Part shown: piece after piece, positions 1-64,000 of the stretch
Layout of the letters: each line of letters starts with the position of its first letter
How positions within the stretch are numbered: the stretch's first letter is position 1
From: Pelobacter seleniigenes DSM 18267
GTDB taxonomy: Bacteria > Desulfobacterota > Desulfuromonadia > Desulfuromonadales > Geopsychrobacteraceae
Length of the DNA: 64,000 bases
Direction of reading: 5' to 3'
NCBI RefSeq assembly: GCF_000711225.1
Contig: NZ_JOMG01000002.1
Coordinates: forward strand, 2,058,501-2,122,500
Position numbers and translations under genes: made by a program
The notes under the pieces: model-generated
Seen by the model: the letters and a program-made list of their open reading frames with translations, nothing else
Told to the model about the DNA's origin: nothing
The model's database searches: none

Positions 1-15
1 TTCTCAGGAGGGACC

Positions 16-465
16 ATGTCTGACAAACACACACTCCGGACCATCACCCGCCGACTGCTACGCTGTCGAGAGTGGTTTCTCAACGTTATCGGCAAGGTTT
101 TAAGCTGCGGAAACAAATACTTTGCGGTTTATGTGGCTGGAGTGGTGGTGATCTGTATTGGCTGGTTATTTCAGGCTGGTTCTCTCTTTCTGGCGGTTGT
201 ATTGGGTGGGCTGTGCGGATGGTGGTTGGCCTATGCCCTGGCCTTTTTGGCTTTGCTGGCGTTCAAGCTGTTTCTTCCCCTGTTCGATCTGTGCTTTTTG
301 CCGGTCATCCTGCTTGGCCGCTGTTATGGATACCGTTCTGCGGGGATCTCTGCCAGGGCGTATTTCGCTGATGTTTTTGCACCGTTGGAGATCAACGGGG
401 TGCTCAGGTTGGTGCTGGCTCTGTTTGGGGTTGAGTTGATTTTTGGGGTGTTGGGGGATGATTAG
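16..465 (+). CDS. Hypothetical membrane protein upstream of cas3
   Basis: I do not recognise this 149-residue protein. It has a basic N-terminus (several Arg in the first 20 residues) followed by long hydrophobic stretches at about residues 37-60, 60-82 and 83-103, so it is probably an inner-membrane protein with three membrane segments. A strong ribosome site (aggaggg) precedes the ATG. It ends about 17 bases before cas3 on the same strand, so it is probably co-transcribed with the CRISPR-Cas genes, but nothing in it resembles a known Cas accessory protein. The family and function are unknown. Confidence 0.6.
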   Translation: MSDKHTLRTITRRLLRCREWFLNVIGKVLSCGNKYFAVYVAGVVVICIGWLFQAGSLFLAVVLGGLCGWWLAYALAFLALLAFKLFLPLFDLCFLPVILLGRCYGYRSAGISARAYFADVFAPLEINGVLRLVLALFGVELIFGVLGDD

Positions 466-482
466 AGGGAGGAGGGAAGGTG

Positions 483-2678
483 ATGGAAACCTATTACGCA
501 CATTCGACGGAGAGTCCTGATAAGTCAGGCTGGCAGACGCTGGAAGATCATCTTCAGGGAGTCGCCGGATTAGCCAGAGGATTTGCCGCGGTGTTTGGTG
601 CTGCTGACTGGGGGGAGTTGGCCGGGTTGCTGCATGACGTCGGCAAGGCAACAGCTGCTTTTCAGCGCCGGTTGGAAGGGAATTCCCAGCGGGTCGATCA
701 CACGACTTTTGGTGCGCGGTTGGCTCGTGAGCATGGTGGGCCACTTGGGCCGCTGCTTTCCTATATGATCACCGGCCACCACGGGGGATTGCCGGATGGC
801 GGTGCCCAGGAGACAGAGCTGCACTGGCGGCTGAAGTACGGCAAGGTTCCCGAAGATGCATCGTTGCTGCCGTCGATTGAGTTGCAGAATGTGTTGCGCT
901 GGCCGTTGGAAAAACCGGAAGAAAAAACGGCTGGATTCAGCATGGCATTTTTCACGCGGATGATTTTTTCCTGTCTGGTCGATGCAGACTTTTTGGATAC
1001 GGAAACATTTTGTACGCCGGAAAAAGCTGCACTAAGATCCTCTTTTGATTGTCAGCAGCTAGTCGATCTGCGGGAGAAGCTAAACCTCCATCTGCAAAAG
1101 CTCACGCAAAAGGCCGAACCAACACCGGTGAATCGGCTCCGCCAAGCCATCCTGCAGCAATGCCGGACCAAGGCCGAGCTTGCCCCACAGGTTTTTTCTC
1201 TGACCGTGCCGACTGGCGGAGGGAAAACTCTTTCGTCGCTGGCGTTCGCCCTTGATCACGCCGTTGCCAACAAGTTGCAACGGGTGATCTATGCCATTCC
1301 CTTCACCTCGATCATTGAGCAGAATGCCAGGGTGTTTCAGGATATTCTCGGTCGCGAATCGGTCTTGGAGCATCACTGCAATTACAAAGAAAAAGACGAG
1401 CCGGAAGAGGCGGTTTACAACCGGCGGCGTGGGCTGGCGACGGAAAATTGGGATGCACCGGTCGTGGTGACAACCAATGTGCAGTTTTTCGAATCGTTAT
1501 TCAGCAACAAGCCGTCCCGTTGTCGCAAACTGCACAATATTGCTGGCAGTGTCATCGTGCTGGACGAAGCGCAGGCGATTCCGACCGAATACCTGGAACC
1601 CTGTCTGGCGGCTTTGCGTGAATTGGTTGAGCGCTACGGGTGTTCGTTGGTGCTCTGCACGGCAACCCAGCCCGCTCTGGACGATAGCGCACTGCGTAAT
1701 CGGCTGCCGAAAATCCATGAAGTTATTGAGAGACCGCAACAGCTATATACTGACTTGCGCCGCACCGAGGTTACGTTTATCGGTAAGCTGACCAACGGAG
1801 AATTGGCCGAACGGTTGGCAGCGGATGAGCAGGTCCTCTGTATTGTGTCTACCAAGCCTCAGGCGCGTAAACTGTTCGAGATGTTGCCGCCAAGCGAAGG
1901 CAATTTTCATCTCTCCACCAATATGTATCCCGAGCATCGTCGCCAAGTACTGGACACAATTCGATTGCGTCTAAAACAGAACATGTCCTGCCGAGTTATT
2001 TCCACTTCGCTGGTCGAAGCCGGGGTCGATCTTGATTTTCCCGTCGTCTATCGCGCCATGGCTGGACTCGATTCCATCGCCCAGGCAGCGGGTCGTTGCA
2101 ACCGTGAGGGAAGAATGGCAGGGCTTGGACGGGTCCATGTTTATGAGCCGGAGCAACCGGCGCGCATGCCTTGGGTTAAACGTTGTGCCAGCCGTGCTGA
2201 AGAAGCGTTGCGCAGTTTGCCGGATGCCGATCCAATTGGTTTGGAAGTGATGCGGCGATTTTTTGCCCTGCTTTACGACGTGCAGGAATTGGACAAAAAA
2301 AGCATTTTGTCGGCCTTCCCGAATCAGAAGCAGATTCAGCTCTCCAGAGATTTCTATTTCCCCTTTCACACAGTTGCCGAGTCTTTCCGTTTTATTGGGG
2401 ATGAAACCGTTGGCGTGATCATTCCTATAGAACCGGGGACCGAGGAGTTGGTACGGCAGCTGCGGTACACCGAATTCCCTCGGGCCGTTTTACGTAAACT
2501 GCAAGGGTACAGCGTTGCCGTACGCAATCATGAATTTGCTGTGTTGAATACGGCGGGAGCATTGGAAATGGTGGATGGACAGTTTCCGGTGTTGAGGAAC
2601 CTGTCCGCTTATCGTGATGACGTTGGCTTGTGCGCTGAGCGGGGAGAATATTGGGATCCTGGAGACATGATTGGATAA
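483..2678 (+). CDS. cas3: Type I-C CRISPR-associated helicase/nuclease Cas3
   Basis: Cas3 is the ATP-dependent single-strand nuclease-helicase recruited by Cascade to destroy target DNA. The 731-residue product has an N-terminal HD nuclease domain (LLHDVGK, His-Asp at residues 51-52) and a superfamily 2 helicase core: Walker A VPTGGGKT near residue 242, DEAQ box near 361, CTATQPAL motif III, STSLVEAGVDL motif V and QAAGRCNREG motif VI. GTG 480 and ATG 483 are both possible starts; ATG 483 is better spaced from the upstream GGAGG. The HD and helicase domains are fused, as is usual for I-C. It is followed by an unusual 385-bp spacer rather than by an immediate cas5. Confidence 0.95.
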   Translation: METYYAHSTESPDKSGWQTLEDHLQGVAGLARGFAAVFGAADWGELAGLLHDVGKATAAFQRRLEGNSQRVDHTTFGARLAREHGGPLGPLLSYMITGHHGGLPDGGAQETELHWRLKYGKVPEDASLLPSIELQNVLRWPLEKPEEKTAGFSMAFFTRMIFSCLVDADFLDTETFCTPEKAALRSSFDCQQLVDLREKLNLHLQKLTQKAEPTPVNRLRQAILQQCRTKAELAPQVFSLTVPTGGGKTLSSLAFALDHAVANKLQRVIYAIPFTSIIEQNARVFQDILGRESVLEHHCNYKEKDEPEEAVYNRRRGLATENWDAPVVVTTNVQFFESLFSNKPSRCRKLHNIAGSVIVLDEAQAIPTEYLEPCLAALRELVERYGCSLVLCTATQPALDDSALRNRLPKIHEVIERPQQLYTDLRRTEVTFIGKLTNGELAERLAADEQVLCIVSTKPQARKLFEMLPPSEGNFHLSTNMYPEHRRQVLDTIRLRLKQNMSCRVISTSLVEAGVDLDFPVVYRAMAGLDSIAQAAGRCNREGRMAGLGRVHVYEPEQPARMPWVKRCASRAEEALRSLPDADPIGLEVMRRFFALLYDVQELDKKSILSAFPNQKQIQLSRDFYFPFHTVAESFRFIGDETVGVIIPIEPGTEELVRQLRYTEFPRAVLRKLQGYSVAVRNHEFAVLNTAGALEMVDGQFPVLRNLSAYRDDVGLCAERGEYWDPGDMIG

Positions 2679-2683
2679 ATCAA

Positions 2684-2720
2684 TTCATAAGATAGAGCTA
2701 GCTACTAAAAAAATCTTGAC
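2684..2720 (+). promoter_or_regulatory. Putative Cascade target site and -35 upstream of the mini-ORF
   Basis: TTC (2684-2686), the known type I-C PAM, is followed at 2687 by ATAAGATAGAGCTAGCT. Its first 17 bases match the pseudo-spacer at 2904 in 14 places. In the first 11 bases only position 6 differs, and that base is flipped out and not read in type I effectors. A 34-base protospacer from 2687 would reach a -35-like TTGACG at 2716-2721. The matching -10 (tagcct, 2739) is weak. Inference: Cascade loaded with the pseudo-spacer RNA could sit here and repress the promoter without cleavage, because the PAM-distal half does not pair. Confidence 0.6.
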
Positions 2721-2732
2721 GGATTCATTTCT

Positions 2733-2761
2733 CTCCATTAGCCTTATTGAAACTAATGGAG
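2733..2761 (+). promoter_or_regulatory. Hairpin covering the ribosome site of the mini-ORF
   Basis: CTCCATTAG (2733-2741) and CTAATGGAG (2753-2761) form a perfect 9-bp stem with an 11-base loop. The right arm contains GGAG of the GGAGG ribosome site at 2758-2762, so the folded RNA would hide it. It could instead be a weak terminator after cas3, but no T tract follows. Confidence 0.5.
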
Positions 2762-2767
2762 GTTTTA

Positions 2768-2860
2768 ATGAAGTTTCGACGGAAAATGACCTTTAGGCTA
2801 AGGCTGGCACTGTTTGGTAAAGATCTTTTTGGTTTAGAAGTTGAATTGGAGCCTCCATAG
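2768..2860 (+). CDS. 30-aa mini-ORF, CreT-like candidate
   Basis: This is a short frame of 30 codons beginning ATG AAG TTT CGA CGG, with AGG CTA AGG soon after. The predicted peptide starts MKFRRKMTFRLRLALFG and is basic at the front and acidic at the end. GGAGG sits 5 bases before the ATG, a near-optimal ribosome site. It lies between cas3 and cas5c, just upstream of a degenerate CRISPR repeat. In described CreT toxins a mini-ORF with a strong ribosome site and rare arginine codons ties up a scarce tRNA. The layout here fits, but toxicity, codon rarity in this genome and translation are untested. It could also be an ordinary leader peptide or chance. Confidence 0.45.
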   Translation: MKFRRKMTFRLRLALFGKDLFGLEVELEPP

Positions 2861-2873
2861 GTGCGTTTCATTA

Positions 2874-2954
2874 GTCGCTCTGCATAGGGGCGTGGGTTGA
2901 AACATAAGGTAGAGTAAGCTCAAAAAGGTGCGGGCCGTCAGAATGACGGCCCGC
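2874..2954 (+). ncRNA. CRISPR-repeat-like RNA (CreA/CreR-type candidate)
   Basis: Bases 2874-2903 form a degenerate copy of the array repeat. The first 7 bases (gtcgctc) are identical, a shortened CGCTC/GGGCG stem remains, and the last 11 bases (TGGGTTGAAAC) differ from the array repeat handle at one position. A pseudo-spacer starts at 2904 with ATAAGGTAGAGTAAGCT and matches the TTC-flanked site at 2687. A perfect 11-bp hairpin (GCGGGCCGTCA, loop GAA, at 2930-2954) closes the unit where a second repeat would normally be. Inference: Cas5c processes this RNA into a short guide that represses a promoter in the same spacer. I see no clear promoter of its own. Confidence 0.6.
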
Positions 2955-2961
2955 AAATCTC

Positions 2962-5477
<2,516 letters not shown>

Positions 5478-5480
5478 ACC

Positions 5481-6341
5481 ATGACTGCTATTGCTAATCG
5501 CTACGAATTTGCTCTGTTGTTCGATGTTCAAAATGGTAACCCCAACGGTGATCCCGATGCCGGCAACACTCCGCGTGTCGATCCTGAAACCGGTCATGGG
5601 CTAGTGACTGATGTCTGCCTGAAAAGGAAAATTCGCAATCATGTGGCGCTGGCCAAAGAGGGCGCTGAAGGTTTCAATATTTACGTGCAGGAGAAGGCAG
5701 TACTCAATCGCACCAACGAAATGGCCTACAAAGAATTTGATCTGAAACCGGAGGCGAAAAAACTCCCGAAAAAGATTGAAGATGCACAGAAGGTGACCGG
5801 CTGGATGTGCGCCAATTTTTACGATATCCGTAGCTTCGGCGCTGTTATGACGACCGAAGTCAATTGCGGGCAGGTGCGTGGTCCGGTTCAGTTGGCTTTT
5901 GCAACCAGCGTCGAGCCGATTCTTTCCCAAGAGGTCAGTATTACCCGCATGGCGGTAACCAATGAGAAGGACCTGGAAAAAGAACGCACCATGGGACGCA
6001 AGCACATTGTCCCTTATGGTTTGTATATCGCCAAAGGGTTTATTTCGGCGTCATTGGCCGAGAAAACCGGCTTCGGGGAGGAGGATCTTGAGTTGCTCTG
6101 GAATGCCCTGATTAACATGTTTGAGCATGATCGGTCTGCAGCGAGGGGAATGATGAGCAGTCAGAAGTTGTTTGTCTTCAAGCACCAGGACAAACTTGGT
6201 AATGCGCCCGCTCACAAGCTGTTTGATCTGATCGACATCCAACGCAACAGCCATTCCGAGGGCCCGGCCCGGGCGTTTAAGGATTATACGGTGACGGTCG
6301 GTGAGGCTCCTTCCGGGGTGGAGATTATTGAGAAGTTGTGA
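5481..6341 (+). CDS. cas7c: Type I-C Cascade backbone Cas7 (Csd2)
   Basis: Cas7 forms the helical backbone that binds crRNA. The 286-residue protein shows the Csd2 signature near the N-terminus (FDVQNGNPNGDPDAGNTPR), then DVCLKRKIRNHV, and RSFGAVMTTEVNCGQVRGPV in the middle. A strong ribosome site (caggaggg) precedes ATG 5481. In most I-C loci cas4 follows directly; here 516 bases carrying a DUF559 gene and two palindromic repeats come between. Confidence 0.95.
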   Translation: MTAIANRYEFALLFDVQNGNPNGDPDAGNTPRVDPETGHGLVTDVCLKRKIRNHVALAKEGAEGFNIYVQEKAVLNRTNEMAYKEFDLKPEAKKLPKKIEDAQKVTGWMCANFYDIRSFGAVMTTEVNCGQVRGPVQLAFATSVEPILSQEVSITRMAVTNEKDLEKERTMGRKHIVPYGLYIAKGFISASLAEKTGFGEEDLELLWNALINMFEHDRSAARGMMSSQKLFVFKHQDKLGNAPAHKLFDLIDIQRNSHSEGPARAFKDYTVTVGEAPSGVEIIEKL

Positions 6342-6346
6342 TGAAG

Positions 6347-6394
6347 GAATCCCCCCTGGCCCCCCTTTGTTAAAGGGGGGTAATAGGGGAGGGT
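6347..6394. repeat. C/G-rich palindromic repeat, copy 2
   Basis: The repeat begins GAATCCCCCC, and its core CCCCCCTTT...AAAGGGGGG (6359-6380) forms a long hairpin, 6 bases after the cas7c stop. It belongs to the same family as the copies at 2962 and 6779 and forms the left border of the DUF559 gene. Confidence 0.75.
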
Positions 6395-6415
6395 GGTTTT
6401 CTAGGAGGGGGAGAT

Positions 6416-6784
6416 GTGCTTGAGTACAATCGTGCATTAAAGCGACCGTCGCGGGATTTGCGGCGGAATATGACTGTTGCCGAGCAAGTTCTGTGGTCTG
6501 GTTTGCGGCGCAAGCAACTGCTGGGCGTGCAGTTTTACCGGCAGAAACCGCTTGGCCATTTCATTGTCGATTTTTTCGCTCCAGCGGCCAAGTTGGTTGT
6601 CGAGGTTGATGGCGGCCAACATTTAGATGCTGAACATCAAGTCCGGGATCAATTGCGGGACGAATATCTTGCAGAGCAAGGTTTGCTGGTCTTGAGATTC
6701 GACAATCTGCAGGTCTTGAAAGAGACCGATGCGGTCCTCAAACAAATTTTTCAGCAGCTGCAGAAACGACTGTCCACTCCCTAA
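6416..6784 (+). CDS. DUF559 (Vsr-like endonuclease fold) protein
   Basis: The 122-residue protein matches the DUF559 family, a small PD-(D/E)XK or Vsr-like nuclease fold whose substrate is unknown. Visible hallmarks are LRRNMTVAEQVLWSGLRRKQ, the conserved LGVQFYRQKPLGHFIVDFF block and the acidic VVEVDGGQH motif near residue 65, followed by RDEYLAEQGLLVLRF. The start appears to be GTG 6416, behind AGGAGGGG. Palindromic repeats of one family border it on both sides and its stop lies inside the right-hand copy. It breaks the cas7-cas4 junction, so it was probably inserted rather than being an original Cas component. Confidence 0.85.
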   Translation: MLEYNRALKRPSRDLRRNMTVAEQVLWSGLRRKQLLGVQFYRQKPLGHFIVDFFAPAAKLVVEVDGGQHLDAEHQVRDQLRDEYLAEQGLLVLRFDNLQVLKETDAVLKQIFQQLQKRLSTP

Positions 6785-6843
6785 CCCTTTGATAAAGCCC
6801 ACAAAAAACTCCCCCTTTCAGAAAGGGGGATTGAGGGGGATTC
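6779..6843. repeat. C/G-rich palindromic repeat, copy 3
   Basis: Its core is CCCCCTTT CAG AAAGGGGG (6811-6829), with the right end ATTGAGGGGGATTC as in copy 1. It overlaps the DUF559 stop codon on one side and ends 15 bases before the cas4 ATG on the other. Confidence 0.75.
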
Positions 6844-6857
6844 ATAAAGGAGGGTCC

Positions 6858-7481
6858 ATGTATCACGAAGCTGACTACATCATGCTCTCGGCACTGCAGC
6901 ATTACCTGTTCTGCCCTCGCCAATGCGCACTTATTCATCTGGAACAGCAGTGGGCCGAGAACCGCTTCACCGCCGAAGGCAGAATCCTCCACGAACGGGC
7001 CGACAGCAGCAAGAATGAACGTAAGGGGTCGGTGTTGATCGTGCGCACCTTGCCGATCAGTTCGGCCCGGTTGGGACTGGCCGGGCAGGCCGATGTGGTG
7101 GAGTTTCATGATGACGGCACGGTGTTTCCGGTGGAATACAAACGTGGCCGCCCCAAAAAAGATCATAGCGACGAGGTCCAACTGTGCGCCCAAGCCTTAT
7201 GTCTGGAAGAGATGCTGCAACTGGATATTCCTGCCGGAGCATTGTTCTATGGGCAGAAGAAACGCCGCAAAGAGATTGCTTTTGATCCGGCCTTGCGCCA
7301 ACTGACCGAACAAGTTTGCCGCGCTGTTCATGAGCTGATCTCCGGGCAGCGGACCCCGGCAGCCGTTTTTGATCAGAAATGTGAGCAGTGTTCGCTGCTG
7401 CAAGTCTGCATGCCGAAGGGTTGCACCGAGCAACGCTCGGTCAGCCGTTATCTGATCCGAATGCTGGAGGGGGAGCGATGA
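6858..7481 (+). CDS. cas4: CRISPR adaptation exonuclease Cas4
   Basis: Cas4 trims prespacers and sets PAM orientation with Cas1-Cas2. The 207-residue protein starts at ATG 6858 behind AAGGAGGG; the open frame extends further upstream but has no support there. The iron-sulfur cysteines are visible at both ends: CPRQC at residues 19-23 and CEQCSLLQVC...C near the C-terminus. RecB-type nuclease residues appear in GQADVVEF and PVEYKRGRPKK. The stop overlaps the cas1 start as ATGA. Confidence 0.93.
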   Translation: MYHEADYIMLSALQHYLFCPRQCALIHLEQQWAENRFTAEGRILHERADSSKNERKGSVLIVRTLPISSARLGLAGQADVVEFHDDGTVFPVEYKRGRPKKDHSDEVQLCAQALCLEEMLQLDIPAGALFYGQKKRRKEIAFDPALRQLTEQVCRAVHELISGQRTPAAVFDQKCEQCSLLQVCMPKGCTEQRSVSRYLIRMLEGER

Positions 7482-8509
7482 GAAAAATGCTGAACACCCT
7501 GTATGTCACCACCCAGGGGGCTTATCTGCATAAAGAGGGTGAAACCGTTGTCGTCCAGGTCGATAAAGAGAACAAACTGCGCCTGCCGGTGATCACCCTG
7601 AGTTCGATTGTCTGCTTTGGAAATGTCCTGTGCAGTCCGTTTTTGCTGGGGCATTGCGCCGAGAACGATGTCGCGGTCAGTTTTATGACCGAATACGGCC
7701 GTTTCCTGGCCCGGGTCCAGGGGCCGGTCTCGGGCAATGTGCTGCTGCGACGCGAACAGTATCGCCGGGCCGATTGTGACCGCTCATCGGCGGAGTTGGC
7801 TCGTATGTTTGTGCTGGGCAAGGTCGCCAATGCCAGGACCATCCTCCAGCGCGGCCTGCGGGATCATGGGGCAAAGGCACCAGCCGAAGGACTGGACCAG
7901 GCCTGTCGGCAACTGGCTCATTACAGTAAGCGGTTGCTACAGGAAGACGACCTGGAAAGCATCCGCGGCGTCGAGGGGCGCACGGCCAGGGATTATTTTG
8001 ATCAATTCGACAGCCTGATTGTGACCCGTAAGCAGGATTTTGTTTTTTCCGGCCGGAATCGGCGGCCGCCACGGGACAGAGTCAACTGTTTACTGTCCTT
8101 TGTCTATGCACTGCTCTATCACGATACCCGCTCCGCATTGGAAACTGTCGGGCTTGACCCTGCCGTCGGCTTTCTGCATCGGGATCGTCCCGGCCGGCTG
8201 AGCCTGGCCCTGGATTTGATGGAAGAATTTCGCCCGTTCTTAGCGGATCGCCTGGTATTGTCGCTGATCAATCTGGGGCAGGTCAAAAACAAGGGATTTG
8301 AAGTGACCGCCTCCGGTGCGGTCAGAATGGATGACGAGACCCGCAAAACCGTTTTGGTGGCCTATCAGAAGCGCAAGCAGGAAGAGATTGAGCATCCCTT
8401 TTTACAGGAAAAAATCCCCGTCGGCATGCTGGTTTTTGCTCAGGCGCAACTGCTGAGCCGCTACCTGCGCAGTGACCTGGACGCGTATCCGCCGTTTTTA
8501 TGGAGGTGA
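7478..8509 (+). CDS. cas1: Type I-C CRISPR integrase Cas1
   Basis: Cas1 is the metal-dependent integrase that inserts new spacers with Cas2. ATG 7478 overlaps the cas4 stop. The 343-residue protein begins MRKMLNTLYVTTQGAYLH and carries the active-site region LHRDRPGRLSLALDLMEE, with the conserved His and Asp, followed by FRPFLADR. Length and motifs are normal for Cas1c, and nothing suggests inactivation. Confidence 0.95.
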   Translation: MRKMLNTLYVTTQGAYLHKEGETVVVQVDKENKLRLPVITLSSIVCFGNVLCSPFLLGHCAENDVAVSFMTEYGRFLARVQGPVSGNVLLRREQYRRADCDRSSAELARMFVLGKVANARTILQRGLRDHGAKAPAEGLDQACRQLAHYSKRLLQEDDLESIRGVEGRTARDYFDQFDSLIVTRKQDFVFSGRNRRPPRDRVNCLLSFVYALLYHDTRSALETVGLDPAVGFLHRDRPGRLSLALDLMEEFRPFLADRLVLSLINLGQVKNKGFEVTASGAVRMDDETRKTVLVAYQKRKQEEIEHPFLQEKIPVGMLVFAQAQLLSRYLRSDLDAYPPFLWR

Positions 8510-8513
8510 AGCC

Positions 8514-8804
8514 ATGATGGTCCTGGTCAGTTACGATGTCAGTACCCTCGACCGCGCCGGGGCAAGGCGGCTCAGACGGGTTGCCAAAGTCTGCCAGAAT
8601 CACGGGCAACGGGTGCAGTACTCGGTCTTCGAATGTCTGGTCGATCCGGCCCAATGGACGCAGATGCGGCAGCAGCTCATCGAGATTATTGATGACGAGC
8701 AGGACAGTCTGCGGTTTTACTTTTTGGGAGCAAACTGGCGCAAACGCGTCGAACATGTCGGCGCTAAAGAAGCAATCGACATGGAAGGCCCGCTGATTCT
8801 ATAG
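8514..8804 (+). CDS. cas2: CRISPR adaptation protein Cas2
   Basis: Cas2 is the ferredoxin-fold partner that bridges two Cas1 dimers. The 96-residue protein starts MMVLVSYDVST, with the conserved Asp at residue 8, and has VQYSVFECLVDPAQW in the middle, typical of I-C. ATG 8514 follows TGGAGGTG. It is the last cas gene; 179 bases separate it from the first array repeat. Confidence 0.95.
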   Translation: MMVLVSYDVSTLDRAGARRLRRVAKVCQNHGQRVQYSVFECLVDPAQWTQMRQQLIEIIDDEQDSLRFYFLGANWRKRVEHVGAKEAIDMEGPLIL

Positions 8805-8983
8805 CGTCCGCGAACCCCTAGCGATGGCATTTCCCCCGGGAGGTTCGCGCAGCCGAAGATCTTTGAAAATTAAATACTTTTTCTTTGGCCTTTAATCAAC
8901 GGCAGATTTGTTGTACCGATAACCACAAGGTTCGCGGAAACTGTTCTAAAAACATTGTAAAAACATGCTGTTAAAAGCATGCA
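8805..8983 (+). promoter_or_regulatory. CRISPR leader
   Basis: This is AT-rich sequence between cas2 and the first repeat. CGCGAACC (8809-8816) and GGTTCGCG (8842-8849) are an 8-bp inverted pair, and GGTTCGCG recurs at 8929-8936, 87 bases downstream. CATGC...GCATG flanks a short A/T stretch right at the array border (about 8964-8982). Such motifs may guide Cas1-Cas2 or host factors. I cannot assign a -10/-35 pair with confidence. Confidence 0.7.
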
Positions 8984-11058
<2,075 letters not shown>

Positions 11059-11092
11059 CGACGAAAGCAAATCAGCGGTCGGGGATTTTTGC

Positions 11093-11121
11093 TTGACAGC
11101 CTCCATGGGCATCGCTATAGT
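11093..11121 (+). promoter_or_regulatory. Strong sigma-70 promoter for rplU-rpmA
   Basis: TTGACA (11093-11098), a 17-base gap and TATAGT (11116-11121) lie about 64 bases before rplU and only 35 bases after the degenerate CRISPR repeat. The array therefore ends directly against a ribosomal-protein promoter. Confidence 0.8.
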
Positions 11122-11184
11122 TCGCGTTTGCAGCGCAATACCTGCGTCTGCGGTCTTTTAAGTTGAGATAGGAGAAGATTGACA

Positions 11185-11493
11185 ATGTATGCGGTGATCA
11201 AGACCGGAGGAAAACAGTACAAAGTTTCCGAAGGCGACCTGTTCAAGGTCGAGATGATCGATGGCGCGGTGGGTGAAACCATCGAACTCGATCAAGTCCT
11301 CATGGTCGGTGGCGCAGAGGTTAAAATCGGAACACCTCTCGTACCAGGTGCCAAGGTTAAGGCACGGATCGTTGCGCAGGAAAAAGACAAGAAAGTTCTG
11401 GTCTTTAAATCCAAGCGACGTGGAGGTAACCGTAAAAAATACGGCCACCGTCAACCTATTACCCGACTTCAAGTCGCGGCAATCGAAGCTTAA
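11185..11493 (+). CDS. rplU: 50S ribosomal protein L21
   Basis: The product is 102 residues with the L21 start [18 protein letters not shown] and the C-terminal [14 protein letters not shown] basic block. ATG 11185 fits the L21 family start and stands behind ggagaag; an in-frame TTG 6 bases earlier is less likely. It pairs with rpmA 11 bases downstream, the classic rplU-rpmA-obg arrangement. Confidence 0.97.
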
Positions 11494-11504
11494 GGAGGCG
11501 ACTC

Positions 11505-11759
11505 ATGGCTCATAAGAAAGCTGCCGGTAGTTCCAGAAACGGTCGTGATAGTGCCGGAAAGCGCCTCGGTGTCAAACGGTTTGGTGGACAGGAAGTGTCC
11601 GCAGGGTCGATTCTGGTCCGCCAGCGCGGTACCACTTTCCACCCTGGTAACAACGTTGGTTGCGGTAAGGATTATACCCTGTTCGCGCTGATCGACGGTG
11701 TTGTCAAGTTTGAAACCAAGGCGAAGGGACGCAAGCAGATCAGTGTTTATACCGCCTGA
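11505..11759 (+). CDS. rpmA: 50S ribosomal protein L27
   Basis: The product is 84 residues and begins [20 protein letters not shown], the mature-type L27 N-terminus that reaches the peptidyl-transferase centre; there is no Firmicutes-style cleavable extension. GGAGG precedes the ATG. A terminator-like hairpin follows, so obgE may have additional transcription input. Confidence 0.97.
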
Positions 11760-11787
11760 TCTCTGTTGCCCATGAACCACTCGTAAG

Positions 11788-11822
11788 AACCCGGTGCTGC
11801 TCTGTCAGTGACCGGGTTTTTA
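11788..11822 (+). terminator. Rho-independent terminator after rpmA
   Basis: AACCCGG (11788-11794) pairs with CCGGGTT (11812-11818), and the T run extends past the stem to 11821. This separates rplU-rpmA from obgE. Confidence 0.75.
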
Positions 11823-12043
11823 CTTTTCTGCCGGATGGATTGAAAAAGACTGGCAATCAAGGTACGCTCAGATGACCGCGTGAGCCTTTGACGCAGCTGG
11901 GAATGAGGCATTTGCTCTGTTGTCAGTCACGGGTCGCTGGCCGGCATTACTGTAAAACGTGGCAGGCAGGGAGTTAATGAGTCCTGCCTGTTTGGAATCA
12001 TCAAGGTTGTTGCCCGTTCAGGGTTGGAAAGATACTGATATCT

Positions 12044-13069
12044 ATGAAGTTTGTCGATCAGGTTAGAATTGAGGTCAAGGCGGGAGACGGCGGCCGCGGC
12101 TGCGTTTCTTTTCGTCGGGAAAAATTTGTCCCCAAAGGGGGGCCGGATGGCGGTGACGGTGGCAAAGGGGGGAGCGTTTACTTTGTGGTTGATGAGGCGC
12201 TGTCGACCCTGCTTGATTACCGCTACATGCATCATTATAAAGCCCAGAATGGCGCGCCCGGCCTGGGCAAGAATATGCACGGCAAGAACGGCGAGTCCCT
12301 GGAATTGAAGGTTCCGCCCGGAACCCTGGTTTATGATGATGAAAGCGGCGAGTTGCTGGCCGATCTGACCGAAGCGGGAACCTCCCTGTTGTTTCTGGAG
12401 GGCGGCCAGGGCGGCCGGGGCAATGCCCGGTTTGCCACCAGCACCAACCGGGCGCCGCGCCATGCCCAACCGGGGATTGCCGGTGAGACCAAGTCCCTGC
12501 GCCTGGAACTCAAACTGCTCGCCGATGTCGGGCTGGTCGGTTTGCCCAATGCCGGCAAGTCGACGCTGATCTCGGCGGTTTCCGCGGCCAAGCCGAAAAT
12601 TGCCGATTACCCGTTTACCACCCTGGTTCCCAACCTGGGCGTGGTGCGTTACGGCAGCTTCAAGACCATGGTCCTGGCCGATATCCCCGGGCTGATTGCC
12701 GGGGCCAGCGAGGGGCACGGCCTGGGTACCAGGTTCCTGCGTCATGTTGAGCGGACCGATCTGTTCCTGCATCTGGTCGACCTGTCCTGCATGCAGGAGG
12801 GTGATCCCTTCGACAATTTTCAGATGATCAACAACGAGCTGAAAGGTTACGCTGCCGAGCTGGCCGTCAAGCCGCAACTGGTGGTGCTGACCAAGATCGA
12901 TATTCCGGAAGTGCGTGAGCAGGCGGAACAGCTGCGGGAGCATTTTGAGTCCCTCGGTTTTCCGGTGCAGGCCATTTCTGCGGTGACCGGGGAAGGACTG
13001 AAGGAGCTGGTCCGGGCGGTCGGAACAATGTTGGATGAGCTGAGACAAGCGGGTGACGAAGAAGAATGA
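12044..13069 (+). CDS. obgE: Ribosome-assembly GTPase Obg
   Basis: Obg is an essential GTPase of 50S maturation and stress control. The 341-residue protein has the glycine-rich Obg fold (GDGGRGCVSFRREKF, then GGPDGGDGGKGG) followed by a G domain: GLPNAGKST at about residue 168, DIPG, TKID and a SAVTGEG G5 motif. There is no long C-terminal extension. The ribosome site is weak. It overlaps the next gene as ATGA, coupling it to proB. Confidence 0.96.
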   Translation: MKFVDQVRIEVKAGDGGRGCVSFRREKFVPKGGPDGGDGGKGGSVYFVVDEALSTLLDYRYMHHYKAQNGAPGLGKNMHGKNGESLELKVPPGTLVYDDESGELLADLTEAGTSLLFLEGGQGGRGNARFATSTNRAPRHAQPGIAGETKSLRLELKLLADVGLVGLPNAGKSTLISAVSAAKPKIADYPFTTLVPNLGVVRYGSFKTMVLADIPGLIAGASEGHGLGTRFLRHVERTDLFLHLVDLSCMQEGDPFDNFQMINNELKGYAAELAVKPQLVVLTKIDIPEVREQAEQLREHFESLGFPVQAISAVTGEGLKELVRAVGTMLDELRQAGDEEE

Positions 13070-14247
13070 AAGCCATGGATCAGGAAATTGCAGCCAGAGG
13101 CGTTATGCGCAGCGCCCTGCTGTCTCATGTCAAGCGCGTGGTGGTTAAAATCGGCAGCGGGGTGATCTCCAATGCCGCCGGGCTGGAAACCGAACGGATT
13201 GCGGCGCTTTCCGCCGATGTCTGTCACCTGCTCGATCGTGGTCTGGAAGTGGTTATGGTGTCGTCCGGTGCGGTCGCGGCCGGCAAGGGGCTGCTCGGGA
13301 TCGTCGGCCGACCGCAGACCATTCCGCAGAAACAGGCGGCGGCGGCCATCGGCCAGACGCGGATCATCCGTGGCTACCGGGAGACCTTCCAGGATCACAA
13401 TTACAATGTCGCCCAGGTGCTGCTGACCCGCGATGACCTGTCCAACCGGCGCCGTTACCTGAATGCGCGCAACACGGTCATGACCCTGCTCGAATACGGG
13501 GTGACCCCCATTGTCAACGAAAACGATACGGTGGTGGTTGAAGAGATCCGCTTCGGCGACAATGACAATCTTTCTGCGCTGGTCACCAATCTGGTTGAAG
13601 CCGACCTGCTGATTATCCTCTCTGATGTCGATGGCCTGTTTGACAAGGATCCGACCTCCCATCCCGATGCGGAGCTGATCCCCGTTGTTGAGCGGATTAC
13701 TCCGGCCATTGAGGCGCTGGGTGGAAAGTCCCGGGGCGTGCTCGGCACCGGCGGCATGGGAACCAAGCTGAAAGCGGCCAAAAAGGCGGCTCTGAGCGGG
13801 GTTGGGACGTTGATCGTCAATGGCCGCAGCAAGCATATCCTGGCGCGGATCTTCGACGGTGAGGATGTCGGCACCTATGTTCTGCCCGCCCAGTCCAAGT
13901 TGACCGCCAAGAAGCACTGGATCGCTTTCTCCAAGAAGCCGCGCGGCAAGCTGCTTATCGATGAAGGTGGCCAGGCCGCGGTGGTCAAGCACGGGAAGAG
14001 CCTGTTGCCGTCCGGTATCTGCGGCGTCGACGGCGGTTTCGAACGGGGCGATGCGGTGCGGCTGTGTGATCGGGACGGTCATGAGTTTGCCCGGGGCGTG
14101 ATCAGCTATTCGCTGACCGAAGTCCTCCAGATCATGGGCAAGCAGTGCGCGGAAATTGAAAAAATTCTTGGCTATAAATATCGGGACGAGGTTGTCTGCC
14201 GCGATGATCTGGTGCTGACCCAGGACGAGGAAGAGGAGGTCGATTGA
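13066..14247 (+). CDS. proB: Glutamate 5-kinase
   Basis: ProB catalyses the first step of proline synthesis, phosphorylating glutamate. It has an amino-acid-kinase domain ([43 protein letters not shown]) followed by a PUA domain in the last ~100 residues. It has 393 residues if ATG 13066, overlapping the obgE stop, is used; ATG 13075 would shorten it by three. Its stop overlaps the proA start, so obgE-proB-proA form a tight operon. Confidence 0.96.
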
Positions 14248-15503
14248 TGGGGGTGCGTGAAGATATGTTGACCTGCGCTGTTGCTGCGCAGCAGGCCTCG
14301 CGAGTCATGGCGAACCTGTCGACGGACGTCAAAAACCGGTTGTTGCTCAATATGGCCGCGGCTCTTGAAGCCGGCGCCGACGAGTTGCAGCAGCATAACC
14401 GGGAAGACCTGGAGCGGGCTCGCGCCAACGGCATGGCCGAGGCTATGCTCGATCGCCTGACCCTGACCCCGGCGCGGATCAAGGGGATGGCTGACGGGCT
14501 GCGGGAAGTGGCTGCGCTGCCCGACCCGGTCGGCGAAGTGACCGGTATGTGGTTGCGCCCCAACGGCATCAAGGTCGGCCGGCAGCGGATTCCGCTGGGG
14601 GTGATCGGGATTATTTACGAGTCGCGCCCCAATGTCACCGCCGATGCGGCAGGGCTGTGCCTGAAAAGCGGCAATGCGGTGATTCTGCGCGGCGGGTCCG
14701 AAGCGTTGCACTCCAATCGGGCCATCGGCAGCATCCTGCGGCGGGCCATGGCCGAGCTTGATCTGCCCACCGACGCCCTGCAGGTGGTGACCACCAGCGA
14801 TCGGGCGGCGGTGACGGAGCTGCTCAAGCTGGAAGATCACATCGACCTGATCATCCCCCGTGGCGGGGAAGGGTTGATCCGGTTTGTCTCGGAAAATTCC
14901 CGGATTCCGGTGATCAAACATTACAAAGGCGTCTGCCACACCTATGTCGATGCGGCGGCTGATCTGCAGATGGCCGAAGCGATCTGCATGAACGCCAAGG
15001 TGCAGCGGCCCGGGGTCTGCAATGCCATGGAGACTCTGCTGATCCATCAGGATGTGGCGGCCGAATTTCTGCCGTCTGTGGCCGCGGCGCTGCACCAGGC
15101 TGGGGTTGAACTGCGCGGCTGCGCAGAGGCCCGCAAGCTGCTGCCGGATCTGCTCCCCGCGACTGAGGAAGACTGGGCCGCCGAGTATCTTGACCTGATC
15201 CTGGCGATTCGGATCGTCTCCGGTTACGAACAGGCCAGGGAGCATATTCAGACTTACGGATCATTGCACACCGAGGTGATCGTAACCAACGACTACCGGC
15301 TGTCGCAGCGGTTTATACGGGAAATCAATTCCAGCGTCGTGATGGTCAATGCCTCGTCACGCTTCTCCGACGGCAACCAGCTGGGGCTGGGGGCCGAGAT
15401 CGGGATTTCCACCACCAAGCTGCATTCCTTCGGTCCCATGGGCCTGGAAGATCTGACCACCCGGAAGTTTGTCGTGTTTGGCGATGGACAGGTGCGGGAC
15501 TGA
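14247..15503 (+). CDS. proA: Gamma-glutamyl phosphate reductase
   Basis: ProA reduces glutamyl phosphate to glutamate semialdehyde with NADPH. The 418-residue aldehyde-dehydrogenase-fold protein shows [34 protein letters not shown] and the catalytic cysteine in [16 protein letters not shown] 14247 overlaps the proB stop and has GAGGAGG in front. A MITE-like repeat starts a few bases after the stop. Confidence 0.96.
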
Positions 15504-15508
15504 ATCCG

Positions 15509-15698
15509 CTCGTTGGTTTTTATCCGGAAACGGCTCCTTTTCGTTGTAGCGGCGTCAATCTGCAGGCTTACTTGTGCGGCGTAACACTGTACGCCTCCGC
15601 GTAAGCCCTTGATTTCCTAGCCACAACGGAAAACTGCGCGTTTCCAATCTGAAAACTTAACGAGTTGCCATTCGAAGTTTCCGGATGGCAACTCGTTG
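15509..15698 (+). repeat. MITE-like repeat, copy A (forward)
   Basis: This is the first of five related ~185-190 bp elements. The ends are inverted: TATCCGGAAAC at the left and GTTTCCGGATGGCAACTCG at the right. The right end also folds on itself, with AACGAGTTGCCAT against ATGGCAACTCGTT. It fills the gap between proA and nadD; no gene lies in it. Confidence 0.8.
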
Positions 15699-15750
15699 AT
15701 CAGGGGCTGCGCTGAATTTGTCAGCCGAATTCTGTTATGATGGAGTTTCC

Positions 15751-16392
15751 ATGCGCATCGGTTTGCTCGGTGGCACTTTCAACCCGGTTCATTGCGGCCA
15801 CCTGCACATTGCCGAAGAGGTCCGAAAGTTCTGCCGGCTGGATGAGGTTTGGCTGATCCCGACCTGGCGCCCGCCGCATAAACAGCTGGCCGAGGATGTC
15901 TCCTTTGTGCACCGTTTGGCCATGGTCCAGGCGGCCCTGGCGGGGCGCGAGGATTTTCGAACCTGCGCCATCGAAGGAGAACGTGGGGGGAAAAGCTACT
16001 CGGTGGAGACGTTGCAGGAACTGACCCGGCGTTATCCAGAGGACGAATTTTTTTTCATCATGGGGCTCGATTCGTTTCAGGAGATTGGTCTCTGGAAAGA
16101 TTATCCCCGCTTGTTTGAGTTCGCACATATCGTGGTCACGGCCCGGCCCGGCTACACCGGCACCCTGCAGGAATTGCTGCCGGTTGCTATCGCAGATCGC
16201 TTCTGCTATGATGCCGAATTCAAAAAACTCCGCTGTAATACGGGGTTTTCGGTCTTTGCCGTGACCCATACCTGCCGGGACATCTCTTCGACCGAGGTCC
16301 GTCGCCTGGTGGCGGAAGGCAGGGACGTTTCCGGCATGGTGCCGGCAACGGTCGCCCAGTACATCAAAGCCCACGGGCTTTATCTTCAATAG
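15751..16392 (+). CDS. nadD: Nicotinate-nucleotide adenylyltransferase
   Basis: NadD adenylates nicotinate mononucleotide in NAD synthesis. The 213-residue protein starts MRIGLLGGTFNPVHCGHLHI with the GTFNPxHxGH nucleotide site, and has ISSTEVRRL near the end. ATG 15751 fits the family start and follows TGGAG; the open frame begins slightly earlier without support. It heads a housekeeping cluster that runs to comF. Confidence 0.95.
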   Translation: MRIGLLGGTFNPVHCGHLHIAEEVRKFCRLDEVWLIPTWRPPHKQLAEDVSFVHRLAMVQAALAGREDFRTCAIEGERGGKSYSVETLQELTRRYPEDEFFFIMGLDSFQEIGLWKDYPRLFEFAHIVVTARPGYTGTLQELLPVAIADRFCYDAEFKKLRCNTGFSVFAVTHTCRDISSTEVRRLVAEGRDVSGMVPATVAQYIKAHGLYLQ

Positions 16393-16406
16393 GAACGGAT
16401 AACGCT

Positions 16407-16763
16407 TTGCAAGCAAAAGAAACAGCTCTTTCCGCCGTAACGTACGCCCTTGATAAAAAGGGTTTCGATCTCAAACTGTTCGATGTCAAGGATCTGTCTT
16501 CCCTGACAGATTTTCTTCTGTTGATCTCCGGGCGTTCCGACCGGCAGGTTCAGGCTATTGCCGAGCATATCAAGGGAGAGTTCAAACAGCATCATGAGGT
16601 GCTGCCGCTGGCTATCGAAGGGATGGACCAGGGCCGCTGGGTGCTGCTCGATTACGGCGAGGTCATGATTCATGTGTTTCAACAGCCGGTCCGCGAATTT
16701 TACGACCTTGAGGGCCTTTGGAGCGAAGCTCCCGAAGTTGAACTGGCCGATACCGGCTCTTAA
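16407..16763 (+). CDS. rsfS: Ribosomal silencing factor RsfS
   Basis: RsfS binds L14 and blocks subunit joining. The 118-residue protein has the family core DLSSLTDFLLLISGRSDRQV, WVLLDYGEVMIHVFQQPVR and FYDLEGLW. The likely start is TTG 16407 with AGGAACGG in front; no ATG is available near the family start. It is 14 bases downstream of nadD, the usual neighbour. Confidence 0.94.
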   Translation: MQAKETALSAVTYALDKKGFDLKLFDVKDLSSLTDFLLLISGRSDRQVQAIAEHIKGEFKQHHEVLPLAIEGMDQGRWVLLDYGEVMIHVFQQPVREFYDLEGLWSEAPEVELADTGS

Positions 16764-16781
16764 GCCGGCGGATCCCTGGTC

Positions 16782-17255
16782 ATGAAGCTACAGCTGATCT
16801 GTGTCGGCAAGCTGAGCGAAGCGTGGCAGCGCGCCGCCGCAGAGGATTATGAAGCTCGCCTGCAACGCTATTTTCCTTTTGAAGTGACCGAACTTAAAGA
16901 GGAAAAGGGGGGGCGTAAAAACGACCCGGCCGGTTTGGTCAGGCGGGAAGGGGAGCGGATTCTGGCCAAGGTGCCTGCCCAGTCGTACCTGATCGTTCTG
17001 GACGAGCGCGGTCGGCAGCACAGTTCGGAACAGCTGGCCGAACTGTTGAGCCGGGAGATGGTGCAGGGGGGACGCGACTGGACGCTGGTCATCGGCGGGC
17101 CTTATGGCCTCGACCCGGCGGTCAGGCAGCGGGCGGACGCGGTTCTGGCCCTGTCCAGCATGACCTTCACTCATCAGATGGCACGGATATTTTTACTCGA
17201 ACAACTCTACAGAAGCTGCACAATCATCAGGAATGAACCTTATCATAATCGCTAA
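16782..17255 (+). CDS. rlmH: 23S rRNA pseudouridine1915 N3-methyltransferase RlmH
   Basis: RlmH is a SPOUT methyltransferase acting on assembled 70S ribosomes. It has 157 residues, begins MKLQLICVGKL, carries the SAM-binding knot stretch LVIGGPYGLD and ends LLEQLYRSCTIIRNEPYHN, a near-invariant RlmH tail. ATG 16782 lies 18 bases after rsfS. Confidence 0.96.
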   Translation: MKLQLICVGKLSEAWQRAAAEDYEARLQRYFPFEVTELKEEKGGRKNDPAGLVRREGERILAKVPAQSYLIVLDERGRQHSSEQLAELLSREMVQGGRDWTLVIGGPYGLDPAVRQRADAVLALSSMTFTHQMARIFLLEQLYRSCTIIRNEPYHNR

Positions 17256-17290
17256 TTTTCTAGTGTGAACGCCGGAGGTTGTTAAGACGT

Positions 17291-17644
17291 ATGGACGCTG
17301 AAAAACTGGCAGAAATCAAAGCTCATTTACTGCAGATGCGGGACGAGGTGCTACAGGAATCCGAACGTGCCTATGCCGCTTCGCAGTCGTTGGGGAAAGA
17401 CGGGGTTCCGGACATTGGAGATATGTCCTCAAACAGCTATAATCAGGAAGTATTGATGAACCTCAGCGCCACTCAGCGGGCGCGGGTCAGGGATATCGAT
17501 GCCGCCCTGGAGCGGATGAAGAAGGGGGTCTATGGCCTCTGTGCCCGCTGTGAAGAGGAAATTTCCCCGCGCCGGATGGAAGTTCGACCGTTCTCGCGTT
17601 ATTGTATTGATTGTAAAATCGAAGTTGAAAAATTCGGTGAATAA
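17291..17644 (+). CDS. DksA/TraR-type C4 zinc-finger protein
   Basis: The 117-residue DksA-like regulator is expected to enter the RNA-polymerase secondary channel. It has a coiled-coil region with an acidic tip (VPDIGDMSS, near residue 41) and a C-terminal four-cysteine zinc finger (LCARCEEEI...YCIDCK). TTG 17279 is in frame but too close to GGAGG; ATG 17291 is preferred. It is shorter than E. coli DksA, so it may be a paralogue rather than the main DksA. Confidence 0.88.
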   Translation: MDAEKLAEIKAHLLQMRDEVLQESERAYAASQSLGKDGVPDIGDMSSNSYNQEVLMNLSATQRARVRDIDAALERMKKGVYGLCARCEEEISPRRMEVRPFSRYCIDCKIEVEKFGE

Positions 17645-17686
17645 TAACCTCTGTTGCCCCTGTACCGGGTCAGTCTGGAGATGACC

Positions 17687-19060
17687 ATGATCCTCATCGC
17701 TCTGTTCATGCTTGTTTTTATCCTTTTTGCCTTGGCATTCCTCTATTTCTGGGGAATCAATCCCGGCGAAGTCACGGTCTTTCTGACCAGTGATCAGAGC
17801 TATACCCTGCCCACTGCGATCATGCTGATCTGTGTGCTGCTGCTCGGTTTGCTGATCGGCAACGGTGTCCATATCTTCAGCGCTTTTCTGATGTCATTCC
17901 GCAATTGGAAAGGCGGGCGCCAGCAGAAGAAATCCGAAGAGATCAGTGCTGTTTATCGCAACGGGGTCGGTCGCCTGTTATCCGGAGATATGAAAAAGGC
18001 CCGCAGCCTGTTGCAGAAAGTCATCGATCGGGATCCAAAACGGGTTGACGGCTATCTGGCCCTGGCCAGCGTCGCCCAGCAGGAAGGCAACCTGCAGGAA
18101 GCCATCGAGCTGCTGCAGAAGGCCCGCAAACTGGACCCCAAAGGCATCGAAGTCCTGTTCAAGCTGGCCGCCACCCTGGAAGAAGCGGGGCGTCGCGAGG
18201 AAGCGATGGGGATCTACAAGGAACTGCTGGCCGGCGATAATGACAATCGCAAGGCGATGCGGGCTCTGCGTGATATCCAAATGGATCTGGGGGGCTGGGA
18301 CGATGCCCTGACGCTGCAGAAACGGATCCTCAAGGCATCTTCCTCCGGGCCGAAAGCCGACCAGGAGAAGCAGATGCTCTATCAGTTGCGCTATGAGGTG
18401 GCGCGCAAGCAGCTGGAAGCCGGCGAGGTCGAACAGGCGATCGAGGTCTGTCGGGACATTATCAAGCAGAACCCGAGTTTCACCCCGGCCCGGGTTACCC
18501 TGGGCGATGCCTATCGGCAATCCGGCCGCGATGTGGATGCCGCCAAGGTTTATCAGGATGGCTATAAAGCGCTCAAAAAGAGTGTTTTCCTGGCCCGCCT
18601 GGAAGATCATTATATCAATGCCGAAGACCCTGCGGCGCTGTTGGCCTTTTATCGCAGCCAGATGCAGGTGGACACTGAAGACCTGCTGCTGCGGCTCTAT
18701 CTGGCCCGGCTCTGTCTGCGCCTGGAGATGGTCGATGAGGCGTTGGAGCACCTGACCGATCTGGAGTCGCAAGGGATCGATTTCACGAAATTGCACCTGC
18801 TACTTGCCGAAGCCCAGCGCCGGCGTAATAATGTTGAAGACGCCGTCAGTGAATATCAGAAAGCCCTGGGTATCGACATCCACCTGCGCCTGGGCTTTGT
18901 TTGTGAAGACTGTGGCGCAAAGTTCAACGAATGGTTCAGCCGCTGTCCGGAATGCAAAAGCTGGGATTCGTTGGTGTTACCGGAACGAAAACAGATTGAA
19001 GAAGCGCAGCCGGTTGATCGGCCCAAAATGATCCCGCACGGCGCTCGAGAGGAGTCATAA
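17687..19060 (+). CDS. lapB: LapA-LapB-like membrane TPR protein with rubredoxin-type zinc site
   Basis: LapB/YciM controls LPS synthesis by steering LpxC degradation by FtsH. This 457-residue protein has two N-terminal membrane helices joined by a short periplasmic loop, resembling LapA. A long series of TPR repeats (about residues 75-410) follows, then a C-terminal metal site [20 protein letters not shown] as in LapB. It thus looks like a LapA-LapB fusion. ATG 17687 is chosen because TGGAG lies 6 bases upstream. Its stop overlaps the gpmI start. Confidence 0.85.
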
Positions 19061-20589
19061 TGTCGAAAGGTCCTGTTGCCCTGGTTATCCTTGATGGCTG
19101 GGGCCTGAGTGATAAATGTGATTATAACGCCGCCTGTCAGGCTGCGACGCCGGTCATGGACCGGCTCCGGCAGGAGTGGCCGACCAGCCGCCTGTCGGCT
19201 TCCGGCAGCAGTGTCGGGCTGCCGGACGGGCAGATGGGCAACTCCGAAGTCGGCCATATGAACATCGGGGCCGGGCGGATTATTTACCAGGATCTGAGCC
19301 GAATCAGCCTGGCCATTGAAGACGGTTCTTTTTTCGAGAATCCGGCTCTGCGCGCAATCTGTGAGAAAGTTGCCGCCGGGGCCAGCAAACTTCACCTGCT
19401 CGGCCTGCTTTCGGACGGTGGGGTGCATTCGCACAATACCCATATCTATGCCCTGGTCCGGCTGGCCAAACAGCTTGGCGTCAAGGATGTTTGTGTCCAT
19501 GCCTTTATGGACGGCCGCGATACCCCGCCGCAGTCCGGCGTCGATTATCTGCAGGAACTGGAAGCCGAGCTGAGCGCCATCGGGCTTGGCCGGATTGCCA
19601 CGGTCAGCGGGCGCTACTGGGCCATGGACCGCGATAATCGCTGGGATCGCGTCGAGAAAGCTTACCTGGCGATGACGGCCGGGACCGGTCGGCAGGCGGG
19701 TTCCTCCGCCGAGGCGATCAGTGCCGCTTATGCTGCCGGGGAGACCGATGAGTTTGTCTCTCCCAGTGTCATTGGCGGACAGCCGGGAACCATCGACGAC
19801 GGCGATGGTATCATCTTCTTCAATTTTCGCGCTGACCGCGCCCGGGAGATGACCAGAGCACTGATTCTGCCCGATTTCAACGGCTTTGCGCGTAAGAAGG
19901 TTCCACAACTGAGCGGGTTTGTCACCCTGACCGAATATGATGAAACCTTTCATGTGCCGATTGCCTTCCCAGCGGAGACCTATCCGGACATTCTGGCTGA
20001 GGTTGTTTCCAATGCCGGGCTGAAACAGCTGCGGATTGCCGAAACCGAAAAATATGCCCATGTGACCTTCTTTTTTAACGGTGGTCAGGAAGTTGCCTGG
20101 GCCGGCGAAGACCGGGTGCTGATCCCTTCGCCGAAAGACGTGGCGACCTATGATCAGAAACCCTCCATGAGTGCCCTGGAAGTGACCGATGAAGTGGTGA
20201 GGCGGATTGAGACGGAGACCTATCAGCTGATCATTCTGAACTTCGCCAATTGTGATATGGTCGGTCACACCGGTGTCCTGGCCGCTGCGGTCAAAGCTGT
20301 CGAAACGGTTGACAGCTGTCTTGGCCGGGTTGTTGACGCGGTTCTCAAGGTCGGCGGCAAGCTGCTGGTGACCGCCGATCACGGCAACTGTGAGCAGATG
20401 CTTGGTGCCAACGGGCAGCCGCATACGGCCCACACCAGTAATCTGGTCCCCTTTATTCTGATCGACCCGGAACATCAGAATGCGGCCGTGCGCGACGGTA
20501 TCCTGGCGGATCTCGCGCCGACGATTCTGCAGTTGCTCGGTCTGGAGCAGCCTGCTGCGATGACCGGAAAGTCGCTTATCGCGGACTGA
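19060..20589 (+). CDS. gpmI: Cofactor-independent phosphoglycerate mutase
   Basis: GpmI interconverts 3- and 2-phosphoglycerate using two Mn ions. The 509-residue alkaline-phosphatase-fold enzyme shows VILDGWG, the phosphoserine motif [15 protein letters not shown] (Ser near residue 64), [11 protein letters not shown] and [14 protein letters not shown] 19060 overlaps the lapB stop (TAATG). A very long open frame on the opposite strand here is only a shadow. Confidence 0.97.
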
Positions 20590-20598
20590 CCAAGCACT

Positions 20599-21330
20599 AT
20601 GGAACGGGGGGGATACCAGCTGGCGCGGCACGCGCTTGTCAGCCTGTTCAAGCTGGTCTTCCCACCGGCCTGCCCCCTTTGTAAAAAGACCCTTCCCGGC
20701 GGCGCAACAGATATTTTCTGCAGCGCCTGCCGGGCCGGGATCGTGCCCTTGCCCCGGGCGCATTGTCCGCGTTGTCTGCAGCCTTTTCGCGGCGTAAGCC
20801 ATAGCGGCCACCTCTGCGGGCGCTGCCTGCAAACTCCCCCGGCATTCAGCGGGGTTTTTGCGGTCGGACTCTATGAACAAAGTCTGCGGCGGGCGGTGCA
20901 GTCTTTCAAATTCAATCAGCACATCAGCCTTGATCGGCCCCTTGCCAGGCTGCTCGATGATCATCTGGTTCCTCCCCCCGCCGTTGATCTGATCGTCCCG
21001 GTTCCTCTCCATGTGCGGGATCTGCAAAAGCGCAGCTATAACCAATCCCTGCTGTTGGCCCGGGAACTGGCCCGGCTCAGAAAATGCCCCCTCCACGAGA
21101 CCCTGCTGTTGAAAACGCGGCAAACAGCGGCGCAGCATCAGTTGAGCGCTCGCCAGCGGGAAGCGAATCTGGCCGGTGCATTCAGCCTTGCCGAGCGGGT
21201 TGATGGTCTTGACGTCCTGCTTGTCGATGATGTCATGACCACCGGCGCGACTGTGGAACACTGCAGCCGGGTATTGCTGGCCGGTGGTGCAAAACAGGTC
21301 TCTGTGGTGGTCATCGGGCGGGCCGCCTGA
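20599..21330 (+). CDS. comF: ComF-family phosphoribosyltransferase-like protein
   Basis: The 243-residue ComF-type protein has an N-terminal zinc-binding region with CPLC, CSAC and CPRC, and a C-terminal phosphoribosyltransferase motif VLLVDDVMTTGAT. Family members take part in DNA uptake in competent bacteria, but in anaerobes the role is unproven. It lies 9 bases after gpmI and ends the cluster. Confidence 0.9.
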   Translation: MERGGYQLARHALVSLFKLVFPPACPLCKKTLPGGATDIFCSACRAGIVPLPRAHCPRCLQPFRGVSHSGHLCGRCLQTPPAFSGVFAVGLYEQSLRRAVQSFKFNQHISLDRPLARLLDDHLVPPPAVDLIVPVPLHVRDLQKRSYNQSLLLARELARLRKCPLHETLLLKTRQTAAQHQLSARQREANLAGAFSLAERVDGLDVLLVDDVMTTGATVEHCSRVLLAGGAKQVSVVVIGRAA

Positions 21331-21409
21331 AAGATTTTCCTGCCGCCAGCCTCATGGCGATGATATAGTAGCACTATAGCGCTCACAGAGTTTCCACATT
21401 GGGGGTGTC

Positions 21410-22879
21410 ATGAACTCTGCTGTATACCGGCTGCTCGCAGAATATCCGCTCGAAAAACTTCTCCAGACCATACCTACCGGTCTGTTCCTGGTTGATAGCG
21501 ACCGTAAAATCATCTACTGGAATTCCGAAGCTGAGAGAATCACAGGTTTTTCCGCTGCCGAGGCGGTCGGTCAGGACTGCTCTTTTCTGGATGGTGAACC
21601 CTGTGGACAGAGCTGCGGGCTGTTTGCCGAAGGCTTCCCTATGCCGGAAATCAGTCTGATCTGTTCCTTCCGGCATAAAAACGGGCGCAAAGTTGTGCTG
21701 TCCAAAAAAGTCGACCTGCTGCGCGATAAAAGCGGCAAGATTATCGGCGGGATCGAGGCGTTTATTGAAATTACCCGGCTCAAGGAGCATGAATCGTTCC
21801 TGCGCCAGGCTGTGGCGGAACGTACCGGCCAGCTTGAGGTGGAAAAAGCGGCATTAAGGTCTGTTCTCGACGGGATGACCGACCCGGTCTATATCTGTGA
21901 CCTGGATTTTAAAATTATTTTCATCAATCGAGCGATGAAGGATATTTTCGGCGATATCACCGGGCATTACTGTTACCAGGCCATCTATGGCGAAGACGCG
22001 GTTTGCCATGACTGCCCGATGCCGGAGGTGCTGGCCGGAAAGGTGGTCAGACAGGAAAAGGTGCTGCCCGCGACCGGGCGCAGTTATGAAGTCATTCATT
22101 CGCCGCATCCGCTCAAAGAAAATCCGATCCAGAAGCTCGGGGTGTGCCGCGATATCACCAGCCGGCTTGAGGTTCAGCGTCAGTTGCACCAGACCAACCG
22201 TGAGCTGGATGCTTTTGTTTCAACGGTTTCCCATGATCTGCGCTCACCGCTGACGCCGCTGATCGGGTTTGCCGACCTGCTCGCCGAACGTTATGCCGAG
22301 CAGCTGGATGAGGTCGGACGGACCTGTATCAGCGAGATCCAAAAAACCGCCGGAAAGATGAAGGCGCTGCTCGAGGACCTGTTGTCCTTATCGCGGGTAG
22401 GACAGTTGAAACTGCCCGCCACCCCCATTGATGCAACGGCTGTTGCCGAAGATGTGGTGCTGGAATTGGCCGACAAAATCCTTGAAAAGCAGGCCCGGAT
22501 CCGCATCTCACCTCTCCCTGCCATCCGGCTGCCGGAACCCTTATTGGCCAATCTGTTCCGTAATCTTCTGTCCAATGCCCTCAAGTATGCCGCTCATCAC
22601 CATCCACAGATTGAAGTCAGCGGGCAGGGGCTGCCTGATCGGGTCCAATACCGGGTCAGTGATCATGGTCCGGGGATTGAGGCTGATGAACGTGAAATAG
22701 TGTTTGAACCGTTTAAGCGCGGACGGAGCAGCCAGGCCTCGACCGGGACCGGGATCGGGTTGGCGACAGTGGCCAAAATCGCCAGGGTTTACGGGGGGAA
22801 TGCCTGGATTGAAGAAACTCCGGGGGGCGGAGCTACTTTTGTCGTTGACCTGGCTCGCCAGAAAAATATCGATTCTTGA
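21410..22879 (+). CDS. PAS-PAS sensor histidine kinase
   Basis: The 489-residue kinase has no membrane segments, so it is probably cytoplasmic. PAS 1 is at about residues 15-125 (IIYWNSEAERITGFSA), PAS 2 at about 145-245 (KIIFINRAMKDIFGD), then HisKA with the phospho-acceptor His near 275 (VSHDLRSPLTPLIGF) and HATPase_c with NLLSNALKYA, DHGPGIE and GTGIGLATV. Both PAS domains are cysteine-rich (CSFLDGEPCGQSC; CYQAIYGEDAVCHDCPMP), hinting at metal or redox sensing. No response regulator is adjacent. Confidence 0.92.
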   Translation: MNSAVYRLLAEYPLEKLLQTIPTGLFLVDSDRKIIYWNSEAERITGFSAAEAVGQDCSFLDGEPCGQSCGLFAEGFPMPEISLICSFRHKNGRKVVLSKKVDLLRDKSGKIIGGIEAFIEITRLKEHESFLRQAVAERTGQLEVEKAALRSVLDGMTDPVYICDLDFKIIFINRAMKDIFGDITGHYCYQAIYGEDAVCHDCPMPEVLAGKVVRQEKVLPATGRSYEVIHSPHPLKENPIQKLGVCRDITSRLEVQRQLHQTNRELDAFVSTVSHDLRSPLTPLIGFADLLAERYAEQLDEVGRTCISEIQKTAGKMKALLEDLLSLSRVGQLKLPATPIDATAVAEDVVLELADKILEKQARIRISPLPAIRLPEPLLANLFRNLLSNALKYAAHHHPQIEVSGQGLPDRVQYRVSDHGPGIEADEREIVFEPFKRGRSSQASTGTGIGLATVAKIARVYGGNAWIEETPGGGATFVVDLARQKNIDS

Positions 22880-22889
22880 CCTTCCGGGT

Positions 22890-22917
22890 TTGACAACGAG
22901 CATAACAGAGTTATATT
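22890..22917 (+). promoter_or_regulatory. Promoter for the TRAP binding protein
   Basis: TTGACA (22890-22895), a 16-base gap and TATATT (22912-22917) lie about 48 bases before the dctP-type ATG. Confidence 0.65.
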
Positions 22918-22964
22918 CTTTTGCGAACGGCCTTTTAACTCGTTTTGCTCTCAGGGAGGTGTCC

Positions 22965-24059
22965 ATGGAAAAAAACAACCGGCGCGATTTTCTCAAAAAG
23001 GCGACGACAGCCACGGCGGTGGCTGCCACCGCAACGACCATTGGCGCACCGGCCATTGTTCGCGCTGAAAAAACCTACAACTGGAAAATGGTGACCACTT
23101 GGCCACCGCATTTCCCGATTCTGGGGGAAGGTGCGGATAAGTTGGCGGAAATGATCGGAGTGATGTCCGGTGGCCGGCTTAACGTACAGGTTTACGGCGG
23201 AGGAGAACTGGTTCCGCCATTGCAGGCCTTCGATGCGGTCAGTCAGGGGATGGTGCAGATGGGCCACGGCGCCGCCTATTACTGGGCTGGAAAAGCCCCG
23301 GCCGCACAATTTTTCGCGGCGGTTCCTTTCGGGCTGAATGCTCAGGGCATGAACGCTTGGCTGTACAGCGGCGGGGGCATGGAACTGTGGGAAGAGCTTT
23401 ATGGTAAATTCAACCTGGTGCCGATGCCGGCGGGAAATACCGGTGTGCAAATGGGCGGATGGTTCAACCGGGAAATCAAGACCATTGATGATTTCAAGGG
23501 TTTAAAAATGCGGATCCCCGGACTGGGTGGAAAAGTCCTGGCCAAGGCCGGCGGCACGGCAGTGCTTTCCGCTGGCGGGGAGATTTATACCAACCTGGAG
23601 CGGGGAGTTATCGACGCGACCGAGTGGGTCGGACCCTATAATGATTATAAGATGGGTTTCTACAAGGTTGCCAAATACTACTATTACCCGGGCTGGCATG
23701 AGCCGGGCACCGTGCTTGAGTCCTTTGTCAACAAGAGCGCTTTTGAAGAACTGCCCAAGGATCTCCAGCAGATTGTCAAGACGGCAGCGATGTCGGCCAA
23801 CCTGTGGATGCTCTGTGAGTCGGAAGCCAAGAATAATTTCTATCTGCAGAAGATGATCAAGGAAGAAGGGGTGCAGCTGAAGAAGTTCCCGGACGACGTG
23901 GTCAAGCAACTGCGCCAGTATTCCGCTGAGGTGCTTCAGGAAGTGGTGGACAAGGACCCGATGAGCAAGAAGGTCTACGACAGTTTCAGCAAGTTCCAGA
24001 AGGACTATCAGGTCTGGGGCAAAGTCTCTGAAGCGGCCTATTATTCACTCTTTGATTAA
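22965..24059 (+). CDS. TRAP transporter substrate-binding protein (DctP/TakP type)
   Basis: This is the periplasmic receptor of a TRAP transporter for an organic acid. The 364-residue protein begins MEKNNRRDFLKKATTA, a twin-arginine-type signal, with cleavage probably near PAIVRAEKTY. The mature part has the family motifs MVTTWPPHFP, GLKMRIPGLGGKVL and VIDATEWVGPYNDYKMGFY, closest to 2-oxo-acid (TakP-like) binders. GGGAGG precedes ATG 22965. The matching permease genes are on the other strand and converge on this gene. Confidence 0.92.
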   Translation: MEKNNRRDFLKKATTATAVAATATTIGAPAIVRAEKTYNWKMVTTWPPHFPILGEGADKLAEMIGVMSGGRLNVQVYGGGELVPPLQAFDAVSQGMVQMGHGAAYYWAGKAPAAQFFAAVPFGLNAQGMNAWLYSGGGMELWEELYGKFNLVPMPAGNTGVQMGGWFNREIKTIDDFKGLKMRIPGLGGKVLAKAGGTAVLSAGGEIYTNLERGVIDATEWVGPYNDYKMGFYKVAKYYYYPGWHEPGTVLESFVNKSAFEELPKDLQQIVKTAAMSANLWMLCESEAKNNFYLQKMIKEEGVQLKKFPDDVVKQLRQYSAEVLQEVVDKDPMSKKVYDSFSKFQKDYQVWGKVSEAAYYSLFD

Positions 24060-24083
24060 GCCCATTCGGTTACGTAAAACAAT

Positions 24084-24151
24084 GCCAGGGAAAGTTCTTG
24101 CGACTTTCCCTGGTAGGCTGAAAAGCCCGCCTGGAGCGGGCTTTTATTTTT
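24084..24151. terminator. Double hairpin terminator between convergent TRAP genes
   Basis: The first hairpin is CCAGGGAAAGT/ACTTTCCCTGG (about 24085-24112). The second is AAAGCCCGC/GCGGGCTTT (about 24122-24143), followed by a T-rich run, with A residues on the other side. It can stop transcription from both directions. Confidence 0.8.
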
Positions 24152-24175
24152 GATTTTGGGCAGCCGGCCCGCTCA

Positions 24176-25501
24176 TCAAGGGTGCCTGGACAGGTATTTC
24201 GGTAGCCAGGTGACGGCTTCCGGCCAGAACACCACAATGACAATACAGAGTATCTGAATCGCAATGAATGGAACGATCCCTTTGTAGATATGCGTTGTTG
24301 TGATGGACGAGGGGGCGACTCCCTTCAGATAGAACAGGCTGAAACCGAACGGCGGAGTCAAGAAGGACGTCTGCAGGTTCAGGGCGATGAGGATGCCGAC
24401 CCAGAGCAGATCAACACCCATCTTTTGAAAAATCGGTGCCACCACCGGAACAATGATAAAGGTGATTTCGATAAAGTCGATGAAGAAACCGGCAATGAAG
24501 ATAACCAGCATGACGATAAACAGGAAGTGATGGGCCTCAAGGCCGGCATCCATGATCAGCCTGGTGATGTAGTGATCTCCCCCCATGCCGCGGAACACCA
24601 GGCCGAAGGCGGTGGCGCCGACCAGCAGAATAAACACCATGCAGGTCAGGGTGGTAGTTCCGCGCATGACTTCACGCAATGTCTTCATGCTGAACTTTTT
24701 CTGCCATACGGTGAGCAGGGTTGCGCCCAAGGCTCCGACGGCGGCGGCTTCCGTGGGGGAGGCGATGCCGGCAAAAATGGAACCGAGGACGGCGAGAATC
24801 AGGAAGAAGGGGAGCAGAAATGCCCGGACAATCCGCCGATACATCCCCGAGGCCCGAAAGTCGGCCAGCTCATCAGCGGGCATGGCCGGAGCTGATTCGG
24901 GGCGGAAGGTGGCGACGATGATGATCCATACGACATAAAGGCCAACCAGAACCAGGCCCGGGATGACCGCACCGACAAACATATCGCCGATGGAGATATT
25001 GAGCACGCTGCCGAGCAGCACCAGGACGATACTGGGGGGGATGATCTGCCCCAGGGTGCCGGCGGCGCAGATCGTCCCGGTGGACAGCTCCGGGGAATAG
25101 CCCCGCTTGATCATGGTCGGCAATGACAACAGACCCATGGTGACCACGGTTGCTCCGACAATGCCGGTGGAGGCGGCCAGCACGGCCCCGACAACAATGA
25201 CCGAGATGGCCAGGCCGCCGCGTAATTTACCGAACAGCATGGCCATGGTTTCGAGAAGTTCTTCGGCCAGCCCCGATTTTTCCAGCATCAGTCCCATGTA
25301 CACAAAGAGCGGAACCGCGATCAGGACATAGTTGGTCATGGTGCCCCAGATGCGCAACGGCAACAGCTGGAAAAAATTCATCCCGAAGGTGAAATAACCG
25401 AAGATCAGCGACACTCCGCCCAGGGTGAAGGCGACGGGGAAGCCGAGCAGGAGCAGGGCAAAGACGACAATAAACAGAACGATGGACATGTATTCAGGCA
25501 T
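24176..25501 (-). CDS. TRAP transporter large permease (DctM)
   Basis: The 441-residue multi-spanning permease is of the DctM type. Recognisable parts are LGFPVAFTLGGVSLIFGY, ASTGIVGATVVTMGLLSLP, GTICAAGTLGQIIPPSIVL and the C-terminal LQTSFLTPPFGFSLFYLKG. The start is set at ATG 25501, which overlaps the small-permease stop by 8 bases; the longer open frame is unsupported. It imports the substrate with the Na+ gradient. Confidence 0.94.
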   Translation of the reverse strand: MPEYMSIVLFIVVFALLLLGFPVAFTLGGVSLIFGYFTFGMNFFQLLPLRIWGTMTNYVLIAVPLFVYMGLMLEKSGLAEELLETMAMLFGKLRGGLAISVIVVGAVLAASTGIVGATVVTMGLLSLPTMIKRGYSPELSTGTICAAGTLGQIIPPSIVLVLLGSVLNISIGDMFVGAVIPGLVLVGLYVVWIIIVATFRPESAPAMPADELADFRASGMYRRIVRAFLLPFFLILAVLGSIFAGIASPTEAAAVGALGATLLTVWQKKFSMKTLREVMRGTTTLTCMVFILLVGATAFGLVFRGMGGDHYITRLIMDAGLEAHHFLFIVMLVIFIAGFFIDFIEITFIIVPVVAPIFQKMGVDLLWVGILIALNLQTSFLTPPFGFSLFYLKGVAPSSITTTHIYKGIVPFIAIQILCIVIVVFWPEAVTWLPKYLSRHP

Positions 25502-26048
25502 GCTGTTGCTCCTCGGCTTTAGTGGTGCGGGGATCGACAAGGGGTTTGCCGATCAGAGTACAGAAGGAGCGCAACGCCAGGGAAATCCCTTGCAGGAGGA
25601 CCAGGACGAAGCCGGCCGGGATCATGGACTTGAGCAGATAGCGATAGGGCAGGCCGCCGGGATCGGGGCTGGTTTCCTGAATGGCCCAGCTCATGCTGAT
25701 AAAGCCCTGGCTGGTCCAGATCACCAGCAGGGAGAACGGAATCAGAAACACAATGCAGCCGAACAGGTTGATCAGGGCCTGGCCGCGCGGCGGCAACAGG
25801 GTGTAAAAGACGTCAACGCGGACGTGACTGTCCTCTTTCAGGGTGTAGGCCGCCGCGATCAGAAACAGCACGGCAAAGATATGCCATTCCAGCTCCTGTA
25901 CGGCCACGCTGCTTTTACGCAGGAAATAGCGGGTGAAAACATCGTAGCAGACGATCACGACCAGCAATGTGCTTAACCAGGATGTAAAATGCCCGACCCG
26001 GGTGTTCAGCCCGTCGATCAAACGCACGATCAATCCAATCAATTTCAT
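25494..26048 (-). CDS. TRAP transporter small permease (DctQ)
   Basis: The 184-residue four-helix DctQ subunit has WLSTLLVVIVCYDVFTRYFL, QELEWHIFAVLFLIAAAYTL and DSHVRVDVFY. GGAGG precedes ATG 26048. It is translationally coupled to the large permease. Upstream on its strand is an AT-rich region with a possible TTGACT -35, but the -10 is unclear. Confidence 0.93.
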   Translation of the reverse strand: MKLIGLIVRLIDGLNTRVGHFTSWLSTLLVVIVCYDVFTRYFLRKSSVAVQELEWHIFAVLFLIAAAYTLKEDSHVRVDVFYTLLPPRGQALINLFGCIVFLIPFSLLVIWTSQGFISMSWAIQETSPDPGGLPYRYLLKSMIPAGFVLVLLQGISLALRSFCTLIGKPLVDPRTTKAEEQQHA

Positions 26049-26188
26049 TCAAATCCTCCATTCGGCGGGTGACATTAATTGGAAAAACAGCTAAGCGGTT
26101 ATACTCTGTCAACTGTTGTTTTGAGTCAATATATAACATCCTGTATCAAATAGGTTTCCATTTCTTTTATTCGGGTCGCTGTCTTGTC

Positions 26189-26851
26189 TCAGTCAAGTGT
26201 CGTTATGCCGGCGGGGGTTTCGATCCGGGCGCAGAGGCGGGGGCGGGGGGCCTTGCTCAGCTCGATGAGCTGGGCGATCCCCAATTCGTCCAGCAGTGGG
26301 GTGAGGGTTTCCGGGTTGGGCGACCCTGCCTCCAGCTTCAACAGGCGGCAGTTACGCTCCGGCAGATTGGTCGCGGGGTGCTGACCGTGCGGCCATTGAA
26401 TCAGCGACGGCAGGATCCCTGCGGCAGGCAGCGACCCGTCATCCGGGACGGTCAGGGACCAGTGCAGCTGGTTGCGGGACATGGGCAAGGTGCGTCCGAA
26501 CTTTCCCGGGAAGCGCTGCTGCAGGTTGTCGAGTTGTTCCGTGCGGCAGACCCAGTGGATCAGCCGCGGGCGCACGGAGAGGGCGGCCCGTTGCTCCTCT
26601 GTATCCATCCCAAACCAGCGTTTGCGCTGTGGGGATGGCAGGCTCGGTTCGATGGCGATTACTTCCAGGTAGGTGGGCCCGTCCAGCTTAAGCAGGGCGT
26701 TATGGGTGCCCATGACGATATGCTGGCCACCGGCTGTGAAAGGGACGCCCAGGCGGGACTCCAGGTAGTCCACCCCGGCGGCCAGGGTTGTTGCCGCCAC
26801 GACGAGGTGATCGAGTTGCAGAAGTGGTGGGGCCGATTCATTGCTAAGCAT
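26189..26851 (-). CDS. VOC/glyoxalase-like domain protein
   Basis: The 220-residue protein begins with LLQLDHLVVAATTLAAGVDY, a vicinal-oxygen-chelate motif, followed by GTHNALLKLDGPTYLEVIAI with the paired metal-ligand positions. It resembles the glyoxalase-like domain family of unknown substrate. It is divergent from its neighbours and not in an operon. The specific reaction cannot be assigned. Confidence 0.75.
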   Translation of the reverse strand: MLSNESAPPLLQLDHLVVAATTLAAGVDYLESRLGVPFTAGGQHIVMGTHNALLKLDGPTYLEVIAIEPSLPSPQRKRWFGMDTEEQRAALSVRPRLIHWVCRTEQLDNLQQRFPGKFGRTLPMSRNQLHWSLTVPDDGSLPAAGILPSLIQWPHGQHPATNLPERNCRLLKLEAGSPNPETLTPLLDELGIAQLIELSKAPRPRLCARIETPAGITTLD

Positions 26852-26929
26852 TTTTGCGACTCCTCAAAAAAAGAAATTTATTGTTCCAGTACGCTAGTTC
26901 AAAACTATGGACTTTCAGTGCATAGTGAT

Positions 26930-27131
26930 TTAGTCCCGAATGGCGCTCGTTTAAGCAACTTTGCAGTAAACTCGGGACTGTCCCCAGGGTCATCGGGGGC
27001 TGTCCCAAAAGTTTGCGAGCCATGAAACTGTCGCGGTTAACACCGCAAAGACCTGGGACAGCCCCCGTGCGGGGACAGTCCCGGTTTTGCTGCCAGCGAC
27101 TCTTAAACTAGCGCCATTCGGTTTAGTCCCT
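26930..27131. repeat. ~200-bp fold-back (long imperfect palindrome)
   Basis: The left arm reads CGAATGGCGCTCGTTTAAG (26938-26956), then CGGGACTGTCCCC and CGGGGGCTGTCCCA. The right arm gives the reverse complement: TGGGACAGCCCCCG, GGGGACAGTCCCG and AGCGCCATTCG (27110-27120). Arms of about 75 bases surround a central ~45 bases that itself has TTTGCG/CGCAAA. It carries no gene and looks like a non-autonomous mobile or REP-type element. Confidence 0.75.
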
Positions 27132-27202
27132 GTCTGGAGAATAGTCTGTAACAACTGTCCGAATTGTCATACAAGGGATGGTTGAATCCACTTGCTGCAA
27201 TG

Positions 27203-27236
27203 AAAAAAGCCGGGTCAAGAGTGACCCGGCTTTTTC
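27203..27236. terminator. Bidirectional terminator downstream of the ferritin genes
   Basis: AAAAAGCCGGGTCA pairs with TGACCCGGCTTTTT around AGAG, giving a strong stem with T runs in both directions. It terminates the minus-strand ferritin-like genes. Confidence 0.88.
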
Positions 27237-27258
27237 CAATGAACGAAAGAGAAGCGAC

Positions 27259-27759
27259 TTATTCTCTGACGAAGGTGTCGATATCGGTTTCGTGAACCAT
27301 CCCCATCAGGCGGGCATATTCGGATTCAATGAGCGCATAATGGTGTTCGGTCGAGACTGCATTCTCCTCAAAAACCGCTTTAACTTCCGGGTCGGCAATC
27401 TTGGCGGCCATGGCGCGCAGGCTTTCCGCCAGTTTCTGTTCCTTGTCCATGGCCAGTTCCATGGCCTTGCGATCGTTAAAGTTTTCCAGCAGGGCTTTGT
27501 CCAGATCGGAGAGCCATTCGCTGGATTTTTCCGGGGGGGCTTCAATAAATTCATCAAACGGCGGGAGAAGGTCTTCACACATGCATTTATCGAAAAAATG
27601 CTTGGCATGGTCACGTTCTTCACGGGCCAGCAGTTCGAAGGTTTTGATAGCGTCCGGGTCTTTCATTTCTTTGGCAGCTATTTGGTAAAAGTTCATGGCA
27701 TTTTTTTCGGTTTGCACCGAGCTGGCCAGAGCCTTGTTGACTTCGGTCTCGTTCAGCAT
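27259..27759 (-). CDS. Rubrerythrin-like ferritin-fold protein without rubredoxin domain
   Basis: The 166-residue diiron protein has EKNAMNFYQIAAKEMKDPD and LAREERDHAKHF, with a second helix pair (ELAMDKEQKLAES, STEHHYALIESEY) supplying the remaining Glu/His ligands. There is no C-terminal CxxC rubredoxin domain. It probably handles peroxide or iron. It lies 50 bases downstream of the ferritin gene on the same strand. Confidence 0.85.
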   Translation of the reverse strand: MLNETEVNKALASSVQTEKNAMNFYQIAAKEMKDPDAIKTFELLAREERDHAKHFFDKCMCEDLLPPFDEFIEAPPEKSSEWLSDLDKALLENFNDRKAMELAMDKEQKLAESLRAMAAKIADPEVKAVFEENAVSTEHHYALIESEYARLMGMVHETDIDTFVRE

Positions 27760-27809
27760 CAGATTGTTCCTCCTTCTCTCGTTGATTGAAAGGTAATGAA
27801 TTCAGCTGA

Positions 27810-28322
27810 TCACTCAGCTGCAGCAATCGGGGTAAAGGTCCGGCTGGCGAGCTCCTGATCGATCATCATCAGTCCGCGGCCGTCCTCTTTAACTCTTTTC
27901 AACTTGGCAATGATGAGGTTGACACTGGCTTCTTCTTCAATCTGTTCGGTGATAAACCACTGCAGAAAAATCTGCGCGGCATGGTCTTTTTCCTGTTGGG
28001 CAAGGTCCATCAGGTTATTGATTCTGGCGGTCACCGACTGTTCGTGTTCGAGGGACACTTCAAATGCCTCCAGCGGTGACGCGTATTCGTTGCGCGGGGC
28101 ATCGATCTGCTGCAGTTGCACCCGGCCGCCGGTTTCGCAGACAAACTGGAACATTTTTTCCGCATGAGCCATTTCTTCCTGGAATTGAACGTCCATCCAG
28201 TTGGCCATGCCGGGAAGATCTTCCGCTTCGAAATATGCCTGCATGGCTTTGTAGGTTAAAGCTGAATAAATCTCATATTGAATCTGATCGTTGATGGCAC
28301 TGACGAGTTTCTGGTTGAGCAT
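27810..28322 (-). CDS. ftnA: Bacterial non-haem ferritin
   Basis: The 170-residue protein resembles FtnA: LVSAINDQIQYEIYSALTY, the ferroxidase residues in FQEEMAHAEKMFQFV and HEQSVTARINNLMDLAQQEKD. AAGGAG precedes ATG 28322. It stores iron and, with the rubrerythrin-like protein downstream, probably protects against oxidative stress. The 324-base region upstream is AT-rich with no further gene seen. Confidence 0.93.
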   Translation of the reverse strand: MLNQKLVSAINDQIQYEIYSALTYKAMQAYFEAEDLPGMANWMDVQFQEEMAHAEKMFQFVCETGGRVQLQQIDAPRNEYASPLEAFEVSLEHEQSVTARINNLMDLAQQEKDHAAQIFLQWFITEQIEEEASVNLIIAKLKRVKEDGRGLMMIDQELASRTFTPIAAAE

Positions 28323-28646
28323 GATAATTCTCCTTGAACGAAGCTGATGTTCCGCTGGTTTGACCCGCAGCTGTCAAGTTCTGTAAGGACGACTACGCGA
28401 ATAAATATAATTCTACATATATTAACAGAAGCCTGCCGCCAAGATCACTAAAAATTACGGTCAGGCGCATAATCCACCGCCTGACAGGCCATTGGACTCT
28501 ACGGAAGATGTTCTGTTATCGACAGCTTTATGCCGGCCTGCTATGTTATGTTGTTCAGGAGTCGGCAACAGATTAATTTTGTCCGCCGTGCCGCAACGCG
28601 GCGCAGGTGGATTTTGTCACAACTTTATGAGCGCAGAAAGCAGACC

Positions 28647-29258
28647 ATGAAAATTTTTTCCGCTGAATTTATCAAAAGTGCCGCCCGGGTAGCGCATTAT
28701 CCGCAGAGCGAGCTGCCGGAGGTCGCCTTTGCAGGGCGCAGCAATGTTGGCAAAAGTTCCCTGATCAATGTTCTGCTGAATCGCCGCAATCTGGTGCGGA
28801 CTTCTTCGACCCCGGGACGGACCCAGCTGCTCAACTTTTTTAACGTTAACAACCTGTTCTCCCTGGTCGATCTGCCCGGCTACGGCTTTGCCAAAGTCCC
28901 CCTGACGGTTAAAAAAGAGTGGGGACCGATGATTCGTTCTTATCTGGAACTGCGGGAAAATCTGCAGGCGGTGGTCTTTATCATGGACATCCGCAGGGTG
29001 CCGGGGCAAGAAGACATCCAGCTGCTTGACTGGCTGGAGGAGTTCGGGGTGCCAACGATTCCGGTCGTCACCAAGCTGGACAAGGTGAATCGGTCGCAGC
29101 GTGACAAGCAGGTGCGGGTGATCGCCCGGGAGACTGGGCTGCCCCTTGAGGCGTTTTCGCTGTTTTCGGCGCAGACCCGGGAAGGCCGGGATGAAATCTG
29201 GGAGCGGATTGAGGATGCCCTGGCACTGGCCGGACCGGAGGATAGCCGTGAGCCCTGA
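28647..29258 (+). CDS. engB: Ribosome-biogenesis GTPase EngB/YsxC
   Basis: The 203-residue GTPase has [19 protein letters not shown] (G1), [11 protein letters not shown] (G2), [10 protein letters not shown] (G3) and [10 protein letters not shown] (G4). It is required for 50S assembly. ATG 28647 matches the family start; the open frame extends upstream without support. The next gene begins 69 bases downstream. Confidence 0.95.
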
Positions 29259-29327
29259 CCCTGCTGCCGCGGTCAGCCGGTCGACGCCGGGTTGGGCAGA
29301 CTGGTGGAGCAACAAAGGAGAATCAGC

Positions 29328-29927
29328 ATGAAGGCAACCAGACTGCACCTGTTGCGCCACGGACAGGTTGAGGGTTACCAGGAAAAACGCTACAACGGCC
29401 AGGGTGACGTACGCCTGACCGATCTGGGCAGGCAACAGTCAGCCGCTTTTGCCGGGCGGTTTCAACATCATAAATTGAGCGCCATTTATTCCAGCGACCT
29501 GTATCGGTGCCGGGTGGCCGCGGATCAGATCGCGCTGTTGCAGAACATTGCGCCGCTTTATCGCGAGGACCTGCGGGAACTGCACATCGGCGATTGGGAA
29601 GGGCGCACCTGGGAGCAGCTGCAACAGGAATACCCAGAGTTGTGGCAGGCCCGCCTCAACGATATCGTCAATGTGGCGCCCCCGGGCGGGGAGAGCATGC
29701 TGCAGATGGCCGAGCGGATCCGGCCGGCGGTCAAGGAGATCATCAATGCCCATGTCGGCGGCGAGATCGTGCTCGTGGCGCATGGCGGCGTCAACCGGGT
29801 CATTCTGCTGGATGCCATCGGCGCTTCCCTGGAGCGGCTGTTTCATATTGAACAGGATTACGGCTGCCACAACATTATCGATTATTTTACCGACGGTATC
29901 GCGGTCGTCAAACGCCTGAACGGCTGA
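29328..29927 (+). CDS. cobC: Histidine phosphatase (alpha-ribazole phosphatase-like)
   Basis: The 199-residue phosphoglycerate-mutase-fold phosphatase has LHLLRHGQVEGY (catalytic RHG), LRELHIGDWEGRTW and LVAHGGVNRVILLD. GGAGAATC precedes ATG 29328. With the cobL gene next to it, a role in finishing the cobalamin lower ligand is likely, though general sugar-phosphate phosphatases look alike. Confidence 0.75.
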   Translation: MKATRLHLLRHGQVEGYQEKRYNGQGDVRLTDLGRQQSAAFAGRFQHHKLSAIYSSDLYRCRVAADQIALLQNIAPLYREDLRELHIGDWEGRTWEQLQQEYPELWQARLNDIVNVAPPGGESMLQMAERIRPAVKEIINAHVGGEIVLVAHGGVNRVILLDAIGASLERLFHIEQDYGCHNIIDYFTDGIAVVKRLNG

Positions 29928-30075
29928 TCGGGAATCCCGTCGCGCTCGGTTGACAGTTTAACAATGGTTTTGTTTTCGGACTGAACCAGTTACCATAGCG
30001 GTTCTTCTTCATCACCTGCTCAGGGCCGGTCGTTGCGGGCTGATTGTTGCCAGGGTTGCCTCAAGGGAGCAAACA

Positions 30076-31290
30076 ATGAAATCGATTCATGTTATCGGAG
30101 CTGGAATAGCCGGGCAGGAAGGGTTTACCCCCCGGGCGGTGGAGCTGATCGAACAGAGTGAACTGCTGTTCGGCTCGGCTCGGCTGCTGAAGCTGTTTCC
30201 GGATTATGGCGGGGAAAAAGTGCTCATTGAAGATGAGACCCGGGCCGAAATGGTGTCCCGGCTGAGCGATTTTGCGGGGCGGGCCGTGGTTCTGTCCTCT
30301 GGAGATCCGCTCTTCTTCGGGGTCGGCCGCTATTTGCTCCGCAACCTGACCGACGAGCTGATTGAGTTTTTGCCGAATGTCACCTCGGTTCAATACGCCT
30401 TTGCCAAAATCCGCGAACCCTGGGATGACACGATTTTTGTCTCTGCCCAGGCTAGGGAACTGAAAGAGGTGGTTGATCGCATCGTTGCCAATGATAAGGC
30501 CGCGGTCCTCACTGACAGTATCAATACCCCGGGAATGATCGGGCGGGAATTGCTCAGCCGGCAGCGCAGCGGCTACAAAGCGTTCTTGTGTGAGAACCTG
30601 GGGACCCCGGAAGAGAAGATCCGGGTCACGGATATCCGTGGTCTGCTCGAACTGGACGTTGCCCCGCTGAACCTGCTGATCCTCATCAAAGAGTATGAAG
30701 CGGATGCGCAGCAGTATGTGCCGACCCTCGGTATTCCGGATGATGAATTTGTCAGTATTAAAAAGTTGATCACCAAGGAGGAGATCCGGGTGGTGACTCT
30801 GGCCAAATTGAAGCTGCGCCATGACATGTGCCTCTGGGATATCGGCGCCGGTTCCGGTTCGATCTGTATCGAGGCCGATCACCTGCTCCCGAACGGGCGA
30901 ATCTTTGCCATCGAGCGCAATGAGGAATGCCGCCAGTTCATCAAGGAGAACCTGCAGAAATTCAACACCCGCAACGTCGCGCTGATCGAAGGGGATGCGC
31001 CGGATTGTCTCGACGAACTGCCTGATCCGGACCGGGTTTTTATCGGCGGTAGCGGCGGACGGTTGTGGGACATCCTGGAAACCGTTGATCAACGCCTCGG
31101 CAGCGGCGGGCGGATTGTGCTCAATGCCATTACCCTGGATACCCTGACCGCGGCCAATGAATTTTTCGGCAACGCCGGCTACCTGGTTGAAGTGGTCACG
31201 GTCAATATCGCCAGAACCCGTCCCTATTCAAACTATAAGATGTTCGAAGCCTATGACCCGGTCTATATCCTGACCGCAGTCAAAGAGTAG
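30076..31290 (+). CDS. cobL: Precorrin-6Y C5,15-methyltransferase, CbiE-CbiT fusion
   Basis: The 404-residue fusion has an N-terminal CbiE tetrapyrrole methylase (SIHVIGAGIAGQEGFTPRA, VVLSSGDPLFFGVGR) and, from about residue 205, a CbiT domain with the SAM site LWDIGAGSGSICIEA and the motif VFIGGSGG. It methylates C5 and C15 of the corrin ring and decarboxylates the C12 side chain. No other cob genes adjoin, so the rest of the pathway lies elsewhere. Confidence 0.93.
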   Translation: MKSIHVIGAGIAGQEGFTPRAVELIEQSELLFGSARLLKLFPDYGGEKVLIEDETRAEMVSRLSDFAGRAVVLSSGDPLFFGVGRYLLRNLTDELIEFLPNVTSVQYAFAKIREPWDDTIFVSAQARELKEVVDRIVANDKAAVLTDSINTPGMIGRELLSRQRSGYKAFLCENLGTPEEKIRVTDIRGLLELDVAPLNLLILIKEYEADAQQYVPTLGIPDDEFVSIKKLITKEEIRVVTLAKLKLRHDMCLWDIGAGSGSICIEADHLLPNGRIFAIERNEECRQFIKENLQKFNTRNVALIEGDAPDCLDELPDPDRVFIGGSGGRLWDILETVDQRLGSGGRIVLNAITLDTLTAANEFFGNAGYLVEVVTVNIARTRPYSNYKMFEAYDPVYILTAVKE

Positions 31291-31308
31291 GGCGCCCCCG
31301 GCTGCAGC

Positions 31309-31686
31309 TCAGCCGCGGTTTTTGCTGAGCAGCTCTTTCTGCCGCCGGGTGTCGAGGATCATGGTTTGGTCAAGGTTGTTGGCTTTGGGGGTGTTCGCGC
31401 CCAGGTAGTGAAAAATCAGGCTGTGTTTACCGATGATAATCTCATCGCCGTCGAGCAGTTCGTATTTGTCGATTTTTCTTTCATTGACAAAGGTGCCGTT
31501 GGTACTGCCGAGATCTTCGATGACATAGGTATTCATAACTTTTCTGATCAGCGCATGCCGGCCGGAAACGGCCAGGCTGTCGATCTGAATATCGTTCTGC
31601 TGGTTGCGCCCGACCTGGATCTTACCGCTGTCGGTGGTAAAGGTTTCGAGCACCGCGCCCTGATAGGTCAACTCGATCTTCAGCAT
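31309..31686 (-). CDS. FHA-domain protein
   Basis: The 125-residue protein is almost entirely a forkhead-associated domain: IQVGRNQQNDIQIDS, VSGRHALIRK and DLGSTNGTFVNERKIDKYEL, which bind phosphothreonine. ATG 31686 follows GGGAG. It is the last gene of a minus-strand kinase-phosphatase-FHA operon, so its partner is probably a substrate of the kinase upstream. Confidence 0.92.
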   Translation of the reverse strand: MLKIELTYQGAVLETFTTDSGKIQVGRNQQNDIQIDSLAVSGRHALIRKVMNTYVIEDLGSTNGTFVNERKIDKYELLDGDEIIIGKHSLIFHYLGANTPKANNLDQTMILDTRRQKELLSKNRG

Positions 31687-31722
31687 GATTGGCTCCCTTT
31701 TCATTTTGGGTGAGGGCCTGTC

Positions 31723-32468
31723 TTAATTGCCAGGCGCCGATGTTGTCGATTCATCCAGTTCAATAATATCCACCACCACGACCGTGACGTTGTCCAGCCC
31801 GCCGGCGGCCAGGGCTTTTTCAATCAAATCGGCACAGGCCTGGGCCGGGGTGCCCTGACTCAGACAACGGGCAATCGCGGCGTCTTTCAGCATCGTGGTC
31901 AGCCCGTCGCTGCACAGCAGCAGCCGATCCCGGGCCGCGAGCGGGATGTTTTTTTTACAGATGTCCAGTTCCGTTGTAATGCCGACTGCCTGGGTCAGCA
32001 GATTGCCAAGGTTGGAGCGGCGGGCGTCCTCGGCAGTGATGATCCCCATGCGCAGTTGCTCCGCAACCAGGGAATGGTCTTCGCTGAGCTGTTGGAGCTC
32101 TTTGTTGCGCAAGCGGTAGAAGCGACTGTCGCCGATATGGGCGAGCCTGGCCTGATTGTCACTCAGGGCCAGAATCGTCAGGGTGGTTCCCATCTTATGC
32201 CAGGCTGGATTGACCTCCGCGGCCTGACGGATCTCAGCATTGGCGGCGCGGACCGCTTTGCCGAGCCACAGGTTCAGGTCCGCGGCATTCCTTTTGGCCA
32301 GGGCGGTGCAGACCGTTTCGATGGCCAGGCGACTGGCCACTTCGCCGGCCGCATGCCCGCCCATTCCGTCCGCAACAATAAACAGACCGTTGGCCAGGTC
32401 GATATGAAAACTGTCCTCGTTGTTGCTGCGTTGCAGACCGGTATCCGTTTTTCCACAGGCTTCCAGCT

Positions 32469-32472
<4 letters not shown>
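31723..32472 (-). CDS. PP2C-type protein serine/threonine phosphatase
   Basis: The 249-residue metal-dependent phosphatase has RSNNEDSFHI, VADGMGGHAAGEVAS, IGDSRFYRLRN, LCSDGLTTML and DNVTVVVVDI, with all metal-binding aspartates present. It overlaps the kinase gene by 4 bases and should reverse the kinase's phosphorylations. Confidence 0.94.
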
Positions 32473-34862
<2,390 letters not shown>

Positions 34863-35016
34863 TTGATTCCTTGCACTTAGTCATTTGTATAAGAAAAATC
34901 ACATTATTGTATAGTAATTCTGAAGAAATTTGGATCTTTTTTTGCGTTATCGACGAGGACATTCTTTTCGGTTTATGCTAATAAACGCATCCGCAAATAC
35001 GAAAAGGATCTACTCA

Positions 35017-35256
35017 ATGGCAATTGACAGTCTCCCCGATCCGCAACATTTACGCCAGTTGGCGCTGGCCGTCATGCCCTACGGTAAATACGCCGGTCGC
35101 TACCTGGTCGATCTGCCGGAACCCTATGTGGTCTGGCTGGTCAAGCAGGAACTCCCGGCGGGGCTGCTCGGGCAGCAGCTGCTGGAAATTTACGAAATCA
35201 AGGTCAATGGTCTGGAAGGGCTGCTGCGGCGGCTGATCCGTGAGGCGGGCCGATGA
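35017..35256 (+). CDS. DUF3820 family small protein
   Basis: The 79-residue protein contains AVMPYGKYAGRYLVDLPEPYVVWL, typical of DUF3820, a small family often found beside DNA-related or RNA-modifying genes. AAAAGGATC stands in front of ATG 35017. It overlaps the next gene as ATGA. The function is unknown. Confidence 0.82.
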   Translation: MAIDSLPDPQHLRQLALAVMPYGKYAGRYLVDLPEPYVVWLVKQELPAGLLGQQLLEIYEIKVNGLEGLLRRLIREAGR

Positions 35257-36227
35257 ATGCTTTACCCTGGCAGCCGTCGGAAAAGCCGCTGATGCTGGCC
35301 CCGATGCAGGGGCTGACCAATGAGGCGTTGCGCCAGTGTTTCATAGAGCGCTATTGCCCGGATATCCTTTTTACCGAGTTTGTCCGCGTCAACAGCCAGT
35401 CGCGTAAACGCATCGCCAAGGCCGACCTGGCTGAAATCAAGGCGCATCGGGAGGCCACGCCGCTGGTTGTCCAGTTGATCGGCAACGCTCCGGCGGCCCT
35501 GGCCGATGCGGCCCAGCGGGTCCAGACGGTGGGCTGTGGTTATCTTAACCTGAATCTGGGGTGTCCCTACGGCCGCATGACGACCGGCGCAACCGGCGGT
35601 GAACTGCTGAAAAATCCCCTGGCCCTGGCCGGTTTGCTGGCTGAGCTGAGAGCCGTGATCACGGGCAGCTTTTCGGTCAAATGCCGGGCCGGTTATGATG
35701 ATCCGCGGCAGCTATTCGATTTGCTGCCGGTCTTTGCCGATAGTGGTGTCGATTTTCTGATCCTGCATCCGCGCACTGTCGTGCAGAAGTATGCCGGGGT
35801 CGCAGACCATGAGCTGACTGCCGAAGCGGTTCAGCGCACCGCCTTGCCGGTGATCGCCAACGGCGATATCTGCACAGCCGGACAAGCCCGGCTGCTACTG
35901 CAACAGGCCGGTGTTGCCGGGGTGATGCTCGGCCGCGGAGCCCTCGCCGATCCTTTGCTGTTCAAACGGATTCGCGGGCAGGAACCCGACTGTGTCGATG
36001 AAGGGCAGCGGCGCCTGGAACTGTATGCCTTTATTGCCGACCTGCTGCCGCGCTATCTGATCAAGTTCTGCGGGGAGCGACAGGCGTTGATGAAGCTCAA
36101 GGATGTGCTGAATTTTATCCCCGACCCGCTTCTCCAGCGCGACTTGGGGAAGTTGAAACGGGCGGTCACTGTCGAGCGTTTTAATGCATTGCTCAGCGAG
36201 CGCTTCCTGGCCCCGGCGGGCATTTGA
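35253..36227 (+). CDS. dus: tRNA-dihydrouridine synthase
   Basis: The 324-residue FMN enzyme has LMLAPMQGLTNEALRQ, the catalytic cysteine in NLNLGCPYGRMTTGATGG, FLILHPRTVVQKY and VIANGDI, resembling the DusC subgroup. It reduces uridines in tRNA D-loops. It starts at ATG 35253, overlapping the DUF3820 stop. Confidence 0.92.
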   Translation: MNALPWQPSEKPLMLAPMQGLTNEALRQCFIERYCPDILFTEFVRVNSQSRKRIAKADLAEIKAHREATPLVVQLIGNAPAALADAAQRVQTVGCGYLNLNLGCPYGRMTTGATGGELLKNPLALAGLLAELRAVITGSFSVKCRAGYDDPRQLFDLLPVFADSGVDFLILHPRTVVQKYAGVADHELTAEAVQRTALPVIANGDICTAGQARLLLQQAGVAGVMLGRGALADPLLFKRIRGQEPDCVDEGQRRLELYAFIADLLPRYLIKFCGERQALMKLKDVLNFIPDPLLQRDLGKLKRAVTVERFNALLSERFLAPAGI

Positions 36228-36283
36228 GGGGCGTTGCTGACTGTTTTTGAGGCGGTTGGGAAAACCTTTGCAATCGCTGCTAC

Positions 36284-36313
36284 TTATCAACATTTATCCA
36301 CAGGTTACACACA
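36284..36313 (+). promoter_or_regulatory. DnaA-type box cluster upstream of nrdD
   Basis: TTATCAACA (36284-36292), TTATCCACA (36294-36302, a perfect DnaA box) and TTACACACA (36305-36313) repeat at 10-11 base steps, on one face of the helix. DnaA control of ribonucleotide reductase genes is known in other bacteria. Confidence 0.55.
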
Positions 36314-36319
36314 GAAGAT

Positions 36320-36366
36320 TGACAATATGTAGTAGCTCCCCGGAAAAAAATAGCTAGATGTAGTGG
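36320..36366 (+). promoter_or_regulatory. Pair of NrdR-like boxes
   Basis: CAATATGTAG (36323-36332) and CTAGATGTAG (36354-36363) resemble the core of the NrdR box and start exactly 31 bases apart, the usual tandem spacing. They lie just upstream of a promoter-like pair. Confidence 0.6.
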
Positions 36367-36369
36367 TTT

Positions 36370-36398
36370 TTGGGTTGGGTTGCCCACTGACTTATGCT
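36370..36398 (+). promoter_or_regulatory. Candidate nrdD promoter
   Basis: TTGGGT (36370-36375), 17 bases, then TATGCT (36393-36398). A start near 36405 would give a leader of about 285 bases that includes a complete MITE-like repeat before the nrdD ATG. Confidence 0.5.
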
Positions 36399-36440
36399 AG
36401 TGTCTGCATGACGTATTTTGGTTCTGTAACGTCCTTTCTA

Positions 36441-36624
36441 CTTAGTTTTCATCCGGAAGCGGCCCTTTTCCGCTGTGGCGGTGTCAATCTGCGGGTTTTC
36501 TTGTGCGGCGTAAAGGACTACGCCTTCGCGCAACCCCTTGATGTCCTTGCCACAACGAAAAATTGCCCGTTTCCAGTCTGAAAACTTAGCCGTTGCCCTT
36601 CGGAGTTTTCGGATGGCAACTAGT
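36441..36624 (+). repeat. MITE-like repeat, copy B (forward), in the nrdD leader
   Basis: The left end is ATCCGGAAGC and the right end CGGATGGCAACTAG. It contains the internal stem GGCGTA/TACGCC flanked by TTGTGC...GCGCAA. It lies between the nrdD promoter region and the gene. Confidence 0.82.
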
Positions 36625-36688
36625 TAATTGAAATATCTCTGTTGCAATCAACTTGAACAACCCGCTGCTACGACGGGGAGGGGTTTAA

Positions 36689-38677
36689 ATGCTAGAATTT
36701 ATCCGTAAACGTGATGGTCGACTGGTTCCCTTTGAAGAAGACAAAATCGCCCGGGCGATTATCAAGGCGGTTGAGGCCGTTGGTGGAACGGATTTCACCA
36801 AAGCGGCCGATATCACCCGCCAGGTGAGCGGGATCCTGTCCGTGCTTTACAAGGGCGGCCAGGCACCGACCGTCGAAAATGTCCAGGATCTGGTCGAAAA
36901 AATCCTCATTGAAAACGGCCATGCCCAGACCGCCAAGGCCTTTATCCTCTACCGTAAGCAGCATGAAACCCTGCGCCGGACCCGGGAGTTCATGCAGACC
37001 TCCATCGATGCCATCGATTCCTACCTGGTCCGGGAAGACTGGCGGGTCAACGAAAATGCCAATATGGGCTACTCGTTGCAGGGGCTGAATAATCATATCG
37101 CGGCCAATATTACCAGTAACTACTGGCTGAATAAGATCTATCCGGATGATATTGCCGACGCTCATCGGCGCGGGGATTATCACATCCACGATCTCGGCAT
37201 GCTCTCGGTGTATTGCTGCGGCTGGGATCTCAAGGACCTGCTCCTGAAAGGCTTTACCGGTGCTTACGGCAAGGTGCAGAGTGCGCCGCCGAAGCATTTC
37301 CGCACCGCTCTCGGCCAGGCCGTCAATTTTTTCTATACCCTGCAGGGGGAAGCGGCCGGAGCCCAGGCCTTTGCCAATTTCGATACCCTGCTGGCGCCGT
37401 TCATCGCTTATGACCGGTTGACCTATCAAGAGGTCAAGCAGTCGCTGCAGGAATTTGTCTTCAATATGAACGTGCCGACCCGGGTCGGTTTCCAGACCCC
37501 CTTTACCAATATCACCATGGATATGATGGTGCCGGCCAACATGGCCAAAGAGGCCGTGGTTATCGGCGGGCAGCTGATGGAACGTAGTTACGGTGAGTTC
37601 CAGGAGGAGATGGACATCTTCAACCGGGCCTTCTGCGAAGTGATGATGCAGGGGGATTCCTCCGGCCGGATCTTTTCCTTCCCCATTCCGACCTACAACA
37701 TCACCCGTGACCTCGACTGGGAGAGCGACCGTTTGCAGCCGGTCTGGGAGATGACCGCCAAATACGGAATCCCTTATTTCAGCAATTTCGTCAATTCCGA
37801 CATGGACCCGGAGGATGCGCGCTCCATGTGCTGTCGGCTGCGTTTGGATAACCGTGAGCTGCGGCGCCGGGGCGGGGGGCTGTTCGGCTCCAATCCGATG
37901 ACCGGGTCGATCGGGGTGGTCACTATCAATTTACCGCGCGCGGCCTACTTGGCTCACAACAAGACCGAGTTCTTTGAGCGGATCAGTCGGCTGATGAAGC
38001 TCGCCTATCAGTCCCTGGAAATCAAACGCAAGCAGCTGGAGCGCTTTACCGAGGACGGCCTGTACCCGTTCAGCAAGTTCTATCTCGCTTCAATCCGCGA
38101 GCGCAGTGGCAACTACTGGGATAATCATTTTTCGACCATCGGTCTGATCGGGATGCATGAGGCCTGCCTCAACCTGATTGACAGCGGCATCGAGAGTGAC
38201 GCAGGCAAGGCACTGGCGCAGGACACCCTCGAATTTATGCGCAAGCAGCTGGAAGTGTTTCAGGACGAGACCGGCCACCTCTACAACCTGGAGGCAACTC
38301 CGGCTGAAGGGACCAGCTTCCGCTTGGCCAACAGTGACCGGAAACGCTATGCGGATATCATTTGCGCGGGGCAGGACGAGCCCTACTATACCAACTCGAC
38401 CCAGCTGCCGGTAGGGATCACCGAGGACATTTTCGAAGCCCTGACCCACCAGGACACGATGCAAACCCGCTATACCGGCGGAACCGTTTTTCACGGCTTC
38501 CTGGGGGAACGACTGGAAGACTGGCGTAGCGCCCGGCTGCTGGTCAAGCGCATCGCCGAAAATTTCCATTTACCATATTTTACCCTCAGCCCGACGTTTA
38601 CGATCTGCCCGGTGCACGGCTATATCTCCGGCGAGCATTTCTCCTGTCCTCATCATCAGGAAGGGAAGGCCGCCTGA
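36689..38677 (+). CDS. nrdD: Anaerobic (class III) ribonucleotide reductase, catalytic part lacking the glycyl-radical tail
   Basis: The 662-residue protein reduces ribonucleotides to deoxyribonucleotides without oxygen. It has an ATP-cone (residues 1-95, MLEFIRKRDGRLVPFEEDKI) and the NrdD barrel, with GYSLQGLNNHIAANI, DYHIHDLGMLSVYCCGWDL and NLPRAAYLA. It ends at CPVHGYISGEHFSCPHHQEG, the first half of the zinc site, and stops. The remaining zinc-site cysteine and the RVCG glycyl-radical motif expected on the same chain are in the next small gene. GGGGAGGGG precedes ATG 36689. Confidence 0.93.
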   Translation: MLEFIRKRDGRLVPFEEDKIARAIIKAVEAVGGTDFTKAADITRQVSGILSVLYKGGQAPTVENVQDLVEKILIENGHAQTAKAFILYRKQHETLRRTREFMQTSIDAIDSYLVREDWRVNENANMGYSLQGLNNHIAANITSNYWLNKIYPDDIADAHRRGDYHIHDLGMLSVYCCGWDLKDLLLKGFTGAYGKVQSAPPKHFRTALGQAVNFFYTLQGEAAGAQAFANFDTLLAPFIAYDRLTYQEVKQSLQEFVFNMNVPTRVGFQTPFTNITMDMMVPANMAKEAVVIGGQLMERSYGEFQEEMDIFNRAFCEVMMQGDSSGRIFSFPIPTYNITRDLDWESDRLQPVWEMTAKYGIPYFSNFVNSDMDPEDARSMCCRLRLDNRELRRRGGGLFGSNPMTGSIGVVTINLPRAAYLAHNKTEFFERISRLMKLAYQSLEIKRKQLERFTEDGLYPFSKFYLASIRERSGNYWDNHFSTIGLIGMHEACLNLIDSGIESDAGKALAQDTLEFMRKQLEVFQDETGHLYNLEATPAEGTSFRLANSDRKRYADIICAGQDEPYYTNSTQLPVGITEDIFEALTHQDTMQTRYTGGTVFHGFLGERLEDWRSARLLVKRIAENFHLPYFTLSPTFTICPVHGYISGEHFSCPHHQEGKAA

Positions 38678-38715
38678 CCACAATACACCACTTTATTTGC
38701 TTAGGAGAGAGTTTG

Positions 38716-38862
38716 ATGGGAACCAAATGTGATGCTAAAACTGAAGTTTATTCAAGGGTTTGTGGATTTTTCCGACCGGTCCAGCAATGGAACAAGGGGA
38801 AGAAGGAAGAATTTAAAGAACGCTCTGAATATGTTGTAACCACCAAGGAGCAACAGCGCTGA
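38716..38862 (+). CDS. Separate glycyl-radical domain of NrdD (48 aa)
   Basis: This short gene encodes MGTKCDAKTEVYSRVCGFFR and continues PVQQWNKGKKEEFKER, which is the C-terminal glycyl-radical segment of class III RNR; the radical glycine is residue 17. It has its own ribosome site (AGGAGA, 38703-38708) and a different reading frame from nrdD, 38 bases downstream. It must join the large subunit to give an active enzyme. A frameshift pseudogene is less likely because the start, ribosome site and ends are intact. Its stop overlaps the nrdG start. Confidence 0.85.
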   Translation: MGTKCDAKTEVYSRVCGFFRPVQQWNKGKKEEFKERSEYVVTTKEQQR

Positions 38863-39563
38863 AAACGATCCGAATCAAAGGTTTTCAGGGAACCAGCCTG
38901 CTCGATTTCCCGGGGCGGGTCGCGTCCCTGGTCTTTACCGGGAGCTGCAACCTGACCTGTCCTTTTTGCCATAACGGCGGTCTGGTTCTGAATCCGGATG
39001 ACTATCCGGATATTCCCGTGGAAGAGTTGCTGGCAGACCTGAAAAAACGTGGGGGTTTTGTCGATGGAGTTGTGGTGTCGGGCGGAGAGCCGACCATCGA
39101 TGCTGGTCTGCCGGCATTTTTAGCCCAGCTCAAGGCTTTGGACCTGGCCGTCAAAGTCGACAGTAACGGTCTTGCTCCCAATGTGATCGCGGCGTTGTTG
39201 GAACAGGGGTTGGTCGACTCCTTGGCCATTGATATCAAAACCTCACCAGCCCGTTACGCAGAACTCCATAGCGGGCCGGTGGACAGTGTCGCTCTGGCCG
39301 AGACCGTGGCTCTGCTGGCAACCGCTCCGGTCAGCGTCGAGTATCGGACCACCTGCATTCCGCAGCTGGTTGGCGCTGCCGAGATCGCTGCCATCGGGGA
39401 GTTGCTGCGCGGTGCGCCGTTGTGGGTCCTGCAGCAATATGTTCCGGCTCATGCCATGAGCGCGGACTGGCAGAGGCTGGATCCTTACCCTGCGGCGCAA
39501 CTGGAAGCCCTGGCCGAACAGGCCCGGAGCTATGTCGCTCAGGTCAAGTTGCGCGGAATCTGA
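38859..39563 (+). CDS. nrdG: Anaerobic RNR activating enzyme (radical SAM), CTG start
   Basis: NrdG generates the glycyl radical on NrdD. The product, about 234 residues, opens KTIRIKGFQGTSLLDFPGR, followed by the radical-SAM motif CNLTCPFCHNGGLV and VVVSGGEPTIDAGL. No ATG, GTG or TTG exists between the upstream in-frame stop (38826) and this motif. The only plausible start is CTG 38859, 8 bases after AAGGAG (38845-38850) and overlapping the previous stop as CTGA. Starting at GTG 39018 would delete the iron-sulfur site. Confidence 0.85.
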   Translation: MKTIRIKGFQGTSLLDFPGRVASLVFTGSCNLTCPFCHNGGLVLNPDDYPDIPVEELLADLKKRGGFVDGVVVSGGEPTIDAGLPAFLAQLKALDLAVKVDSNGLAPNVIAALLEQGLVDSLAIDIKTSPARYAELHSGPVDSVALAETVALLATAPVSVEYRTTCIPQLVGAAEIAAIGELLRGAPLWVLQQYVPAHAMSADWQRLDPYPAAQLEALAEQARSYVAQVKLRGI

Positions 39564-39582
39564 GTACTGGTGATGCTAAACA

Positions 39583-39621
39583 ATCAGCCACGGGCGCTTT
39601 GCGCCGTGGCTGATTTTATTT
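39583..39621 (+). terminator. Terminator of the nrdD-nrdG operon
   Basis: AATCAGCCACGG (39583-39594) pairs perfectly with CCGTGGCTGATT (39605-39616) and is followed by T-rich sequence. Confidence 0.9.
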
Positions 39622-39667
39622 ACAGACCCTCTCCGCGTTGTTTCTAGCGGCGGTATTTTAAAGCTGG

Positions 39668-39922
39668 TTACTCAATGACCTTGTGGCAGAACAGGCAGCG
39701 GAATTTGGCCGGATGGTCTGCCGGCAGCGGGACATCGTTCGGATTGTGACAATCTTCGCAAAATTTTTCTGCGGCTTTTTTTCCGTCGTTTTTCACGATA
39801 TCGTAAAAACGTGAATGAATTTCATCCTTTGGAACTCGCTTGGTGCTCTCCTCCGGAGCCATCCAGAGAACGCCGATGATGATAGCGGCTCCCACCAGCA
39901 AGATGATATCCCGTTTTTTCAT
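39668..39922 (-). CDS. Small membrane-anchored diheme cytochrome c
   Basis: The 84-residue protein has an N-terminal hydrophobic helix (about residues 5-21, uncleaved or signal anchor) and two haem-binding motifs, CEDCH and CLFCH, in the last 35 residues. AGGAG precedes ATG 39922. It is probably a periplasm-facing electron carrier in the inner membrane. It lies downstream of a small membrane protein gene on the same strand. Confidence 0.85.
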   Translation of the reverse strand: MKKRDIILLVGAAIIIGVLWMAPEESTKRVPKDEIHSRFYDIVKNDGKKAAEKFCEDCHNPNDVPLPADHPAKFRCLFCHKVIE

Positions 39923-39971
39923 GGCTTTCTCCTGATTCTAAATGATGATGCCCCAAGGGGCTGCTATGCTG

Positions 39972-40304
39972 TTAATCGGTTTTGATAAAAAGAATGTAGA
40001 TGAACAGGGCGACGACCACGGCACCGCCGCCAACGATGACATAGAGCCCGCCGCTTTCGATTCCTGAGACCCCGGTTCCTTTGCTGACCGTCCAGGACAA
40101 GGCCAGGGCAAAACCGCCCAGGCCGACCAGAAACGCGGAGATGGTGCGCCAGCCCATGAAGTAGGTAAACAAAATGGCAACGGCGAAGCCGCCCAAAAAC
40201 CAGGGATCCGTACTCAGGTTGCCGACGTTCCAGTCTTGCAACTGCTGCATCACCTGGTCGGTGCGGAACAGGTCGAGGTACTCTTTGACGGTGGCCCAGC
40301 TCAT
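39972..40304 (-). CDS. Small membrane protein beside the diheme cytochrome
   Basis: The protein has 110 residues. A short soluble N-terminus (MSWATVKEYLDLFRTDQVMQ) is followed by three hydrophobic helices (about 36-52, 56-70 and 85-106). ATG 40304 follows GAGGAG; the longer open frame has no start signal. It is co-directional with the cytochrome and may be its membrane partner. I do not recognise the family. Confidence 0.7.
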   Translation of the reverse strand: MSWATVKEYLDLFRTDQVMQQLQDWNVGNLSTDPWFLGGFAVAILFTYFMGWRTISAFLVGLGGFALALSWTVSKGTGVSGIESGGLYVIVGGGAVVVALFIYILFIKTD

Positions 40305-40498
40305 ACGATCTCCTCGCGGGGGATTTGGATCTGCAGCCGGAGAACCGGCTGGGCAAGATACTAGCAGATTGTCTACAGTGGGGAAAGTCATAAAAGCCCG
40401 TAAATCTTGACTTTGGCTCAGGCCTTCTCTACGATGATCAAGTTTTTGCAAGGGATATTTTCCGACTTTTTTGTCGTTTGTTTTTTACAGGAGTTTTC

Positions 40499-41293
40499 GT
40501 GCGTTATCGAGCCATCGGTATTTTTGATTCCGGTGTCGGTGGTCTGACTGTTTTCAAGGAAATAGCCGCATTACTGCCAGGAGAAAATCTCATCTATCTC
40601 GGGGACACGGCCCGGGTTCCCTATGGAACCAAAAGTGTCAAAACCGTCCAGCGTTATGCTCTGGAAGCGGCCGAATTTCTGGTTGACCAGGGGGTCAAGT
40701 TGTTGGTCGTCGCCTGTAATACGGCTTCTGCCGTTGCCTTGCCCGCTTTGCGTGAGCGCTTCAAACTGCCGGTGATCGGCGTGATTGAGCCAGGCGCCCG
40801 GCGCGCTGCCAGCAGTCGCAATCGGCGGATCGGGGTGATCGGTACCGAAGGAACCATCAACAGCGGCCGCTATCCGGAGGCGATCAAGGCTCTGGTTCCG
40901 GATGCGGAAATTTTTTCCGCGGCCTGTCCGTTGTTTGTGCCCCTGGCTGAAGAGGGCTGGGCCGAACATGAAATCGCCCGGTTGACCGCTGTGGAGTATC
41001 TGCAACCGTTGATTCAGGCGCGCATCGACACCCTGGTCCTGGGTTGTACGCACTATCCCCTGTTGCGCAATACCCTCGGCAAGGTCCTCGGGCCCGGGGT
41101 CACGCTGGTCGACTCAGCCGAGGAGACCGCGAAGCTGGTGCAGCAGCTGTTCCGCGAGCAGGGGCTGGCGCATCCCGCTCATGGTGGTAACAGGGCTTTT
41201 TTCGTGACGGACGTACCAACCCGTTTCGAGGCCGTGGGGCGCGCTTTTCTGGGGGCTCAATTGACAAAAGTGGAACAGGTTCAGATAGGTTGA
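40499..41293 (+). CDS. murI: Glutamate racemase
   Basis: MurI makes D-glutamate for peptidoglycan. The 264-residue enzyme shows AIGIFDSGVGGLTV, VACNTASAVALP (first catalytic Cys) and LVLGCTHYPLLRN (second). GTG 40499 follows AGGAG at the right distance; the frame extends only a few codons further. Confidence 0.95.
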   Translation: MRYRAIGIFDSGVGGLTVFKEIAALLPGENLIYLGDTARVPYGTKSVKTVQRYALEAAEFLVDQGVKLLVVACNTASAVALPALRERFKLPVIGVIEPGARRAASSRNRRIGVIGTEGTINSGRYPEAIKALVPDAEIFSAACPLFVPLAEEGWAEHEIARLTAVEYLQPLIQARIDTLVLGCTHYPLLRNTLGKVLGPGVTLVDSAEETAKLVQQLFREQGLAHPAHGGNRAFFVTDVPTRFEAVGRAFLGAQLTKVEQVQIG

Positions 41294-41300
41294 GGAGCAA

Positions 41301-41966
41301 ATGAAAAAGTTTGTATTAAGTCTGCTGGGAGTCCTGCTGATCGGTATTCTGGCTGGCTATGGGATCAGCTGGCTGCTGCAGCAGCCAGGCAAAAAACAGC
41401 AAGAGGTGAAGGTGGCGGTCCAGGAAGAGCTTCCCGGGCGCGAGGTGCTGCTCTACTTTACCGACCCTTCCGGAGCGTACCTGGTTCCGGAATACCGGAA
41501 CATTGCCGGGTGCGAGCTTGAAAGTGACTGTGTCCGCGGGTTGATCCAGGAACTGGTCACCGGTTCCCGGCAGGGCGGGATTGCCGTTCTCCCCAAAGAG
41601 ACCAAAGTCCTTGACGTCGGGATCGAAAACGATCTGGTCAGGGTCGATTTTTCCCGCCAGCTGGTTGACCTCCATCCCGGCGGCAGTCTGACCGAGCTGC
41701 TCACGGTGTACAGCCTGGCCAACAGCCTGAATGAAAATTTCCCCTATTTGCGGCAATTGCAGATTCTTGTTGATGGCCAGATCCGGCAAACTTTAAAAGG
41801 GCATGTGCGGATCGATCAACCTGTTTATGCCGATTTCAGTTTCGGTCAGCCGCCTGAGCTCGGTGGCGAGACACCAGCGCCGGGGAAGGATACTGCCGAG
41901 AAGGGGGAATTAAGTATCGACCAGTTGATTCAGGATGCCGAGAGCGGCAAAGGCAAGGCGCAGTAA
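41301..41966 (+). CDS. GerMN-domain protein
   Basis: The 221-residue protein has an N-terminal membrane anchor (residues 4-25) and a GerMN domain (about 48-175) with VLLYFTDPSGAYLVPEYR, LIQELVTGSRQGGIAVLP and LTVYSLANSLNENFP. GerMN proteins sit on the outer face of the membrane; outside spore formers the role is unclear. It is 7 bases downstream of murI, suggesting a cell-wall link. Confidence 0.87.
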   Translation: MKKFVLSLLGVLLIGILAGYGISWLLQQPGKKQQEVKVAVQEELPGREVLLYFTDPSGAYLVPEYRNIAGCELESDCVRGLIQELVTGSRQGGIAVLPKETKVLDVGIENDLVRVDFSRQLVDLHPGGSLTELLTVYSLANSLNENFPYLRQLQILVDGQIRQTLKGHVRIDQPVYADFSFGQPPELGGETPAPGKDTAEKGELSIDQLIQDAESGKGKAQ

Positions 41967-42084
41967 TCTGCCTCGGCAACCGGAGCGCAGCAGCAGCTGC
42001 GGTCTGATATGATTGGCAGGGCAGGTTCGCAGATGATGATAGGGGGCGTTCGGCTGGATGGTTCGCCTATTTGGGAGATGTCGC

Positions 42085-42588
42085 ATGATTGTTGGATTTA
42101 ATCACAATATCACTTACCGGGGAACCGGTTTCCATGTGCAGACCGAGGACAGCGGGGTTAAAAATCCCCAGCTGGTGACTTTGCTCTATCACAACGGAAC
42201 CATCATCTCTTCGCAAAAGACGGTCTATGCCGATATTATCAAGGTGGACAAACTTGAGCTGGTGATTGAAGACCTGGCCAAGGAGCAACATAAGGGCATG
42301 TTGCGGCGGTTGACCGCCGGTGAATTTGATGAGCGCATTGTCGCGTTGGGGATCTCCCTTGGCGCGGCCCAGGATAAGCAGCAGCCCGCTCCGGCAGAGC
42401 CTGCCACTACGGCACCGGTCGCCAAAGAAGGTGGTACGGCGGAGCCGCTCCCCGCGCCCGAGCCTGAACCTGTCCGGATTGTCGAAGAACCGATTGTTGA
42501 TAAGTTCCAGAAACCAAAGCCGCATGCCGAATTAAGTCTGGATGAACTGGTCTACGCCTATCTGACCGCTGGGCAGGATCAGCACTGA
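42085..42588 (+). CDS. Conserved hypothetical protein
   Basis: The protein has 167 residues. The N-terminal ~100 form a compact domain (MIVGFNHNITYRGTGFHVQT, then QLVTLLYHNGTIISSQKTVY); a Pro/Ala/Glu-rich linker and a short SLDELVYAYL tail follow. There is no signal peptide. GGGAG precedes ATG 42085. I do not recognise a family with known function. Confidence 0.8.
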   Translation: MIVGFNHNITYRGTGFHVQTEDSGVKNPQLVTLLYHNGTIISSQKTVYADIIKVDKLELVIEDLAKEQHKGMLRRLTAGEFDERIVALGISLGAAQDKQQPAPAEPATTAPVAKEGGTAEPLPAPEPEPVRIVEEPIVDKFQKPKPHAELSLDELVYAYLTAGQDQH

Positions 42589-42604
42589 GCCAGCAGCACC
42601 GCGG

Positions 42605-43090
42605 TCAGGGTGCCCAGAGCCCGACTCCGGCGGCGCGAGCTTGTTGCTCGATTTTTAAAAAAGCTTGTTTTTCCTTGAAATTATAGCGGCGAAAGACTGT
42701 CGCCAGGCCTTTTTTGAGCAGCAGCCGATTGAGCATTTTCCCGTCTTCAAGGTAGACGTAAGCCAGAGTTCTGCCATATTTGTCATAGCGTTCTGCCGCT
42801 ACCTCCAGGCGGACCTTTTTCCCTTTGACCGTTTCGATCCCGAATTTTTTGGCCTGCCCGGCGATGCGGCGGAGTTTTTCCACAGGAATATGAAACCGCT
42901 GCGCGTAAAAACGGTCGCGTGAAGAATCTTGATACTCGGGGGTGTCGATTCCGATCAGTCTGACTTTGCCGATCGGCTCAACCAGGAGGGTGTCACCATC
43001 GTAAACCCAGCTGACGCGGCCGGTGAGATCGGCGCCATGAACGAGCGCGGCAAACAGCAGGAACAGGAGGGCCGCACTCAGTGTACGCAT
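42605..43090 (-). CDS. Secreted thermonuclease-like protein (SNase fold)
   Basis: The 161-residue protein has a clear signal peptide (first ~19 residues, ending AALVHGA). The staphylococcal-nuclease fold follows: VYDGDTLLVEPIGKVRLIGI with DTPE right after, YDKYGRTLAYVYLEDG (catalytic Arg) and LNRLLLKKGLA. It is probably a periplasmic or secreted nuclease. It is 1 base downstream of the next minus-strand gene and likely co-transcribed with it. Confidence 0.9.
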   Translation of the reverse strand: MRTLSAALLFLLFAALVHGADLTGRVSWVYDGDTLLVEPIGKVRLIGIDTPEYQDSSRDRFYAQRFHIPVEKLRRIAGQAKKFGIETVKGKKVRLEVAAERYDKYGRTLAYVYLEDGKMLNRLLLKKGLATVFRRYNFKEKQAFLKIEQQARAAGVGLWAP

Positions 43091-43091
43091 G

Positions 43092-43514
43092 TCAGCGGCC
43101 CCAGAAAAATCGGGTAAAGAAGCCGGTGAAAAACCCCCAGACCAGGTTGCTGAGAATGATGACCAGCGGTGTCAACAGCCCGAGGTTGAAGCCGGCGATA
43201 CCGCGATGATAGACGTAGGGGTAGAGGTAGAACAGCGCCACCAGCGACGGAATCAGGGAGAACCAGAGCCCTTTACGAACCCAACGGCAGCGTTGCCGGG
43301 GGGTGCCGATGGTGAGGAAGTACAACAGCCCCCAGAGTCCGCCGAAGAACATGGCCGGATAGAGGGCGGCCAGATCCAGGGATTGGGACAGCCTGACGTT
43401 CAACAGCTTCAGGATACCCCAATGCGTCCCCGCCCAGAGGAACAGGCTTTTGGCCAGCCCGCCCAGCAGACCGCCAACAAAACTGACCGCAATCAAAGCT
43501 CCGCTTTTCGGCAT
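43092..43514 (-). CDS. Hypothetical membrane protein
   Basis: The 140-residue protein has glycine-rich hydrophobic segments at about 6-26, 50-66, 85-100 and 112-135. GGAGG precedes the ATG. It is in tandem with the nuclease gene. The family is not recognised. Confidence 0.7.
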   Translation of the reverse strand: MPKSGALIAVSFVGGLLGGLAKSLFLWAGTHWGILKLLNVRLSQSLDLAALYPAMFFGGLWGLLYFLTIGTPRQRCRWVRKGLWFSLIPSLVALFYLYPYVYHRGIAGFNLGLLTPLVIILSNLVWGFFTGFFTRFFWGR

Positions 43515-43626
43515 GGTTCCTCCTGCAAGGGATGGTTGGAAAGGATTCCGCCGGGTTCAGAACATAACAAATATAGAAGATGTTGTCACTCCGGTGCGAT
43601 GTTCCGCCGGAGTCATTTGCGCAAGG

Positions 43627-43814
43627 CTAGCTCGTTGCCATCCGGAAACTCCGAAGGACAACGGCTAAGTTTTCAGATTGGAAACGAGCAATTTTTCGTT
43701 GTGGCAAGGAAATCAAGGGGTTGCGCGGAGGCGTAGTACTTTACGCCGCACAAGAAAACCCGCAGATTGACACCGCCATAACGAAAAAGGGCCGTTTCCG
43801 GATGAAAACTAGCT
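43627..43814 (-). repeat. MITE-like repeat, copy C (reverse)
   Basis: It is in reverse orientation: the left end CTAGCTCGTTGCCATCCGG is the inverse of the right end CGGATGAAAACTAGCT. Its last bases supply the TAG stop of larE on the minus strand. Confidence 0.82.
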
Positions 43815-44639
43815 CAGATCGAGGGCCTCGTTCATGCTGCCGCTCCGGAAGCCTTGCAGGTCCAGGGTGACATAGTCAAAACCGTTTGCTTTGAACCGCT
43901 CGACAACTTCGTTGCGTAAGGCACTGTCAACCAACCGGGTGAGATCGGCCGGGGCAACTTCAATGCGGGCCAGGCGGTCATGGCAGCGAACCCGATAGTT
44001 TTTGAACCCCTGTTCCCTGAGCCAGGTTTCGCAACGTTCGATCTGCTCCAACTTTTCCAGGGTGATGGCCGTTCCATAGGGAAAACGGGTCGCGAGGCAG
44101 GCCAGGGGCTGCATATCCCAGGTTGGCAGCTGCAGTTGCCGGCTCAGATCGCGAATGTCCTGTTTGGTGAGGCCGGCTTCCAACAAAGGCGAGCGCACCC
44201 CCAATTCGGTCAGGGCCTGCTGGCCGGGACGGAAATCATTCAGATCGTCCAGGTTTGATCCATCCGCCAGCGCCGCAAGCTCTTCATTCTGCAGTTCTGC
44301 CAGGAACTTGCTGAAGATATTAAACTTGCACAGATAGCAGCGTTCCGGAGGGTTATTGACAAATTCGGGTTCGTCAAGGGCCGGATTCTCAATGAGGCGA
44401 TGGCGAACCCCGAATTGCGCTGCCAGCTTGCGGCTTTGCTCGATCTCGAAGGCAGGAATGATCGGTGCCGTCGCGGTCAGGGCAAGAACTTTGTCCGCGC
44501 CCAGGGTGAGCGTTGCCACCTTGAGGAGAAAGGTGGAATCAACCCCACCTGAATAGGCGACGGCAACCGACCCGAGGTTGCGCAACAGCTCTTGCAGACG
44601 TTGGTACTTCTGCTCCAGGGGCATTGGCGAAGCGGTCAA
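43809..44639 (-). CDS. larE: ATP-dependent sulfur transferase LarE
   Basis: LarE donates sulfur for the nickel-pincer cofactor of lactate racemase and related enzymes. The 276-residue PP-loop protein has VAVAYSGGVDSTFLLKVA, PERCYLCKFNIFSKF and PLACLATRFPYGT. The CxxC plus the later Cys match the three-cysteine type that binds a [4Fe-4S] cluster rather than being sacrificial. No larA, larB or larC is adjacent. The stop codon lies in a repeat terminus, so the C-terminus may have been altered by insertion. It overlaps the Rrf2 gene by 4 bases. Confidence 0.9.
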   Translation of the reverse strand: MTASPMPLEQKYQRLQELLRNLGSVAVAYSGGVDSTFLLKVATLTLGADKVLALTATAPIIPAFEIEQSRKLAAQFGVRHRLIENPALDEPEFVNNPPERCYLCKFNIFSKFLAELQNEELAALADGSNLDDLNDFRPGQQALTELGVRSPLLEAGLTKQDIRDLSRQLQLPTWDMQPLACLATRFPYGTAITLEKLEQIERCETWLREQGFKNYRVRCHDRLARIEVAPADLTRLVDSALRNEVVERFKANGFDYVTLDLQGFRSGSMNEALDLS

Positions 44640-45112
44640 ATGAAATACATGAACCGGTGATCCAGCTCTTTTTCCAGGCCCATTTCCTGCCCCTTATCAC
44701 AAAGGTCCTTCAGGGTGATGGACGCAAAATAATCGCCGAGGATCCGGCTTCCTTCAGCCCAGATGTGCTGGGTCAGACACTGATTGTCAAATTCGCAGAC
44801 CGGGGGCGATTCGCCATCCTTGCGCAGGCCTTTAATGCAGTTGACCAGCAGGAGTTCGCCCTCCGCAGCCAGGACAATTTCCTTGACCGTGATCTTGTCG
44901 GCGGATCGGGCCAGGCTGTACCCGCCTTGCGGGCCACGCCTGCTTTTGAGCAGGCCGGCTTTCTTCAGATCCTGAAAAATCTGCTCAAGATAGCGCGGGG
45001 AAATATTTTGCCGTCTGGAGATATCCTTGATTTGTGCAGGCAGGTTTCCGGCATGATAAGCCATATCAAACATGGCACGGACACCGTAGCGACTTTTGGT
45101 CGATAGCTTCAT
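44636..45112 (-). CDS. Rrf2-family transcriptional regulator (IscR-like)
   Basis: The 158-residue protein has a winged helix (MKLSTKSRYGVRAMFDMAY, SPRYLEQIFQDLKKAGLL, SRRGPQGGYSLAR) and three cysteines in NCIKGLRKDGESPPVCEFDN plus QC, the position that holds a [2Fe-2S] cluster in IscR. It probably senses sulfur or iron-sulfur status and is co-transcribed with larE, which it may control. Confidence 0.93.
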   Translation of the reverse strand: MKLSTKSRYGVRAMFDMAYHAGNLPAQIKDISRRQNISPRYLEQIFQDLKKAGLLKSRRGPQGGYSLARSADKITVKEIVLAAEGELLLVNCIKGLRKDGESPPVCEFDNQCLTQHIWAEGSRILGDYFASITLKDLCDKGQEMGLEKELDHRFMYFI

Positions 45113-45141
45113 TTTATCGTCTCCTTAATATGCTTGTTTGC

Positions 45142-45170
45142 ACTATATGAATCTCTACTTTTACTGTCAA
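45142..45170 (-). promoter_or_regulatory. Promoter of the rrf2-larE operon
   Basis: On the minus strand TTGACA (45170-45165), 17 bases, then TATAGT (45147-45142), about 30 bases before the ATG. Near-consensus. Confidence 0.8.
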
Positions 45171-45385
45171 GAATAAAGCACTATTTTTAACTGGAATATT
45201 TGGAAATTGAATTGATCCCAGGATGATCGGGAATGATTCCGGGCTGTTTGCCAGGCTGAACCGGTGCCGGGCCGTTGGGTTTGCGGCCTTGCCGGGGAGG
45301 ATTGCGCTGTCGATTGTTACCAGTAACGCGCTACTTCATGCTAGTATTCGGCATCCATTCAGCACCATCGTTACGGGAGAGGTTG

Positions 45386-45793
45386 ATGAAAGAGTACCGG
45401 TTTCAATTGGAATTTTCCGTCAGGGATTACGAATGCGACATGCAGGGGCATGTCAACAATGCCGTTTATCTCAACTATCTGGAGCACTCGCGGCATCAAT
45501 TTCTCAAAGAGGAACTGGGGCTGAACTTTGCCGATTTTGTCGGCCGCGGCATCAGCCTGGTGGTCATTCGGGCCGAGCTGGATTACAAACGGTCCCTGCA
45601 GAGCGGTGACCGTTTCATGGTCGGGGTGATTCTGGAGAAAGTTTCGCCGCTGCGCTACTGCTTTATCCAGGACATCTATCTGCTGCCGGAAAAAAAATTG
45701 GTTCTCAAAGCCAGGGTGACCGGAACCGCCGTTAATGCCCAGGGTCGACCGGAACTGCCGGAGGAGATCAGCGCTGCGTTGAATGCCCGCTAG
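45386..45793 (+). CDS. 4HBT/YbgC-type acyl-CoA thioesterase
   Basis: The 135-residue hot-dog-fold protein has VRDYECDMQGHVNNAVYLNY, with the catalytic-type Asp and the HVNN motif, and YLEHSRHQFL. ATG 45386 follows GGGAGAGG. It hydrolyses an acyl-CoA, substrate unknown. It stands alone. Confidence 0.9.
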   Translation: MKEYRFQLEFSVRDYECDMQGHVNNAVYLNYLEHSRHQFLKEELGLNFADFVGRGISLVVIRAELDYKRSLQSGDRFMVGVILEKVSPLRYCFIQDIYLLPEKKLVLKARVTGTAVNAQGRPELPEEISAALNAR

Positions 45794-45891
45794 CAGCCGG
45801 AAAAAAGGCAGTTGCCCACTAATAAATGGCACGGGCAGGAAACTGCCAACGTTCCCGCCCGCGCTTGCATGAACCAATAGCAGGGCGAAGG

Positions 45892-46719
45892 TTATTTCCG
45901 GCGCAACTTGATGCCTTGGTGGGTCAGCTCGATCAGCCCCTGCTTGTAGAGCCCGCCAACAGCTTTTTTAAACGCTTTCTTACTCATTCCCAGCCGGTTT
46001 TTAATCAGTTCCGGCGGACTCTGATCATGGAGCGGCAGGGATCCCGTGGCGGCCAGGGCCTCCATGATTGTTGCGCTGGCATCGTCTATCCCTTCTTTCC
46101 CGGTGCGCCGCAGGGAAATGTCGATGCGATTGTCCCCCCGAATCCTGGCCACGTAACCGGTGGTCCGGTCCCCTGTCTTCATCCCGGTCGGAATATCGTT
46201 GCGGTAGAGTAACGCCTCGTAGGTATGGTTGGCGATGACTTTGGCGCCAAGATCGGTGAAGGCCCAGATCAGCACCTCCACTTCGTCGCCCGGTTGCAGG
46301 TCCCGATTCTCTTTGACCAGAAACTTCTCCAGGCGACTTGAGGCAATCGGCCGGTTCTGGTCATCCAGGCAAATGCGCACCAGGTAATGCCGTCCGTCGA
46401 GCATTTTCCGGGCCTGTTCGCTGAACGGGGCGAGCAGATCCTTGTCCAGTCCCCAAGCGAGAAAGGTTCCATGGGGGCCGCTGCTGCGCGCTTGCAATTG
46501 GACGAATTCGCCGACCTGGGCCAGGGGCATGCTGGTGGTAGCCGCCAATTGATTGTTGCGATCAAGATAGACAAACACCGCCAGGTCCATGCCGGGCGCA
46601 AGCTCACGGGGGCATTCCCGGCTGGGAAGCAAAAGTTCAGGTCCGGGCGTTGCCAGCCAGGCCCCGCGGGAATCAATGCGGGCGATTTTAAAATTATAGC
46701 GATAACCGGGTAAAACCAT
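45892..46719 (-). CDS. cvfB: S1-like RNA-binding protein CvfB
   Basis: The 275-residue protein shows the CvfB pattern: repeated S1-type barrels (DSRGAWLATPGPELLLPSR, PHGTFLAWGLDKDLLAPF) and a C-terminal winged helix with LGMSKKAFKKAVGGLYKQG and IKLRRK. CvfB-type proteins influence virulence-gene expression in Gram-positives. It is 12 bases downstream of the MFS gene on the same strand. Confidence 0.92.
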   Translation of the reverse strand: MVLPGYRYNFKIARIDSRGAWLATPGPELLLPSRECPRELAPGMDLAVFVYLDRNNQLAATTSMPLAQVGEFVQLQARSSGPHGTFLAWGLDKDLLAPFSEQARKMLDGRHYLVRICLDDQNRPIASSRLEKFLVKENRDLQPGDEVEVLIWAFTDLGAKVIANHTYEALLYRNDIPTGMKTGDRTTGYVARIRGDNRIDISLRRTGKEGIDDASATIMEALAATGSLPLHDQSPPELIKNRLGMSKKAFKKAVGGLYKQGLIELTHQGIKLRRK

Positions 46720-46731
46720 AAAAATACCTTT

Positions 46732-47880
46732 CTAGCGGGACTGAACTCTGCCAATGCAGAGAAATCCCAGGATGCAGACAACGGCCAGCAACAGCAGGAA
46801 CCCGCTCCACCCGAAATGGCGATAAGCAATTCCGGGTGCAAAGGAACCGACGCTGCCGCCGGAGTAATAAAAAGCGACATAGAGCCCGTTGGTCAGGCCG
46901 CGGTATTCTTGCCCGGCCAGTCGATTGACCAAGCCGGATGCCGTGGAATGAACCAGGAACATGGCGCCACAAAAAAGAAACATCATGGCGAACAGCAGCC
47001 AGATCTGGGCGCTGCCCAGCCCAAACAGCGTGCAGCCCAGACAGAACAGACCCACTTTGACGGTTCTGATCTCGCCCTTGATCCAGGCGACAAAGCGCGG
47101 TGCGCCGAGGGAGGTGACAATCCCCATCATATAGCCTGAATACATCAGGCCGATTCTTAATTCATCTGCCTGGGCGCTAAGCTCGGTGAGCCGGAAAGGC
47201 AGGAAGTTCATGACCGCCGCAAAAATCAGGAACAGGCAGAAGATCGCCAGATAAATGGGCAGAAAGCCGGGTTTGCGCAGTACTTCCAGCATCGCCTGCG
47301 GTTGTGGACGGACCAGTTTCGGCGGCCCGCCCGTCGGGAGTTTGAAGAGGGTCGCAAAGCCGAGCAACAGACTGGCGGCCAGCACGATAAAGCTGAACCG
47401 CCAGCCAAACAGGTTGGCGATCAGGCCCGAGGTCGCGCGCCCGGCAAAACCGCCGAAGATGGTGGCCGCAATGTAAAGCGCCATGACCCGCTGCACGGTA
47501 TCCGCGGAAGACCGCCCGGAGAGGTAGGTCATCAGCGAGGTCAGGATCGCCGGCACCAGCAGCCCCTGGAGCAGGCGGATCAGGATCAGTATTGAAAAGC
47601 TGTTGGTGGCGGCAAAGAACAGTTCCGAGATCGCCAACAACGGAACGGCCCATTTCAAAACCCGCACCGGGGAGACCGTTTCGAGCAGATAACCGTAAGC
47701 CAGGGGGGCCAGCGCCAAGGGGATAAAGGTGACGGTTGTCAAGGCCGCCGCGGCCTCGCGACTGACTGCAAATTCCCGGCTTAATACCGGCAAAAGCGGC
47801 TGCGGAGCATAAAGAGCCGAAAGCACAAGAATTGTATTCAGGATAATCGGCAGCAGGTCCGAATTTTTTCGCAACAGCAT
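46732..47880 (-). CDS. MFS transporter
   Basis: The 382-residue, 12-helix MFS protein has ILVLSALYAPQPLLPVLSRE at the start, LIRLLQGLLVPAILTSLMTY and GFAGRATSGLIANLFGWRFS, of the YnfM/arabinose-exporter-like group. ATG 47880 is preferred; the longer open frame adds a non-hydrophobic 94-residue stretch without start signals. The exported compound is unknown. Confidence 0.9.
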   Translation of the reverse strand: MLLRKNSDLLPIILNTILVLSALYAPQPLLPVLSREFAVSREAAAALTTVTFIPLALAPLAYGYLLETVSPVRVLKWAVPLLAISELFFAATNSFSILILIRLLQGLLVPAILTSLMTYLSGRSSADTVQRVMALYIAATIFGGFAGRATSGLIANLFGWRFSFIVLAASLLLGFATLFKLPTGGPPKLVRPQPQAMLEVLRKPGFLPIYLAIFCLFLIFAAVMNFLPFRLTELSAQADELRIGLMYSGYMMGIVTSLGAPRFVAWIKGEIRTVKVGLFCLGCTLFGLGSAQIWLLFAMMFLFCGAMFLVHSTASGLVNRLAGQEYRGLTNGLYVAFYYSGGSVGSFAPGIAYRHFGWSGFLLLLAVVCILGFLCIGRVQSR

Positions 47881-48089
47881 TGTCTTGGCTCTCGGGATGG
47901 GTTTATTGTTATTTCCTGTAGCAGAAACCCGATCTGCTGTATAGCAAAAAGGCGCCTCCTCAACAGGGTCTGGAGTTGGAGCGACCCTCATTAATTTTAA
48001 TACCTGTAACCCGATAACCATCACATTTTCAGTTTGGGTTGCTGTTGCGCCCGGCGAAGGGTGCTTGGCAGCGCAAAGGGGAATGGGAC

Positions 48090-48362
48090 ATGCAAAAAAA
48101 AGATAGCAGGACAGAGGTTGATGATTGCAGCGAAAAACAATGTTACCTTGAATCTCCGCCAAGTCGCAAACGTGCCTGGCTGCGCAGATTGATCATGCTC
48201 GGCATGCTTGGCCTGTTACTCTGGTTTTTTAACAGTTATCTGGAGGTCTTCCCGGCGAGCAACGAATCCTGCTCCTGGTGTCGGCTTGCCCGTCCCGTCG
48301 ACCAGCCAGGTGACGAGGTCGGGAACATGGCCCGGCCGGGGCGTTTGGTCCATCTGTCCTGA
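48090..48362 (+). CDS. Hypothetical 90-aa protein with one membrane helix
   Basis: It begins MQKKDSRTEVDDCSEKQCYL, has basic residues and then a hydrophobic helix LIMLGMLGLLLWFF (about residues 35-48), followed by ESCSWCRLARP. The cysteines on both sides may bind metal. The ribosome site is modest. It could be real or a decayed gene; the tail from residue 60 does not look well conserved. Confidence 0.4.
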   Translation: MQKKDSRTEVDDCSEKQCYLESPPSRKRAWLRRLIMLGMLGLLLWFFNSYLEVFPASNESCSWCRLARPVDQPGDEVGNMARPGRLVHLS

Positions 48363-48595
48363 CGGGCTGTGGACGAAAATTACCCTGGAGCCTTTCCTAA
48401 AGGGACATCCCTTTGCTCCGCTTTTACAAAATCACCGCATAACAACCCGTCCCCCGATTCTGTCAACATATCCCTGGGTTCTGAAGAACCTTTTCAGCTC
48501 ACTCAGAGAGGTCCCCGGTGTTTCCCCGGTTTGTTTTCGGGCCGGTCTTGTTTGCCCCGTGCGCGGTAGCCCCACCTCTGGAAACGCCATAAAAA

Positions 48596-48610
48596 TGATC
48601 ATGAATATCA
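48596..48610. promoter_or_regulatory. Fur-like box upstream of the porin
   Basis: TGATCAT-G-AATATCA fits the 7-1-7 Fur pattern in 12 of 14 positions. It is separated from the porin start by a MITE-like repeat. Confidence 0.55.
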
Positions 48611-48624
48611 TTTTCCTTGGAGGT

Positions 48625-48640
48625 TGTGATTCTGGTCACA
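48625..48640. promoter_or_regulatory. CRP-like site
   Basis: TGTGATTCTGGTCACA has the TGTGA-N6-TCACA pattern of the Crp/Fnr family, 14 bases after the Fur-like box. Confidence 0.5.
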
Positions 48641-48680
48641 GATCTTCCTCCTCTTTTGCCCTAAATTTCCGCCATTCCAT

Positions 48681-48867
48681 CGCTAGTTTTTATCCGGAAA
48701 CGGCCCTTTTCCGCTGTGGCGGTGTCAATCTGCGGGTTTCTTGGGCGGCGTAATGGACTACGCCTCCACGCAACCCCTTGATTTCCTTACCGCAACGGAA
48801 AATTGCTCGTTTCCAATCTAAAAGCTTAGCCGTTGCCCTTTGGAGTTTCCGGATGACAACTCGCTAG
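48681..48867 (+). repeat. MITE-like repeat, copy D (forward)
   Basis: The ends are CGCTAGTTTTTATCCGG and CCGGATGACAACTCGCTAG, inverted and both containing CGCTAG. It lies between the Fur/CRP-like sites and the porin gene. The rest of 48363-48680 holds no gene I can support. Confidence 0.82.
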
Positions 48868-49005
48868 CTTTTAGAGCCGTTTGTGACCGGTCAGCCGGTC
48901 TTTCCTGGCCGCTTCCTGGAGCGGTTGCGGCAGAAAATTGCCGGGGTCCTGCCTGTCGGTCAGGGCTGAATATCATCAAATCTATTTCAAGAGGAAGGTT
49001 GTTTT

Positions 49006-50073
49006 ATGCGTTTTTCAGTCGTTTTTATGCTGGGGGTGTTGTTGCTGTTGACCACGAATGCGGCAGCGGATGATGAGCTGTTGTCGAGTCGGGTAGCTGC
49101 CTTGGAAGATTCTCTGCAGCACAGTTTTCTCAACAAGGTGGCTCTGTCCGGGCTGGTTGAGGTCGAAGCCGGGTATCGCTCTGGTTTTGACGATGCCAAG
49201 GAGAGTGATGTCGACCTGACCAATGTCGAGCTGGGCCTTGAGGTCGAGCTGACCAGCTTTGCCTCTGCTTTTGTCCTGGCCAAGTGGGAAGAAGATGGCG
49301 GGGAAGGGGTGTTCGTCGATGAAGGAGGGATCCTGCTCGGCAATCTTGAGCAGGCGGGCTTCTCGGTTAGCGTCGGTAAGCTGTACGTTCCATTCGGGGT
49401 TTTTGAAACCGCCATGGTTAGCGATCCGTTGACTTTGGAATTGGGCGAGACCCGGGAAGGGGCCGTGACGGTCGATGTCGCCGGCGGAGGATTTTACGGA
49501 TCGGTCTATGCCTTTAACAGCGCCGTTGGAGACAGTGAAGATGACGACATGTTGGATGCTTACGGACTCAAGGCCGGCTATGCTTTTGAAGGCAGTGTCG
49601 TAACCGCCGATCTGTCGGTGGGCTATATCAGCAACCTGACGTCGTCAGGAGGGTTCTCCGACTATCTGGCCGACGAAGGGATTGACCTGATTGATGATTA
49701 CAGTGCCGGGGTAACGGCCAGTGCAGTGGTCAGCGTTGCTGATGTGACTCTGATCGGCGAATACCTGACGGCTTTGGACAACGACTACCTGGCCGGAGCA
49801 GATGATCAGCCGGCGGCCTGGAACCTTGAGCTCGATTATAACTTTACTCTTTCCGGTCAGCCGACCGTGCTGGCGGTGGCTTATCAGGGAACGGCCGAAG
49901 CGGCGTTTCTGGGCTTACCCGAGCTGCGGGTACTGGCGGCGCTGAGTTATGAGATCACCGCGGGGCTGGGGGTTGCCCTCGAAGTCTCCCATGATGAGGA
50001 TTATGATCAGGCTGATGGTGGCAGTGGTGAGACGGCCGATGCCGTCATCTGCCAGCTGGCGGTGGAGTTCTGA
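49006..50073 (+). CDS. LbtU-family siderophore porin-like outer-membrane protein
   Basis: The 355-residue protein has a signal peptide (first ~21 residues) and a short coiled region, then a beta-barrel. Features matching the LbtU family are LSGLVEVEAGYRSGFDDAKE, VSVGKLYVPFGVFETAMVS and DPLTLELGETREGAVTVD. It is very acidic. Such porins serve TonB-independent siderophore uptake. GAGGAAGG precedes the ATG. The upstream Fur-like box supports an iron role. A 12-bp hairpin (50121-50156) follows. Confidence 0.82.
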   Translation: MRFSVVFMLGVLLLLTTNAAADDELLSSRVAALEDSLQHSFLNKVALSGLVEVEAGYRSGFDDAKESDVDLTNVELGLEVELTSFASAFVLAKWEEDGGEGVFVDEGGILLGNLEQAGFSVSVGKLYVPFGVFETAMVSDPLTLELGETREGAVTVDVAGGGFYGSVYAFNSAVGDSEDDDMLDAYGLKAGYAFEGSVVTADLSVGYISNLTSSGGFSDYLADEGIDLIDDYSAGVTASAVVSVADVTLIGEYLTALDNDYLAGADDQPAAWNLELDYNFTLSGQPTVLAVAYQGTAEAAFLGLPELRVLAALSYEITAGLGVALEVSHDEDYDQADGGSGETADAVICQLAVEF

Positions 50074-50120
50074 CCCTTAACCCGGCGGCGGGTGCCCAAA
50101 AGCAAAAGCAGGTTGTTGCA

Positions 50121-50156
50121 GCGAGGTCGGGAGTCGCGTACTTTTCCCGACCTCGC
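50121..50156 (+). terminator. Hairpin after the porin gene
   Basis: GCGAGGTCGGGA (50121-50132) pairs perfectly with TCCCGACCTCGC (50145-50156). No T tract follows, so it may be a processing or Rho-assisted stop rather than a classic terminator. Confidence 0.5.
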
Positions 50157-50257
50157 ATAACCGCAGGGGCTGGGCAGGAATGGTTTGTTCCGTTCCCGGT
50201 TTGGTGGGTGGAGAAAGATTAAATATGTTGACTCTGTTGGCAGGGTTGCATAAGTTA

Positions 50258-50272
50258 TGATAATGAATTTCA
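50258..50272. promoter_or_regulatory. Fur-like box upstream of the DUF3793 gene
   Basis: TGATAAT-G-AATTTCA fits the 7-1-7 Fur pattern. A -35-like TTGACT lies at 50228 with a weak TAAGTT 17 bases on. A MITE-like repeat separates it from the gene. Confidence 0.55.
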
Positions 50273-50312
50273 ATTTCCTGGAAATGTTCGCCATTTTGTC
50301 GGGCATTATTTA

Positions 50313-50499
50313 TAGCTAGTTGGCATCCGGAAACTCCGGATGCTAACGCATAAGTTTTCAGATTGGAAACGAGCAATTTTTCGTTGTGGCAAGGAAATCA
50401 AGGGCTTCTGCGGAGGCGTAGTTCTTTACGCCGCACAAATAAGCCCGCAGATTGACACCGCCACAGCGGAAAAGGGCCGTTTCCGGATGATAACGAGCT
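50313..50499 (-). repeat. MITE-like repeat, copy E (reverse)
   Basis: It is in reverse orientation, with ends GCTAGTTGGCATCCGG and CCGGATGATAACGAGC. It ends 11 bases before the DUF3793 ATG, so the ribosome-binding region borders the element. Confidence 0.82.
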
Positions 50500-50510
50500 T
50501 GGTGAGCTGA

Positions 50511-51209
50511 ATGAACGCTGGATTACAACACAACAATGGTCTTGGCGGTACAAGCTGCTGTCAGCAGTTGAATTGCCCGCCACAGCAAACCGGGCGGGAC
50601 CTGACTTGGGTCGATCTGGTCGGGTTTTACCCCGCCCCGCAGGAATGTCTGGCGGCTTTCCTGGTCTCCTCTGCAGCCGAGGTCCTGGCCGGGGTCAAAC
50701 CTGCCAACCTGATCCGCATGGTCAAGCGAACCCTGCCCTGTGGCCGTGCCATGTATCCGCTTTGGCAGGAATATGGCGCGGCATTGCTGAAAAAGTCAGC
50801 CCTCGCGGCGCTTCCCCTGCGGGATGATAATGACGGCCTGTTACTGCTGCTGTATCGGCCCGATTTGCTGCAAACGCGGCTTTCCGGGCGGACCATGCAG
50901 GCTTTTCTGGAGCGCTGCGGTTATCCCCGGCCATTAACCGTGCAGAGCAGCCTGCTGCATCTGCAGCAACGCTTTCAGGTTAGTGGCTCGCCGGATGAGG
51001 TCGGTTTTTTCCTGGGCTATCCGGCCAAAGATATCAAGGGCTTTATGAATGGTCGGGAAAAACCCTGGCAAGGGCGCTGTTTATGGCGGGTTTACGGACC
51101 GCCGCGGCGGAGTCTGGATCTGTACCGGCGCTTTTGCCGTGAGCGGTCCAGTGTGACCGCGCGCCTGGTTTCCGGCTGCTGTCCCCGGGACCTGCTGGTG
51201 GCGGCCTGA
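50511..51209 (+). CDS. DUF3793 family protein
   Basis: The 232-residue protein resembles DUF3793: CLAAFLVSSAAEVLAGVKPA, LLLYRPDLLQTRL and the conserved DEVGFFLGYPAKDIKGFMNG with WRVYG following. The function is unknown, but in anaerobes the family often lies with flavodoxin and iron genes, as here. The ribosome site is poor. The N-terminal ~30 residues are atypical, so the true start may be later. It ends next to the Crp/Fnr gene. Confidence 0.8.
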   Translation: MNAGLQHNNGLGGTSCCQQLNCPPQQTGRDLTWVDLVGFYPAPQECLAAFLVSSAAEVLAGVKPANLIRMVKRTLPCGRAMYPLWQEYGAALLKKSALAALPLRDDNDGLLLLLYRPDLLQTRLSGRTMQAFLERCGYPRPLTVQSSLLHLQQRFQVSGSPDEVGFFLGYPAKDIKGFMNGREKPWQGRCLWRVYGPPRRSLDLYRRFCRERSSVTARLVSGCCPRDLLVAA

Positions 51210-51210
51210 T

Positions 51211-51924
51211 ATGCACAACCAGGACATTGCTTTGCTGGCCGCAGCTCCCTTGCTGGCCGGAGTCAGCGCAGCAGAGGTCAGCGCTTTTGCTGAGGCAGGC
51301 CGCCATCGGGTGCTCAAAGGGCGGTTTGGACGGATTCCCCCCGAAGAGCTGTCCCAGCGGCTGTTTTTTGTGCTGAGCGGGGAGGTCAAGATGATCCAGC
51401 TGGCTCCCGATGGCCAGGAATGTCTGCTGCAGCGCGTCGGACCGGGAGAGTTTTTCTGTCTGTCGTCGGTGATTTCAGGTTTCTCCTGCCACAGTGAAGG
51501 AGTCAGTGCCGGGACAACCCAGATTCTTTCCTGGGGGCAGGACTATTTTCGGACCTTCATGCGTGGCAATGCCCAGATCTACAATAACCTGCTGGCGCAG
51601 ATGGCTTCGCAGGTGACTCGTGAACGCGAACTGCGCACGCTGTCCCGTTGTTGCAAAGCTGATGTCAAGGTTGTTGCCTACCTCCTGCATAAAATCAGAA
51701 ACGGCCAGTGCTGTTCGCAATACGGCAAGACGGTTGTTGATTTGCGGCCGATCAATGTGACGGCCCAGGAACTCGGCGTGGCTCGGGAAACCCTTTCCCG
51801 TTGTCTGCAACGGTTGGTCGACAGGCGTTGTATCTCCTATCAGCGCGGGCTGGTCAAAATTTCCGAGCTGGACAGGCTGGAGGCAGTGCTGGATGAAGAC
51901 GACTGCAAGTGCAGTTGTCTGTAG
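51211..51924 (+). CDS. Crp/Fnr-family transcriptional regulator, cysteine-rich
   Basis: The 237-residue regulator has a cyclic-nucleotide-type sensor barrel (LFFVLSGEVKMIQLAPDGQE, VGPGEFFCLSSVISGF) and a C-terminal helix-turn-helix (VTAQELGVARETLSRCLQRL). Cysteines are frequent (RCCKADVK, QCCSQY, terminal CKCSCL), suggesting metal or redox sensing. It starts one base after the DUF3793 stop. It may bind the TGTGA-N6-TCACA-type sites in this region. Confidence 0.92.
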   Translation: MHNQDIALLAAAPLLAGVSAAEVSAFAEAGRHRVLKGRFGRIPPEELSQRLFFVLSGEVKMIQLAPDGQECLLQRVGPGEFFCLSSVISGFSCHSEGVSAGTTQILSWGQDYFRTFMRGNAQIYNNLLAQMASQVTRERELRTLSRCCKADVKVVAYLLHKIRNGQCCSQYGKTVVDLRPINVTAQELGVARETLSRCLQRLVDRRCISYQRGLVKISELDRLEAVLDEDDCKCSCL

Positions 51925-52004
51925 ACCGGTTGGCGGATAACGCGTCTCGCCCTTCTTTCCATCTCTTCTTCACCTATCTGCTCAGCTGAAAAATTCTTTC
52001 CAGG

Positions 52005-52061
52005 CGTGACCTGGGTCACAACAAGACCTTGCGAACTGGATTAATATGAAAATGAATTTCA
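52005..52061. promoter_or_regulatory. CRP-like and Fur-like sites upstream of the flavodoxin gene
   Basis: CGTGACCTGGGTCACA (52005-52020) is one base from TGTGA-N6-TCACA. TGAAAAT-G-AATTTCA (52047-52061) is a 7-1-7 Fur-like box. Both lie within 95 bases of the flavodoxin ATG. Confidence 0.55.
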
Positions 52062-52098
52062 AAATTAGTTTGATTCTTTAACCATAAAGGAGTCGAAG

Positions 52099-52593
52099 AT
52101 GAAGGTTGGTATTTTTTACGGAAGCACGACCGGTAATACCGAGCAGGCCGCTCACAAAATGGCAGCTTATTTTCCGCAGGCAGAAGTGATGTCGGCCGCG
52201 GACGGCAGTGACCTTTTTGCCGATTATGACCTGCTGATCCTCGGCAGCTCGACCTGGGGGCTCGGTGATCTGCAGGATGACTGGGATGCCGCAATCAATA
52301 AGTTACGCGCCAGTCAGCTCAGCGGCAAACCGGTTGCCGTCTTTGGCCTGGGTGACCAGTCCGGCTATCCGGACACTTTTGTCGACGCCATGGGGGCGTT
52401 GTCCCAGGCAGCTCAGGCCGCCGGTGCCCATCTGGTCGGGGCCTGGCCGGCTCAGGACTACGATTGTCTCGCCTCGGCCGCACTGGACGGTGACCATTTC
52501 TGCGGTCTGGCCCTCGACGAAGAGAATCAGGGTAACCTCAGTGATGAACGGATCAAACTCTGGTGTACCCAGATCGCCAACGAGATTGCCTGA
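52099..52593 (+). CDS. fldA: Flavodoxin
   Basis: The 164-residue FMN protein has the phosphate loop IFYGSTTGNTEQAA and the aromatic loops LILGSSTWGLGDLQDDWD and FGLGDQSGYPDTFVDAMG, a long-chain type. It replaces ferredoxin when iron is scarce, consistent with the Fur-like box upstream. AAGGAG precedes the ATG. Confidence 0.96.
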   Translation: MKVGIFYGSTTGNTEQAAHKMAAYFPQAEVMSAADGSDLFADYDLLILGSSTWGLGDLQDDWDAAINKLRASQLSGKPVAVFGLGDQSGYPDTFVDAMGALSQAAQAAGAHLVGAWPAQDYDCLASAALDGDHFCGLALDEENQGNLSDERIKLWCTQIANEIA

Positions 52594-52661
52594 TAACGGG
52601 CCATGCTACGGCCTGTCCGCTTGGCTCGGGCAGGCCGTGAATTTTTTTATCAGGAGGGCGT

Positions 52662-53018
52662 ATGACCGTGTTGATTGTCGGTGCCGATCGCATCAAAGCA
52701 TTTGAACCCAAGCTCAGACAGTGGGGGGCCAGTGATATCCTGCATTGGTCGGCACGGAATACGCGGTGCTCGAAATGTGTTATTCCCCAGAAGACCGACC
52801 TGGTTATCTGCTGTACCGATTTTCTCAATCACAATATGGCCAAAAAGGTCAAGCAGCAGATCAAAGAGCGTTGTTTGCCGGCGGTTTACTGTCGTCGGGC
52901 CTGGTGTGACATGGAAAAGGAATTGAATAAGTTACGGGCCGAGGATGTCGCCGGTAATAACGCTTGCTGCTGGGCAGACAAGTGTCTGCAGTGTGCCTGT
53001 CGGAAAGCCGACAGTTGA
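52662..53018 (+). CDS. DUF2325 family protein, cysteine-rich
   Basis: The 118-residue protein has the DUF2325 pattern: MTVLIVGADRIKAFEPKLRQ, KTDLVICCTDFLNHNMAKKV and LPAVYCRRAW. It has eleven cysteines, several in the added C-terminal tail (NACCWADKCLQCACRK), which could bind a metal. AGGAGG precedes the ATG. The function is unknown; the setting points to iron limitation. Confidence 0.85.
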   Translation: MTVLIVGADRIKAFEPKLRQWGASDILHWSARNTRCSKCVIPQKTDLVICCTDFLNHNMAKKVKQQIKERCLPAVYCRRAWCDMEKELNKLRAEDVAGNNACCWADKCLQCACRKADS

Positions 53019-53237
53019 CCGTTGGCAGGCGGTTACAGCCTGCCCGGTCCAGGGACAGACACTCAAACTCAAAGGCGTTCTTCTGAATGCTTTATTCCAC
53101 GAGGCGGAGAAGGCAGCTGCTTGGTTCCGGTCTGCTCAGTTCCCTGAATGAATTTTTGCATCAACCTGCCAGTGCAGCCGATTGAGCAGGGCGGTCCCGA
53201 ATCGACCGGGGCCGCCCCTGTGGTTTGCAGCAACGCT

Positions 53238-53645
53238 TCACATCTGTTTGATCAGTTTGGCTAGAATCTCTCCCAATGCGCTGGTCTCCTGCGGGGTCAG
53301 GACCGAGGTGATCTCTTCGGTCAGCTGCAGATGGTATTCATGATGGCTGACGAAATGTTCGCGTCCGGCCGCGGTCAGCTCAATCAGGTAGGAGCGCCGA
53401 TCGCTTTCATGGGGCTGCCGCCGGAGCAGCCCTTTCTGTTCCAGTTTATCCACCATCACCGTCAGACTGCCGGTGGTAATCCCCAGCTTTTCCGCCAGTT
53501 CCTTCATTCGCAGGGACTGCTCATGACCAATGATCTCGATCGCGTGAATCTGCCCCGGGCTTAATTCACTCCCTTTCACCACCGCATGTTCCCAGCTGGA
53601 GAGTTTCTCGTAAAATTCGATAATCTGCTGGGTCAATTGCTTCAT
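53238..53645 (-). CDS. MarR-family transcriptional regulator
   Basis: The 135-residue winged-helix repressor has MKELAEKLGITTGSLTVMVD (recognition helix) and GLLRRQPHESDRRSYLIELT (wing). It follows the His-rich transporter gene on the same strand with an 11-base gap, so it probably controls that gene and senses the exported ion or compound. Confidence 0.93.
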   Translation of the reverse strand: MKQLTQQIIEFYEKLSSWEHAVVKGSELSPGQIHAIEIIGHEQSLRMKELAEKLGITTGSLTVMVDKLEQKGLLRRQPHESDRRSYLIELTAAGREHFVSHHEYHLQLTEEITSVLTPQETSALGEILAKLIKQM

Positions 53646-53656
53646 CGGCAGTGCTC

Positions 53657-54382
53657 CTAAGCGATATTGGAATAGAGGGAATACCCGGAAAAGATGATCG
53701 TAATCACACCCGCACTGCGCATCAACGCGCTTTCAACCCAGTCCTGGGAGAGTTTTTCCAGCCTGCGGGCCACCCGGAATATAGCATAGATCACCCCCCC
53801 GACGGCAATGGCTGTGGTCAGGGCATAGATGGCAAAAATGGCCGTTGCTTTCAATGCGCTGCCGCTGTCCAGTGCGTAACCGTACATGATGGCGACGGTC
53901 GGGCAGGGGAAGATCATATTGACAAAGCCGATCCCGAACAAGGCCAGGCCGGTCAGTTTTTGCCTGGGGAGGGCAACGGTTCCCTCTCCGGCCACATGAT
54001 AATGGGCATGACTGTGGCCGTGCTGATCATGCTGGTGATGATGATCGTGGTCATGGTCATGGTGATGCAGCAGGTCGGGCTTGATCAGGAGCAGCAGGCC
54101 CAGCACGATCAGCAGGCCGGACATGCCGAGATCGACCCAACGTTCAAAGGAACTGGGAATGATGGTGGAAATGGTGCCCAGGGTCAGGCCAAGGACCAGG
54201 CAGGCGCTGGCGGTTCCAGCCACGAAAGAGCCGGTCAGAAAAGCGACTTTCCTACCCTGTTTCTGTCCCACTACAAAAGGCGCCAGGACCAGCCAGCTGT
54301 GACCACACGGATTGATGCCGTGGACCAGACCGAGGATCAGGCTGCTCTGCAGAGCAACCCAGAAGAGTGTATCGAAGACCAT
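53657..54382 (-). CDS. His-rich integral membrane transporter (NicO/SafE-like)
   Basis: The 241-residue, roughly six-helix protein begins MVFDTLFWVALQSSLILGLV and continues HGINPCGHSWLVLAPF. A cytoplasmic or periplasmic loop at about 110-135 is packed with His and Asp (HHHDHDHDHHHQHDQHGHSH), typical of Ni/Co/Zn exporters. LFGIGFVNMIFPCPTVAIMY follows. ATG 54382 has AAGGATC in front. Specificity (Ni, Co, Zn or sulfur compound) cannot be decided. Confidence 0.8.
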   Translation of the reverse strand: MVFDTLFWVALQSSLILGLVHGINPCGHSWLVLAPFVVGQKQGRKVAFLTGSFVAGTASACLVLGLTLGTISTIIPSSFERWVDLGMSGLLIVLGLLLLIKPDLLHHHDHDHDHHHQHDQHGHSHAHYHVAGEGTVALPRQKLTGLALFGIGFVNMIFPCPTVAIMYGYALDSGSALKATAIFAIYALTTAIAVGGVIYAIFRVARRLEKLSQDWVESALMRSAGVITIIFSGYSLYSNIA

Positions 54383-54438
54383 TACAAAAGATCCTTTCCA
54401 TAAAAAATTGGCAGTTGCCGCAAGGTGACACAGGTTGG

Positions 54439-54483
54439 TTTGAAAATCAAGTAGTTTGATTGTCAAATAATTTGAATGTCAAT
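54439..54483. promoter_or_regulatory. Three tandem operators, 16-bp period
   Basis: TTTGA-AAA-TCAAG (54439-54451), TTTGA-TTG-TCAAA (54455-54467) and TTTGA-ATG-TCAAT (54471-54483) start exactly 16 bases apart. They lie 57-101 bases upstream of the transporter ATG and are probable MarR operators. Confidence 0.65.
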
Positions 54484-54589
54484 GTAGATTAACGGGAAAA
54501 TTTTTCATGCTGCTTTGACGGGGTACGAAAAATGGGGTAAATTCTTAGCGTTGACTGATAACCGCATGGGGGAGTCGGTTATGCTGGTG

Positions 54590-54629
54590 ACCGCTGTTTC
54601 GGCGAACTTTCCGGGGACAGCGGTTTTTT
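54590..54629 (+). terminator. Orphan terminator-like hairpin
   Basis: CCGCTGT (54591-54597) pairs with ACAGCGG (54617-54623), followed by six T. No plus-strand gene precedes it. An ATAACCG/CGGTTAT hairpin (about 54559-54581) and TTGACT (54551) lie just upstream. It may end a short RNA. Confidence 0.55.
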
Positions 54630-54690
54630 AGTATCGAGTTGCCGCTGGCCGGTCATCCGAACGGTGGATTTTCAGAAAGAAGGAGTGGCA

Positions 54691-55179
54691 ATGGATTGGC
54701 AGATTCTGTATTGGCATTGGCTGGTGTTCGGGATGATTCTGATGATTGCGGAAATCTTCATCCCTTCGTTCACCGTCTTCTGGTTCGGCCTGGCGGCCCT
54801 GGCCATGGGGCTGCTGAGTCTGCTCGGGGTGAGCCTGCCGCTGGCCGGAGAGCTGTTTTGCTGGGTGGTGCTGTCGATCCTGTTTACCCTGGCCTGGTTC
54901 AAATGGATCCGGCCCAGGGCCATCGACCGGACCAAAGCCGGGCTGTCGCGCGAGGCGGTGGTCGGTGAGCGGGGCATTATCATCAGGGTGCCCGGTACGG
55001 AACGGCGGGGCGAAGTCCGTTTTAGTGTCCCTTTACTGGGGGCCGATACCTGGCCCTGTCTGGCCCAATCCCAACTGCGGGAAGGGGATTCGGTCATGGT
55101 CAAGGATGTCTTCGGCAATGCGTTGTTGGTTGAACCGATCGGTTCTGTTGGAGAGCCGGCTCAACCGCTTGAAAAATAA
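54691..55179 (+). CDS. NfeD-family membrane protein
   Basis: The 162-residue protein has three membrane helices (about residues 8-75, e.g. WLVFGMILMIAEIFIPSFTV) and a C-terminal OB-fold beta domain. It is a short NfeD without the protease part. AAGGAG precedes ATG 54691. It pairs with the SPFH gene, as is usual; the two build a membrane quality-control microdomain. Confidence 0.92.
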   Translation: MDWQILYWHWLVFGMILMIAEIFIPSFTVFWFGLAALAMGLLSLLGVSLPLAGELFCWVVLSILFTLAWFKWIRPRAIDRTKAGLSREAVVGERGIIIRVPGTERRGEVRFSVPLLGADTWPCLAQSQLREGDSVMVKDVFGNALLVEPIGSVGEPAQPLEK

Positions 55180-55209
55180 CCTGCTTACGAAAAAAATAAG
55201 GAGTTTCTG

Positions 55210-56073
55210 ATGGCCGGATTGGTCTTAGTGGTGGTGTTTGCGGCAATGGTGATTATCACCATCGCATTGGGGGTGAGGCTGGTTCCGCAAGGGTCCAAGT
55301 TTGTTGTGCAACGGTTGGGGAAGTATCTCAAGACCCTTAATCCGGGGTTGAATATCATTATCCCGTATATCGATACCGTGGCCTACAAGGTCAGCACCAA
55401 GGACCAGATCATCGACACCTCGCGCCAGGAATGTATTTCTCTGGACAATGCGGTCCTGCAGGTCAATGCCGTGGCCTTTATCAATGTGATTTCCCCGGAA
55501 AAGGCGGTTTACGGGATCGAAAACTATCATCTGGCCATCCAGAACCTGGTGCAGACCACCCTGCGCTCGATCATCGGGGAAATGAAACTGGACGATGCCC
55601 TGAGTTCACGGGATCAGATCAAGGCCAAGCTCAAACAGGGGATTTCCGACGACCTGGCGGACTGGGGCATCACCCTGCGTGGGGTGGAAATTCAGGACAT
55701 TAACCCGTCCGACACCATGCAGCAGGCCATGGAAGCCCAGGCCGCGGCCGAACGGCAACGGCGGGCCACGGTCACCCGCGCCGAAGGGGACAAGGAAGCC
55801 GCAATCCTCGAAGCGGACGGCCGCCTGGCCGCAGCGGAACGTGATGCCAAGGCCAAGGAGGTGCAGGCCGAAGCCTCCAAAAAAGCGCTTCAATTGGTCC
55901 TTGAATCGGCCGGGACCGGCCATGAGGAGATTGCCATCGGCTATCTGCTCGGGGAAAGTTATATCAAGGCCATCCAGCAGTCGGCCACCAGCCAGAACGC
56001 CAAGACGATCCTCCTGCCCGCAGATCTGCAGGCCTCGATCCGTGGTTTGATCGGCGGCTTGCAGGCTAAATAA
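55210..56073 (+). CDS. qmcA: SPFH/stomatin-family protein (QmcA-like)
   Basis: The 287-residue protein has an N-terminal membrane helix (3-23) and an SPFH domain (VPQGSKFVVQRLGKYLKTLN, TKDQIIDTSRQECISLDNAV). An Ala/Glu-rich coiled coil (about 175-225) follows, then a C-terminal oligomerisation region. It forms membrane rings or scaffolds with NfeD. Confidence 0.94.
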   Translation: MAGLVLVVVFAAMVIITIALGVRLVPQGSKFVVQRLGKYLKTLNPGLNIIIPYIDTVAYKVSTKDQIIDTSRQECISLDNAVLQVNAVAFINVISPEKAVYGIENYHLAIQNLVQTTLRSIIGEMKLDDALSSRDQIKAKLKQGISDDLADWGITLRGVEIQDINPSDTMQQAMEAQAAAERQRRATVTRAEGDKEAAILEADGRLAAAERDAKAKEVQAEASKKALQLVLESAGTGHEEIAIGYLLGESYIKAIQQSATSQNAKTILLPADLQASIRGLIGGLQAK

Positions 56074-56128
56074 TCAATCTCGGCAGGCTCTAACAGGCTG
56101 TTGAAGCCGATTTATCCCGCGCTTTTCC

Positions 56129-56165
56129 GGTTGAGAAGGGGACAGACGATTGCCCCTCCTCAACC
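56129..56165 (+). terminator. Hairpin after the SPFH gene
   Basis: GGTTGAGAAGGGG (56129-56141) pairs with CCCCTCCTCAACC (56153-56165) with one internal mismatch. There is no T run. It probably marks the end of the nfeD-SPFH transcript. Confidence 0.45.
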
Positions 56166-56185
56166 GTCAGCAATGGCCTCCCGCC

Positions 56186-56330
56186 TCAGCGTTTCGCCAA
56201 CTTTTCAATGTTTTCCAGAATCTGCTCGATAAAGCGTTGATAGCTCTCCGGGTAAAAGCCCAACCCTTTGAAGGAAGTCTCCCCCAGATAGGGAATCCTG
56301 GGGCCATCGCCGGCAAACTTTAACGGCCCG
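56186..56330 (-). pseudogene. Possible gene remnant downstream of feoC
   Basis: The minus-strand frame ending at 56186 has a coding-like final ~45 codons (GDGPRIPYLGETSFKGLGFY, then PESYQRFIEQILENIEKLAK). Further upstream it runs through a terminator and into feoC, so no intact gene exists. It may be the tail of a lost protein; family not recognised. Confidence 0.25.
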
Positions 56331-56416
56331 ATTTGCCACGCCAAAGTGGACCTCGTTACCGAAAGCTTTAGAACCCGTCGCCAACCAACGGCGCCGCTAG
56401 GGGCGCTGAGACGGGC

Positions 56417-56446
56417 AGAGAAAAGCCCGGCCAAAATCGACCGGGC
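56417..56446 (-). terminator. Terminator of the feo operon
   Basis: On the minus strand GCCCGGTCG and the facing CCGGGC form a stem with a short loop, followed by TTTTCTC. It is about 18 bases after the feoC stop. Confidence 0.75.
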
Positions 56447-56463
56447 GGACAGCTTTGTTGGGC

Positions 56464-56685
56464 TTAGACCCATTGATAAATTTCTTTGTTGTGTTGTTCG
56501 CTGCAGTTGCCACAACAGGAGCCTTCGCAACCTTCTTCGGCGATCAGGCGGACCTTGCCTTTGCGGATCCAGTGTTCGAGCAGGCCGCGGACCGCATCCG
56601 GCTGCATGTCGAAGTGTAGGGCAATATCGGTTAACGGGGCTATTTTTCGTTCACTTAAGTAGCGTTTGACTTCGCTTGGGGTCAT
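56464..56685 (-). CDS. feoC: FeoC-like winged-helix protein with Cys cluster
   Basis: The 73-residue protein begins MTPSEVKRYLSERKIAPLTD and has a small winged helix (DIALHFDMQPDAVRGLLEHW), then CEGSCCGNC near the end, which matches FeoC-type iron-sulfur regulators of FeoB. GGAGAAA precedes ATG 56685. It is the last gene of the feo set. Confidence 0.88.
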   Translation of the reverse strand: MTPSEVKRYLSERKIAPLTDIALHFDMQPDAVRGLLEHWIRKGKVRLIAEEGCEGSCCGNCSEQHNKEIYQWV

Positions 56686-56822
56686 TATTTTCTCCTCAAT
56701 CAGGTTGTTGAAAAAGTCCATCCCTGGCCTTTTTCAAGCTCGGTGGAGAGTCGTGCGATTTCCTCCACCTTCCAAAATCAATGGTTTGAAAATCGGCATT
56801 GATTTTGTTTGCCCAGCCATGG

Positions 56823-56858
56823 GCTCAGGCGGATTGTTTTTCAACAGCCCGCCTGAGC
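56823..56858 (-). repeat. Hairpin between feoB and feoC
   Basis: GCTCAGGCGG (56823-56832) pairs with CCGCCTGAGC (56849-56858). The loop carries GTTTTTCAACAGC, a motif that recurs inverted near 56706 and, in shorter form, near 56094. It may lower feoC expression relative to feoB. Confidence 0.55.
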
Positions 56859-56862
56859 TGTA

Positions 56863-59205
56863 TTAACTTTTGGCCGGTATCGCCAGTCCTGCCGGGGCCT
56901 TTTCCTTGCCCATCGAGCGCATCACCAGGATGACGATAATGCAGAACAGGGCGCAGCTGAGCAGCCATAATCCGGAGAACAGTGGATGGCGGGCGAAGGT
57001 TGCGAGCTGATAAAAGGACGTCGCAGCAATGTAGGCCAGCCCGGTGGTCCAGGTTGCCACAAACGCGGTCCAGCGGAAGTTGACCTCGCGGTAGACCGCA
57101 GCCATGGCCGCAACGCAGGGGAAATACATCAGAATGAACAGCAGGTAGGCAATGGCGCCGATTTTACCATCGAAAAGATGGCCCATGGCGCCGAAGGTGC
57201 CGGCACTGACCGCTTGCTCTTCAGCGGCAAGTTCAATGGAGTCGGTATCGCCGATACTCAGGCCAAGGGGATCAGTCAGGGTGTCGGCGACTCCGGCCAG
57301 GTTGGCCGGAATGGTGGCAAACGCTTCCTGTAAGGCAGCGGTCAGGCTGAAAGCGGTCTCTTCTGCCGGAGCCTCACCGGTGGCTTGGGCGGCCTGGTCT
57401 GCTTGCGTTTCGTTCTGCAGGTAGATGGCATCCAGCGTTCCGACCACCGCTTCCTTGGCAAAAATCCCGGTGAAGATCCCGACGGTTGCCGGCCAGTTAT
57501 CCTGGGAGATGCCCATGGGTGCAAACAGCGGGGTAACGGTGCGGCTGACCGAGGACAGAATCGATTCGTTGGTGTCGTCATGGCCGATGGTGCCATCAAC
57601 CGCCATGGTGTTAAGCAGCGCCAGCAGCGCCACCATCGGGATAATGACCCGGGTGGCCTTGAACATGAAGGATTTGAGCCGGTCATAGGTTCGTAGCAGC
57701 ACGGATTTCACGGTCGGAACATGATAGGGGGGCAGTTCCATGACAAAGGGGGTGATCTTCCCTTTAAGCAGGGTATGCTTGAGAATCAGCCCGGTCAGGA
57801 CAGCAAAACCGATGCCGGCCAGATAGAGGAGGAACACCATGTTCTGACCGCCGGTGGGGAAAAATGCCGCGGCAAACAGGGCATAGACCGGCAATCGGGC
57901 ACCGCAGCTCATAAACGGATTCATCATGATGGTCAGGGTCCGATCGCGCTGGTTTTCCAGGGTCCGGGTGGCCATGATCGCCGGCACGTTGCAGCCGAAA
58001 CCGACCAGCATCGGGACAAAGGCCTTACCCGGCAGGCCGAGCAGGCGCATGATGCGGTCCATGACAAAGGCAGCCCGAGCCATATAGCCCGATCCTTCCA
58101 GAATGGCCAGGGCCAGGAACATGAAGGCGATGGGCGGAATGAAAGTCGCCACGGTTTGAATCCCGCCACCGATCCCCGTCGCCACCAGGCCGAGCAACCA
58201 GTCCGGGGAATGGACGGCGGTCAGCAGCTGCCCCATCCCGTCGACAAACAGCGCGCCAGCGGCAATATCGAAGAAATCGATAAAGGCACCCCCGACATTG
58301 ATGGTAAACATGAAGGTCAGGTACATCATCAACAGAAAAATAGGCAGCCCCAGCACCCGGTTGAGCACGACCCGATCAATTTTTTCTGTCATATTCTGGC
58401 CGATCTTGGTGCTGTGTTGGACGCATCCCTCGGTCAGCCAGTTGATGAAACCGTAGCGGGTGTCGGCAATGGCGATGTCTACGTCTTCGACCAATTGCTC
58501 TTCAAGCTGTTGCTGTTCCCGCTGCAACAGGTCTTTCTGGGCCGGATTCAGCCGGGCAGCTAATTCACTATCCTCTTCCAGCAGTTTGATGGCCAGCCAG
58601 TTGGCGGGAACCTTGTAGAACGTCGCCAGTTCCGTGACCGCTGCGGCAATGCGATTGGCCGATTCCTGAATGGTCACCGGGTAGACGACCCCGGTTTTGG
58701 GTGGCTGGGAGGTTTCCGCATAATCATGGATGGCCTCTTTGAGGATTTCCAACCCTTGTTTTTTGGACGCGGAAATCGGCACCACGGGAACACCCAGACG
58801 CTGGGATAGCTCTTTGGTGTCGATATCGATGTTTCTGGCCCGGGCGACGTCGATTTTATTGACCGCAATCAGCAACGGGATTCTTAACTCGAGCAATTGC
58901 GTGGTCAAATACAGGTTACGTTCGATATTGGAGGCATCGACAATATTGACGATGAGATCGGCATCCTTGGAAATCAAATAGTCGCGGGCCACTTTTTCAT
59001 CGGTGGAATAGGCGGACAGCGCATAGATTCCGGGGATGTCGACGACATCAAAATCGTGGCCGGCATAACCATAGGTCCCGGTTTTCCGGTCGACAGTGAC
59101 CCCCGGCCAGTTGCCGACCATCTGATGAGCACCGGTCAATTCGTTAAACAGGGTGGTCTTTCCGCAGTTGGGGTTGCCGGCGATGGCTATTCTCAAATTA
59201 TTCAT
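56863..59205 (-). CDS. feoB: Ferrous iron transporter FeoB
   Basis: The 780-residue Fe2+ permease has an N-terminal G domain (IAGNPNCGKTTLFNELTG, WPGVTVDRKTG, DIPGIYAL, NKID) and then membrane gates (FGCNVPAIMATRTLENQRDR and, further on, NPFMSCGARLPVY). A non-hydrophobic insertion with many Ala and Glu lies around residues 620-670. It overlaps feoA by 4 bases. Confidence 0.97.
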   Translation of the reverse strand: MNNLRIAIAGNPNCGKTTLFNELTGAHQMVGNWPGVTVDRKTGTYGYAGHDFDVVDIPGIYALSAYSTDEKVARDYLISKDADLIVNIVDASNIERNLYLTTQLLELRIPLLIAVNKIDVARARNIDIDTKELSQRLGVPVVPISASKKQGLEILKEAIHDYAETSQPPKTGVVYPVTIQESANRIAAAVTELATFYKVPANWLAIKLLEEDSELAARLNPAQKDLLQREQQQLEEQLVEDVDIAIADTRYGFINWLTEGCVQHSTKIGQNMTEKIDRVVLNRVLGLPIFLLMMYLTFMFTINVGGAFIDFFDIAAGALFVDGMGQLLTAVHSPDWLLGLVATGIGGGIQTVATFIPPIAFMFLALAILEGSGYMARAAFVMDRIMRLLGLPGKAFVPMLVGFGCNVPAIMATRTLENQRDRTLTIMMNPFMSCGARLPVYALFAAAFFPTGGQNMVFLLYLAGIGFAVLTGLILKHTLLKGKITPFVMELPPYHVPTVKSVLLRTYDRLKSFMFKATRVIIPMVALLALLNTMAVDGTIGHDDTNESILSSVSRTVTPLFAPMGISQDNWPATVGIFTGIFAKEAVVGTLDAIYLQNETQADQAAQATGEAPAEETAFSLTAALQEAFATIPANLAGVADTLTDPLGLSIGDTDSIELAAEEQAVSAGTFGAMGHLFDGKIGAIAYLLFILMYFPCVAAMAAVYREVNFRWTAFVATWTTGLAYIAATSFYQLATFARHPLFSGLWLLSCALFCIIVILVMRSMGKEKAPAGLAIPAKS

Positions 59206-59444
59206 GACTGCTCACTCCTTTCAACCAGAACCGCATTGGCCTCTTCCCGCCGCAGGCTGAGGGAAAAACCCCGGACACTGATTTCAATCGGGTCGCCCAA
59301 GGGAGCAACGCGCATCACTTGAAACTTGATCCCCTTGGTCAGGCCCATGGCCAGAAGTTTGGCTCGATACTCTCTGGCGCCCTTTTCGAATCCGCTGACG
59401 ACGGCGTGATCTCCGACAGCGAGGTGTCCTAATCGGTTTGGCAT
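59202..59444 (-). CDS. feoA: FeoA
   Basis: The 80-residue SH3-like cytoplasmic partner of FeoB has KLLAMGLTKGIKFQVMRVAP and GDPIEISVRGFSLSLRREEA, the standard FeoA core. GGAG precedes the ATG. Two Fur-like boxes lie just upstream. Confidence 0.95.
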   Translation of the reverse strand: MPNRLGHLAVGDHAVVSGFEKGAREYRAKLLAMGLTKGIKFQVMRVAPLGDPIEISVRGFSLSLRREEANAVLVERSEQS

Positions 59445-59465
59445 ATTTTTTCTCCTGATCGATAT

Positions 59466-59509
59466 TGATAACGGTTTTCAAAGATATTGATGTTGATAAT
59501 CGTTGTCAA
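59466..59509 (-). promoter_or_regulatory. feoAB promoter with two Fur-like boxes
   Basis: On the minus strand TTGACA (59509-59504), 17 bases, then TATCTT (59486-59481). One Fur-like box (TGATAAT-C-GTTGTCA, 59494-59508) covers the spacer and part of the -35. The second (TGATAAC-G-GTTTTCA, 59466-59480) covers the start region. This is a classic iron-repressed arrangement. Confidence 0.75.
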
Positions 59510-59590
59510 CAAAAAATATCAAAGTAATTATAACTATTTAAGTAATGTATGCTGTTGCAAAGATCCTTTGAGGACAGGGGATCACTTTGT

Positions 59591-59737
59591 TTATGCAGAG
59601 GGTGAATTCTTGTTCGTCGGCTTTGAATCTGCTTGGCAGTGAGCGCCGCCGCAACTACAACCACCGGTTTGGGTGTACTTGCGGAAGGAAACGTAGGCGG
59701 TCCCAATCAGCAGCAGAAGCAGCAACAATGTCAGCAT
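59591..59737 (-). CDS. FeoB-associated Cys-rich membrane protein
   Basis: The 48-residue protein begins MLTLLLLLLLIGTAYVSFRK and then has GGCSCGGAHC. One membrane helix is followed by a cysteine cluster, as in the small proteins that accompany feoB in many anaerobes. CGGAG precedes ATG 59737. It lies upstream of feoA on the same strand, before the feoA promoter, so it probably has its own promoter. Confidence 0.8.
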   Translation of the reverse strand: MLTLLLLLLLIGTAYVSFRKYTQTGGCSCGGAHCQADSKPTNKNSPSA

Positions 59738-59905
59738 GGTCAGCTCCGTTTTGGGTAAATTCGGTTCTATCCGGTGGAGTCTCTCTGTTTAAATAACACT
59801 AACAGGCTTAAGATTTACGGCACTCTGCCGGCCAGCACAGGGTGAGGCGGCGTCATGTATCGGTGCAGTGTTGTTCTCAGGATGTCTGATCAGAGAAGGG
59901 AAATC

Positions 59906-59921
59906 TGTGACCTGAGTCACA
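59906..59921. promoter_or_regulatory. CRP-like site between pgi and the feo region
   Basis: TGTGACCTGAGTCACA is a full match to TGTGA-N6-TCACA. It is about 170 bases upstream of the small Cys-rich protein gene. The remaining 59738-59990 holds nothing else I can support. Confidence 0.5.
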
Positions 59922-59990
59922 AAAATGAAAATCTTTTTCAAGACTGTGAAAAAGCGCTCGTGGGAGAATCTTCCACCGCCAGGAATCTTC

Positions 59991-61640
59991 TTACGTTGCC
60001 GTCCGCTGGCTCCGATAGTAATTCATCAGCCCGTTGGTCGAGCTGTCATGGCTGGTTACGGTGCCCTGCTGACTCAGCTCCGGCAAAATTTTCGTGGCCA
60101 GCTGCTTGCCGAGCTCGACCCCCCACTGATCGAACGAGTTGAGATCCCAGATTGCGCCCTGGGTGAAGATCTTGTGCTCATAAAAAGCGATCAGAGAGCC
60201 GAGGGTAGCCGGGGTGAGCTTTTTGAACAGGAAGGAGCTGCTGGGCCGGTTGCCGGGAAAGACTTTATGGGGCAGGAGCGCTTCGATCCGTGCTTGGTCC
60301 ATGCCCTCCTGCTCCAGTTCTGTTCTGACTTCCTGGGCGGTTTTGCCCTTCATCAATGCTTCGGGCTGGGCGAAAAAATTGGACAGCAACAGCTGATGGT
60401 GATCACCAAGGGGGTTGTGACTTTCAATGGGGGCCAGAAAGTCCGCCGGGACCAGCTTAGTTCCCTGGTGAATCAGCTGATAAAAGGCATGCTGGCCGTT
60501 GGTGCCGGGTTCGCCCCAGATAATCGGGCCGGTTGAATAGTCGACCTGTCGACCTGCTTTGCTGATCCGTTTGCCGTTGCTTTCCATGTCCCCCTGCTGA
60601 AAATAGGCGGGAAAGCGGTGCAAATACTGATCATAGGGGAGAATCACATGGGAGTCTGCGCCGAAGAAGTTGTTGTACCAGATCCCCAGCAGGCCCATCA
60701 GGACCGGAATGTTTTTTTCCAACGGGGCGGTGCGGAAATGTTCGTCAACCCGATGGGCACCGGCCAGTAATTCTTCAAACCGCTCCATGCCGATAAACAA
60801 CGCGATGGATAAACCGATGGCCGACCACAGGGAATAGCGGCCGCCGACCCAGTCCCAGAATTCGAACATGTTGGCCGGATCGATGCCAAAGGCGCTGACC
60901 GCAGCGCGGTTGGTCGACAGGGCGGCGAAATGCTTGGCAACAGCGTGTTCATCCTGGCCGTTGCTGAGCAGCCAATTGCGCGCCGAGTGCGCGTTGGCCA
61001 TGGTTTCCTGGGTCGTGAAGGTTTTTGAGGCGACGAGGAAGAGGGTGGTCTCCGGGACCAGTTTTTTTAAAGTCTCAGTCAGATGAGTGGCGTCGACATT
61101 GGAGACGAAATGAACCTTGAGGCGCTCATGGCCGTAAGGTTTGAGGGCTTCGGTGACCATCAGCGGGCCGAGGTCGGAGCCGCCGATACCGATATTGACA
61201 ATGTCGGTGATCTGTTCGCCGGTGGCCCCGCGCCAGTCACCGTTACGTACCCGGGCGCAGAAGCTGCGCATTTTTTCAAGGACCGCATTGACCTGTGGCA
61301 TAACATCCTGCCCATCCACTTTGATCGGCCGGTTGCTGCGATTGCGCAAGGCGACATGAAGGACGGCCCGCTGCTCGGTGGTGTTAATCTTGGCTCCGCT
61401 GAACATCGCCTCAATTTTGGCTTTGAGCTCGGCCTGCTCAGCCAAGGCACACAGCTTGGCGATGGTTTCGGTGGTAATACGGTGCTTGGAATAGTCGAAC
61501 AGGATGTCTTCAAACTGCAGGGAAAAGGTTTCGAAACGCTGTGAGTCCTCGGCGAACAATTGACGCATATGCAGCTTTTCAATTGTACGAAAATGATCCT
61601 CAAGAGCGCACCAAGCCGGGGAGCCGGTCAGTTCAGGCAT
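59991..61640 (-). CDS. pgi: Glucose-6-phosphate isomerase
   Basis: The 549-residue glycolytic enzyme has [51 protein letters not shown] (PGI signature) and [13 protein letters not shown] near the end. ATG 61640 behind GGAAAGGA fits the family; the upstream extension is unsupported. Confidence 0.97.
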
Positions 61641-61707
61641 GACTATCCTTTCCTCTGGCAGCGGTTGTGGCTGAAGTGGCCGATCCTCATTCAATCTCGG
61701 CCGGCAG

Positions 61708-62484
61708 CTATTTTTTGGCTTTCATAATAGTATCATAAGATTCATTGATTTCAGCCAGCCGGTCATTGGCAAATTTAATGAATTCGGGCGGCAGTCCTTT
61801 TCCTTCGATCTTGTCAGGATGGAATTCGGTAGCCTTCTGGCGGTAGGCCTGTTTGATTTCAGCAGTGGTCGCATCTTCAGAGACACCGAGGATTTCATAG
61901 TGTTTCGCCAGGCTGATCGCACTGGTCTGCTGGCGGCCGACATAGCGGCCATAGAGCGACTGATACATGCTTTCCTGAATGCGGAAAGCGTTTTTGGCTT
62001 CCTGCAGCATGATTTCTTCCTGCGGGTGCAGGTTGCCGTCAGCCATGGCGACTTCGAACAGAAAGCTCATCATAAAACTGCACAGCTGCTGGTCATGGGC
62101 AAACAGCTGACCAAACTGACGGGCATAGTCGGCGAAACTCTGCGGGCTGTCCTTGGCCTGGGTGAAAACATTGATCGCGTAAGCCCGGGTTTGCGGATCG
62201 AGGCCGAGGGCCTCCTTGGAAATTTTTTCGATGGCGGCAATTTCATCCGGGCAGACCCGGCCGTCGGCTTTGGCGAGTTTGCCGACCATGGAAAAAGCGG
62301 CCGTAAAGAAAATGGCCTGGCGCTGCTGGGCCTGGTTGAAGCCACCGACGCCGTGGCCGCTACGTCCTGGCAGGGTCTGGGTGTTGCCCATGCTGGCACC
62401 GATAGCCGCGCCGATGATGGCACCAAACGGCCCGGCAATCATGGCCCCGAGACCGCCGCCGATAATTCCTGATAACCAACTCAT
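61708..62484 (-). CDS. djlA: DjlA-like TerB-DnaJ protein
   Basis: The 258-residue protein starts with a glycine-rich hydrophobic stretch ([20 protein letters not shown], residues 1-30). It continues with a TerB domain (about 50-170, [32 protein letters not shown]) and a C-terminal J domain with [20 protein letters not shown] and HPDK. It is a DnaK co-chaperone at the membrane. GGAAC lies before the ATG. Confidence 0.92.
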
Positions 62485-62642
62485 AATCCGTTCCTTGGTT
62501 CTGATGGTGACATTTAATTCATGACAGTATCTGCTAAAGTAGATCATAATGCGGGATATGCAGGGTTGCTGCAAGGATTTATACAAAGAAAAATCAATTG
62601 CCAATTTGGTGCCATGTCAATGATTTCGACAGGAGCGGTGTT

Positions 62643-63275
62643 GTGAAAGTATCAGTTTTGAGGCGATTGTGGGTCACCTTCTGCAGTGGCGGAATTGCTT
62701 TTTATGCTTGTGTGCTCAACAAGTTTCGGATTCATGGGGTCAAAAATATTCCGGCGCAGGGCGGGGTCTTGTTGCTGGCCAACCATATTTCCGGTTACGA
62801 CACGGTTTTTATTCCCGCCGCCGTGCAAAAAGCTTTTCCTTTGCAGATGGTTTGGGCCCCGGCAAAGGAAGAGTTGTTCAAAAATCGCCTGCTCGGAGCC
62901 ATTTTTCGTTCCTGGGGAGCCTTTCCGGTCAAACGGGGGCGGGATGTGCGGGCCGGGAAGAAATTAGGAACACTGCTCAGTAGTGAAAAAGTGATGCTGT
63001 TCCCGGAAGGGACCCGGCATAAGGATGGTGACCTGGGTCGGGGCAACAGAGGCGTCGGTAAGTTGATTTATGAACATCGGCCGGTGGTCATCCCCACGGC
63101 TCTTAAAGGGATCAACCGCTGGAAATTTTTAAAGACCGGGCAGCAGGGGAGCATCAGTTTCGGTCAACCCCTCGATGTTGCCGATCTGTTCGAACTGGAG
63201 GATAAAAAAGAGACCCATGTCCTGATCGTCGAACGGGTCATGGAGGCGATAGCCATCGAGCTGACGAAGCACTGA
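62643..63275 (+). CDS. plsC: 1-acylglycerol-3-phosphate acyltransferase
   Basis: The 210-residue membrane-associated acyltransferase has ANHISGYDTVF (HX4D catalytic motif), FPVKRGRDVRAGKKL and FPEGTRHKDGDLGRG. It makes phosphatidic acid. GTG 62643 is 7 bases after AGGAG; the longer open frame lacks a start signal. Confidence 0.93.
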   Translation: MKVSVLRRLWVTFCSGGIAFYACVLNKFRIHGVKNIPAQGGVLLLANHISGYDTVFIPAAVQKAFPLQMVWAPAKEELFKNRLLGAIFRSWGAFPVKRGRDVRAGKKLGTLLSSEKVMLFPEGTRHKDGDLGRGNRGVGKLIYEHRPVVIPTALKGINRWKFLKTGQQGSISFGQPLDVADLFELEDKKETHVLIVERVMEAIAIELTKH

Positions 63276-63376
63276 GCCTGCTGACCCGTCCACGACCTGC
63301 TTCCATTTATAACGAGCAAAAGATGTTATACTGCCAGAAACGGGCTGCACGAGAAGCTATCGCAATAGGGGGGTCT

Positions 63377-63586
63377 ATGGCTTTGTTCCGGCACGGTGGC
63401 AAGATCAATGTGATTTATAAAAACGGCATCAGGGATCGGGTTAGCCCGGCTTTGCTGACGACCCTGCTTGAGGCTGGCCAGGTCGCTTCCTTCGAGCGCA
63501 CCGACGGCTGGGTCTTTGTCGGGAGAGACCCGATTCGTAAAACGGGTCAGCCCGTCTATCCGGGACCCGAAAGAAGGTTGTGCTGA
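63377..63586 (+). CDS. Conserved small protein
   Basis: The protein has 69 residues: MALFRHGGKINVIYKNGIRD, then LLEAGQVASFERTDGWVFVG, then DPIRKTGQPVYPGPERR. The even charge pattern and clear motifs suggest a real, short conserved protein like those found in Geobacter relatives. The ribosome site (GGGGGG) is imperfect. The function is unknown. Confidence 0.7.
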   Translation: MALFRHGGKINVIYKNGIRDRVSPALLTTLLEAGQVASFERTDGWVFVGRDPIRKTGQPVYPGPERRLC

Positions 63587-63599
63587 ACGGAGGGTGCGC

Positions 63600-63749
63600 T
63601 TACCAATGTGCTCCTGGGCGGGTAATGGGGTGACGGTATTTTGCCTGGTTGTCGACACTTTTCCCCACTGTGTAGATCCCGACGATAAGCAGACCGACAA
63701 TGAAAATCAGCACCAGCAATTTAATAACGTCTTTCTTCATAGTGCTCAT
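63600..63749 (-). CDS. Small single-helix membrane protein (49 aa)
   Basis: It begins MSTMKKDVIKLLVLIFIVGL and continues LIVGIYTVGKSVDNQAKY, giving one membrane helix (about residues 8-29) and a short polar tail. GGAGG lies 6 bases before the ATG, a strong sign that it is translated. The function is unknown. The remaining bases to 64000 are AT-rich with no gene I can support. Confidence 0.65.
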   Translation of the reverse strand: MSTMKKDVIKLLVLIFIVGLLIVGIYTVGKSVDNQAKYRHPITRPGAHW

Positions 63750-64000
63750 CTTAATCCTCCTGACACCTTTTCGGCATTTTTTTTGAAAAAATTTAGTTCA
63801 GCAGAATTATTATTGCCCTATTGTGCAGAGATGATCTGTTTTCCGACGTCGGGGATTTTTTTATGTGCGGATCAGCCCGGAACGGAAAGTCGGACGATGA
63901 GCAGGAGCTTTTCCCTGGGCAGATTTTAAATTTGGCTTCATTTTTGCTTCGATCTAAAAAATATGCGCTATTTATTTCGAGGAATCCGTTCAAAATTCAT

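What the first reader, a model, noticed from the sequence alone, without database searches (positions are those of the whole stretch)
2733..2860. 30-codon mini-ORF with strong but foldable ribosome site and clustered rare-type Arg codons
GGAGG stands 5 bases before ATG 2768 but is also in the arm of a perfect 9-bp hairpin. Early codons include CGA, CGG, AGG, CTA and AGG. In CreT toxins a strong ribosome site plus rare arginine codons sequesters a tRNA. Position upstream of the CreA-like RNA fits. Alternatives: a leader peptide controlling cas5, or a small peptide with its own role.
Basis: partly seen in the sequence, partly recalled or inferred. Interest (0 to 1): 0.75.

Follow-up and report, generated by a model that had tools for sequence, protein, structure and literature searches.

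The report
CRISPR-silenced mini-gene in type I-C locus
Inside a type I-C CRISPR immune locus sits a 30-codon gene whose promoter region matches a CRISPR-like guide RNA encoded just behind it, so the CRISPR machinery probably keeps this possibly toxic mini-gene switched off; the same unit recurs in distant relatives, with the peptide conserved but not the rare codons.

Summary
The mini-ORF is real and belongs to a CreTA-like module between cas3 and cas5 of a type I-C locus: a TTC-flanked target, a promoter, the mini-ORF (creT), then a crRNA-like gene (creA: degenerate repeat, pseudo-spacer, second hairpin). Nine such loci were found in one bacterial class. In all nine the pseudo-spacer matches a nearby TTC-flanked target; mismatches concentrate at positions 6 and 12, the bases Cascade flips out (12/18 versus 8/135 elsewhere, P=8e-9). 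Guides and targets co-vary between loci.

Five genomes keep an intact mini-ORF. It is conserved as a peptide (pN/pS 0.38) and always ends Pro-Pro(CCA)-stop, an ending seen in 0 of 275 sampled ORFs of this genome. Arg codons are mostly rare types but change in identity, tRNA and position, so trapping of one rare Arg tRNA is unlikely. The 9-bp hairpin exists, but its left arm overlaps the inferred -10 and is probably not in the mRNA.

Best reading: a type I-C CreTA variant whose toxin acts through its peptide, perhaps by arresting terminating ribosomes. Cascade-guided repression is strongly inferred; toxicity is untested. Autoregulation of cas genes (CreR) is the main rival: two relatives without creT look like that.

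The parts
2684..2703 (+). Cascade target: TTC PAM 2684-2686 and protospacer 2687-2703 matching the pseudo-spacer at 14 of 17 bases
   Evidence: random 17-mers never exceeded 12/15 at the non-flipped positions, observed 14/15
2716..2744 (+). inferred creT promoter: -35 TTGACG 2716-2721, N17, -10 TAGCCT 2739-2744; start site about 2751
   Evidence: same -35/N17/-10 at the same distance in 7 loci; a plain consensus scan does not call it
2733..2761 (+).
2757..2762 (+). Shine-Dalgarno TGGAGG
   Evidence: strong ribosome site in all the relatives with the ORF
2768..2860 (+). creT-like mini-ORF, 30 codons; conserved 24-residue core from 2786; ends Pro-Pro-stop (2852-2860)
2835..2863 (+). possible creA promoter inside the 3' end of the ORF: TAGAAG 2835-2840, N17, TAGGTG 2858-2863
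   Evidence: same spacing in 7 loci, and G028 kept just this stretch after losing creT; matches to consensus are weak
2874..2903 (+). creA pseudo-repeat 1: degenerate copy of the array repeat, 11 of last 12 bases kept, hairpin kept
2904..2928 (+). creA pseudo-spacer; the first 17 bases match the target
2929..2955 (+). creA pseudo-repeat 2 hairpin (likely 3' handle)
   Evidence: hairpin in all nine loci with changed but paired bases; fold z -4.25 for 2871-2962
480..2678 (+). cas3
3064..3729 (+). cas5c (expected processing nuclease for CreA)
3720..5477 (+). cas8c
5481..6341 (+). cas7
8984..11060 (+). CRISPR array, repeat GTCGCTCCCCACGCGGGAGCGTGGATTGAAAC

Best explanation
This is a CreTA-like module of a type I-C CRISPR-Cas system. 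A crRNA-like RNA (CreA: pseudo-repeat 1, pseudo-spacer, pseudo-repeat 2 hairpin) is made behind the mini-ORF and should be processed by Cas5c. It guides Cascade to a TTC-flanked, partially matching site just upstream of the mini-ORF promoter and blocks transcription; the match is too short for a full R-loop, so Cas3 should not cut. If Cascade is lost or inhibited, the mini-ORF is transcribed and strongly translated, and its product should slow or stop growth. Because the peptide and not the codons is conserved, and it always ends Pro-Pro-stop, the product most likely acts as a peptide; the variant I favour is arrest of terminating ribosomes. Strongly supported by sequence: guide/target pairing, PAM, module anatomy, peptide-level selection. 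Inferred only: CreA expression, repression, toxicity, ribosome arrest.
For: Guide/target match with TTC PAM at nine loci, mismatches at positions 6 and 12 (P=7.6e-9); each guide fits its own target (14.1/15) far better than those of others (7.7/15); target on either strand, always by the promoter; both creA hairpins keep pairing through base changes; degenerate repeats keep 9-12 of 12 handle bases of their own array repeat; five intact peptides in 277 genomes, all in such modules; pN/pS 0.38; Pro-Pro-stop invariant against 0 of 275 genome ORFs; C-terminal Pro-Pro interferes with termination in E. coli (PMC3834316); creT is broken or missing in G074, G076 and G028 while guide and target persist, as expected of a repressed toxin that can be lost.
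Against: No toxicity, expression or repression data. Only five intact ORFs of 24 codons, so selection estimates are rough; the 3' end may be conserved partly as creA promoter. The creT promoter points at the cas genes, so Cascade binding may serve autoregulation instead. In Acinetobacter I-F a conserved mini-ORF proved to be an RNA toxin whose peptide did not matter (PMC10097628).
Confidence: 0.5

Rival explanations
1. CreR-type autoregulation: the crRNA-like RNA guides Cascade to repress the promoter in front of its own cas genes; the mini-ORF is a leader or accessory peptide, not a toxin.
For: The target promoter points towards cas5 (in G091 towards the whole cas3-cas5-cas8-cas7 operon) and no intrinsic terminator on the + strand directly follows creA, although a weak one is called at 2975-2995. 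G028 lacks creT and G566 has no ORF, yet both keep guide and target, in G566 over its own -10. CreR is known in type I systems (PMC12737573).
Against: Does not explain a conserved peptide with a strong ribosome site under its own promoter in five genomes, in two different gene orders.
Confidence: 0.25
2. Translation-coupled leader: the ribosome arrested at Pro-Pro-stop sits against pseudo-repeat 1 and tunes folding or processing of CreA, or expression of downstream cas genes.
For: The distance from stop codon to repeat handle is nearly constant, 33-37 nt. TnaC, a 24-residue leader ending in Pro, works by arrest at its stop codon (own knowledge).
Against: A creA promoter at the end of the ORF would explain the same constancy; the downstream gene differs (cas5, or cas3 in G091); several relatives keep creA without an intact ORF.
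Confidence: 0.09
3. tRNA-sequestering CreT: strong initiation plus rare Arg (or Leu, or Pro CCA) codons deplete a tRNA.
For: CGA, AGG, CTA and CCA are rare here; 12 of 15 Arg codons in the family are rare types and the last codon is CCA in all; this mechanism is known in two haloarchaea (PMC8501985).
Against: No Arg codon conserved in place or tRNA; Lys substitutes for Arg; G091 has no AGA/AGG. Rare codons may only reflect an A+T-rich stretch. Known tRNA-sequestering ORFs are very short with two adjacent rare codons.
Confidence: 0.08
4. RNA toxin as in Acinetobacter I-F CreT: the folded creT RNA itself, not its peptide, is toxic.
For: The window RNA from 2751 folds better than shuffles (z -2.7); precedent in PMC10097628.
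Against: The fold is not shared by most relatives, while the peptide is, through synonymous change.
Confidence: 0.08

Closest known systems
CreTA of Haloarcula hispanica and Halobacterium hubeiense (type I-B; PMC8501985)
   Same: crRNA-like RNA with degenerate repeats, partial PAM-flanked match to the promoter of a mini-ORF with strong initiation, inside the cas locus
   Different: There the mini-ORF is very short, with two adjacent rare codons that trap a tRNA; here 24-30 codons, peptide conserved, rare codons not fixed; type I-C has no cas6
CreTA of Acinetobacter sp. WCHA45 (type I-F; PMC10097628)
   Same: Bacterial; sits between cas3 and the next cas gene; two pseudo-repeats; conserved mini-ORF with strong Shine-Dalgarno; found in only some close relatives
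   Different: There creT and creA diverge, the ORF is 33 bp and its nucleotides, not its peptide, are toxic; here same orientation, longer ORF, synonymous changes tolerated in evolution, canonical seed matching
CreR (Cas-regulating RNA of type I and V-A; reviewed in PMC12737573)
   Same: crRNA-like guide directing Cas effector to a promoter in front of cas genes; G028 and G566 fit it well
   Different: CreR is generally not coupled to a toxin-like ORF; the window and six others have one or its remains
CrePA (reviewed in PMC12737573)
   Same: CreA-guided repression of a polypeptide toxin
   Different: CreP is typically a KilA-N protein acting on cell division; the product here is a 24-30 residue peptide with no known domain

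Membership tests
CreTA | crRNA-like gene with one or two degenerate repeats next to cas genes | tested here: met
   pseudo-repeats at 2874-2903 and 2929-2955, handle and hairpin kept
CreTA | pseudo-spacer partially complementary to a PAM-flanked site at the creT promoter | tested here: met
   TTC + 14/17 match 13 nt upstream of the inferred -35; nine loci
CreTA | creT with strong translation initiation signals | tested here: met
   TGGAGG five bases before ATG; strong site in relatives
CreTA | creT toxic when Cascade is absent | not testable with these tools
   needs bench work
CreTA | creT acts as RNA rather than through its product | tested here: inconclusive
   peptide-level conservation, pN/pS 0.38, argues against but does not prove
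tRNA-sequestering CreT subtype | fixed rare codons read by one rare tRNA | tested here: not met
   Arg codons vary across CGA, CGC, CGG, AGA, AGG and Lys; only the last CCA is fixed
CreR | guide targets the promoter of cas genes | tested here: inconclusive
   target promoter points to cas5 but lies before creT; whether transcripts reach cas5 is unknown
CreR | no toxin-like gene in the unit | tested here: not met
   conserved mini-ORF in the window; met in G028 and G566
CrePA | CreP protein toxin, typically with KilA-N domain | tested here: not met
   no Pfam, NCBIfam or PHROGs match for the peptide

The most novel reading that the evidence does not exclude
A CRISPR-repressed peptide toxin that works by jamming translation termination: a short, strongly initiated ORF whose invariant Pro-Pro(CCA)-stop traps ribosomes and tRNA-Pro, held off by a type I-C Cascade with a crRNA-like guide. 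It would be a third kind of CRISPR-linked toxin besides RNA CreT and protein CreP.
Probability: 0.22. Interest if true: 0.82.

Novelty: new variant of a known kind. Interest (0 to 1): 0.64.

Why it matters
The CreTA modules in the papers read lie beside cas6 or, in one I-F group, beside cas3, and act as RNA toxins. A type I-C form, shared by two I-C lineages and with a peptide-level signature, suggests that CRISPR addiction or self-regulation modules are wider and chemically more varied than described. The set of intact, decayed and toxin-less loci lets the passage from CreTA to CreR be studied, and one promoter, one 30-codon ORF and one guide are enough to test it in laboratory strains.

Tried and rejected
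Mini-ORF as a duplicated Cas5 N-terminus (they look alike around xKLRxxG): profile comparison P=0.06 over 7 columns, rejected. Shine-Dalgarno locked by the ORF end: 14 bp in the window and 11 bp in G141, but not in G074, G104 or G541, so not a shared mechanism. Known RNA family: only sub-threshold Rfam matches, none credible. Copies of the peptide in plasmids and phages: none; viral contigs: none; phylum sample of 395 genomes: only the window genome and G141. Weak hits (E 1e-5 to 0.01), seven of them inside frames of about 317 aa, judged chance. Structure prediction with two sequences: one helix, mean pLDDT 76, pTM 0.34, not used as evidence. Module elsewhere in loci with a tight cas3-cas5 junction: not found in the stretches fetched.

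Full report
What was checked. CGA, AGG and CTA are rare in this genome, CGG is not. The surroundings are cas3 (480-2678), cas5c, cas8c, cas7, then reading frames that look like cas4, cas1 and cas2 and an array with the 32-nt repeat GTCGCTCCCCACGCGGGAGCGTGGATTGAAAC: type I-C.

The guide and its target. Behind the ORF, 2874-2903 is a degenerate repeat that keeps 11 of the last 12 bases of the array repeat. The next 17 bases (2904-2920) match 2687-2703, right behind a TTC, the usual type I-C PAM (own knowledge), with mismatches only at positions 6, 12 and 13. Cascade flips out every sixth base, so 6 and 12 need not pair (established for type I Cascade; own knowledge). A search with Cas5 in 244 genomes of the class gave 42 loci. 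Seven besides the window have the same guide-and-target arrangement between cas3 and cas5, and G091, a different type I-C lineage, has it in front of cas3. Over the nine loci, mismatches fall at 6 or 12 in 12 of 18 cases and elsewhere in 8 of 135 (P=7.6e-9; the loci are related, so not fully independent). Each guide fits its own target (mean 14.1 of 15) far better than those of others (7.7), and the target lies on either strand. Both repeat hairpins keep pairing through sequence change (59/59 and 88/89 pairs; the stems were picked by eye). This is strong evidence for Cascade-guided regulation, but still inference from sequence.

The promoter and the hairpin. All seven loci with an ORF or its remains have a -35/N17/-10 ending 22-30 nt before the start codon; in the window TTGACG/TAGCCT, start near 2751. 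A plain consensus scan does not call it; the case rests on the comparison. The target lies just upstream of it, and a full-length complex would reach the -35. The left arm of the 9-bp repeat is in the -10 region, so the 'foldable ribosome site' would hold only for read-through RNA, where it could silence translation. Comparable repeats exist in G104 and G091 only. In RNA starting at 2751 the ribosome site is predicted to pair with the end of the ORF instead (14 bp, z -2.7), but most relatives do not share this.

The peptide. A profile of the core found five intact members in the 277 genomes of the class, all in such modules. They share M-x-[FI]-[RK]-x-[RK]-[LVI]-x-x-F-G-[RK]-x-[FL]-x-x-x-E-[VI]-x-[LM]-[EK]-P-P-stop. 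pN/pS is 0.38 pooled and 0.16 for the closest pair; the other two frames give 0.70 and 2.2. Arg codons are mostly rare types but differ by position and by tRNA. Pro-Pro-stop with CCA last is invariant, while none of 275 genome ORFs ends in Pro-Pro. C-terminal Pro-Pro interferes with termination and arrests ribosomes in E. coli (PMC3834316). The end of the ORF may also carry the creA promoter (TTGAAA-like, N17, TAG or TAA; G028 kept just this stretch after losing creT), which could account for part of the conservation of Glu18 and of the stop codon but not for the N-terminal half.

Loss series. G074 has a frameshift, G076 a deletion, and G028 lacks most of creT, while guide and target persist, and the Cascade genes read through in G074 and G076 (the G028 contig ends soon after cas5). 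G566 has guide and target over its own -10 and no ORF. On a Cas5 tree, loci with and without the module are interspersed, so it is often lost or gained. This is what one expects of a repressed toxin that can be lost while repression holds, and it shows how a CreTA could turn into a CreR.

Comparison. Reported CreTA modules lie by cas6 or, in Acinetobacter I-F, beside cas3 (PMC10097628, PMC8501985). In the papers I could search and read I found no type I-C member; papers outside the held library, among them the original CreTA, CreR and CrePA reports, were not read. The module works like CreTA in the anatomical features testable here. Toxicity is not tested, and RNA-only action is made less likely. 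I file it as a CreTA-like variant, not as a proven member.

Noticed in passing
2975-3040, 6347-6395, 6810-6845: Copies of a REP-like palindromic element (CCCCCTTTGAAAAAGGGGGATTGAGGGGGATTC). One separates creA from cas5, two flank a DUF559 ORF (6416-6784) lodged between cas7 and cas4.
   Followed up: no
9744-9843: A spacer of the array is duplicated in tandem with its repeat; the array ends in a degenerate repeat near 11028.
   Followed up: no
2751-2872: Predicted 14-bp pairing of ribosome site and start codon with the end of the ORF in creT RNA; strong only here and in G141.
   Followed up: partly
L024 1338-1515 (G028): creT almost wholly deleted, but target, the piece with the possible creA promoter, and creA kept: looks like a CreTA turned into CreR.
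   Followed up: partly
L046 1320-1515 (G566): crRNA-like gene between cas3 and cas5 with no ORF, whose target overlaps its own -10: CreR-like.
   Followed up: partly
7388-8509: The reading frame that looks like cas1 uses AGG and AGA for 20 of 38 Arg codons, unlike cas3, cas5, cas8c and cas7 (9-18% rare types); the frame counted (7479-8509) may be off, so this needs checking.
   Followed up: no

Follow-up and report, generated by a model that had tools for sequence, protein, structure and literature searches.

Which codon starts nrdG, the gene for the radical-SAM activase of the anaerobic ribonucleotide reductase, in Pelobacter seleniigenes? In the window (the whole stretch of 64,000 nucleotides that was analysed), the nrdG frame is closed upstream by the TGA at 38826-38828 and translates after this stop as I-C-C-N-H-Q-G-A-T-A-L(CTG 38859)-K-T-I-R-I-K-G-F-Q-G-T-S-L-L-D-F-P-G-R. 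The original prediction placed the start at this CTG, on the grounds that the frame has no ATG, GTG or TTG between the stop at 38826 and the cysteine motif, and that an 8-nt spacer separates AAGGAG from CTG 38859, whose last two bases belong to the preceding stop (CTGA). Both observations can be read directly from the window. We consider it likely that nrdG does start here, coupled to a short upstream gene for a glycyl-radical peptide, and that the operon encodes a class III ribonucleotide reductase in two pieces. The features are collected in Table 1.

Table 1. Features of the nrdDG locus in the window, and peptide frames found elsewhere in the phylum (contig coordinates)
Feature	Position	Strand	Basis
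nrdD main subunit, 662 aa; ATP-cone and class III barrel, no radical-glycine segment	36689..38677	+	Pfam NRDD, ATP-cone
48-aa glycyl-radical peptide, detached NrdD C-terminus; its TGA overlaps the nrdG start	38716..38862	+	Pfam NRDD
Cys5 of the peptide, equivalent of the fourth zinc cysteine of fused NrdD (C-x3-T-E-V-Y-S-R)	38728..38730	+	spacing; putative role
Gly17, predicted radical glycine (RVCGFF)	38764..38766	+	alignment with 4coi residue 621
Shine-Dalgarno AAGGAG, 8 nt 5′ of CTG	38845..38850	+	sequence; GGAG kept in relatives
nrdG, radical-SAM activase of anaerobic ribonucleotide reductase, 234 aa	38859..39563	+	NCBIfam NrdG2, Pfam Radical_SAM
CTG, probable start codon of nrdG	38859..38861	+	CTGA overlap with TGA 38860-38862; relatives
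Inverted repeat CTGAAAAC / GTTTTCAG; its predicted pairing would mask the start codon in this genome	38859..38888	+	folding; not conserved in the group
ATC where the ancestral ATG start stood	38868..38870	+	ATG in genus g8 (L017, L023) and most outgroups
CNLTCPFC codons, iron-sulfur cluster motif CX3CX2C	38946..38969	+	translation; residues 30-37
Glycyl-radical peptide ORFs in families f43 and f78	L135 3946-4170; L136 3953-4141; L138 3841-4053; L139 3480-3656		

With the CTG start, the product scores 162.5 bits against the NCBIfam model NrdG2 (TIGR02495), above the curated cut-off of 131.15 bits, and includes CNLTCPFC as its CX3CX2C motif. The earliest ATG, GTG or TTG of the frame in the ORF list is GTG 39018, which opens a 181-aa ORF without CX3CX2C; this form scores 110.7 bits, and only the CTG form passes. 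Gene callers had been expected to begin at this GTG and lose the cluster-binding site. The codon list and the loss of the motif bear this out, while the behaviour of the callers is deduced from the codons only. The overlap of CTG with a stop codon is by itself weak evidence, because such overlaps are common by chance in the window: pairs of frames open for at least 100 codons form 15 CTGA overlaps, compared with 6 ATGA and 3 TTGA. It is the conservation of the start among relatives, not the overlap, that exceeds chance.

At the threshold used, nrdG was matched in 36 of the 44 genomes of the family that we searched. The start region was readable in 36 genomes, namely 35 of those matched (the partial G058 was left out) and G010. 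CTGA with its CTG in the nrdG frame occurs at the same place in 33 of these 36, and the alignment of the start in close relatives, proposed earlier as a check, therefore favours the CTG. The three exceptions (two in genus g8 and one in g2) instead carry ATG at codon 4, the codon aligned with 38868, and the same is true of most members of the order's other families. The claim that the CTG fits the family N-terminus exactly was accordingly wrong, since outside the CTGA group the start is the ATG aligned with ATC 38868, three residues later. The isolates Desulfuromusa kysingii DSM 7343 (L031), Pelovirga terrestris (L004) and Malonomonas rubra DSM 5091 (L016) all belong to the CTGA group. In another Desulfuromusa contig (L086) the match is broken, yet CTGA is found at the same spacing, and L037, from which one codon is deleted, retains both CTGA and the 8-nt spacing. 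The CTGA of L120 lies outside the nrdG frame. The window rests on a single assembly, and the CTG might in principle be a sequencing or assembly error for ATG. This explanation, which would have undone the prediction, is practically excluded, given that CTGA recurs in many independent assemblies, the three isolates included.

Among the 23 rows of the main clade, six (L001, L012, L013, L031, L033 and L037) lack any ATG, GTG or TTG from the upstream stop as far as the cysteine motif. Seven have an in-frame ATG, GTG or TTG at least 72 nt upstream, within the peptide gene and with no intervening stop; in the others the frame is closed by a stop. The Shine-Dalgarno core at -12 to -9 reads GGAG in 23 of the 32 CTGA rows and is weak in the other nine (CGAG in 4, AGAG in 3 and AGAA in 2). 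On the tree, the CTGA rows are united by a single change, although the branch that separates genus g8 has a support of only 51. The rows are consistent with one origin of CTGA, and with this branch support two origins are possible.

The last codon of the peptide gene contributes the C of CTGA. This codon encodes R (12), S (5), N (5), D (5), H (2), G (2) or A (1) in the 32 CTGA rows, and its third base is always C; these rows were picked for having CTGA, the unselected figure being the 33 of 36 given above. On a tree of NrdD and NrdG, the codon has undergone at least 12 residue changes, with 10 base changes at its second position, 5 at its first and none at its third, which is the reverse of normal codon evolution. 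In the 105 codon columns that show four or more residue types, between 2 and 16 third-base changes are required; the last peptide codon was counted separately, as the alignment behind these columns probably spread it over several of them. In a 29-row set, 94 columns are this variable, and the last peptide codon is the only one of them whose third base never differs. A product of codon-usage frequencies (2e-13) was set aside, since it ignores relatedness and takes in two false rows (L018 and L082). An A, G or T in place of the C would give ATG, GTG or TTG, all of which are better starts. The pattern therefore points to selection that holds the nrdG start as CTG itself, and a start other than ATG, GTG or TTG appears to have been kept across species.

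The C could also be kept for a different reason, such as the context of the stop codon or an RNA hairpin, with NrdG made by another route. The CTG of the window does pair within an 8-bp hairpin when the RNA is folded. However, the probability of pairing with this partner reaches 0.5 in only 8 of the 32 rows, and in seven rows the partner is CAA, with which the C is unable to pair and is still kept. Moreover, alifold detected no shared RNA structure at the nrdG start of the CTGA rows. A hairpin that is not shared does not explain an invariant C, and we regard this alternative as improbable. Should the hairpin form in the window, it would be unwound by ribosomes completing the peptide, in keeping with coupling of the two genes.

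We also looked for other elements at the locus. An Rfam scan of 36100-40000 returned nothing above the gathering score, cobalamin riboswitch included; such a riboswitch was predicted before nrdDG of Desulfuromonas, according to the accessible part of PMC545781. A scan for promoters and terminators gave counts similar to those in shuffled sequences. Directly after nrdG, at 39582-39621, we noticed by eye a strong GC-rich inverted repeat with a T-rich stretch behind it. It was not listed by the terminator scan, and is the probable end of the operon.

Codon 4, where the ancestral ATG stood, has decayed. As printed, the 32 CTGA rows have ATT (8), ATC (7), ATA (5), TTT (2), CTT (1), CTG (1), TTG (6) or GTG (1) there, and the one remaining row is shifted; this is L037, one codon shorter, which has ATT once aligned. 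TTG and GTG are found in seven of the eight rows of genus g5 and in none outside it, and may be a real start in those rows. The eighth g5 row, G050 (L116), has CTG both at the start site and at codon 4. The decay from ATG implies that codon 4 is no longer required as a start in most CTGA rows. The gene infC starts with AUU or AUC, and nrdG could similarly initiate at a near-cognate ATC, ATT or ATA at this ancestral site. ATH is present there in 20 of the 32 rows as printed (21 with L037 aligned), in agreement with the N-terminus of NrdG in the outgroups. Nevertheless, four rows have TTT, CTT or CTG at this codon, the Shine-Dalgarno spacing would be 17 nt, and the invariant C of CTGA would be left unexplained. 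We therefore think a start at codon 4 unlikely, if marginally the least so of the alternatives to CTG.

Alternatively, programmed -1 frameshifting where the peptide gene ends could yield a fusion of peptide and NrdG. The two frames overlap, nrdG is in the -1 frame relative to the peptide, and in a few rows the end is A-rich, for example AGAAAAACTGA. By contrast, the rows have no slippery heptamer in common, and their last codons (CGC, TCC, CAC, AAC, AGC, GAC, GGC and GCC) vary freely in the bases that would be read again, which makes a frameshift very improbable. Initiation at CTG 38859 is our preferred reading: it is the one candidate start that all relatives in the CTGA group have, it appears to be protected by selection, and it is mostly well spaced from a Shine-Dalgarno sequence.

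The gene that overlaps nrdG, whose identity the original prediction did not give, is a detached piece of NrdD. Of the 562 positions of Pfam NRDD, the body matches 1-526, and the 48-aa ORF matches 526-562 at 40.9 bits. The body therefore has the NRDD domain and the ATP-cone expected of a class III NrdD, while the radical glycine is not on the same chain. A genome search detected no NRDD match beyond the body and the small ORF. The alignment of the peptide to residues 610-643 of Thermotoga maritima NrdD is weak and places Gly17 on residue 621 (4coi), which we take to be the radical glycine. Of 78 rows, three of which duplicate the contig of another row, 75 have the peptide in an ORF of its own and two have it fused (L084 and L085, from Desulfobulbaceae and Desulfurivibrio); in one it was not found. 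The split of NrdD, with the radical segment in an ORF that has its own start, is thus conserved through Desulfuromonadales. The row that lacks the peptide (L078) has none between nrdD and nrdG or elsewhere in its 6.4-kb locus, and the end of its nrdD is like that of a split gene.

The body terminates at half a zinc motif, CPVHGYISGEHFSCPHHQEGKAA. Its C640, H643 and C653 are invariant in an alignment of 17 rows. A cysteine equivalent to Cys5 is present in 76 of 77 peptides (the two fused ones included), with the same spacing to TEVYSR as in the fused L084 and L085; it is lacking in L118, a partly divergent contig. With three putative zinc ligands on the body and a fourth candidate on the peptide, the break falls inside the zinc motif, which suggests that the two chains share one zinc site. 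An AlphaFold model of the body, based on the 17-row alignment, was not usable (mean pLDDT 58.4, pTM 0.44).

Two places in the genome match Pfam PF02867 of other ribonucleotide reductases, and nrdDG is therefore probably not its sole ribonucleotide reductase supply. The second of these genes, at G000:C4:669821-671221, has a match in two pieces from which model positions 347-377 are absent. Another copy lies at G000:C2:2341921.

Split NrdD proteins also occur elsewhere in the phylum. A typed query of 53 residues had matches in 168 of 296 genomes, most of the matches listed being within long open frames. We read eight places with small open frames, and in at least four of them (L135, L136, L138 and L139) the body ends at the zinc motif and a peptide ORF of 58-74 codons comes next. 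The split NrdD of families f43 and f78 is similar but distinct, with a body end like CPVHGYLPGKHEICPYPH. Two further contigs encode proteins of about 118-128 aa (L141 2885-3271 and L142 3038-3394, minus strand) that have Cys-pair motifs and the glycyl-radical motif CEVYSR(V/I)VGY(L/M)RPV. They are possible spare parts for NrdD. On L138 (3998-7501, minus strand) and L139 (3681-7001, minus strand), NrdD frames of more than 1000 codons reach the end of the fetched stretch and perhaps carry an inserted element such as an intein.

How might this operon work? Its products would be made in the order NrdD body, radical peptide, activase. Ribosomes finishing the 48-aa peptide at TGA 38860 would already sit on the start of nrdG, where the AAGGAG within the end of the peptide gene would hold or recruit the 30S subunit. 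The radical peptide would dock on the 662-aa NrdD body and complete the two-piece enzyme. The activase is required in catalytic amounts only. With fMet initiating weakly at CUG, its dose would be small and tied to that of its substrate, the peptide, and this low dose may be the benefit of the weak start. In E. coli, CUG supports <1% (about 0.86%) of the initiation or output of AUG, as given in the accessible text of PMC11497404. So weak a start predicts a very low yield of NrdG unless coupling helps. A separate radical segment may also lower the cost of repair after oxygen damage, in which the chain is cut at the glycine, much as YfiD does for pyruvate formate-lyase. The portion of PMC8683613 available to us calls such spare parts possible for other glycyl radical enzymes, with validation only for pyruvate formate-lyase.

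Several known systems share some of these properties. Like other activases of the NrdG2 type (TIGR02495), the protein is a radical-SAM enzyme with CX3CX2C, encoded beside nrdD. What differs is the CTG start kept in one family of Desulfuromonadales, while in most other members of the order the start reads as ATG. Conserved non-AUG starts include those of infC (AUU) and pcnB (AUU), where, as here, a poor start is kept by selection though a better one is a single base away. At nrdG, however, the codon would be CUG, it overlaps a stop and it belongs to a gene for a radical-SAM activase, for which no autoregulation is known.

YfiD/GrcA and T4 Y06I, as described in the accessible part of PMC8683613, are likewise small separate glycyl-radical proteins that complete a larger body. 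YfiD rescues oxygen-cleaved pyruvate formate-lyase that was made whole, according to the same text, whereas here the body is encoded without the domain and the peptide would be a regular part of the enzyme; a full-length enzyme with its own domain was not found alongside, the genome having no other NRDD match. The split class II enzyme NrdJa/NrdJb also distributes a catalytic body and a zinc-containing C-terminal part over two chains, but, unlike NrdD, class II has no glycyl radical (PMC9669993, accessible part). In phages, nrdD may also occupy more than one reading frame. The available portion of PMC3653736 links these breaks mostly to introns, inteins and homing endonucleases, the cause in phiAS4 being unknown. 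By contrast, the break described here is clean, lies inside the zinc motif and is conserved in dozens of genomes.

A literature search, with most subscription papers outside its scope, found no CTG start in nrdG and no separately encoded radical domain of a bacterial NrdD. The accessible parts of PMC4390871, PMC3019208, PMC11528403 and PMC12288474 make no mention of a detached NrdD domain. As coverage of the literature was partial, this absence of reports is weak evidence of novelty.

CUG makes up about 0.024% of bacterial initiation codons, according to the accessible text of PMC11497404, and a CUG that selection has maintained in many species suggests that poor initiation is sometimes the desired state. 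Stop-start coupling on CUG could be studied in its natural setting at the CTGA of nrdG. It also matters for annotation, as gene finders restricted to ATG, GTG and TTG would truncate NrdG and drop the cluster motif. The split NrdD in turn suggests a glycyl-radical enzyme with a detachable radical part, which bears on the idea of spare parts printed in PMC8683613 (accessible portion). These observations can be joined in a tentative reading, to which we give somewhat less than an even chance, of a replaceable radical cartridge of about 48 residues, a zinc site between chains and an activase locked to CUG. The two-piece enzyme would occur in Desulfuromonadales and in no fewer than two further families of the phylum. 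In Desulfuromonadales, zinc bound by Cys, His and Cys of the body and Cys5 of the peptide would hold the cartridge, and in one family every new cartridge would come with activase in a small, constant proportion. If this reading is true, oxygen damage would cost the cell only the cartridge.
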